IMG/VR virus record: IMGVR_UViG_3300025289_000431
Location: 1-31,207 of that record
Reading direction: 5' to 3' (one strand)
DNA: 31,207 bases
Source: a virus
Of the stretch, positions 1 to 31,207 are shown one piece after another; the stretch's first letter is position 1; every line of letters begins with the position of its first letter. Under the pieces are notes generated by a model that saw only the letters and a list, made by a program, of their open reading frames with translations, did no database searches and was not told the DNA's origin. A program made the translations under genes and the position numbers.

Positions 1-2
1 TC

Positions 3-881
3 AACATAGGCGATATCGCACCTTACATCCAGGCCGCTATTGCGGCAATCAATACTGCGCAGACAATGGGCTCAGATGCGCCGGCCGACTACAAAGCATG
101 GAAAGCTATTCACGACATCGGCATGGGTGTGGGCACGAGCTTCTTCCCACCCGTAGCCATGTTTGGTCCCGCGCTCTCCGATGCTGCTAGTCAAATCTTC
201 GGATGGGATGAGCCCTCGCGTGCCCAAAGGGAAGCGATGAAGGATAAGTATTACGCTGAACAGCTTGGCACCTTTGGACTCAACCTCAAGGAAGCCGGAA
301 CGCCAGAAGAGTTGGAAGCGGCTCTCGGGACTATAGAGCCCGGGAGCTGGCAGCGCTACTCGCCCCAAGCACAAGCAATCATCAACGCTTATAAAGAACG
401 AATGACACTCGCGCAGGGACAGCCGGGCCCGACGAGCTTTGCTTCGCCATTGATGGCTGGACAGACACGTGCCCCATCACGTGTAGGACAAAACCCCGAA
501 GCACTATCATCGCTCAACGAGGATATCCGCCAGCGCGATATCTATCGTGGTCCGTTGGGTCAAGAGGCGATGCGCTACATTCCAAACGCGGGAGCCGGCA
601 ATATGTACCACAATCTAGACGTACTGGCGCAAAGCCCCGGAGGTACACGGCTAGGCGCGCTCAACGCGCGGGTAGGGCAGAAGGTGGCTGACATGACCGC
701 CGCGCGTTCCACGGGGCTCGGCGAGCTCGGATACGACCAAGCCGAGTATGAAAATCTTATCAACCTCTCTGCTGCGCTCAATACCGCGCTCGGTGGGAGT
801 GGAGCATTCGGGATGCCCAGCACTGGCGGTTTTGGTGCTGGTTATGAGGTACCGTTAGACTTGGGTACTGGAAGTGCCTGA
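3..881 (+). CDS. Unassigned virion-type protein, 5' end cut by window
   Basis: The reading frame is open from base 3 without a stop, so the ATG at 66 is probably internal and the true start lies left of the window. At least 292 residues are visible. The visible start is Ala/Ile-rich and helical (IAPYIQAAIAAINTAQ), followed by a hydrophobic Gly/Pro/Phe stretch (GVGTSFFPPVAMFGP) and then a polar, Gln/Ala/Gly-rich body with a Gly-rich end. Nothing marks an enzyme. Composition and place beside the terminase suggest a virion-associated protein, but no family was recognised. Its stop overlaps the next start by one base (tgATG), implying translational coupling. Near the C-terminus it carries SGAFGMP, encoded by 21 bases nearly identical to a segment of the metallopeptidase-like gene at 21553. 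Confidence 0.75.
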   Translation, partial: NIGDIAPYIQAAIAAINTAQTMGSDAPADYKAWKAIHDIGMGVGTSFFPPVAMFGPALSDAASQIFGWDEPSRAQREAMKDKYYAEQLGTFGLNLKEAGTPEELEAALGTIEPGSWQRYSPQAQAIINAYKERMTLAQGQPGPTSFASPLMAGQTRAPSRVGQNPEALSSLNEDIRQRDIYRGPLGQEAMRYIPNAGAGNMYHNLDVLAQSPGGTRLGALNARVGQKVADMTAARSTGLGELGYDQAEYENLINLSAALNTALGGSGAFGMPSTGGFGAGYEVPLDLGTGSA

Positions 882-1483
882 TGGCTGATTATTTCGAGGA
901 TTTCCAGACTGACTTCAATCCTGATGAAGACTTACTACGTTACGGCTCCGACTTCGCGGGGAGTGGTTCTGCTGGACCAACCGATTTCGGCGGATTCAAC
1001 GTGGGCTCATCTGGTGGATGGAACGTCACTCCAGAGTTGGACTTTATAGGAAGCCTGGGCGGGGCTAGTGCTCCATGGGCTGAGCAATACTCGCCGATGC
1101 CTACCAATTTCATGCCCGGATTTGCGCCCGAGCAGGGCGGATTCGGCGCGACGATGGGCAATATCGGTCAGGGAGTTGGGCGCTTCTTTGAGCGCCCTGA
1201 CACGCAGAAGGAACTCGCTAAAGGTGGTCTCGGGCTGCTTACGTCTGGCCTCGCTTCAATGATGAAGCGCTCGCCTAGTCAGCCATCTCCTATGGCAATG
1301 GCGGGCTACCAGAACACCGCGGCGTCAGCGTATCAGCCTGCGCCCTACGAGGCGCCGCCTGGCACCAAAGCGAGCCCGCTGATCACTAAAGGGCCAACGA
1401 AAGTCGTCGCCAGCCAGGGCTTGGATCTTGATGCGTACCGTAAGAAGGGTGGCCCGTCGGGTGGAATGGTCATTGGAGTCTAA
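881..1483 (+). CDS. Gly/Pro-rich hypothetical protein upstream of terminase
   Basis: A 200-residue protein starting at an ATG that overlaps the previous stop. The first 60 residues are acidic and rich in Asp, Phe and Gly (MADYFEDFQTDFNPDEDLL). A Gly/Leu stretch in the middle (LAKGGLGLLTSGLASMM, about residues 108-124) could form one short hydrophobic helix. The tail is rich in Pro, Ala and Tyr and ends in a basic, Gly-rich segment. This looks like an elongated or disordered virion component rather than an enzyme. It is followed two bases later by the terminase. No family was recognised; a minor structural or internal virion protein is the likeliest guess. Confidence 0.72.
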   Translation: MADYFEDFQTDFNPDEDLLRYGSDFAGSGSAGPTDFGGFNVGSSGGWNVTPELDFIGSLGGASAPWAEQYSPMPTNFMPGFAPEQGGFGATMGNIGQGVGRFFERPDTQKELAKGGLGLLTSGLASMMKRSPSQPSPMAMAGYQNTAASAYQPAPYEAPPGTKASPLITKGPTKVVASQGLDLDAYRKKGGPSGGMVIGV

Positions 1484-1485
1484 GC

Positions 1486-3030
1486 GTGGCCGAAGACGCG
1501 GAGAAGCTAAGTCTAGCATACTTACTCGGGAAGGACTATAATCCAGTCCAAGCCGAGCTGATTCTTGCTCCTGAGTATGAGGTAGCGGCAGTCACCGGGA
1601 TGGGCGCCGGTAAAACATACGCGGCGTGCGTTGCAGCGTTTCGCCACGCGGTGAAATACCCGGGTGCATTCGTCCTGGTTGGCCGATTGACCTTCCGTGA
1701 GCTGGTTGACACCACCAAGAAGATGTTCTACGAGATGGTGGAAAACAAGAAGCTCCGGTCATTTATTGTCAAGCCCGCAAATTGGGACTATCGCGAGCGC
1801 ACAAACGTCGTCCGATTCAAGAATGGTGCTGAGATTCTCTTCGCCAACCTTGAACCGAACCGGCTCGACAAGCTAAAGAACCTAGAGTACAGTCTGGTCG
1901 TCATCGATCAGGCTGAAGAGATCCAGTACGAGACCTATCAGCTGCTCTTGAACCGTTGTCGGCTTAACGCTGTGCCCTATAGCGACCGCCACGTGATCGC
2001 CATTGCGAACGATGAAGGCGACAATTGGCTCCGGCGGCGCTTTTTAACCTTTGAGCCGCCCCACGGGCGCCCAACAATGAGCGCAACCCGGCGTTTGCTG
2101 CGTGGCACATCGCTCGCAAACCCAAATATTGACGAGGGGGCTAAGGCACAGCTGCTGTCGCTGCCACCAGAGGTTCAAGCTCGCTGGGTATACGCGACAA
2201 TGGACGCCGGGACGTCCCGGCTAATTCCAGACTTTCGTGTCATTGCCCCCTTCATGGTGCCAGCACACTGGCCGCGGTGGGTTGGAGTTGATCCCGCCCG
2301 TTCCACTGGAGTGACATGCGCCATTTGGGTCGCGGTGAACCCCGATAAGGATGTGTATCAAGGCGTGGCGCCCAATGCACCAGTCGTTTACAATGAGTAC
2401 TGGGCCGAGGGTCGTGATGCTGAGGATCACAGCCAAGAGATTTTGCGTCAATCGGGGCCACACAGGCTTCTCGGATACGCAATGGATCGTTCCGCGTGGT
2501 CGACTGGCGCGCTGTCCCGCAAGTTAGGCGCCATTTCGGTTGCACAGTTGTATGTGAACGCCGGATTGCCCGCCTCGCCATCAAGTGGCGACGAGTGGGC
2601 GCGTGTCATGTTGTTCCTGGAAGCGCAGAAACGCGGGCTCGTAGTGTTTCGGACGTGTACTCATCTGTTGCGCCAAGGCCCAGAGTATCGTGTCCGCGGG
2701 CAGCAGATGGTAGACTCAACAGGGGCTATTAAAGACCTCAAGATCGTATCCAAACAGAAGTTTCACGCAATTGACGCAGGCGGCTATGCCTTCGAGTTCA
2801 TCCCAACGAAGGTCGTTGCGGTTGACACGCGAACGCTTGAAGCGGCCTTCGACATCGCGGATGACATCGACGACGGTTCGCGGCGCCACTGGGAAGCGCT
2901 CCAGCGTACACTCCCAAAGCGCAAAGGACACGAATCCGTCGTGACACAAGGTATCGACGAGGCTGAGCTACACGGGGAGAATACCACACACGCAGCAGGC
3001 TGGTGGGAGCATGATGATGTGGGTTGGTAA
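1486..3030 (+). CDS. terL: Terminase large subunit (DNA-packaging ATPase/nuclease)
   Basis: The motor that drives DNA into the prohead and cuts the concatemer. The 514-residue product has the expected order of motifs: a Walker A-like loop GMGAGKT at residues 38-44, a Walker B strand SLVVID ending at D141 followed by QAEE (E144/E145 as catalytic glutamate candidates), and a coupling-type segment IAIAND at 171-176. The C-terminal RNase H-like nuclease shows acidic residues in GVDP (D269), AMDRS (D334) and HAIDA (D430). Length is normal for the family. The start is a GTG two bases after the preceding stop. No small terminase gene is recognisable in the window; it may lie to the left. The 3' end overlaps the coiled-coil gene. 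Confidence 0.93.
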   Translation: MAEDAEKLSLAYLLGKDYNPVQAELILAPEYEVAAVTGMGAGKTYAACVAAFRHAVKYPGAFVLVGRLTFRELVDTTKKMFYEMVENKKLRSFIVKPANWDYRERTNVVRFKNGAEILFANLEPNRLDKLKNLEYSLVVIDQAEEIQYETYQLLLNRCRLNAVPYSDRHVIAIANDEGDNWLRRRFLTFEPPHGRPTMSATRRLLRGTSLANPNIDEGAKAQLLSLPPEVQARWVYATMDAGTSRLIPDFRVIAPFMVPAHWPRWVGVDPARSTGVTCAIWVAVNPDKDVYQGVAPNAPVVYNEYWAEGRDAEDHSQEILRQSGPHRLLGYAMDRSAWSTGALSRKLGAISVAQLYVNAGLPASPSSGDEWARVMLFLEAQKRGLVVFRTCTHLLRQGPEYRVRGQQMVDSTGAIKDLKIVSKQKFHAIDAGGYAFEFIPTKVVAVDTRTLEAAFDIADDIDDGSRRHWEALQRTLPKRKGHESVVTQGIDEAELHGENTTHAAGWWEHDDVGW

Positions 3031-3376
3031 GACGCGCTTCCTCACTGAGATGCACGCACGCGACAGGGTGATCGAGGCACTCAAGGCACAGAACGCGCTT
3101 CTGGAGACAGAAGTCGACCGGCTACGTCTTGAAGTGGATCGTTCACACGACGACGTACGGCAGCTCACCATGTACATGTCTGGGCGCATCCCTCCCCGGG
3201 GCGGCACAGTGGATCTAAACAGAGACCCCTTCGAGGAAGATAGGCGACAGGTGGATGTCTTCTTATCGCCGAGCGAAGATGAAATGGGGTTTGCCGGCAC
3301 GCAAGCGCGTGAGGCACTAGCGACCACCGCAGACCCACAGGAATTAACACATGGCTCAGGTGAAGATAGCCTCTAA
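3017..3376 (+). CDS. Small coiled-coil protein between terminase and portal
   Basis: About 119 residues. Three in-frame ATGs occur at 3011, 3014 and 3017; the third has the best distance (7 bases) from GGGAG at 3005-3009, so it is chosen. The N-terminal half carries heptad-like leucines and charged residues (RVIEALKAQNALLETEVDRLRLEV) typical of a coiled coil. The C-terminal half is acidic and probably disordered. It overlaps the terminase by about 14 bases and the portal by 26 bases, so it is nested in a tightly coupled packaging cluster. A role in packaging or capsid assembly is possible from position alone; no family was recognised. Confidence 0.68.
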   Translation: MWVGKTRFLTEMHARDRVIEALKAQNALLETEVDRLRLEVDRSHDDVRQLTMYMSGRIPPRGGTVDLNRDPFEEDRRQVDVFLSPSEDEMGFAGTQAREALATTADPQELTHGSGEDSL

Positions 3377-5555
3377 CGACGACCAAGCGCTGATACGCGC
3401 TTGGCACGAGAGGCTGAAGCACCGTCGGTGGCTCCAAGAGCGCGGATGGTGGGGAAACATCCTCTTCTACCTTGGCCAGCAGTGGGTTATCTACGATTCA
3501 AGCGCGCGACGGTGGAGGCAGCGTAAGCTTTCTCCTAGCGTCCCGACGCCCATTACGAATCTCTTTCGGGCGACGATTGATACGGTCAAGTCGGCGATTG
3601 CTCAGCACGAGCCGCGCTTCTTGGGGCTGCCGACACTTGACGCTGCTGAGGCTGTCGCCCGTGCGGCGGCTGTTGACGCACAGCTCCGCGTGATCTTCCG
3701 TGAGGCAGGCTTTAAGGCAGCGCGCCTGGAGATGCTCGATTGGTTGCTCCTCACGGGTAACGCCTTCCACGAAATTGCGTGGGAAGAGGGCGAAGAGACG
3801 GGCGTTGATCAGGTCCCGTTGGAGCAGTGTCAGGACTGCTTCTCGACGTGGAAGCCTGGGGATATCAAGCCAAACGATCCGGTGTGCCCAAATTGTGCGT
3901 CTCCATACCTCGTTGATTCGCCGGATCAGATGGTAGAAGTTCCTCGTGGTGAGATGCGGTACATGACGCTCTCACCGTTTGAAGTGTTCCTTGACCCGGT
4001 CATCACGGATATCGAGCAACAGCCCGCGATTCTCTTGCTTCAGTCGTACACGACTGAACAGATCAAGAGCATTTGGGATAAAGACGTCCAAGACGAAGGG
4101 TTTGGCGGCTACGGTGAGGTATCATCCTCAGCGATCCACCGCGACTCCATTGCGTCCGTGGCGCCTGGCGTTACCCCAGGATCACCCTACGCGCATTCAA
4201 CTGGCGGTGACACTGGGTCGAAGCGCGTTCTAGTGTTTCGCTTGTTCGTAAAGGCGTGCAAAGAATACCCAAACGGTTTGTACTTGGCAATGACCAATCG
4301 CGGGGAGGAGCTGGAGAAGGTTAAGCCTTTCCCGTGGCGCAAGCGAAACGGCAAGGGGCGTAAATACTACCCGATAGTCCACTATCGTTTCGGGACTGTA
4401 ACCGGGCGTGCGTGGGGCTTTACTCCAGCAGACGACCTGACTCCGAAGCAGTACCAGCTCAACAAGGCCGAGTCACTGTTCACGCTGATTATGACGCGGG
4501 TGGCTAACCCGGTCTGGCTGATCCCAGCAAACAGCAACCCGTCGCGTATCTCTGGAGAAATCGGAATCCAGATCGAGTATACGCCGGTTGGTGGTGCTCA
4601 GCCCCAACGTGTCCCTGGCGCCGAGGCCCCGCAGTCACTCGTGAAGTACATTGAAGACATCCGCCAAAGCTTCGACGAGCTGAGCGGCGCATTCGCCGCT
4701 GTGCGCGGACGGAGCATGGGTTCGCGGACGCCTGTAGGAACCGTCCAGTCCCTCCAGGAGCGCGGCTTTGGGCGGTGGGCAACTGTCTTCCAGGGCATCG
4801 AGGCCGGCTACGAGTCCCTGGCGAAGAAGTCTCTCGAAGTGTGGCGGATGAAAGCACACACGCCTCGGCTCATGGCCGTTCGTGACGCCGTCGGGGGCTT
4901 CTCATTCCAAGAGTTTATAGGCGCGGATTGGGACGAAGGCGTCGAGGTTGAGGTTGAGGCAGGTTCGACTCGGCCTCACACACAAACCGAGAAGATGCAG
5001 ACGTATATGGAACTCGCCCAGGTCGGCGTGCTGGACTTCATGGATGAAGCCCAAAAGATCAAGATGCTGGAAGACATTGGGATGCTGAATATGCGCCCCG
5101 GTGTGGAAGAAGATACCAAGCACGCATACAAAGAGAACGCCCAGTTCTTGGAATGGGCGCGCGGGGTTGGCGACCAGATCGAGGAGGTTCCACCTGAAAT
5201 GGTGGATGTGCTGGCACAACAGCTGGCCGTAACCATGCCGATCCACGTCGTCCCCATTGTTGACGACCACGCGGTCCACTTCCTGACGCATCGTCGTCTG
5301 GCGATGACGGATGAATTCAAGCAGCTGCCCATGATTATCCAGCAGGCGTGGTACATGCACATGATGCAGCACCAGGCCGACTTGATGGCAAGTAAGGTGC
5401 TCAACGCACCGCCGATGGCCTTGCGTAACGCTGGAGTGGCTGCGAGTATGGGCGGTGCGCAGCCTGGCGGGCAAGGCAATGGGTCACCCGCGCAAGCAAG
5501 CACCCGTGAGATGGGCGGCGGTGAGTCTAATCCCAACGCAGAGGTTAATAACTAA
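3351..5555 (+). CDS. Portal protein (P22-like) with a CX2C-X15-CX2C insertion
   Basis: Forms the dodecameric ring at one capsid vertex through which DNA enters and leaves. The 734-residue length and sequence style fit the P22-like portal group: an N-terminal region with paired aromatics (RGWWGNILFYLGQQW, residues 31-45), a wing/stem region, and a C-terminal segment of the form VVPIVDDHAVHFLTHRR. A P-rich, Gln/Gly-rich tail follows. Unusual is a four-cysteine motif (C160, C163, C179, C182) that looks like a zinc ribbon inserted in the wing region. The start has AGGA eight bases upstream. The stop overlaps the next small gene by one base. Confidence 0.9.
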   Translation: MAQVKIASNDDQALIRAWHERLKHRRWLQERGWWGNILFYLGQQWVIYDSSARRWRQRKLSPSVPTPITNLFRATIDTVKSAIAQHEPRFLGLPTLDAAEAVARAAAVDAQLRVIFREAGFKAARLEMLDWLLLTGNAFHEIAWEEGEETGVDQVPLEQCQDCFSTWKPGDIKPNDPVCPNCASPYLVDSPDQMVEVPRGEMRYMTLSPFEVFLDPVITDIEQQPAILLLQSYTTEQIKSIWDKDVQDEGFGGYGEVSSSAIHRDSIASVAPGVTPGSPYAHSTGGDTGSKRVLVFRLFVKACKEYPNGLYLAMTNRGEELEKVKPFPWRKRNGKGRKYYPIVHYRFGTVTGRAWGFTPADDLTPKQYQLNKAESLFTLIMTRVANPVWLIPANSNPSRISGEIGIQIEYTPVGGAQPQRVPGAEAPQSLVKYIEDIRQSFDELSGAFAAVRGRSMGSRTPVGTVQSLQERGFGRWATVFQGIEAGYESLAKKSLEVWRMKAHTPRLMAVRDAVGGFSFQEFIGADWDEGVEVEVEAGSTRPHTQTEKMQTYMELAQVGVLDFMDEAQKIKMLEDIGMLNMRPGVEEDTKHAYKENAQFLEWARGVGDQIEEVPPEMVDVLAQQLAVTMPIHVVPIVDDHAVHFLTHRRLAMTDEFKQLPMIIQQAWYMHMMQHQADLMASKVLNAPPMALRNAGVAASMGGAQPGGQGNGSPAQASTREMGGGESNPNAEVNN

Positions 5556-5698
5556 TGTCTAAGTCGCATCCGAAGGTCAAAGCTCCTACGGATAAGCCTA
5601 CAGGTCCTAGTGGTGTACCGGGGCTCTCCGCTAACACAACTGGCACGAAGGCTGCGGCGGCTCGGGCTGGGACTAGCGCCGCAAAGAAGGCGAAGTAG
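5555..5698 (+). CDS. Tiny Lys/Ala-rich basic protein (47 aa)
   Basis: Starts on the final base of the portal stop codon (TAATG) and ends with TAG at 5696-5698. The product is low in complexity: Pro/Lys-rich first half, then Ala/Thr/Gly, ending AAKKAK. It resembles the tail of a histone H1-type or other nucleic-acid-binding protein in composition only. It is the first of three consecutive very small basic genes between portal and scaffold. Function unknown; nucleic-acid or capsid interaction is inferred from charge. Confidence 0.6.
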   Translation: MSKSHPKVKAPTDKPTGPSGVPGLSANTTGTKAAAARAGTSAAKKAK

Positions 5699-5700
5699 TC

Positions 5701-5862
5701 ATGCCCGTCGGCAAGTATGATAAGTTCTTTGGCGGGAAGAAGGGTTCAGCGGCAAAGGTGAAGCGTTCAATGAAGAAGACCTACAAGTCTGAGAAGAAGG
5801 CTGAGAGTGTCTTCTATGCTACGAAGAACAAGAGAAAGGCCGGCGGCATGTCCGTCGGGTAA
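5701..5862 (+). CDS. Tiny strongly basic protein (53 aa)
   Basis: Begins two bases after the previous stop, with AAGG about 11 bases upstream, and ends TAA 5860-5862. Nearly one residue in three is Lys or Arg. The core KKTYKSEKKAESVFYATKNK resembles, from memory, a class of short phage proteins with a consensus like K-x-Y-x-x-K-K-x-E-x-V-F-Y-A-x-x-N-K; this was not verified by search. Predicted to be a small helical, nucleic-acid- or capsid-binding protein. Role unknown. Confidence 0.65.
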   Translation: MPVGKYDKFFGGKKGSAAKVKRSMKKTYKSEKKAESVFYATKNKRKAGGMSVG

Positions 5863-5872
5863 GGAGACAGCA

Positions 5873-6007
5873 ATGGCAAAGGTCATGGGCAAGCCGGCAG
5901 GCACAAAAGGTTCTGATTGTGGCGCGCATGCTGCAATGCAGAAGGCGTCTAGCCCTGCGAGCGTGAAGTCAGCGGCAACGGGCGCTACCAAGTATAAGCA
6001 TCGGTAA
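5873..6007 (+). CDS. Tiny basic protein (44 aa) upstream of scaffold
   Basis: The frame is open back to an ATG at 5807, but that start would lie inside the previous gene. The ATG at 5873 has a strong AAGGAG at 5861-5866 with a spacing of six and is chosen. The product is Lys/Ala/Gly/Ser-rich with one Cys and ends TKYKHR. It completes the trio of small basic proteins. No known family; perhaps a capsid-internal or DNA-associated protein, inferred from charge and position. Confidence 0.62.
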   Translation: MAKVMGKPAGTKGSDCGAHAAMQKASSPASVKSAATGATKYKHR

Positions 6008-6019
6008 GAGAGGACGACA

Positions 6020-6901
6020 ATGCCAGATCAGGTGATTGGTCAAGGTACTCCACAAGATGAAGCGCGTGCCGGTGCTGGCACTGGTGCAGACGTCAACCCG
6101 TGGGCCGCGTATGGGCTAAACCCCGACGGAACGCCTATTGTCGTAGAAGAGAAGAAGCCTGTTACGGACGACAAGACGGGCGATCCCAACACGGCTGCTC
6201 TCCAGGCCAAGGTTGCCGAGCTTGAGGCCAAACTGGCCAAGCTCCCTGAGTCATTCGAGGGAATGACCAAGAAGATGCAGCTTGTCGATCGGCTCGTTGC
6301 CGCCCTCAAGGGGGACGATGCTCCGGCGGGTGACCCAAAGGTAATGCGTGAGGTCTATGGTGACCTCAAGCGCGTGGCCAAGGCGTCGGCGCCTGGCCTC
6401 GCAAAGATGCTCGATCTGCTGGAAGAGAATCCAGACTGGATCGACCAGGTCGCTGGTTCGCAGTCTGCGCTCATGGCGAACCACTTGATTGGCCTGAACG
6501 AACGGGCGCACGAGAGGGTGCTTACCCTCGCGAAGAAGGCCGGCTTCAAGGCTGCAAATACCGATGAAATGTCGGCGCTGATATTTCCATTCGAGCAGAC
6601 GATGACAACGATGATCAATGCAAACGCGGAGTTGCGGAAAGCGTTCATCAGCGGAAACATCGAGGTCGTGGATGAGATTTTCACACGTCTCGTCAAGCCC
6701 CATGTAGCGATTCGCCTACGCGAGAAGCAGAGTCGTACGGGCGCTCTGGCGCTCCCGAAAGCTGCACCGTCAGGCGGCGCCCCAGGGACTGGCGAGGATA
6801 AACCCAAGAGAGACCTCTCGACCCCCGCTGGCAAGGCTGCCTTCCATAAGCAGGCAGTTGGACGGTGGCTTGACAAAGCCGCCCAGCAGGGTGAAGAGTA
6901 A
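6020..6901 (+). CDS. Scaffolding protein (predicted)
   Basis: Lies directly between the portal group and the major capsid gene, where short-tailed phages keep the scaffold. The 293-residue product is highly charged and mostly helical, with an acidic, Pro/Gly-rich N-terminus, a coiled coil around residues 59-76 (AALQAKVAELEAKLAKL), a long helical middle, and a basic C-terminal tail (KPKRDLSTPAGKAAFHKQAVGRWLDKA) of the sort that contacts the capsid protein in other scaffolds. No protease motif was seen, so it is probably not a fused protease-scaffold. The assignment rests on position and composition, since scaffolds share little sequence. The stop is followed 15 bases later by the capsid gene, with its AGGAG overlapping the stop region. 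Confidence 0.75.
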   Translation: MPDQVIGQGTPQDEARAGAGTGADVNPWAAYGLNPDGTPIVVEEKKPVTDDKTGDPNTAALQAKVAELEAKLAKLPESFEGMTKKMQLVDRLVAALKGDDAPAGDPKVMREVYGDLKRVAKASAPGLAKMLDLLEENPDWIDQVAGSQSALMANHLIGLNERAHERVLTLAKKAGFKAANTDEMSALIFPFEQTMTTMINANAELRKAFISGNIEVVDEIFTRLVKPHVAIRLREKQSRTGALALPKAAPSGGAPGTGEDKPKRDLSTPAGKAAFHKQAVGRWLDKAAQQGEE

Positions 6902-6916
6902 GGAGATAGTTTCCCA

Positions 6917-8209
6917 ATGATGGACCTCAGCGCCGTTAACCCTCTGTTGAAGGACGAGTACGAGGATTACATCGTCGAACTCGTTCACACAGAGTCTGTA
7001 GCGCTTGACCTGTTTACCGACGGCGATACGTCTTCGGCGGACGGGCGGCGCGTTATTCTTCCGGCGCATCTGCGCCGTGACCACGCCGGTATCGGGTTCG
7101 TGGGTGAGGGGCGTCAGCTTCCCACCCCGAGCGCCGAGCAGAGCGGGTTCTTCACGATCCCGTTCCGCAAGTCGGCAGCGCGTTTCCAGATCACCAAGGA
7201 AGCCATTGACCAGGCTCAGACCAACCGCGGAAGTTTCGTGCGGACGCTGAGCTTCATCATGGATCACCTTGTCGAGAATCTCGTGGACATCCGCAACAAG
7301 GCCATGTGCCATTATGGCGCAGACGTCCTGGGGTGGGCCACGGGTGACGATACAGCTGGCGTGCTTGGGGTGGACACCCCTGGCGGGGTGGCCATGCCTA
7401 CGGGCGTGAGCAACGGTTCACGCTTCTTCCAAGTTGGCCAGATCATCGCGGCCATCAATACTGGCGCTATCGTGACCAACTCAGTTGGGACCGTAGCAGC
7501 CGTCGCTCCGTCGAGCAACTATAACAACATCACCGTCACGTGGGCGTCTAACCCGACGCTTGCTGACAACGACGTCCTCGTCCGCGCGCATTCGCTAACG
7601 GTGACGGACGTCGCGGATACTTCGTGGTATCAGGCGCCTATGGGTCTTTTGGGGATGATCGACGACGGCACGTATGTGTCGGACTACTTCGGTCTGAACC
7701 GGACGACCTGGGATGCGCTCAAGTCCTACGTGTTCGCAAGCGTGGGCGCGCTGTCAAGTGACATCCTCCAACAGGGAATCGACGTGGCGTATGCTCGCGG
7801 GCGCGGGCATATCCAGTATTTCCTGTGCGAGCAGGCTGTGCGGCGCCAGCTTCTGGCCCTCCGCGAGGGCGACGTCCGCTACGATGGTAGTGGCTCCGTC
7901 AACCCCGATGCTGGGTCGAAGATGGGCAAGTACGGTCAGACGATCACGTGGTCGACCATGCCGATCAAGGTGGACTACAACTTCCCCTATGGGATGCTGA
8001 TGGGCATCGACCCTTCGACGCTTGTCCGGTATTCCGTGGTGCCCGGGAAGTTCGAAGACTGGGGCGGCTCCGTGCTGCTTCCAGCCGCCGCGACGCATAC
8101 GGCCACCGGGCTGTTCTATCTCGTCGATAACTTCTTCCTCGATGCGCCCAACAAGTGCATCCGGTGGGATGGTATCGATGTGACGGTCAACAACATTCAC
8201 GTTGAGTAA
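6917..8209 (+). CDS. Major capsid protein (HK97 fold, predicted)
   Basis: Builds the icosahedral head. At 430 residues it has the length, low cysteine content and hydrophobic/Gly pattern of HK97-fold capsid proteins. The segment GIGFVGEGRQLPTP (about residues 58-71) followed by FRKSAARFQITKEAIDQA resembles the end of the N-arm/E-loop and the start of the spine helix. A Val/Thr/Asn-rich stretch around residues 175-230 could be an inserted beta domain. The C-terminus has a beta-rich end (FYLVDNFFLDAPNKCIRWDG). Starts are ATG at 6917 or 6920; AGGAG at 6901-6905 lies 11 bases before the first. It follows the scaffold and precedes small head genes, as expected. Confidence 0.88.
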   Translation: MMDLSAVNPLLKDEYEDYIVELVHTESVALDLFTDGDTSSADGRRVILPAHLRRDHAGIGFVGEGRQLPTPSAEQSGFFTIPFRKSAARFQITKEAIDQAQTNRGSFVRTLSFIMDHLVENLVDIRNKAMCHYGADVLGWATGDDTAGVLGVDTPGGVAMPTGVSNGSRFFQVGQIIAAINTGAIVTNSVGTVAAVAPSSNYNNITVTWASNPTLADNDVLVRAHSLTVTDVADTSWYQAPMGLLGMIDDGTYVSDYFGLNRTTWDALKSYVFASVGALSSDILQQGIDVAYARGRGHIQYFLCEQAVRRQLLALREGDVRYDGSGSVNPDAGSKMGKYGQTITWSTMPIKVDYNFPYGMLMGIDPSTLVRYSVVPGKFEDWGGSVLLPAAATHTATGLFYLVDNFFLDAPNKCIRWDGIDVTVNNIHVE

Positions 8210-8218
8210 GGAGTTAAC

Positions 8219-8635
8219 ATGCCCGGCTTGGGGCCACTGGTGAAAGTGATTAACCGTGTCCGTGGCGCGGATGGCAGTCTGATCCCCTACGAAGGGGTCG
8301 TAGACGGCGAAGCTATCGTGGTGCGGGATACGCTCGATCTTCCCTTGGGAGTCGCGCGTATCCTTATCCACGGCTCAATGTATCGCGTGGACCCGGTGAC
8401 GTTGGAGACCGCGTACAAGCTAGGGTGCGCCGAGCTTGGCGCTCCCGAAGACCCTATCCCCGTAGAAGAGACACAGCGCGTGGAACTCATCGACCGCTCT
8501 GGATTGCCTGAGCAGAAGATGGAGCTTCAGCGCATCCGGAACAATAATCGCGTGCGGCGGCATGACCCAATTGGAGTTTCGACGCCCGCGCCAAACGCAG
8601 ATGGAGCCCTTCAAGGCTCCTTTGAAAGGCTATAA
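8219..8635 (+). CDS. Small head-region protein, unassigned
   Basis: 138 residues beginning at an ATG with AAGGAG a few bases upstream, nine bases after the capsid gene. The first half is beta-rich (LIPYEGVVDGEAIVVRDTLDLPLGVARILI) and the end is polar and Arg-rich, probably disordered. Genes in this position often encode head-completion, decoration or minor head proteins, but no family was recognised. Its last 35 bases can form alternative hairpins just before the next gene's ribosome-binding site. Confidence 0.72.
   Translation: MPGLGPLVKVINRVRGADGSLIPYEGVVDGEAIVVRDTLDLPLGVARILIHGSMYRVDPVTLETAYKLGCAELGAPEDPIPVEETQRVELIDRSGLPEQKMELQRIRNNNRVRRHDPIGVSTPAPNADGALQGSFERL
8603..8626 (+). promoter_or_regulatory. 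Overlapping alternative hairpins at gene end
   Basis: GGAGCC (8603-8608) pairs with GGCTCC (8615-8620) around a six-base loop. Alternatively TTCAA (8610-8614) pairs with TTGAA (8622-8626). The two folds are mutually exclusive. The second one touches AAAGG (8625-8629), the ribosome-binding site of the next gene at 8638. Only three T follow the first hairpin, so it is a poor terminator. A translational role is inference. Confidence 0.3.
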
Positions 8636-8637
8636 CA

Positions 8638-9141
8638 ATGGCTATCGGAAACCTTGGGGCTTCTCTCAACCAGCTGCAAGGCTTTATCGCCAGCGGGTTT
8701 GGGGCGCCTAACAACCAGGGCCTGTCCCTGGTGCCTGAGATGGTCGAGCGCATCGCGTCTCGGGCTGATCTGACGGAGGCAAACATCCGCGTGATGCCCC
8801 CGCGTCTCTTCGACGGCACGAACGCCGTGACGTTGGAGACGACTGCGGTCAAGCTGATCGCGGTCATCGCGCAGTCGCTCGCGGCGCAGGTTGAGGATGC
8901 CGCAGTCCTCTTCTATGAGGCGGCGGTGACCGAGGGGACCACCCGCTACGTGGCGATGATTAACGTGGACGCGGCCAACACGGCAGCGACCGCGAGGGCT
9001 ACAGCGGTTGTCTTTCCTGAGCCGATCCCCATGGCCGCGCTGTACTGGTCGGTTGTGGACAACGGCGCTGACGGTGACATCGAGGGGACGACCCTTGGTG
9101 ATGCCAGCGGCGTGCGTGTCCTCGTAGTGTACGCAGAGTAA
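8638..9141 (+). CDS. Small structural protein, unassigned (167 aa)
   Basis: Starts two bases after the previous stop, with AAAGG eight bases upstream. The product is Ala/Val/Thr-rich and low in charge, with an N-terminal amphipathic part (NLGASLNQLQGFIASGFG), a middle rich in Val/Ala, and a beta-rich end (ALYWSVVDNGADGDIEG). It looks like a single compact beta domain, such as a head decoration or head-fibre protein, but this is composition only. It is the last gene before the tRNA. Confidence 0.7.
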   Translation: MAIGNLGASLNQLQGFIASGFGAPNNQGLSLVPEMVERIASRADLTEANIRVMPPRLFDGTNAVTLETTAVKLIAVIAQSLAAQVEDAAVLFYEAAVTEGTTRYVAMINVDAANTAATARATAVVFPEPIPMAALYWSVVDNGADGDIEGTTLGDASGVRVLVVYAE

Positions 9142-9151
9142 TCTGGCTAGA

Positions 9152-9227
9152 GCCCCGTTAGCTTAACAGGCAGAGCGGACGGTTTGTAACCGACCAGGTC
9201 GTGGTTCGACTCCACGGCGGGGCTCCA
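9152..9227 (+). tRNA. tRNA-Thr(TGT), CCA encoded
   Basis: A complete 76-base cloverleaf. The acceptor stem GCCCCGT pairs with GCGGGGC (one G-T pair), then T73 and an encoded CCA at 9225-9227. T8-A9, D stem GCTT/GAGC with an eight-base loop containing the conserved GG, anticodon stem GACGG/CCGAC with one A-A mismatch (28/42), loop TTTGTAA, variable loop CAGGT, T stem CGTGG/CCACG and loop TTCGACT. Anticodon TGT is at 9185-9187 and reads ACA, probably ACG by wobble. It sits on the coding strand within the late operon. Downstream fibre genes are very Thr-rich with many ACG codons, a possible reason to carry it. Confidence 0.93.
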
Positions 9228-9239
9228 TCATAAACAGAA

Positions 9240-9263
9240 GCCCACCCGTAGCATATAGTGGGC
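9240..9263 (+). promoter_or_regulatory. Hairpin just upstream of a TTG-start gene
   Basis: GCCCAC (9240-9245) pairs perfectly with GTGGGC (9258-9263) around a 12-base loop. It lies 12 bases after the tRNA 3' end and one base before the AAGGAG of the next gene. No T run follows, so it is not an intrinsic terminator. It could protect the 5' end of the mRNA left after tRNA processing, or modulate initiation; both are inference. Confidence 0.4.
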
Positions 9264-9276
9264 CAAGGAGACGGAT

Positions 9277-9915
9277 TTGATTAGGGATTTTAACGTCGAT
9301 TGGCTTGAGCACCGGGAGTTCATCCCTGCTCAGGCGTTCCAGACATATGTCACAGGAGCGGGCGTCGCAGCCGGTGACCCGGTCTTCCAGGAGATCAGCA
9401 CGTTTGGTCTCACGGGTGGCCAGGTGAATGCGGCAGGCGACAGCTGGGCAACCATCTGGATGCCATCAGATGTTGATCGCAGTAAGCAGATCCGCTTCCG
9501 CGTGTGGTGGACGCAGACGCAGGGTGTCACAACCGACATCATGACGTGGCTGGTCACCTACACGCAGTTTGCGGAAGACGAGGCGCTGACGGACGTCGCT
9601 GGTGGCACCGGCACGGGGCTCAATACTGTCATTGGCACGGACGCTTCCAGTGACGATGCGCTGGCACTCCAGGCTACGGGCTTTGGGATACTCAACCGTA
9701 ACACGCTCGATACCGATTGCGCGATGGTTGGGCTGGTCGTGGAGGCTGACGCTATTGGCACCTTCTCAGCCGATGAAGTGAGCTTCCTCGGGCTGGAGAT
9801 CCGCTATACGCCGCGCAGGACTGCTGGTCCGCGTAAGAACATCCTTGGCGGGCGGCGGCTCTTGAACGCCTATCCGCTGGGCGTCCAGCTGCACGCAACA
9901 CAGGAAGGTCTGTAA
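9277..9915 (+). CDS. Unassigned structural protein bracketed by tRNA and minihelix
   Basis: 212 residues starting at a TTG, supported by AAGGAG at 9265-9270 with six bases of spacing and by no nearer ATG. The sequence is beta-rich, with aromatic strands (KQIRFRVWWTQTQGV, DIMTWLVTYTQF), a Gly/Ala/Asp-rich loop region, and a strand-like end (EVSFLGLEIRYTPRR) before a basic Gly-rich tail. This is the pattern of a jelly-roll-like virion protein. It is the only gene between the tRNA-Thr and the tRNA-like hairpin. The start codon predicts weak translation unless helped by the local structure. No family recognised. Confidence 0.75.
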   Translation: MIRDFNVDWLEHREFIPAQAFQTYVTGAGVAAGDPVFQEISTFGLTGGQVNAAGDSWATIWMPSDVDRSKQIRFRVWWTQTQGVTTDIMTWLVTYTQFAEDEALTDVAGGTGTGLNTVIGTDASSDDALALQATGFGILNRNTLDTDCAMVGLVVEADAIGTFSADEVSFLGLEIRYTPRRTAGPRKNILGGRRLLNAYPLGVQLHATQEGL

Positions 9916-9924
9916 GAACAACTA

Positions 9925-9961
9925 GCTCCCGGTGGTGGTTCGAGTCCATCACCGGGAGCCA
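9925..9961 (+). ncRNA. tRNA-like minihelix (acceptor stem + T arm only) with CCA
   Basis: A 14-bp stem (9925-9938 with 9946-9959, one G-T pair) closed by the seven-base loop TTCGAGT, which fits the tRNA T-loop consensus. Read as a tRNA, TCCCGGT/ACCGGGA is the acceptor stem (9927-9933/9951-9957), GGTGG/CCATC the T stem, G9958 the discriminator and 9959-9961 an encoded CCA. The D arm, anticodon arm and variable loop are absent. U1-A72 plus G73 is the pattern of bacterial tRNA-Asn and tRNA-Gln. From GGT to CATCA it matches the tRNA-Thr 3' end at 26 of 34 positions, partly through shared tRNA consensus. Two further pairs extend the stem into the first C of CCA. No T run follows. Confidence 0.7.
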
Positions 9962-9968
9962 TCACGTA

Positions 9969-9992
9969 CCACAATCGTGGGGTCTACTCCCC
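9969..9992 (+). promoter_or_regulatory. Competing short hairpins before a ribosome-binding site
   Basis: CCAC/GTGG (9969-9972 with 9977-9980) and GGGG/CCCC (9979-9982 with 9989-9992) overlap by two bases. AGGAG begins one base after the second (9993-9997) and the ATG follows at 10003. The layout of RNA element, short hairpin, ribosome-binding site matches that after the tRNA-Thr. A regulatory role is inference. Confidence 0.3.
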
Positions 9993-10002
9993 AGGAGACA
10001 TC

Positions 10003-10842
10003 ATGCCTCATCTGCCAATCTACAAGACGTTCACAGGCACACCCACAGGAAAACTCCGCAGCACGTATCATCAGACGGATACCAACCTTCTCTACGTTCC
10101 GGGTACGTTCAAAGACCACAACGGCAACGATCGCAAGCTAGAGGGTATTGTGGTACTCTATGCGTCCCTCCACAATCGGAGCGGTGGCGCAGCGAATGTT
10201 GGTATCGGCTGGCGCGTGCCCAATCGGCTCTGGATTGCTGGCCAGTGGGACGATACCGGTGGCGCTACACAGTATAGCGACGACACCACCGCCGCGCAGG
10301 ACACGGTAACCGACGACTTCCCGCTTGAGACGACGACCAATAACGATGGCTACGTCGTGGCAAGCCGCGAGCGATTCAACTGTGTCACGCTCAACGTCTC
10401 CACGGCATCCGCGGATGCGACGAACCCCACGCGGGCGGTGCGGTATAGCGACTCGGCTGGTACAGGTTGGACCAACTTCACGGCGACTGACTTCTACGCA
10501 TCCGATGGTACAGGCGCTGCTGAGTACACAACTGGCGAGCAACTGCTCGTCTTCAACACACCGTGGGATTGGGGTCGCACGTCGAGTCTTGGTGACATCC
10601 CTGATGGGTACTATGCGGTCAACGTCCGTGCCACAACGGCACCGGATACCACTGCGGGAATCGCTGCCTCCATCGAGCTCTGGAACATTCATCTGCTGAC
10701 TGAGGCGCTTGGCGACAACGGGACGCTGGAGTTTGCTGGGAGTGGCGAGCCCCTATGGGAGCGGTTCTCAGACGGACTCTCTGTGTTCTTCTCCACCGCG
10801 AGCGCCATGAACCGCGCGACGGTGCAGGTGAGAATGGCCTAA
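10003..10842 (+). CDS. Beta-rich virion protein, unassigned (279 aa)
   Basis: Starts at an ATG five bases after AGGAG. The product is Thr/Gly/Asp/Tyr-rich and low in Lys, with many alternating strand-like segments (EGIVVLYASLHNRSGG, GYVVASRERFNCVTLNV, GYYAVNVRATTAPDT, AASIELWNIHLLTEAL). This is typical of extracellular, beta-sandwich phage proteins such as head fibres, decorations or adhesins. It ends in TAATG, coupling it to the collagen-like gene. No known family or catalytic motif was seen. Confidence 0.72.
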   Translation: MPHLPIYKTFTGTPTGKLRSTYHQTDTNLLYVPGTFKDHNGNDRKLEGIVVLYASLHNRSGGAANVGIGWRVPNRLWIAGQWDDTGGATQYSDDTTAAQDTVTDDFPLETTTNNDGYVVASRERFNCVTLNVSTASADATNPTRAVRYSDSAGTGWTNFTATDFYASDGTGAAEYTTGEQLLVFNTPWDWGRTSSLGDIPDGYYAVNVRATTAPDTTAGIAASIELWNIHLLTEALGDNGTLEFAGSGEPLWERFSDGLSVFFSTASAMNRATVQVRMA

Positions 10843-11426
10843 TGCCTATCTATAGTGGAAACGAAGAGAAGCGTATCGTAGAGACCGGCCCGCCTGGCCC
10901 GGACGGCAAGCAGGGTTCACAGGGCGTTCCTGGCCCGCGTGGCCCACAGGGCGAGCCTGGCGTGCAGGGGCCTAAAGGGGACGTTGGTGCGCCCGGCCCT
11001 CGGGGCGCTGTAGGCCCTGTCGGCGCGCGCGGTGAACGTGGTGAGGTTGGGCCACGTAGTGAATCGGGGCCGATTGGTAAGACAGGCCCGGACGGGCCGC
11101 GTGGCCTTGCTGGTAGCCAAGGCCCAAAGGGTGACAAAGGCGTGCCTGGGCCTGCTGGCCCCTCTGGTCCCGTTGGCCCCCGCGGGACTATCGGTCCTGA
11201 GGGTCCACAGGGTCCGGAGGGTAAGCTGGGCTCCCCGGGACCGAAAGGCGCCAAGGGAGATACTGGCAGTGCCCCGATTGGCGCGATTCTCCTATGGCCA
11301 TCTGCGGCTCCGCTCCCTGACGGTTGGGACGTCTACCCGCTGCGTAAGGGCGAAGACTGGTGGCGGCGTGTGTGGGAGCAGGCTGTGGGCGGTGACGTGC
11401 CGCGGTTGATTTGTAAGGTGCGGTAA
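10842..11426 (+). CDS. Collagen-like fibre protein
   Basis: The frame is open from 10755, but the ATG at 10842 overlaps the previous stop (TAATG) and starts exactly before the repeat, so it is chosen. After 15 residues come 42 consecutive Gly-X-Y triplets (residues 16-141), rich in Pro at X and Lys/Arg/Glu at Y, as in trimeric bacterial and phage collagens. One triplet is broken: SES at 73-75, from GGT to AGT. The C-terminal domain (GAILLWPSAAPLPDGWDVYPL) resembles the start of a phage tail-collar domain and could trimerise the fibre. Predicted to be a trimeric fibre on head or tail. The stop overlaps the next ATG. Confidence 0.88.
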   Translation: MPIYSGNEEKRIVETGPPGPDGKQGSQGVPGPRGPQGEPGVQGPKGDVGAPGPRGAVGPVGARGERGEVGPRSESGPIGKTGPDGPRGLAGSQGPKGDKGVPGPAGPSGPVGPRGTIGPEGPQGPEGKLGSPGPKGAKGDTGSAPIGAILLWPSAAPLPDGWDVYPLRKGEDWWRRVWEQAVGGDVPRLICKVR

Positions 11427-11848
11427 TGCCGGGCGAGGCGTTTGATCGCACGAATAGTCTTCTCAATTCTCTGCTGACTGAGCTAGAGCAGAAGCTGGAA
11501 AGCGCCGACGCGACTCTAGTGTCTGGGAAGACGCTCAAGGTCGCCGTGGGCAGCGACACCGCCACCGATCAGATCATCGCGGCTGTTGCCAGCAAAAAGC
11601 TCAAAGTCTTCGCCTATCAGTTGCAGAGCCAAAGCGACACCATGACCGCGTCACTACGTGACGGAGCCGCAGGCTCAATACTCACGCCTGTGTGGACGTT
11701 CAATAGCCGAGAGGGTGTAGCGATTGGGCCAACGAACCCGCCTGAGTTCCTGCTAGCCACTACGGCCGGCAATCGCCTGGACATCGTTATCACTGGTACT
11801 GGTACGATTGTCTGGGGTGTCTATTACTGGGATGATGATGCGAGCTAA
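11426..11848 (+). CDS. Small fibre-associated beta protein (140 aa)
   Basis: Starts on the last base of the collagen-like gene stop. Residues 8-28 form a Leu-rich amphipathic helix (NSLLNSLLTELEQKLE) that could trimerise. The rest is beta-rich (KVFAYQLQSQSDTMTASLRDGAAGSI and LDIVITGTGTIVWGVYYW), similar in style to small phage beta-sandwich proteins near fibres. A fibre tip or fibre-attachment protein is plausible. Family not identified. Confidence 0.7.
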   Translation: MPGEAFDRTNSLLNSLLTELEQKLESADATLVSGKTLKVAVGSDTATDQIIAAVASKKLKVFAYQLQSQSDTMTASLRDGAAGSILTPVWTFNSREGVAIGPTNPPEFLLATTAGNRLDIVITGTGTIVWGVYYWDDDAS

Positions 11849-11879
11849 GGGAAAGTACACCAAAGACTTGAGGTTCTTG

Positions 11880-11999
11880 ATGAAGAAGGCGTCTGTGTTC
11901 CTCGCGCTCCTGCTCTTCGCCCGCCAGCGGCACGACGCTCGCGGCCGGGACGCCGCTCCCGGCGACGGATCTCCGGCTCCAGCTCGACGGAGGCGGTAG
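11880..11999 (+). CDS. Possible 39-aa peptide: hydrophobic N-terminus, basic tail
   Basis: An ATG at 11880 is preceded by GAGG with six bases of spacing, and the TAG stop ends one base before the GTG of the next gene. The N-terminus looks like a signal or membrane anchor (MKKASVFLALLLFA). The rest is dominated by Arg, Asp, Ala, Gly and Pro and ends in four Arg. It fills an otherwise gene-free 150 bases. The same frame could begin at 11838 or earlier, inside the previous gene. It may instead be non-coding, because a GC-rich stretch yields such frames easily. Confidence 0.4.
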   Translation: MKKASVFLALLLFARQRHDARGRDAAPGDGSPAPARRRR

Positions 12000-12000
12000 C

Positions 12001-12672
12001 GTGGCGGACGTACTACGCGATGCGAACGGGACACGGGCGGAGTTTGCTTCCGGCGCCGGCCCGCGCGACTACACGGGTCTGACCGTCGGCAATCAGCCCA
12101 ACCTTGCGCTGCTCGTTGAGATTGCGTGGGGTGGCGATGGCAATCCAGGCACCGTCACGGTCACGTGGGATCAGGGCGGCAGTAACCAGGCCCTCACGCT
12201 GATCAAAGATCAGGCGAACACCGGGAATCGTCGCGCGTCGCTGTACGGGCTCGTCAACCCGGCACAGGGGAACAAGACGCTCCGGATCACGCACTCGAAC
12301 ACGATCGGCCTCATCGTCAACGCCACGTCCTACTACAACGTCAACCAGACCGGCGGGGTCACGACGTTTCCGAACAGTACCTCGGCGACGGGCACGGGCA
12401 CGTCAGCGGCGCTCTCGATCACGAGCACAAGTGGCAACGCGACCGTGAGTGTCATGTCGGCGCCGACTGGCACAGGGACGGTAAGCCAGACCCTGCTGTG
12501 GTTCCTGAGCGGCGCCGGTGCCCAGGACGGCGGAGCGTCGGAGAACGTTGGCGGGGGCACAGTCACCCACACGTGGACCATTTGGAACGTCGCGTGGGTC
12601 GTCGTCGGGACGGATATCAAGGCGGCGGGCGGGGCAGCGGGCAATCCGTGGTATTACTTTGCGCAACAATAG
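12001..12672 (+). CDS. Thr/Gly-rich virion protein (223 aa), GTG start
   Basis: Begins at GTG with GGAGG at 11989-11993, seven bases upstream. The product is rich in Thr, Gly, Asn and Ser and almost free of Cys and Lys. It alternates in beta-strand fashion (LALLVEIAWGG, TVTVTWDQGG, GNATVSVMSAPTG, VTHTWTIWNVAWVVVG). This pattern is common for extracellular phage adhesion or decoration proteins. No enzyme motif and no named family recognised. GC content rises from about here to 16680. Confidence 0.72.
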   Translation: MADVLRDANGTRAEFASGAGPRDYTGLTVGNQPNLALLVEIAWGGDGNPGTVTVTWDQGGSNQALTLIKDQANTGNRRASLYGLVNPAQGNKTLRITHSNTIGLIVNATSYYNVNQTGGVTTFPNSTSATGTGTSAALSITSTSGNATVSVMSAPTGTGTVSQTLLWFLSGAGAQDGGASENVGGGTVTHTWTIWNVAWVVVGTDIKAAGGAAGNPWYYFAQQ

Positions 12673-12681
12673 GAGCACTGC

Positions 12682-12711
12682 ATGATTACGACGGCGGCGG
12701 CGGGAGTCTAA
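12682..12711 (+). CDS. Possible 9-codon mini-ORF
   Basis: ATG to TAA reading MITTAAAGV, with AGGAG (12671-12675) six bases upstream and its stop one base before the ATG of the next gene. The next gene's own GGGAG lies inside this mini-ORF. It could be a leader peptide that couples translation, or a remnant; it may mean nothing. Confidence 0.25.
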   Translation: MITTAAAGV

Positions 12712-12712
12712 G

Positions 12713-14287
12713 ATGCCTGATCTCTGGGTCGATGTTGACACGGCAGTCGTCGTGCCAGTCAATATTATGCCGCTCATTGACGACACCGATTTCAAGACGA
12801 TTGAGACGGCTGTCGTCTATAACTCGGCTGGGATGGCGTTGACGTGGAACTTCGTCACGTCTGCGGGTACCGTCACGGGGACCGCCGTCACACCAACGAC
12901 CGGCGGCAACTATGACTGGGCCGAGCCCGTCGCCGATAAAGGCATGTACACCATAGAGATCCCCGCCTCGGGTGGCGTCTCCATCAACAACAACACCGAG
13001 GGTGTCGGGTGGTTCACGGGCGTGGCGACGGGCGTGCTCCCGTGGCGTGGTCCCACGATTGGATTCCGCCGAGCAGCTCTGAATGATCTGTTCATCGATG
13101 GGAGCACAGCCTCCACCAACCTGGAGGACTTCTTCGACGGCACCGGGTATGCGGGCGGGACCGCCAAGCTGACCGTTGACGTGACGAAGTGGCTGGGGAC
13201 CGCCCCGGCGACACCCACAGTGGCCGGCGTCCCGGAGGTTGATCTCACCCATGTTGCCGGCGTGACGACGAACGTGGCCGCGCTCGCAACGAACGTGGAT
13301 GCGATTCTGACCGACACGGCCGATATGCAGCCCAAGTTGGGGACACCGGCTGGTGTCAGCATCTCGGCAGACATCGCAGCTATTGAAGCCCAGACCGACG
13401 ACATCGGTGTGGCGGGGGCAGGCTTGACAGCGGTCCCGTGGAACGCCGCGTGGGATGCCGAGGTGCAGAGTGAGGTCGATGACGCGCTAGTCGCGCAGAA
13501 TCTGGACCATCTTGTCGGAACGGCTACGGCGATCCCCGCCGTTGTTGCTGGTACGTACATTGACCAGATGATGGACGACGGGACGGCCGTGTACGACCGG
13601 ACGACCGATTCGCTGCAAGCGATCCGTGACACGGCGCCGCTGGGCACCGCGATGCGTGGCACCGACAGCGCGGCGTTGGCGTCCGTCTGTACTGAGGCGC
13701 GCCTCGCGGAACTCGACGCGGCGAATCTGCCGGCGGTGACGGACGCGATCCTCGTGGACACGGGGACGACCCTGGACGCGGCGCTTGCGGTCGTGGATGC
13801 GAATGTCGACGCGATTCTGGTTGATACGGCGGACATGCAGCCGAAGCTCGGGACGCCGGCCGGCACGGACATGAGCGCGGACATCGCGGCCGTGAAGGTC
13901 GATACGGCGGCGATCCTCGTGGATACCGGCACGACGCTCGACGGACGCATCCCGGCGGCGCTGGTCGGCGGGCGGATGGACTCGGACATCGGCGCGAAGA
14001 CTGGCAACGTTGCGCTGAGCACGCAGGAGAAGGCTGACGTGAACGCTGAGGTGGTTGACGCGGTCGCGACTGACACCTATGCTGAGCCAGGCCAGGGCAC
14101 ACCTGCTGCCACGACCACACTCGCGGCGAAGCTCAACTATCTCTATAAGGCATGGCGGAATCGTGTAACACAGACCGCCACGCAATATACGCTCTACGCT
14201 GACAACGCGACGACGGTGGATCAGAAGGCGGCTGTGAGCGACGATGCCACCACGTTCGATAAAGGTGAAGTCGCTACGGGGCCCTAA
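12713..14287 (+). CDS. Tail fibre / structural protein with internal repeats
   Basis: 524 residues, rich in Ala, Thr, Asp and Val. The N-terminal third is beta-rich (TAVVYNSAGMALTWNFVTSA). From residue 185 to 420 it carries repeated helical units of the form DAIL-x-DT. A 31-residue segment at 194-224 recurs at 364-394 with 26 identities. The end (YLYKAWRNRVTQTATQYTLY then DDATTFDKGEVATGP) resembles, from memory, the C-terminal part of many uncharacterised phage structural proteins. Probably a trimeric fibre with a helical shaft. The stop overlaps the start of the next gene (TAATG), so the two are coupled and may assemble together. Confidence 0.75.
   Translation: MPDLWVDVDTAVVVPVNIMPLIDDTDFKTIETAVVYNSAGMALTWNFVTSAGTVTGTAVTPTTGGNYDWAEPVADKGMYTIEIPASGGVSINNNTEGVGWFTGVATGVLPWRGPTIGFRRAALNDLFIDGSTASTNLEDFFDGTGYAGGTAKLTVDVTKWLGTAPATPTVAGVPEVDLTHVAGVTTNVAALATNVDAILTDTADMQPKLGTPAGVSISADIAAIEAQTDDIGVAGAGLTAVPWNAAWDAEVQSEVDDALVAQNLDHLVGTATAIPAVVAGTYIDQMMDDGTAVYDRTTDSLQAIRDTAPLGTAMRGTDSAALASVCTEARLAELDAANLPAVTDAILVDTGTTLDAALAVVDANVDAILVDTADMQPKLGTPAGTDMSADIAAVKVDTAAILVDTGTTLDGRIPAALVGGRMDSDIGAKTGNVALSTQEKADVNAEVVDAVATDTYAEPGQGTPAATTTLAAKLNYLYKAWRNRVTQTATQYTLYADNATTVDQKAAVSDDATTFDKGEVATGP
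13292..13384 (+). repeat. Internal repeat copy A (codons 194-224)
   Basis: Encodes NVDAILTDTADMQPKLG followed by TPAGVSISADIAAI. It matches the copy at 13802-13894 in 26 of 31 residues. At DNA level the copies differ mostly at third codon positions, which suggests an old duplication kept by protein-level selection. Confidence 0.8.
13802..13894 (+). repeat. Internal repeat copy B (codons 364-394)
   Basis: Encodes NVDAILVDTADMQPKLG followed by TPAGTDMSADIAAV, the second copy of the unit at 13292-13384. Shorter related units (AILVDTGTTLD) occur on both sides of it, so the shaft seems to have grown by repetition. Confidence 0.8.
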
Positions 14288-16683
14288 TGGCGAATCTCGA
14301 CACGCGAGAGAAGCGAGCGTCGGGCGTCCACGTCGGCCTGCCGTGGCGCTGGCTGCTGCCACTCCCGGACGGGGCGATCACGCAGGCGGATCGCCAGCAG
14401 GCGGCGGCGTGGTACGCAGGCATTCTTGCGGCGGCTGCGGTCGCGGGCTGGTACGACGCCGCGTGGCTCTACCGCCGCGCGGTGACCTTCACGGAGCAGT
14501 CCGGCTCCGCGCTGACGGAGTATGCGGTCAAGGTGGTTATCTCTGGTGGGAGTTTCACTTCCGCCCAGGCAGACGGGGACGACTTCCGCGTGACGCTGGC
14601 CGACGGCACGACGCTGATCCCCCACTGGGTCGAGTCCTGGGACTCGGGCGCCGGGGACCTCACGATCTGGGCGCGCGTGCCGTCGATCGCCGCCTCCGGC
14701 ACGGTCACGCTCTACCTCTACTACGGCAACGCCGCGGCGGTGAGCGCGAGCGACGGCGAGGAAGTGTTCCTCGCATTTTCGTCGTTCTCCAAAGGCGCGT
14801 CGGGCGATCAGCCGTGGGGCTGGCGCACATGGTTCATTGGCACGCCGGACGGCGGGGCGACGGTCGACCTCAGCGCGACTCAGGCGCGAAGCGATCGACC
14901 GCTCGGCTCCGCTGTGCTTACGTCCGTGTCCACGGGCACCGGGTCGGAGGCGCCCTTCACGGCGAGGATTGCACAGCAGCGACAGTGTTTCGTCGCCGCC
15001 GGGCGCTACTGGCTCGTCTGGGCCGACATCTCCGGAGGCACGCCCCCGTTCCCGATGTACTACCGTTCCTCAACGGACGGCGTGACGTGGACGGGCGACA
15101 CGTCCCTTCGTGATTCTCCGCAGCGGGACGCCTCATGGGACGTGGCCTATGACGGCACCTACGTCCACGTCGCGAAGAACATCATTTATGCCCTTCCTGA
15201 CCCGGGCTACGGTGGATTGGAGTACCGCGTTGGGACGCCGAACGCTGATGGCACCATCACGTGGCTCGCGGACTGGCAGACGGCGCTTGCGAGCGCAGTC
15301 ATCGTGACTGACCTCAATCTCAGCATCGGCACGGACGGGCACGCCTGGGTGTGCTACTCCGACGACAACGCGAGCCTCCCTGCGATTGGCGACGCGACTG
15401 TCATTCGGAACGACAACGTCGACGGGACGTGGAGCACGACGGCGGGGTTCCCCGTGGTCGCCTACGCGGGCGTGGGCGACGACGCGCAGGGGGTCCTCGC
15501 TCCGTTGGCCTCCGGCGCCATGTACGTCGTCGGGTACGAGTGGGCGCAGGACATCGTCGCGCCGGGCTTTACGGTGACGGCGGCTGGCGTGGTCGCGGCC
15601 GACGCCGACGCGACGTTGGTGGCGGTAGAGTCGGCGAGCGGCGACAACACGTTCGTGTCGCGCATCGACGCTGCTGGGCCGGGCGACGGCACGGTTCACG
15701 TCGCGTATCAGGACGTCAATCAGGTAGTCCGCTACCGAAAGCGTAGTGCGGCGGGCGCCTGGGGCGACGAGGTCATTCTGGACACCGCCGCGAGGGTCCA
15801 CGACTGGGTCACCTCACCGCGCGTATCGTTCGATGGGGCCACGGGCGTCATCGTCATGTGGACCTACACCAGCGGGCGCGCGATCTACTGGTGCCGCTCG
15901 GATGACAGCGGTGCGACGTGGACCCGGCCGCACGTCTTGGTCGGAATGGCGACAGCGGAAGCTACGCTGGAGCACGCGATGCCGGCCGAGAAGACCGCCG
16001 GCGACGGGCTGCTCCCCGTGGCGTATATCAACGGGTCCTACACGCTGATCCACGCCCTCTGCGATGTCCAGTCTCCAGGCGACGCGGTGAGCCTCGCGGG
16101 CCGATTGTACAAGCCAACAGCGACGTCGTTCGTTATGGCATGTGATCATCGGACGCCGAATGTCGGCGCTGCACACAGTTTTGAGTGTGCGTTGTATATC
16201 GACACGATCGGCGGTGCGGCGGCAAACGACAACTTCGTATTCGGTCTCGTTACGGGGTCGGGCATTGGCCTAAACGTGTCGGCGAATTTCGGACCGTGGG
16301 TCGCGTTCTACGGCAATCCTGCGAACAAGATCGGTTACTACAACGGGTCGTCCCACACGCAGCTCGCGGACATCACATGGGACGCCTGGCACATGGTCAG
16401 CATCCGCATCAAGACGATCGGGACGTTCGACCTGTACCTCGACGGGACGCTGATCGGAACGGATCTCGCATTTTTCAACGCGAGCCCTGCGTACAGCACA
16501 CTCGGCTGCATCCGCCCCTCGATCACAACGACGCGCACCGCGACGGCGTACTTCGACAACGTCCGCGTGCGCCCGAGCGTGGCAACGGAACCAACGCACG
16601 GGGCATTTGGGGCGGAGGAGGCGGGCTTGGTGGCCGCGATGGCCCGGATTATTGGTGGTTGGAACAGAATCATAGGAGGATAA
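14287..16683 (+). CDS. Large adhesin: DUF2341-like, Asp-box and LamG-like regions
   Basis: 798 residues. About residues 57-148 resemble a DUF2341 domain (DFRVTLADGTTLIPHWVESW, then VTLYLYYGN). The centre, about 190-600, has the look of a sialidase-like beta-propeller: one variant Asp box at 262-268 (STDGVTW) and one canonical S-x-D-x-G-x-T-W at 538-545. The C-terminal ~170 residues resemble a LamG/concanavalin-like sandwich (WHMVSIRIKTIGTFDLYLDG, then TAYFDNVRVRP). This suggests a receptor-binding protein that recognises or trims a surface glycan. Sialidase catalytic residues (an Arg triad, Tyr/Glu, Asp) were not confirmed, so it may only bind. GC content is high compared with the neck genes, hinting at transfer. 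Confidence 0.75.
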   Translation: MANLDTREKRASGVHVGLPWRWLLPLPDGAITQADRQQAAAWYAGILAAAAVAGWYDAAWLYRRAVTFTEQSGSALTEYAVKVVISGGSFTSAQADGDDFRVTLADGTTLIPHWVESWDSGAGDLTIWARVPSIAASGTVTLYLYYGNAAAVSASDGEEVFLAFSSFSKGASGDQPWGWRTWFIGTPDGGATVDLSATQARSDRPLGSAVLTSVSTGTGSEAPFTARIAQQRQCFVAAGRYWLVWADISGGTPPFPMYYRSSTDGVTWTGDTSLRDSPQRDASWDVAYDGTYVHVAKNIIYALPDPGYGGLEYRVGTPNADGTITWLADWQTALASAVIVTDLNLSIGTDGHAWVCYSDDNASLPAIGDATVIRNDNVDGTWSTTAGFPVVAYAGVGDDAQGVLAPLASGAMYVVGYEWAQDIVAPGFTVTAAGVVAADADATLVAVESASGDNTFVSRIDAAGPGDGTVHVAYQDVNQVVRYRKRSAAGAWGDEVILDTAARVHDWVTSPRVSFDGATGVIVMWTYTSGRAIYWCRSDDSGATWTRPHVLVGMATAEATLEHAMPAEKTAGDGLLPVAYINGSYTLIHALCDVQSPGDAVSLAGRLYKPTATSFVMACDHRTPNVGAAHSFECALYIDTIGGAAANDNFVFGLVTGSGIGLNVSANFGPWVAFYGNPANKIGYYNGSSHTQLADITWDAWHMVSIRIKTIGTFDLYLDGTLIGTDLAFFNASPAYSTLGCIRPSITTTRTATAYFDNVRVRPSVATEPTHGAFGAEEAGLVAAMARIIGGWNRIIGG

Positions 16684-16687
16684 TCCC

Positions 16688-16834
16688 ATGAACCCAGTCG
16701 AACAACGGATCGCAATGTACGTGTGGTCGCTTTTGTGCCAGGCAGCCAAGGTCGAGGTGCTAGAGGCTGAGGTTGCTAGGCTCCAAGGCTTACTTAACGC
16801 GAGTCCCAAAGAGGTGTGGAGCCATGGCGCGTAA
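16688..16834 (+). CDS. 48-aa coiled-coil protein
   Basis: Starts seven bases after a near-perfect AGGAGGA (16674-16680), stronger than any nearby site, so good expression is likely. The middle (AAKVEVLEAEVARLQGLL) is a short leucine-zipper-like helix, preceded by a hydrophobic YVWSLLCQAA. It overlaps the next gene by 11 bases. It may be a fibre chaperone or trimerisation partner; position and shape are the only basis. Confidence 0.65.
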   Translation: MNPVEQRIAMYVWSLLCQAAKVEVLEAEVARLQGLLNASPKEVWSHGA

Positions 16835-17741
16835 CCCCGATTCTCTCACGAAGCATCTCATCCCCGAGGATAACGACAAGCTTGATCTCGGGAACGCGGT
16901 TCAGGTGTTCAGGACCATCTTCGTCAATGGCTTGCAAAGCGCGAGTGGGCTGACGATTACGAACCCGCTCCTCCTCGCTGCTGGCACGGCGGCGTTACCA
17001 AGTCTGACGTTTGCTGGAGACGTTGACACCGGGTTTTATCATCCAGCTGCTGACGCGACGGGTTTTGCGGCTGCCGGGGCGGCTCGGATGCAATTGTCGG
17101 GTGAGATGGTACTAGGCAGCGGATTTGGCGTTGGGTGGAGCTCGACCGCCGCGCCTGTGGTTGGGACCTTCGATACAATGATCTCTCGTGACTCTGCCGG
17201 CGTCCTAAAAGTCACCACGAATGGCACGACGCTGGGGACGCTGAACGCGGGCACGATGAATGTTCTCGCCGGGGCGAGCGCAACTGGCACGACGCGCGTC
17301 GGCGGAACGCTCAACGCGAATATCACGCCGGTCGGTAACGTGACGACTGGTGATGATACCCTGATGTCATATACCCTGCCGGCGAATGCTATGGACGCGA
17401 CCGGGCGCGGGGTGAGGATTATAGCCTGGGGCACGACGGCAAACAACGCAAACGCCAAGGCGGTACGATTGTACTTCGGTGCAACAACCCTGGGCGCGGT
17501 CGCCATGACGGTGAGTCAGGCGAACACGTGGCGCTATGTTGCCGAGGTACTCCGTGTTGACGCGACAACGCAAACCGCCTCAGAATGGTTTATCCAGTAC
17601 GGAACCACAATACTGCATGAGACCAATATCACCGCCCCAGGTGAAACACTCTCCAGCGCCGTGGTCATTAAGGTTACGGGTGAGGGTGTTGATACCGACG
17701 ACATCACCCAGAGTGGGATGATTGTAGAGTTCTTTAACTAA
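16824..17741 (+). CDS. Tail fibre protein with beta-rich knob
   Basis: The frame extends back to 16773, but the ATG at 16824 has GAGG nine bases upstream, matches the usual fibre start (MARNPDSLTKHLIP) and is chosen, giving 305 residues. Residues 59-73 (PSLTFAGDVDTGFYHP) are the classic tail-fibre motif found next to beta-helical shafts, followed by ISRDSAGVLKV. From residue ~160 the sequence is a beta-sandwich-like knob (TLMSYTLPANAMDATGRGVR, TWRYVAEVLRV). Likely a trimeric receptor-binding fibre. No chaperone or autocleavage motif recognised. Confidence 0.83.
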   Translation: MARNPDSLTKHLIPEDNDKLDLGNAVQVFRTIFVNGLQSASGLTITNPLLLAAGTAALPSLTFAGDVDTGFYHPAADATGFAAAGAARMQLSGEMVLGSGFGVGWSSTAAPVVGTFDTMISRDSAGVLKVTTNGTTLGTLNAGTMNVLAGASATGTTRVGGTLNANITPVGNVTTGDDTLMSYTLPANAMDATGRGVRIIAWGTTANNANAKAVRLYFGATTLGAVAMTVSQANTWRYVAEVLRVDATTQTASEWFIQYGTTILHETNITAPGETLSSAVVIKVTGEGVDTDDITQSGMIVEFFN

Positions 17742-17755
17742 ACGAGGAGCATAAC

Positions 17756-18196
17756 ATGACGCTGGAAAGAGCGGAACGCAGACTACGCCATTACGACAAA
17801 GCTCTCCGTGTGCGCCGTTCAAACGAGCAACCTGCTGTCCTCGTCGAGCGCAAGACCATGCGCGGGCGAATCGGCTCGGTTGGCCCTGGCGGCATCAACT
17901 GGACGCCTGACGTTGGCCGGCGCCGTGAAGAGGGTCACGTGCTGGTCTGTATGGTGCCACGTGAGGGCTTTGATGCCGAGCGGCTCTTAGACAGTCTCAA
18001 AGAAGCTGACACGTGGTCGTTGCATAATACCTCCGCTGATCCCCTCTGGCGCCGTGCCGAGCGTGAAGATGACGCTCACAAGCGGCGTCTTGTCAAGGCT
18101 CGTCAGGATGGCATCCGCTATAAGGCTGGCGAAGTGTGGGATCGGTATGCGTGGTCCAGCAAATCGCGCGTGTCCACCTATGTAAAGGGGCGCTAA
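17756..18196 (+). CDS. Basic protein upstream of the adaptor (146 aa)
   Basis: Starts six bases after GAGGAG. Very rich in Arg, Lys and Glu, without membrane segments. Features include RAERRLRHYDKALRVRRS at the N-terminus and a Gly/Pro/Trp segment (GSVGPGGINWTPDVGRR). The end is basic and aromatic (WDRYAWSSKSRVSTYVKGR). It joins the adaptor gene by TAATG. In its position, a small neck or portal-associated protein would fit, but no family was recognised. Confidence 0.72.
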   Translation: MTLERAERRLRHYDKALRVRRSNEQPAVLVERKTMRGRIGSVGPGGINWTPDVGRRREEGHVLVCMVPREGFDAERLLDSLKEADTWSLHNTSADPLWRRAEREDDAHKRRLVKARQDGIRYKAGEVWDRYAWSSKSRVSTYVKGR

Positions 18197-19212
18197 TGAA
18201 CGTCGTGCAGCTGATGCGCCGTGCCCGCCAGGGCATTGACGCGATTCTTCCTGGTGGCACCGCGTCGGGCCACTGGTCGGACGAAGAAGCCCAGGACGCG
18301 GTCAACGAGGCGTACGAACAAGCCCTACGCGAATTCAGGCTCGTCCACAAGAAGTGGGGCCTGGTGACCCTTAACACGTCCTCGACTGCCTTTACACGCG
18401 ATGGTGAGACGTATACGCCATCAACGGCGCTCGTGCTCTCATCGACGACCAATAAGCTCACTCTCCCGCCTGACTTCGCTGAGCTCATCCGCATCACGTG
18501 TACCAACAATCGTGCTGTGCGCTTCGTTCACGCCCAAGAGGAAACCTACCACTGGATTGACGCCGAGCAGTCGGGTTTCAGCGACCAGTCGCTTCCCCTC
18601 CAAGCCGACCCCAACGGGCTGGTCTTCTACTGGGACATCATTGGCGAGCGGACGCTGATTCTCATCCCGCCGGTCAATGGCAGTTTCAACCTGGAAATCG
18701 ACTACATCCCAATGTTCCAGCCGCTCACGTATAGCCTGGCGGGAACAGTGGGAATCACGCAAGGACTGAAAGTGCTCACGGGCACCACGACCACGTGGGT
18801 GACGGACAACGTCTACACGGAAGACCAGAGCCAGCGTGCCGAGCTGATCCCGAGTATCAACAGCGTAACGTCAGCGAGCATCTCGACCAATGCACGGTAT
18901 GCCCGTGTCGCGGCGATCACGAGCGACACGGCTGCGACCATGGTGTCGAACTGGGGTCCAGCTACGCTTGCAGCGGCTACCCATATTCTCGCGATGGCGC
19001 CGATCATCCCACGCGAGTACCACCGCTGGCTGTCACGTATCGCTGGCGCAATCATGCTGACCAAGGTCAGCCCTGACATTGCTGAGAAGTATGAGGCGCG
19101 CACGATCAAGCAGCTTCGTGAACAGATCAACTCGACGATCCGTCGCCGGCAGTCGCAAGATAGTGTCGTCACCGAAGACGCAGAAGAGATGGGCGTCGGG
19201 AGCGACTACTAA
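18196..19212 (+). CDS. Head-tail adaptor (tail tubular A-like), predicted
   Basis: The frame opens at 18136, but the ATG at 18196 overlaps the previous stop (TAATG) and is preferred, giving 338 residues. The N-terminal helical part (SDEEAQDAVNEAYEQALREF, about 28-47), the LPPDFAELIRI strand (~95-105), the large beta-rich middle, and the C-terminal helices (REYHRWLSRIAGAIMLTK) fit adaptor proteins that sit below the portal of short-tailed phages. It lies directly before the nozzle gene, as in T7- and P22-like clusters. The call is by fold-like pattern and order, not by a diagnostic motif. Confidence 0.72.
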   Translation: MNVVQLMRRARQGIDAILPGGTASGHWSDEEAQDAVNEAYEQALREFRLVHKKWGLVTLNTSSTAFTRDGETYTPSTALVLSSTTNKLTLPPDFAELIRITCTNNRAVRFVHAQEETYHWIDAEQSGFSDQSLPLQADPNGLVFYWDIIGERTLILIPPVNGSFNLEIDYIPMFQPLTYSLAGTVGITQGLKVLTGTTTTWVTDNVYTEDQSQRAELIPSINSVTSASISTNARYARVAAITSDTAATMVSNWGPATLAAATHILAMAPIIPREYHRWLSRIAGAIMLTKVSPDIAEKYEARTIKQLREQINSTIRRRQSQDSVVTEDAEEMGVGSDY

Positions 19213-21284
19213 TGCCATACGAGGCCCAGGGCGCTGAGGTCCTCAGCTCGTTTGCCAAGGGAATCGACCGCGACTCCCCGCGAACGCTGATCGCGGAGGG
19301 ACACTACGACGACGCCTTGAATATGCTCCTGACGTCTGATACATCTGGTCAGCACCCAACGACGATGCAGCCTGACGCGGAGCTGGATGCCGATATCACG
19401 TGGACAGCCAGCAACGTGAGGTGGTTTGCTCCGTTTACATACGCGACGTATAACTCGACGACGGGCGTACTCACGTATGTCACGGAGTTGCTCATTCACC
19501 GTGCCGATGGTAACTACTACACGTATACGTCTGGGGCGCCCGGTACGGAAACTGCTGTACGGCGCACAGGCAGCACCGCGACCGACTTGAATACTCATTG
19601 CGTGTACGACCAGTGGCTCGTGCTGTTCAACGGGCGCGATAACCCGCTCAAATACGGACAACACTTCCGTTGGGATGGCCAGAACTATGCTACGCCGCAT
19701 CTCTTCCCGCTGGGTAGCAAGCCGATCAGCCCGCTTGTTTCTGGAACCGTCGCCGGGGAAACGTGGGTTTCACATACTGGGGGTGGATCGCCTGGCTTCA
19801 TTGTGGATGCGAGCTTGCCAGTTCCGGCGCGCGTGGGAACGTCTGCGCTCCGCGTAGGGACGAGTGGGACAAGCACCGTTGACTTTGATCCAGTACGCGA
19901 CTTTCGTGCTGGGCCGCGTCCCTATGGTGGGACACAGTTTGCTACTACAGACTTCATACAGTTTAAGTATCTCAAAGCGGCTACGGCTAACCAGTGTGTC
20001 GTGCGGTTTTATACGGCCCCAGGTGGTGGCGGGACACTTATTGGCGCCCATACTCTCTCAAGTATAACCGCTGACGGGACATGGCATCAAGCGTCGATTG
20101 CGCGCGCCGCTGATACCGCGAACTGGGCTACGGTGGCCTCGATGGTTATCACTAACGATGATGCTACAAACGTGATCTACATTGATGACATCTACTTCTT
20201 GTATGCTGACGCCCCACCTGCTGCTCAGGTTGGCTGCGCGCACAAAGATCGTATCATCCTTGGCGGCGTGCCCGTGGCTGGCTCAAATAGCGACCCGGCC
20301 CTCTCGACACTCTTCTACTCACCAGCAAGCAAGCCTGACGAGTTCCCATCAACCAACACGCAGGTGATGTCTGGTGGCGCGCAGTCGCTCAGCCGCACGA
20401 ACCGCATCACGGCTGTTCGGGAGTATGGTGACGCCGTCATTGTCGGCATGCAGAATACCGTCTTAGCGTGGACGGTTGGGACTGATGGGACACCCACACG
20501 GTCGGTTGTGTCGACGGAGAATGGCATCGACTCGCCGCTCGCCCTGGTGGAGACGCCATCCGGGTCGCTGCTCTTCCCGTGGCAGCGCGGCATCTACATG
20601 CTACGCCAGACTGGGCGTAACTACGTTTCAGAGAAGGTTGCGCCACTCTTAAGAGACATCTGGCTTGAAGAGCCTCAGTGGACGGTAGGCATCCGCGACG
20701 AGTCCACGAAGACTGTCAGATTCTGGTTTCGTGAAGTCGATGAGTCCGACCCTACACAGACGACGAACGGGATCGTCTTCGACTATGTGCGCGCCCAAGA
20801 TATTGGTGACGCCGTGTGGCCGTCGCGGATGGGCCAGTTGGCTGACTATGCGACGGAAGCTTACGTCGACGGTGTACGTGAGACGCTGTACTCTGTCAAC
20901 GACGCCGCCGATATCTGGCGGATGGGCGCAGCAACGTCTGGCGCTTGGCTTGGGACCGACACGACAGCGTACATCGACCTGCCGTGGATCGGGACACAGG
21001 CGCGTGATAAGGTCACCAAGTGGATTGGCATTAGCGTCCCCTACAAGTCGACCGTCGCTATCCAGGTCCACGTGCGCTACGCCAACCATCCACATGCTTT
21101 TGACAGTGCATCGTTTGAGCAGCGCGATTCACTTGCCGCGTCGCCAACGATTGCCACACTGTCAAACATCATCTTCGGTGGTACAACCAAGTGGGTCCAG
21201 GTGCGACTCCAAGCGGCAACCTATGGCTTTGAAATCTTTCCACCAATCTCGCTGATCGCCGCACCGACGACAAGGCCAGGATAA
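19212..21284 (+). CDS. Tail nozzle / tubular B-like protein with inserted domain
   Basis: 690 residues beginning on the adaptor stop. The outer parts match the nozzle style: an early FAKGIDRDSP motif, WFAPFTYATYN and HCVYDQWLVLFNG strands, then CAHKDRIILGG, GDAVIVGMQNTVLAW, SGSLLFPWQRGIYML and RMGQLADYATEAYV, as in beta-propeller nozzles. Residues ~175-330 seem to be an extra jelly-roll-like domain (TDFIQFKYLKAATANQCVVRF, then VIYIDDIYFLY) inserted before the propeller continues; carbohydrate-binding modules look like this. Predicted to close the tail and perhaps touch the cell surface. Confidence 0.72.
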   Translation: MPYEAQGAEVLSSFAKGIDRDSPRTLIAEGHYDDALNMLLTSDTSGQHPTTMQPDAELDADITWTASNVRWFAPFTYATYNSTTGVLTYVTELLIHRADGNYYTYTSGAPGTETAVRRTGSTATDLNTHCVYDQWLVLFNGRDNPLKYGQHFRWDGQNYATPHLFPLGSKPISPLVSGTVAGETWVSHTGGGSPGFIVDASLPVPARVGTSALRVGTSGTSTVDFDPVRDFRAGPRPYGGTQFATTDFIQFKYLKAATANQCVVRFYTAPGGGGTLIGAHTLSSITADGTWHQASIARAADTANWATVASMVITNDDATNVIYIDDIYFLYADAPPAAQVGCAHKDRIILGGVPVAGSNSDPALSTLFYSPASKPDEFPSTNTQVMSGGAQSLSRTNRITAVREYGDAVIVGMQNTVLAWTVGTDGTPTRSVVSTENGIDSPLALVETPSGSLLFPWQRGIYMLRQTGRNYVSEKVAPLLRDIWLEEPQWTVGIRDESTKTVRFWFREVDESDPTQTTNGIVFDYVRAQDIGDAVWPSRMGQLADYATEAYVDGVRETLYSVNDAADIWRMGAATSGAWLGTDTTAYIDLPWIGTQARDKVTKWIGISVPYKSTVAIQVHVRYANHPHAFDSASFEQRDSLAASPTIATLSNIIFGGTTKWVQVRLQAATYGFEIFPPISLIAAPTTRPG

Positions 21285-21553
21285 TGGCATCCACACAGAT
21301 CCTTGCATCGTCGACGTCACAGCTTGTCGTGACGGGTGATGCGACAACAGCAGGACATACGCTGACCATTGTGAACCTGCGCCTGTTCCCCCGCTTGGGA
21401 CCGGCACAGATTGTGCGCGTCTATGGCACAGTCGATCAAGCTGGAACGCCCATCAACATCGAAGTTGACGTGACATTCTATGATGCCGCATTTGAAGAGT
21501 TCGGTATGTATGGGGAAATGAAGAAGAAAAAGTCTGACGGAGAGAAGCGCTAA
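21284..21553 (+). CDS. Small beta protein after the nozzle (89 aa)
   Basis: Starts on the nozzle stop (TAATG) and ends on the next start in the same way. The sequence is Thr/Val/Ile-rich with strand-like segments (HTLTIVNLRLFPRLG, IVRVYGTVDQ, INIEVDVTFYD). It ends in a Lys-rich tail (MKKKKSDGEKR). No family recognised. Position suggests a small tail component. Confidence 0.68.
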   Translation: MASTQILASSTSQLVVTGDATTAGHTLTIVNLRLFPRLGPAQIVRVYGTVDQAGTPINIEVDVTFYDAAFEEFGMYGEMKKKKSDGEKR

Positions 21554-22536
21554 TGGCAATGGGCGTGCAAGCACAACCCGAAGACGAACTGGGCTACGTC
21601 CCGACGTCGGGCCTTGGCGGCATCGTAGCGAGCGAGATGGAACGTGCATCTGGGCGCCCGTTCATGTCGCCCCGCCTTGGCGGATCAGTGATGCTCACAC
21701 CCGGCGAGCGTGCTATGCGCGGGGCTGTCAACGCACTCAAGCTTCTTGCCCCGGCTGCTGACCCTCGCGATGCCGCGAGTGGGGCATTCGGGATGCCAAC
21801 TGGCACCTTGGCGCGCATCTTGACTGCTAAGTCTACGCCGCGCCTCCTGCAATACGTGCAGAAGTATTATCCCAAGATATATGGCGAACTGGAGCGGCGA
21901 CCGGCTGCCTATACACTCAACGAAGTGACATCGACAGCGTCTGGTGGGACTGCGCGATATGGTGTGCCAACAGCAAGCGCTGAACGTCCCCTCACGGGCA
22001 CACTTGGAGAGTTCAATCCAACTTTTGAGAGGGCTTCTTCATCCTTATTTCCACACCAAATCCAAGTAAACGAACTGGTGATGGATACCCTTACTGACCC
22101 CAAAGCTAAAACTCTAGCCGGCGCGGGAGAGTTCGTGCCAGTCGCATCAACTGTCCCCCACGAGCTTCAGCACGCGCTCCAGTTTGATATGCGTGTTCCG
22201 CCGCCTAAAGGACAGATCTCAGCGTACCCGGGTGGTGATCGCGCTCGTTCGCGTGTGAAAGAGATGCTTGATCGCGGCGTGCTCCGGCCGGAACACAAGA
22301 AATACTACGAGTTTCGTAAGAAGGCCGGGTATGCGCGCTATAGGGGTCAGGGCGTCAGTAGCACCCAAAGTGAGCGCAGCGCTGGTGAGGATGCCCTTGG
22401 CGAACTCATGACCGAGCTTGCCGCTAGAAGTGCAGCACAAAAGGCTGGCGTCATTGACGAAGTGATGCGCATTTCGGCTGAGGGATTTGAGCCGCGTGCC
22501 GGTGCGAGATTACGCGGAATGCTCAATAAGGAGTAA
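21553..22536 (+). CDS. Putative virion zinc metallopeptidase (HELQH)
   Basis: 327 residues starting on the previous stop. The motif VPHELQHALQ gives a full HExxH (H203, E204, H207), and an acidic helix downstream (GEDALGELMTELAARSAAQ, E284 or E288) could supply the third zinc ligand. The arrangement is like the zincin modules seen in phage and mobile-element 'polyvalent' proteins, which have a HE-x-x-H-A-x-Q helix. The N-terminal 90 residues are Pro/Gly/Ala-rich and disordered. In the block of ejection-type genes, it may be packaged in the virion and act in the cell envelope or host. It carries SGAFGMP, shared with the first gene. Confidence 0.72.
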   Translation: MAMGVQAQPEDELGYVPTSGLGGIVASEMERASGRPFMSPRLGGSVMLTPGERAMRGAVNALKLLAPAADPRDAASGAFGMPTGTLARILTAKSTPRLLQYVQKYYPKIYGELERRPAAYTLNEVTSTASGGTARYGVPTASAERPLTGTLGEFNPTFERASSSLFPHQIQVNELVMDTLTDPKAKTLAGAGEFVPVASTVPHELQHALQFDMRVPPPKGQISAYPGGDRARSRVKEMLDRGVLRPEHKKYYEFRKKAGYARYRGQGVSSTQSERSAGEDALGELMTELAARSAAQKAGVIDEVMRISAEGFEPRAGARLRGMLNKE

Positions 22537-22538
22537 TC

Positions 22539-23123
22539 ATGGCACTCCAGGATTTCTTTTCCGGGCTCAGTGATGCACTGCTTGGTACGCCACGGGAGAC
22601 GTTTGACCCGTACGCACAGGATCGCATGCTCCGAATGGACGAGCTGCGTCGCGCCCGTGCGGACTATGATAAGATGTATGCGTCCCCCGGTGGCGCCTTC
22701 CCTGAGCCGTATCGTAACATGCTCTACAAGCAATCCGAAGAGGCTGCGCGTTCTGCTCGCCCCGGCGCGGGTGGGTCAGGCTGGCTCGAAGATACGGTCA
22801 CGCGCGGGCGCAATCAGATCAATCTCGATCTGGCAATGAAGGAGCTCGACTTCTTGAACAAGCAGCGTGACTACATTGGGCGCCTTGCGGGTACAGGCAT
22901 GCCGACACAGGACATCCCACGCCAAGCCGGAATGCTTGAAGGATTCGCTGGAAAGGGCTTTGAGAGTCTCGGCGACTGGATGTTTGGGGGTAAGAAGAAG
23001 AAGGCGCCTCCCAAGGATGGTGGTATGGGCGTAACACCAGGCTTCCCACCCATGGGCCCAAGTGTACGCACGCCGCCGTTCAACCCGAATGCGGAAGGAC
23101 AGACGAGTTATGGCCAACGGTAA
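22539..23123 (+). CDS. Putative internal virion protein (194 aa)
   Basis: Starts five bases after AAGGAG that ends the preceding gene. The protein is polar and helical in the first 120 residues (MDELRRARADYDKMYA, NLDLAMKELDFLNKQRD). A Gly/Phe stretch follows (GFAGKGFESLGDWMFGG), then a Lys cluster and a Pro/Gly-rich disordered tail. Its style resembles the small protein at 881-1483. A minor virion or ejected protein is the likely role. No family recognised. Confidence 0.7.
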   Translation: MALQDFFSGLSDALLGTPRETFDPYAQDRMLRMDELRRARADYDKMYASPGGAFPEPYRNMLYKQSEEAARSARPGAGGSGWLEDTVTRGRNQINLDLAMKELDFLNKQRDYIGRLAGTGMPTQDIPRQAGMLEGFAGKGFESLGDWMFGGKKKKAPPKDGGMGVTPGFPPMGPSVRTPPFNPNAEGQTSYGQR

Positions 23124-24129
23124 ATACTCGGGCTTCGTTCCAGTCGCTCGTGTGGCCCTGGAGGGCATGGATGAGCGCGAGCGCGCTCGCCGGGAAGAGG
23201 AGGCACGCGAAACAGCAAGTGGGCGCGCTCTTCAGGGGTACATGGCACAGGCTCAAGCCAAGGCTGACATTGATCGCCAGACGTCTGCCCGTGAGGGCGG
23301 CGAAGAGACTGCCGCGCTTAACGAGATTCTACGAGGCAATCCTGATCTCGCTCGTCGAGTAGCACCCACACGGATCACGACGTCTATGCCAGCACCTGGC
23401 GTCCAGGCGGAACATGAGCCTGCGACGACGGCGTTCACGCCATTTGAGCCACGCGGCATGGCTGGCGCAAAGTGGCTTGGAGAGATGGTCAGGGGGGCGC
23501 AAGCCCAGCAAAGCGCCGAACAGACTGCGCGCATCAAGCGGCGGGAAGCTACGACTGCCGCTATCTCAGACATGGAGACCTTCCTTGCGCCGCTCCAGCA
23601 GTACCGCCAGGGTATGGAAGAGTATGACCCACTGGGCGCGCGAGAGATTGACGTCTTCACTGGCATGTTTCGTGGTGCGCCAGAGCAGGGCGCGAAGCTG
23701 TTCCCGCAGATTGGTGGTTATCTCCAGAAGGCCATGCAGGGCCGCCAGCAGGCATCTCGGCTTACGTCCCAGCTAGGTAATGCTCGCCAGATTGCGACGG
23801 CAGCCAATACTACCCGAGAGAAGATCGCGAAGCTGATGGCTAACGTGCGCCGTGAGGGTTATGACGCCGCAGGGTTTAACAATCTCTTGCTTGACGCCGG
23901 GCGTCAGGCCAGCGATTTGAGCCGTGAAATCACTACGTTAGAGCGCGAGTATTCAATCTTTATCGTGACTGACTCGCCGCTTGCCCAGAAGGCCCGGGCA
24001 GAGATTGACGCACTCAAGCAGGCGCGCGGAGACGTTCAGCGCACTGTGGACGCTGCGCGTTCAGCCCTCCAGCGGTCGTCGGGGCCGGCAGCGCCACCTA
24101 AGGTCAAGTCGATCAAACGGATCGAATAA
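23110..24129 (+). CDS. Helical Ala/Gln/Arg-rich internal virion protein (339 aa)
   Basis: The frame could begin at a GTG at 23062, but the ATG at 23110 has AAGGAC about ten bases upstream and gives the more usual start, overlapping the previous gene by 14 bases. The product is almost wholly helical: charged at the start (DERERARREEEARETASGRA), with a Pro-rich linker around residues 90-115, then long helices (ARIKRREATTAAISDMETFL, REKIAKLMANVRREGYDAAG). Ejection proteins of short-tailed phages look like this. It is coupled by TAATG to the giant gene. Confidence 0.72.
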   Translation: MANGKYSGFVPVARVALEGMDERERARREEEARETASGRALQGYMAQAQAKADIDRQTSAREGGEETAALNEILRGNPDLARRVAPTRITTSMPAPGVQAEHEPATTAFTPFEPRGMAGAKWLGEMVRGAQAQQSAEQTARIKRREATTAAISDMETFLAPLQQYRQGMEEYDPLGAREIDVFTGMFRGAPEQGAKLFPQIGGYLQKAMQGRQQASRLTSQLGNARQIATAANTTREKIAKLMANVRREGYDAAGFNNLLLDAGRQASDLSREITTLEREYSIFIVTDSPLAQKARAEIDALKQARGDVQRTVDAARSALQRSSGPAAPPKVKSIKRIE

Positions 24130-27100
24130 TGCCAAAGTATCGCGTAGATACGGACGCCGGGGTTTACGAAGTTGAGCTTGACCGCGAGCCGCGCGACCAA
24201 GCTGAGCTCGAAGCCGCGCTGCGGGGCTATAAGCCGACTTCCCCTGTAGCGGCCCCAGGTGGCTCCAGGATCAACGATCGGCCTACACCCGCCACCCCCC
24301 TAGCGGCCCCCATCAAAACTACGCCTGGCGACCCCTCTGTGCGCCTCTCAGAGCGTATGCAAAGAGAGGTCGCAGGGCTCGTAACGCCACCGCCCAAAGT
24401 CTACCCTCCAGAGCCCGCGGGTGCGCGCCCGCCAAGACTCGGGCCCGGGTCATTCCTCACCTCTCGTACGTACGGGCCAATGCCCGAGATGGACGCTGAG
24501 ACGTGGAAGCGCGCAAGTGAGATTGACCAACAGAACGTCAAGGATCTCGCGGAGTTGGAAGCGTTAGGCACGGACATCTCCGGTGTCTCCGAGAAGAAAG
24601 AGCCACCTCGCCCCGGGCTGATGATGCGTATCCTGGACTTGGCACTACGCCCCAATTATGCTATCGCTGGCGCTGCCATGGCTGCATTCAAAGATCCCAG
24701 CACGCCTGGGAGCGAGTTTGCTGGCGCCTGGCGCGGGCTGACCGGTCAAGAACAATACAACTTTGGAGACGTTCTCAAAGAAGCTGGGCTACCAGAACTG
24801 GGGTCTATCCAAGTCAACCCATACTACGACGACCCTGATCGTGCTCGGCGTGATCCACGCATGCATATGTCATATGGGGAGCCCACAACCTTAGCGACGG
24901 GCCGGGGGGTCTTAGGGTTCGCTATGGATGTCGGGCTCGACCCGCTGACATACACCACCGTTGGCGCAAGCCGCAGCGCCATCGAGCTTGGGGCCAAGAT
25001 GACCCTTCGCCCTGATCGTATCTTGCTGCCGCGTGTCTGGCTCAACGACGCTGGCAAGGCTGAGCTGGTTAGGCAGATCGCGCGGGCAAAAGCTAACGGC
25101 GCGCAAGGATTGACCGCGCGCGCTATCGCTGAGGCGAACCTCCAGGTGCGTATTCGCGCAGGTCAGGGCGGCGACCTCATTGATGCCAATGCGGTACGCT
25201 TCGCGGGAAAGGCGATCCCCGGAAGCAAGCAAGCCATTGCTGCTATAGAGCGCGGGTGGGAGAAATCGCTCCACAAACTGGAGCAAGCTCTCGGCTATAC
25301 CAAGAAGGGTGAAAGCCGACTGACGACCTTGCGCCAAATCTTCCAGCGTGACGCCGCTGTAGCACACTACCTACCATACATCGAGGACAAGAACGGCTTC
25401 ATCAACTCGTACCACGGCGTCAAGGCTAACATCCTCGACGAGGAAGCCGATCTTGCGCGGATGGCGACCGGCCCGCTGGACGACGTAGCGCGCGAACGGA
25501 TCACGTATGCTGTCGAGCGATCCCAACGCGGTGGCATAGACCAGCTCGCGCTTGACCGCCCGGATTTGGCAGCAATTGCGCGTTACATAGACGCCTCTCA
25601 AAAGAACATGCGGCAGATGGAGATTAGCGCTGGCCTAGCAACAACCATGCGTAGTGAGTATATGCGCCATCTGTGGAAGAATCCTCGCGTCGAGCCGCTT
25701 ACGGGGCTGGGATCGGGAATGACATCTCCAGGCATGCGCGAAAATCTACAGCGCACCTACGACACGATTGAAGAGGGGATGAAGGCTGGCCTGGAGCCCA
25801 TCACGAAGGATGCCTTCCAGCTATTCGCCCAGCGTCGCCTTGCTCACGAGCGTGTGTTCCTTGCGAGAGAGTTCTTGGAGTCTACAGTTCAGAAGTATGG
25901 GTTCACGAAGACCGAAGGGCACGTCTGGAATTCTGCTGTAGCGGATCTTGCTCGTGGTAATCCACTCAGCACGCTCCAGCAGGCTGCTATTGCCAAAGGC
26001 CATAAGATCGGGCTAGGCGCCCGTTGGATGGACGAAGACCTCGTGACCATTGGTAAGATCCGGGGCTTGGAGCAATTCAAGGACCTCATGATCCCACGCG
26101 CGATTGCTCGGGATATCAATTCCTCGCTCGGCATGTACACGGAGCCGGGCGTCCAAGGTGGCTTGCAGATTCTCCTAACCGGCTACGACCAGATGCTCAA
26201 CATGACCAAGCGGGCGTTGACCATCTTTTGGCCAAGCTTCCATGCGCGGAACTACACGACCAATGTTGTCAATAGCGCGCTCGATATTGGGTTAGTCGCT
26301 TTGAATGGGCCCCGCCGAGTTGAAGCGTGGCAAATCCTCTTGGGCAAACAGGGCGAGTTCGTCACCCAGCTTGGTGAACGCTACACATTCGACCACCTTC
26401 GCGAGCTGGCAACTTCCCACGGCGTCCTTGGTGAGTTTAGAGGCAAACTGGAGATCATGTCGTCAACCAAGCGTGAGATCGAGCGTGTCACGTCAAGTAA
26501 TCCGCTGACACAGTTCTCCCGCGGTGCTGAGCATTTTGGCAGCAAGGTTGAGGACGAAGCGCGCATGTTTCTCTGGCTCACCTACCTGCGGCGTGGCTAT
26601 GGCCCCGATGAAGCCGCACGGAGGGTCAACAAGTTCCTCTTTGACTACGACATGTTGTCGCCCGTTGAGCGCGGGTTGCTGCGGCGCGCCATTCCATTCT
26701 ATACGTTCATGCGCCATAACCTACCCCTCCAAGCCAAAGCCGTCATTGCGCGCCCCGGCTACCAGGCGTTTCTCGGTAAGGTGTTCGCCGCACGTGGCGA
26801 CGTGCCACCTGAGGATCTCCAGTACCTCCCAGAGTATGTCAACTCAGGTCTCGCGTTGCCGCTGGGGCGCACACCAAATGGGGAACCACTCTACTTTGTT
26901 GGTCTCGGGCTGCCAATGGAAGACCTGAACCGTATTCTCCCGGGTGCGCATGGTGAGAAGTCCTACCGTGCAGCGCTGGTGAACAACTGGATGTGGAGCG
27001 CCGCCCCGATGATCCGCGGCGCGCTGTCACTTGCCTTCCAGTGGAACATCCAAATGGGCGAGCCGCTCGATCCCCGATCGAAGATCAGTGAAGCCTATGG

Positions 27101-27449
27101 CGATTGGGTTGACAAGATGCCCACACTGCTCCAAGAGATGGTGGGCTTCAAGAAGACATATGATCGGCGCGGCAGGCCAATCTACGTCATGAACACGGCA
27201 GCCGTCGTTGGGCTCCAGTCATTCTTCCTGTCGCGAGTGTATACGCAGTCAGGCAAGTTCCTGCAGCCAGGCACGCCCTGGGGTGCTGCTGCCATGAAGG
27301 GCTTCACAGGCTGGGAGATTGCCCCGCAGGACATCTCCGGTACTCGTGTAACACGCGAAGCCAAGACTGCTATAGAGCGGCAGGAGCAAATCCGCAGGCT
27401 TAAAGGCGAACAGAAGCGTGAGCTGCTCTTTGGTGGGGAGACTAAATAA
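24129..27449 (+). CDS. Large internal virion (ejection) protein, 1106 aa
   Basis: The longest gene here. Residues 1-34 form a small beta-alpha module (MPKYRVDTDAGVYEVEL), then a Pro-rich linker to ~110. The rest is mainly helical. Two segments recall a group of large phage structural proteins: TIFWPSFHARNYTTNVVNS (about residue 697) and RAIPFYTFMRHNLPLQ (about 853). Similar 'PxFHxRN' and 'PFYTxxRxNxP' motifs recur in large virion proteins; this is from memory. No tape-measure repeats, transglycosylase motif or RNA-polymerase motif was found. Likely ejected into the cell with the DNA. It ends in TAATG, coupled to the PurD-like gene. Confidence 0.75.
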   Translation: MPKYRVDTDAGVYEVELDREPRDQAELEAALRGYKPTSPVAAPGGSRINDRPTPATPLAAPIKTTPGDPSVRLSERMQREVAGLVTPPPKVYPPEPAGARPPRLGPGSFLTSRTYGPMPEMDAETWKRASEIDQQNVKDLAELEALGTDISGVSEKKEPPRPGLMMRILDLALRPNYAIAGAAMAAFKDPSTPGSEFAGAWRGLTGQEQYNFGDVLKEAGLPELGSIQVNPYYDDPDRARRDPRMHMSYGEPTTLATGRGVLGFAMDVGLDPLTYTTVGASRSAIELGAKMTLRPDRILLPRVWLNDAGKAELVRQIARAKANGAQGLTARAIAEANLQVRIRAGQGGDLIDANAVRFAGKAIPGSKQAIAAIERGWEKSLHKLEQALGYTKKGESRLTTLRQIFQRDAAVAHYLPYIEDKNGFINSYHGVKANILDEEADLARMATGPLDDVARERITYAVERSQRGGIDQLALDRPDLAAIARYIDASQKNMRQMEISAGLATTMRSEYMRHLWKNPRVEPLTGLGSGMTSPGMRENLQRTYDTIEEGMKAGLEPITKDAFQLFAQRRLAHERVFLAREFLESTVQKYGFTKTEGHVWNSAVADLARGNPLSTLQQAAIAKGHKIGLGARWMDEDLVTIGKIRGLEQFKDLMIPRAIARDINSSLGMYTEPGVQGGLQILLTGYDQMLNMTKRALTIFWPSFHARNYTTNVVNSALDIGLVALNGPRRVEAWQILLGKQGEFVTQLGERYTFDHLRELATSHGVLGEFRGKLEIMSSTKREIERVTSSNPLTQFSRGAEHFGSKVEDEARMFLWLTYLRRGYGPDEAARRVNKFLFDYDMLSPVERGLLRRAIPFYTFMRHNLPLQAKAVIARPGYQAFLGKVFAARGDVPPEDLQYLPEYVNSGLALPLGRTPNGEPLYFVGLGLPMEDLNRILPGAHGEKSYRAALVNNWMWSAAPMIRGALSLAFQWNIQMGEPLDPRSKISEAYGDWVDKMPTLLQEMVGFKKTYDRRGRPIYVMNTAAVVGLQSFFLSRVYTQSGKFLQPGTPWGAAAMKGFTGWEIAPQDISGTRVTREAKTAIERQEQIRRLKGEQKRELLFGGETK

Positions 27450-28051
27450 TGAAGATTCTGTGGATTAGCCCACGCGGCGACGGTGCGGAGATTGCGGGGC
27501 GTATTCTCCGCACGGGCCACCAGCTTGTCCTCTACGGTGAAGGCGCCGGGATGCCGCTCGTCCGCCAGGCCGACTTATGGGCGTTTGCTCGCGTTACTGA
27601 TCTGGCGGTCGTTGATAGTAGCTTTGAAGTGGTCCGTAATAAGCGCTCATGGGTTCCCCACCGTGACGCGCTGTTCTTCGAGGAGCTGCGCCGCAAGCAT
27701 CACTTTGTGGCGCTGGGACCGACACCTACTGTCGACTTGCTTGTCGGCGACCGTCGCTACCTCCGCAAGTGGTGTCGGACGCTTGGAATACCATATGCAC
27801 CCGAGACTCCAGACGGCACTGAACCGTGGTCGTCAGGCGCATGGTTCCGTAAGAATGACGTGATCCCGCCGGGGCCATACTTGCAAGAGTGGGTGCCGCT
27901 CTTCAAGTCTATCGGCTTCAGGGGTTGGTTTGCGTTACACGGCTACATTGGTGAGGACGCCCCGGTCGTTACAGCGTGCTCGTCAAGCTGGCCACCGGAG
28001 AGTATCCCAGAGGGCAGGGAAGCAGAGTTCCTGCTAGAAATGGTCACCTGA
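27449..28051 (+). CDS. PurD-like (GAR synthetase-like) truncated ATP-grasp protein
   Basis: 200 residues starting on the previous stop. The N-terminus MKILWISPRGDGAEIAGRIL looks like the nucleotide-binding start of phosphoribosylamine-glycine ligase relatives. The segment VALGPTPTVDLLVGDRRYLRKW (87-108), then GIPYAPE, parallels the PurD stretch GPxxxxxxLExSKxFxKxxxxxxGIPTA. A typical PurD is about 420 residues. Here the ATP-grasp is very short, the usual K-P lysine strand is not clear, and only PGPYLQEWVP and a GWFALHGYI segment may be its remains. Full GAR synthetase activity is therefore doubtful. Phages encode related short PurD-like proteins of unknown role. Confidence 0.6.
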   Translation: MKILWISPRGDGAEIAGRILRTGHQLVLYGEGAGMPLVRQADLWAFARVTDLAVVDSSFEVVRNKRSWVPHRDALFFEELRRKHHFVALGPTPTVDLLVGDRRYLRKWCRTLGIPYAPETPDGTEPWSSGAWFRKNDVIPPGPYLQEWVPLFKSIGFRGWFALHGYIGEDAPVVTACSSSWPPESIPEGREAEFLLEMVT

Positions 28052-28052
28052 G

Positions 28053-28217
28053 ATGGTCACAGCAGTCGTGCTCCTGAAAATCTCTGAATTGTGGGGCGGT
28101 AAGTTTGTGAGCATCCTTCTGTTCCAGACGTTGGATGCGTGCAACGCGGCCCTTGACACGCTCGTCAAGTACCAGATTAACCACGAAGTCTTGCAAGCAT
28201 GTCGCGCGGTGCTATAA
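28053..28217 (+). CDS. Small hypothetical protein (54 aa)
   Basis: An ATG at 28053 lies one base after the previous stop, and the TAA at 28215-28217 overlaps the next ATG. The sequence is moderately hydrophobic (MVTAVVLLKISELWGGKFVS ILLFQTL), with Leu/Val clusters, and has three Cys-poor helical segments. One membrane helix is possible at residues 15-25, but charges (K9, K17) make this weak. It is the first of three very small genes before the lysis genes. Confidence 0.55.
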   Translation: MVTAVVLLKISELWGGKFVSILLFQTLDACNAALDTLVKYQINHEVLQACRAVL

Positions 28218-28218
28218 T
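28191..28218 (+). promoter_or_regulatory. Possible sigma-70-type promoter before lysis genes
   Basis: A perfect TATAAT at 28213-28218 has TTGCAA (4 of 6 to the -35 consensus) 16 bases upstream at 28191-28196. It lies over the stop/start junction of two small genes, so the TATAATG may simply arise from the CTATAATG junction. If real, it would start a transcript for the lysis cassette. Confidence 0.3.
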
Positions 28219-28366
28219 GGGACTCCTCGAAACCATCGTCCTTGGCTCGTATCTGTATACCACAGCGTTCTGCGCGGCCATTTACAGACTTCTGACCCGT
28301 AACCATGTAAAGCATATCGATGACCGCTTGACAAAGGTTGAAAAGCATCTTCACTTGAGGGACTAA
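28217..28366 (+). CDS. Single-span membrane protein, holin candidate (49 aa)
   Basis: Starts on the previous stop. Residues 3-24 (LLETIVLGSYLYTTAFCAAIY) are a good membrane helix with few charges. The remainder is a highly charged helix (RNHVKHIDDRLTKVEKHLHLRD). One membrane helix with a charged tail fits small holins or antiholins and also spanin-like or assembly factors. It lies just upstream of the peptidase gene. The pairing with an M15-type peptidase nearby supports a lysis role, but there is no diagnostic motif. Confidence 0.6.
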   Translation: MGLLETIVLGSYLYTTAFCAAIYRLLTRNHVKHIDDRLTKVEKHLHLRD

Positions 28367-28368
28367 CC

Positions 28369-28524
28369 ATGCTGGCGCTGCTCGTGATCCTAGGGATGCG
28401 CTTCACGAAGATGAACGAGACACATAAAGCGGCCTGGCATAGCGTGCATGCGTTCTTTGCGCTTGGGGAGCTCGTGTACCACGGAACGCTCGCTATTTCA
28501 GACTACTTAGACAGGAGAACGTAG
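28369..28524 (+). CDS. Small membrane-associated protein, lysis candidate (51 aa)
   Basis: ATG two bases after the previous stop. It begins with a short hydrophobic run (MLALLVILGM), then a charged segment (RFTKMNETHK), and has a second hydrophobic part (AFFALGELVYHGTLAISDYL). This could be two short or one and a half membrane helices, as in small two-span holins. It ends RRT; its stop is one base before the DUF1353 start. Assignment to lysis is by position and hydrophobicity only. Confidence 0.55.
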   Translation: MLALLVILGMRFTKMNETHKAAWHSVHAFFALGELVYHGTLAISDYLDRRT

Positions 28525-28525
28525 C

Positions 28526-28996
28526 ATGGCAGTCTTCTATACGAGCCTGGAAGTCAAGAAGATTGGCACGACGAAAGACGCGCGCCCGATCTGGCAACTC
28601 ACCAAGCCGCTCCATTATGGAAGCGATGTCCTTGGCGGGCGTCTCATCGTGCCGCGTGGCTTCCAGACCGACTGCGCGTCGGTGCCCCGGATACCGCTGG
28701 CGTATCTGCTTACCGGCGACACAGCGCATGAAGCTGCGGTGATCCACGATTGGCTCTACAAGACCAATGGCGTAACGCGGGCACAAGCAGATAGCGTCTT
28801 CTACGAGGCTATTGTGACTCTTGGCGAGCCGCGCTGGCGGGCGTGGCTCATGTGGTCGGCGGTGCGTGCTGGGGGCTGGAAGCAGTGGAGGGAATACCGC
28901 AATGCTGAGTCTGAAGCCGGGCGTCCGAATATTGGGGTTGACACCACAGATCGTCCTCGCAGCAACGATAGTCGCGAGCGTCTACCAGAAGCATAA
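28526..28996 (+). CDS. DUF1353 family protein
   Basis: 156 residues starting eight bases after AGGAG. The family signature is clear: GFQTDCASVPRIP (residues 45-57), EAAVIHDWLYK (69-79) and AQADSVFYEAIV (86-97), followed by AVRAGGWKQW. DUF1353 proteins (PF07087) are common in phages near lysis genes. Their activity is not established; conserved Asp and His residues (here D49, H74, D75, D89) suggest a metal-dependent enzyme, but this is inference. The C-terminus beyond residue 126 is charged and overlaps the peptidase gene by 95 bases. Confidence 0.82.
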   Translation: MAVFYTSLEVKKIGTTKDARPIWQLTKPLHYGSDVLGGRLIVPRGFQTDCASVPRIPLAYLLTGDTAHEAAVIHDWLYKTNGVTRAQADSVFYEAIVTLGEPRWRAWLMWSAVRAGGWKQWREYRNAESEAGRPNIGVDTTDRPRSNDSRERLPEA

Positions 28997-29234
28997 CCGC
29001 GACTGTGTCATCACCGTTAGCATCGAGGGCGGCCACATGTCAGGCTCAGAACACTATGTGGGCAATGCCCTGGATTTCAGGCTGAATGACGTCATGCCGT
29101 CGACACTCCGTAGCGTGATCGTGGCAGACGTCAAAACGGCGCTTGGCGAAGACTTCGACGTCCTCCACGAGGACCCAGCATCGGACAACGAGCACCTACA
29201 CGTTGAATATGACCCAAAGAGGTCCTACTCATGA
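28902..29234 (+). CDS. M15-type peptidase, endolysin candidate
   Basis: The frame continues upstream to 28821, but the ATG at 28902 has GGAGG ten bases before it and the family's usual N-terminus (GVRILGLTPQIVLA), so it is chosen. The 110-residue product has the M15 signature S-x-H-x-x-G-x-A-x-D (SEHYVGNALD; H51, D58) and a final E-x-x-H (EHLH; E97, H100). These bind zinc and supply the catalytic glutamate of D-Ala-D-Ala-type peptidases. It probably cleaves peptidoglycan at lysis. It starts inside the DUF1353 gene and ends overlapping the next gene by four bases (ATGA). Confidence 0.82.
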   Translation: MLSLKPGVRILGLTPQIVLAATIVASVYQKHNRDCVITVSIEGGHMSGSEHYVGNALDFRLNDVMPSTLRSVIVADVKTALGEDFDVLHEDPASDNEHLHVEYDPKRSYS

Positions 29235-29530
29235 AGATCAACCGGACGTATCTCGGGAAGTATGTCGAGCTGACGTGGAGAGACCCCGGTGAGGCGCGGC
29301 AGTCCATTCCAAACTACCGTGATCGCCCACGAGGGCTAGGCTGCCTGGCGACGTGGCGGGAGCGGGGGATCATCATTGACATTACGGATGGAGTCGTTCA
29401 GCTAGAGCACTCTCATGCAACGGGAGCGCCGCTGCTGAAGCAGGATGATGAAATCGTCTGTACCTTTGTACCGGAGGACCTGGTAGAGAGCGTCGTAGTC
29501 TATGAACCCGTAAAGGAGGGCAACTCATGA
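29231..29530 (+). CDS. Hypothetical protein after the endolysin (99 aa)
   Basis: Joined to the peptidase gene by ATGA. A small beta-rich, charged protein (YVELTWRDPGE, IIIDITDGVVQLEHSH, IVCTFVPEDLVESVVVYEP) with no membrane segment or signal peptide. Its stop overlaps the start of the exported protein (ATGA). Possibly a small beta-barrel fold; no family recognised. Confidence 0.7.
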   Translation: MKINRTYLGKYVELTWRDPGEARQSIPNYRDRPRGLGCLATWRERGIIIDITDGVVQLEHSHATGAPLLKQDDEIVCTFVPEDLVESVVVYEPVKEGNS

Positions 29531-29949
29531 AGCGTGGTATGATCGCAGGACTTCTCGTTCTGCTGACGAGCGCGGCCGCGTTTGCTATCGACGTCCCATT
29601 CCCATTCAAGACGTTCAGCGGGTCAACTGAGTATGCTCAGGGGGCACAGCTGGCGACGTGTGGTGAGGGTAAAGAGCTGTTTCTCGTCCGTCTAGCGTTG
29701 GCGCCAGACGCTTGGGCGTATCTCGCGGAGATAACGTCAGGACGGATCATGGTGTTCTATTACAAGGGTGATATCGAGGGTGCCCCACCGGATGCGGTTG
29801 GCGTGGGTCGGGTTGATATGGTCACCGAAGGCCAGCATGACGTGTTTCCCAGCCTTACGTGGTATACCCTTGACGAGGCCAAGGCACGGTGGGCAAGCCC
29901 ATGTAGCTATCTCTTCGTTACTTTAGCAGCGACAGACAGGTCCTTATAG
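29527..29949 (+). CDS. Exported protein, last gene of the plus-strand operon
   Basis: 140 residues with a textbook signal peptide: KR start, hydrophobic core (GMIAGLLVLLTSAAA) and an AFA-type cleavage site near residue 20. There is no lipobox, so it is probably secreted to the periplasm or outside rather than lipidated. The mature part is mixed beta with two Cys (C45 and C126) that could form a disulphide. GGAGG lies about seven bases upstream. Roles such as an envelope modifier, superinfection-exclusion or spanin-like factor are conceivable but unproven. Its end overlaps the convergent minus-strand gene by 43 bases. Confidence 0.72.
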   Translation: MKRGMIAGLLVLLTSAAAFAIDVPFPFKTFSGSTEYAQGAQLATCGEGKELFLVRLALAPDAWAYLAEITSGRIMVFYYKGDIEGAPPDAVGVGRVDMVTEGQHDVFPSLTWYTLDEAKARWASPCSYLFVTLAATDRSL

Positions 29950-30188
29950 CACGCCTCGTGGAACCAACTCACCCGGGGAACATCAGAAGTCTTGATCTTG
30001 TATACCCAAACCACTCGCCCGCAGTGCGCACAAGTCTCTGCTAGTCCCGCGAGTACCGCTTCAGCGAGTGCGTCAGCGTTGGGGATCACATCATAGGCGA
30101 GGGCCATCTCGTCTCCATGCATGACTCCAATGTCCGTCATTGCCTGGAACTGGAGGACTGGAGGGGCTATTCCTACCGCTGTGGCCAT
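29907..30188 (-). CDS. Small zinc-binding protein (93 aa)
   Basis: The frame runs back to 30329, but the ATG at 30188 has AGGAG seven bases upstream on the minus strand and is chosen. C53-x2-C56 and H77-x2-C80 (CAHCG, then WFHEAC) form a likely zinc site. The N-terminal half is Ala/Asp/Met-rich. Small zinc-binding proteins in phage early regions often bind DNA or host proteins; here that is inference. Its start lies within the upstream gene and its end overlaps the convergent exported-protein gene. Confidence 0.65.
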   Translation of the reverse strand: MATAVGIAPPVLQFQAMTDIGVMHGDEMALAYDVIPNADALAEAVLAGLAETCAHCGRVVWVYKIKTSDVPRVSWFHEACYKDLSVAAKVTKR

Positions 30189-30354
30189 GTTTCTGCTCCT
30201 GGTAGAAGGTTCGCGTAGCAGCAGCAAGCGCGGCCAGCTCGCCAATCGGGCACGTGAGACAGCGGTTGTTGCGCCACGCTGCCGTGAGCTTCGCTTCGAT
30301 CTCAATGAGGGCTTGCTCGATAGTGTCAATCGCTGTTGGCACGATAACTGCCAT
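30091..30354 (-). CDS. Small helical protein with a CX2C motif (87 aa)
   Basis: Starts within the end of the upstream gene (overlap 29 bases) at ATG 30354. The first ~55 residues look coding: an amphipathic helix (IDTIEQALIEIEAKLTAAWR), then CLTCPIGELAALAAATRTFY. The last third is Ser/Pro/Arg-rich and overlaps the next gene by 98 bases in another frame, so the true product may be needed only for its first part. No strong ribosome-binding site (only CGGG next to the ATG). It probably relies on coupling to the upstream gene. Confidence 0.5.
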   Translation of the reverse strand: MAVIVPTAIDTIEQALIEIEAKLTAAWRNNRCLTCPIGELAALAAATRTFYQEQKHGHSGRNSPSSPPVPGNDGHWSHAWRRDGPRL

Positions 30355-30583
30355 CCCGATTTAGGATATCACGTAGGGTCTGATTAAGGCGCCAAGCCCA
30401 TTCATGTTCACATAAGTCTCCACGCGCATGCCCAAAGTGCCCCTCCCCAAGACATGAGGAACAGTGTAGAAAGGCCGTACTAATCCGTGGTGCCGATCCA
30501 CAAAACGCGCACGGTTTCCCCGCAAGCACCCACTCGTGTACCCTCTCGTTTGTTACTGCTACTACCTGCCCCTTCGCGCTCAT
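30326..30583 (-). CDS. Zinc-ribbon small protein (85 aa)
   Basis: The ATG at 30583 overlaps the upstream stop (ATGA) and is preferred to a GTG at 30610. C25-x2-C28 and C41-x2-C44 (CAFCG, HCSSC), with a His just before the second pair, form a CX2C-X12-CX2C zinc ribbon. A second Cys/His group (GHARGDLCEHEW) may add a site. A helix follows. This is probably a nucleic-acid-binding or regulatory early protein; no named family recognised. Confidence 0.7.
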   Translation of the reverse strand: MSAKGQVVAVTNERVHEWVLAGKPCAFCGSAPRISTAFLHCSSCLGEGHFGHARGDLCEHEWAWRLNQTLRDILNRDGSYRANSD

Positions 30584-30990
30584 TTCCCATTCTCGTCCAA
30601 CAGCATGCACATCACAAGCTTTGCGTACACGCTTACGTCCTGCAAGCGACTATACAGCCCTTCAACCTTGTGGTCGATGTTCTGGCACAGTCCCCACAAG
30701 ACGGCATCAAGCTGCTTCAAGGCATACGTGAGCGCCACGACTTTAGGGTCGCCCGCGTTGAGCTCCGGATACTGTGCCAAGATGGCAGCGACACGTTTGA
30801 AGTTACCGAGCGCATCACCACCCTTGGCATAGTCGTGATTCTTGTCTGAGTGTAGCTGGGCCTCCTTGACGGCAATCGTCAAGAACTCGCGGTGTCCGTA
30901 AGGATACTTCTGGCGGAAGCGCTCCACAAGCACTGAAGTGTCGTCGCTTGCCACCACATCGCGCGTCGCTATCTGCACTGTATCTGTCAT
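30580..30990 (-). CDS. All-helical DUF1599/DUF6378-like protein
   Basis: 136 residues with a strong AAGGAGGAG upstream. The pattern HSDKNHDYAKGGDALGNFKRVAAIL (residues 47-71), a Lys/Asp pair in LKQLDAVLWG (91-100) and LQDVSVYAKLV (116-126) resembles phage helical proteins of the DUF1599/DUF6378 type, distantly like MazG-type NTP pyrophosphatases. Those are thought to act on nucleotide pools or base modification; activity is unproven here. Its start overlaps the upstream gene stop by four bases (ATGA). Confidence 0.68.
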   Translation of the reverse strand: MTDTVQIATRDVVASDDTSVLVERFRQKYPYGHREFLTIAVKEAQLHSDKNHDYAKGGDALGNFKRVAAILAQYPELNAGDPKVVALTYALKQLDAVLWGLCQNIDHKVEGLYSRLQDVSVYAKLVMCMLLDENGK

Positions 30991-31207
30991 GCCGCTCCTC
31001 CTTCTCGTTCCACCCGGTCAAGAAACTCTTCAACCGTCGCAACGCGCGTAACACGTCGCCCGGCTACGCTGTGGTCAAAGCGGTTATACAGCCTATCGAG
31101 CAAGTAGATATCTGTCCCTGGGCTCATGTAGGCGATTGCGAGCGCGTTACCTGCCTTATCGTCGATGGCCCATCCCGCGTCAACGGCTGACGCAATCTCA
31201 GCCTTCT
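30987..31207 (-). CDS. Partial minus-strand gene at the right edge
   Basis: The frame is open from base 31205 leftward to TGA at 30987-30989, overlapping the next ATG (ATGA). It gives the last 72 residues of a protein whose start is outside the window. Visible are IASAVDAGWAIDDKAGNALA, then a beta-rich part (TDIYLLDRLYNRF) and a basic/acidic C-terminal helix (VEEFLDRVEREGG), where the ribosome-binding site of the downstream gene is encoded. No family recognised. Confidence 0.7.
   Translation of the reverse strand, partial: KAEIASAVDAGWAIDDKAGNALAIAYMSPGTDIYLLDRLYNRFDHSVAGRRVTRVATVEEFLDRVEREGGAA

Follow-up and report, generated by a model that had tools for sequence, protein, structure and literature searches.

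A tRNA-Asn-like hairpin in a viral structural gene cluster: a possible tRNA relic serving as an intergenic RNA element

Closest described systems

Phages readily acquire and shed tRNA genes, and tRNA remnants occur in phage tRNA arrays. A 12-bp helix made of acceptor and T stems and ending in GCCA is cleaved in vitro by bacterial RNase P (PMC11221534). No description of a phage acceptor/T-arm minihelix was found in the open-access literature.

The element considered here is a 14-bp hairpin in a window of 31,207 nt, the whole stretch of viral DNA that was analysed, and it resembles several known systems in part. With tRNA-Asn genes it shares U1-A72, G73, CCA, the T loop TTCGAGT and a stacked 7 + 5 helix, but it lacks the D arm, anticodon arm and variable loop, and two extra pairs occupy G73 and C74. 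With the RNase P model minihelices MD1 and pATSer (PMC11221534) it shares the 12-bp acceptor/T helix, the 3′ GCCA and a 5′ leader; those molecules, however, are designed in vitro substrates with a free RCCA, whereas the hairpin is known here from sequence and its RCCA is partly paired. Like the remnants in phage tRNA arrays it would be a phage-borne tRNA gene that has been cut down in length, yet it consists of acceptor and T arm only, is perfectly paired and lies between structural genes. Finally, it recalls phage late-operon hairpins: its relatives carry hairpins of similar stem length at the same operon position, and a closely similar stem directly follows the capsid gene of Gordonia phage Lilbeanie. 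Unlike these, the window's hairpin has the T loop and CCA of a tRNA-Asn. The 3′ domain of a tRNA has apparently been recycled as a simple hairpin at a site where a hairpin is repeatedly maintained. This raises the idea that RNA punctuation is part of what tRNA genes do when they stand between the structural genes of a phage.

The hairpin and its likeness to tRNA-Asn

Counting from the capsid gene, the element directly follows the stop codon of the third gene downstream (Table 1). Positions 9925-9961 read GCTCCCGGTGGTGG-TTCGAGT-CCATCACCGGGAGC-CA. Within them, 9925-9959 form a hairpin of 14 pairs, one of them G-T, around a 7-nt loop and followed by CA, and 9927-9961 can be read as a 7-bp acceptor stem, a 5-bp T stem, a T loop, G73 and CCA. 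This is the longest perfect hairpin of the 31-kb window and also its strongest local fold, being the 45-nt stretch of lowest energy. The segment 9900-9990 folds at −37.3 kcal/mol, against −25.6 ± 3.2 for shuffled sequences (z = −3.7), and 0 of 200 shuffles fold as well. In the predicted structure G73 and C74 are base-paired, which would hide the CCA. Sequence and fold therefore bear out the sequence-only reading on the TTCGAGT-loop hairpin with acceptor stem, T arm, G73 and CCA in tRNA order, as well as its caveat that two extra pairs reach into the CCA end; these pairs take G73 and C74.

Table 1. Features of the hairpin and its surroundings in the window
Feature	Position	Strand	Remarks
Major capsid protein gene	6917..8209	+	used for finding relatives
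Complete tRNA-Thr (anticodon TGT), encoded CCA, in the preceding intergenic gap	9152..9227	+	ARAGORN, Rfam
Upstream gene, 212 aa, structural cluster	9277..9915	+	anchor for locating the site in relatives
Intergenic region holding the hairpin, 87 nt	9916..10002	+	between the 212-aa and 279-aa genes
5′ arm of the 14-bp hairpin	9925..9938	+	sequence, fold
Extra stem bases	9925-9926	+	partners are C74 and G73
Acceptor-like 5′ strand TCCCGGT	9927-9933	+	pairs with 9951-9957
T-stem-like 5′ strand GGTGG	9934-9938	+	pairs with 9946-9950
TTCGAGT loop, T-loop consensus	9939..9945	+	identical in Azospirillum tRNA-Asn
3′ arm: CCATC (T stem), ACCGGGA (acceptor), GCCA (G73 + CCA)	9946..9961	+	in-register tRNA-Asn matches
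G73; CCA	9958; 9959-9961	+	
Downstream gene, 279 aa	10003..10842	+	

Neither ARAGORN nor the Rfam tRNA model calls the hairpin a tRNA, cloverleaf, D arm and anticodon arm being absent, and at permissive thresholds Rfam returns only sub-threshold noise on it. What the hairpin does have, in register, is an acceptor stem, a T arm with T loop, a discriminator and CCA. When 51 nt were compared with plasmids by blastn, the best matches were to Azospirillum (29/31 identical, E 5e-4). In the record read, the aligned stretch forms the 3′ end of a tRNA-Asn(GTT); it is in register with the hairpin and identical to it in the acceptor stem (TCCCGGT/ACCGGGA), the T loop, G73 and the CCA. Several of the phage matches annotated as tRNA are likewise tRNA-Asn, which fits the U1-A72 and G73 of the hairpin.

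IMG/VR was searched with the pattern TCCN7GGTTCGANTCCN7GGAGCCA, which combines 20 tRNA-like positions with minihelix spacing. It occurs in 47 contigs: three of the window's own lineage, 43 with complete tRNA genes (41 Asn, 1 Glu and 1 Gln) and one with a tRNA-Asn cut by the contig end. The tRNA genes so matched form 7-10 of the 12 minihelix pairs; the hairpin forms 12 of 12. This 20-base pattern brought up no second collapsed tRNA in IMG/VR.

Chance could give much the same picture, if a loop similar to a T loop had happened to arise in a plain GC-rich hairpin between genes, and the element may come from a screen of many windows. A panel of 16 E. coli tRNAs, chosen independently of the element, bears on this reading. 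From T stem to CCA (28 nt) the hairpin scores 20, best against tRNA-Asn, and only 2 of 4000 random GC-rich hairpins reach that score at any offset. Over all 35 nt, 58 of 4000 random hairpins (1.5%) do as well, a weaker result because the 5′ strand contributes little tRNA signal. The 29/35 match to tRNA-Asn is biased, its panel having been picked with an element-derived pattern, and only the E. coli panel serves as a test. Also on the side of chance, the outer stem GCTCCCGGTG...CACCGGGAGC has arisen independently, enclosing other loops, in about seven unrelated contigs of viruses; one such case is Gordonia phage Lilbeanie, with the stem in the gap that follows its capsid gene. A tRNA origin is therefore indicated by the T arm and CCA, not by the stem on its own. 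T arm and CCA match tRNA-Asn in register, the identity to a real Azospirillum tRNA-Asn is 29 of 31 nt, and IMG/VR holds no non-tRNA match to the pattern outside the window's own lineage. Judged from these comparisons, the resemblance is not plausibly due to chance, a reading we consider very unlikely, and the earlier suggestion of an Asn-type likeness stands up to the Azospirillum match, the IMG/VR pattern and the E. coli panel alike.

Lilbeanie itself (L056:2999-3035) carries an unannotated palindrome, long and almost perfect, between the major head gene and the next gene; read in gene direction it is GGGCTCCCGGTGATGC-ACTCA-GCGTCACCGGGAGCCC.

The hairpin site and the preceding gap in relatives

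Near-identical contigs (about 99%) keep the hairpin unchanged, but they show 0 differences anywhere in 8923-10100, so that this constancy is uninformative on selection. Six more distant relatives, with capsid proteins 74-81% identical, retain the gene before the site. Five of the six (L006, L009, L010, L011 and L012) have, like the window, a strong hairpin a short way past that gene's stop codon. In L006 it has 11 perfect bp, CCCTCAGAGAG-TGAAC-CTCTCTGAGGG; in L009 and L010 it has 12 perfect bp, GCCCGGCTGGGG-ACAAC-CCCCGGCCGGGC and GCCCTGCTGGGG-ACAAC-CCCCGGCAGGGC, respectively; in L011 and L012 it is shorter or imperfect. The sixth, L008, has no hairpin at the site, where only a few bases separate the stop from an ATG. 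The five hairpins are the second-best local folds of the stretches compared, the window's being the best of its own. Between L009 and L010 the stem differs by two changes only, which make up one compensatory pair, G-C to T-A.

The stem sequences of the relatives are unrelated to that of the window's hairpin, and both T loop and CCA are lacking there in all six. It had been proposed that the element is a tRNA mimic, perhaps kept for its fold, and that related phages be compared for a conserved TTCRA loop and CCA at the locus. Neither is present in L006 or L008-L012, and the hairpins of L006, L009, L010, L011 and L012 give no support to a conserved tRNA mimic or minihelix. Retention of the neighbouring gene with loss of the T-loop sequence is among the outcomes that the proposal itself had named as refuting it. 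As these hairpins carry no tRNA features, the site appears to select a hairpin and not a tRNA shape.

A full tRNA-Asn was not found in any relative, so an ancestor has not been seen. The tRNA-Asn-bearing contigs L067-L110 have no genes related to those of the window and are thus not ancestors at the hairpin site. A DNA search with the locus gave no match among named phages, a capsid search of genome contigs gave no prophage, and no donor tRNA came up when bacterial and archaeal genomes were searched for an exact 25-nt match. The last result also bears on the reading of the element as the attP of a temperate phage, formed from the 3′ end of a host tRNA-Asn. The T arms and 3′ ends of tRNAs are common cores of integrase attachment sites, which speaks for this reading, but no tyrosine or serine integrase domain was found in the window, a 50.8-kb relative or five further contigs (all of which may be fragments), the element sits inside a structural operon, and the bacterial and archaeal genomes searched, from which the host genome may be absent, hold no exact 25-nt match. 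An attachment site was accordingly rejected: neither an integrase gene nor identity to a host tRNA 3′ end was found in these possibly incomplete contigs, and we regard it as extremely improbable.

The preceding intergenic gap offers a second comparison. Its tRNA-Thr, taken as the 3′ end plus trailer, matches the hairpin at 29 of 37 nt without gaps, CCATCA included. An orthologous tRNA-Thr stands in the same gap of L006 (81% capsid identity). Strong hairpins adjoin the same gene in the preceding gap of L008, L032, L042 and L043, and L011 and L012 have little structure there. In L009 (8263-9096) and L010 (8149-8990), an extra collagen-like (Gly-X-Y) gene occupies the place of the window's tRNA-Thr. 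When aligned with the tRNA-Thr gap of L008 and L009, the hairpin matched no better than shuffles did. These few independent cases are suggestive of tRNA genes and hairpins alternating as intergenic structures.

GC-rich hairpins, e.g. GGGGAGGGGGCTAACCACCCCCTCCCC, were also seen beside the collagen-like gene of L009 and L010. Separately, in the 50.8-kb relative contig a tRNA-Met(CAU) is encoded on the other strand, at a distance from the structural genes (L025:6187-6264).

Origin and possible roles

The account that we hold to be reasonably probable is that a tRNA relic has been reused as an ordinary intergenic RNA hairpin, not as a miniature tRNA, and that it stabilises or punctuates the mRNA of the capsid cluster. 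The source would be the 3′ domain of a tRNA-Asn-type gene, comprising the T arm, the 3′ acceptor strand, G73 and CCA, left after loss of the 5′ part or after an internal deletion in the gene. The 5′ side would then have become fully complementary, giving a single uninterrupted 14-bp hairpin. The 3′ strand is tRNA-Asn-like, and the 5′ strand is its complement for two bases beyond the acceptor stem. This extension to G73 and C74 favours a 3′ tRNA fragment that was made into a hairpin. An internal deletion may also have been the route: removal of positions 8-48 from a tRNA-Asn would also yield TCCCGGT-GGTGG, and TCCCGGT is the 5′ start of the Azospirillum tRNA-Asn.

We infer that the hairpin is transcribed as part of a polycistronic late message. 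There, as a GC-rich RNA helix of 14 bp behind a stop codon, it should block 3′ exonucleases and may slow the polymerase and hence read-through. In this way it would stabilise or attenuate, separating the message of the capsid cluster from the tail-region genes that follow. Neither the window nor its relatives have a U-tract after these hairpins, and a terminator scan of the window was negative at the site. The hairpins are thus not canonical intrinsic terminators, and a Rho-independent terminator was rejected for want of a T run after the stem.

The same hairpin could instead be a neutral fossil, the remnant of a decayed tRNA-Asn gene with no present function. This fits the ready gain and loss of phage tRNA genes, and with the element confined to one lineage and identical among its contigs, purifying selection cannot be shown. 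However, the perfect 14-bp pairing extends beyond the acceptor stem, and strong hairpins are regular at the same site in relatives; both suggest that a hairpin is useful there, and we think a fossil quite unlikely.

Alternatively, the acceptor/T-arm hairpin could be kept on purpose as a processing signal, for RNase P (and RNase Z or CCA), by which the late transcript is divided at gene boundaries. Minihelices of this size with GCCA are bacterial RNase P substrates in vitro (PMC11221534), and the tRNA-Thr in the previous gap of the window and L006 would, if co-transcribed, already cut the transcript through its own processing. Should RNase P cut the hairpin, it would be a natural counterpart of the laboratory minihelix substrates. 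Such cleavage is possible, but G73 and C74 are predicted to pair with positions −1 and −2, leaving no free 3′ RCCA beside the acceptor stem for RNase P to bind; such pairing would be avoided in a tRNA mimic or a substrate of RNase P. The T loop and CCA are absent at the site in every more distant relative, and the pattern used retrieved no further element of this kind from IMG/VR. The paired RCCA and the absence in relatives count against cleavage, making a purpose-kept signal unlikely. A broader proposal is that, in this phage group, a tRNA gene, a tRNA-derived minihelix or a plain hairpin can stand in for one another as punctuation of the structural operon, and that the minihelix is a working intermediate on which host RNase P still acts, which would make it a natural, phage-encoded minimal substrate of that enzyme; this seems to us distinctly doubtful.

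Each flanking gene has a smaller hairpin immediately before its ribosome-binding site, at 9240-9262 (GCCCAC...GTGGGC) and 9978-9993 (GGGG-TCTACT-CCCC). Further downstream, differences among the near-identical contigs cluster at about 11084-11321 in a tail-fibre/collagen-like gene (10843-11426), hinting at recombination or diversification in that gene.
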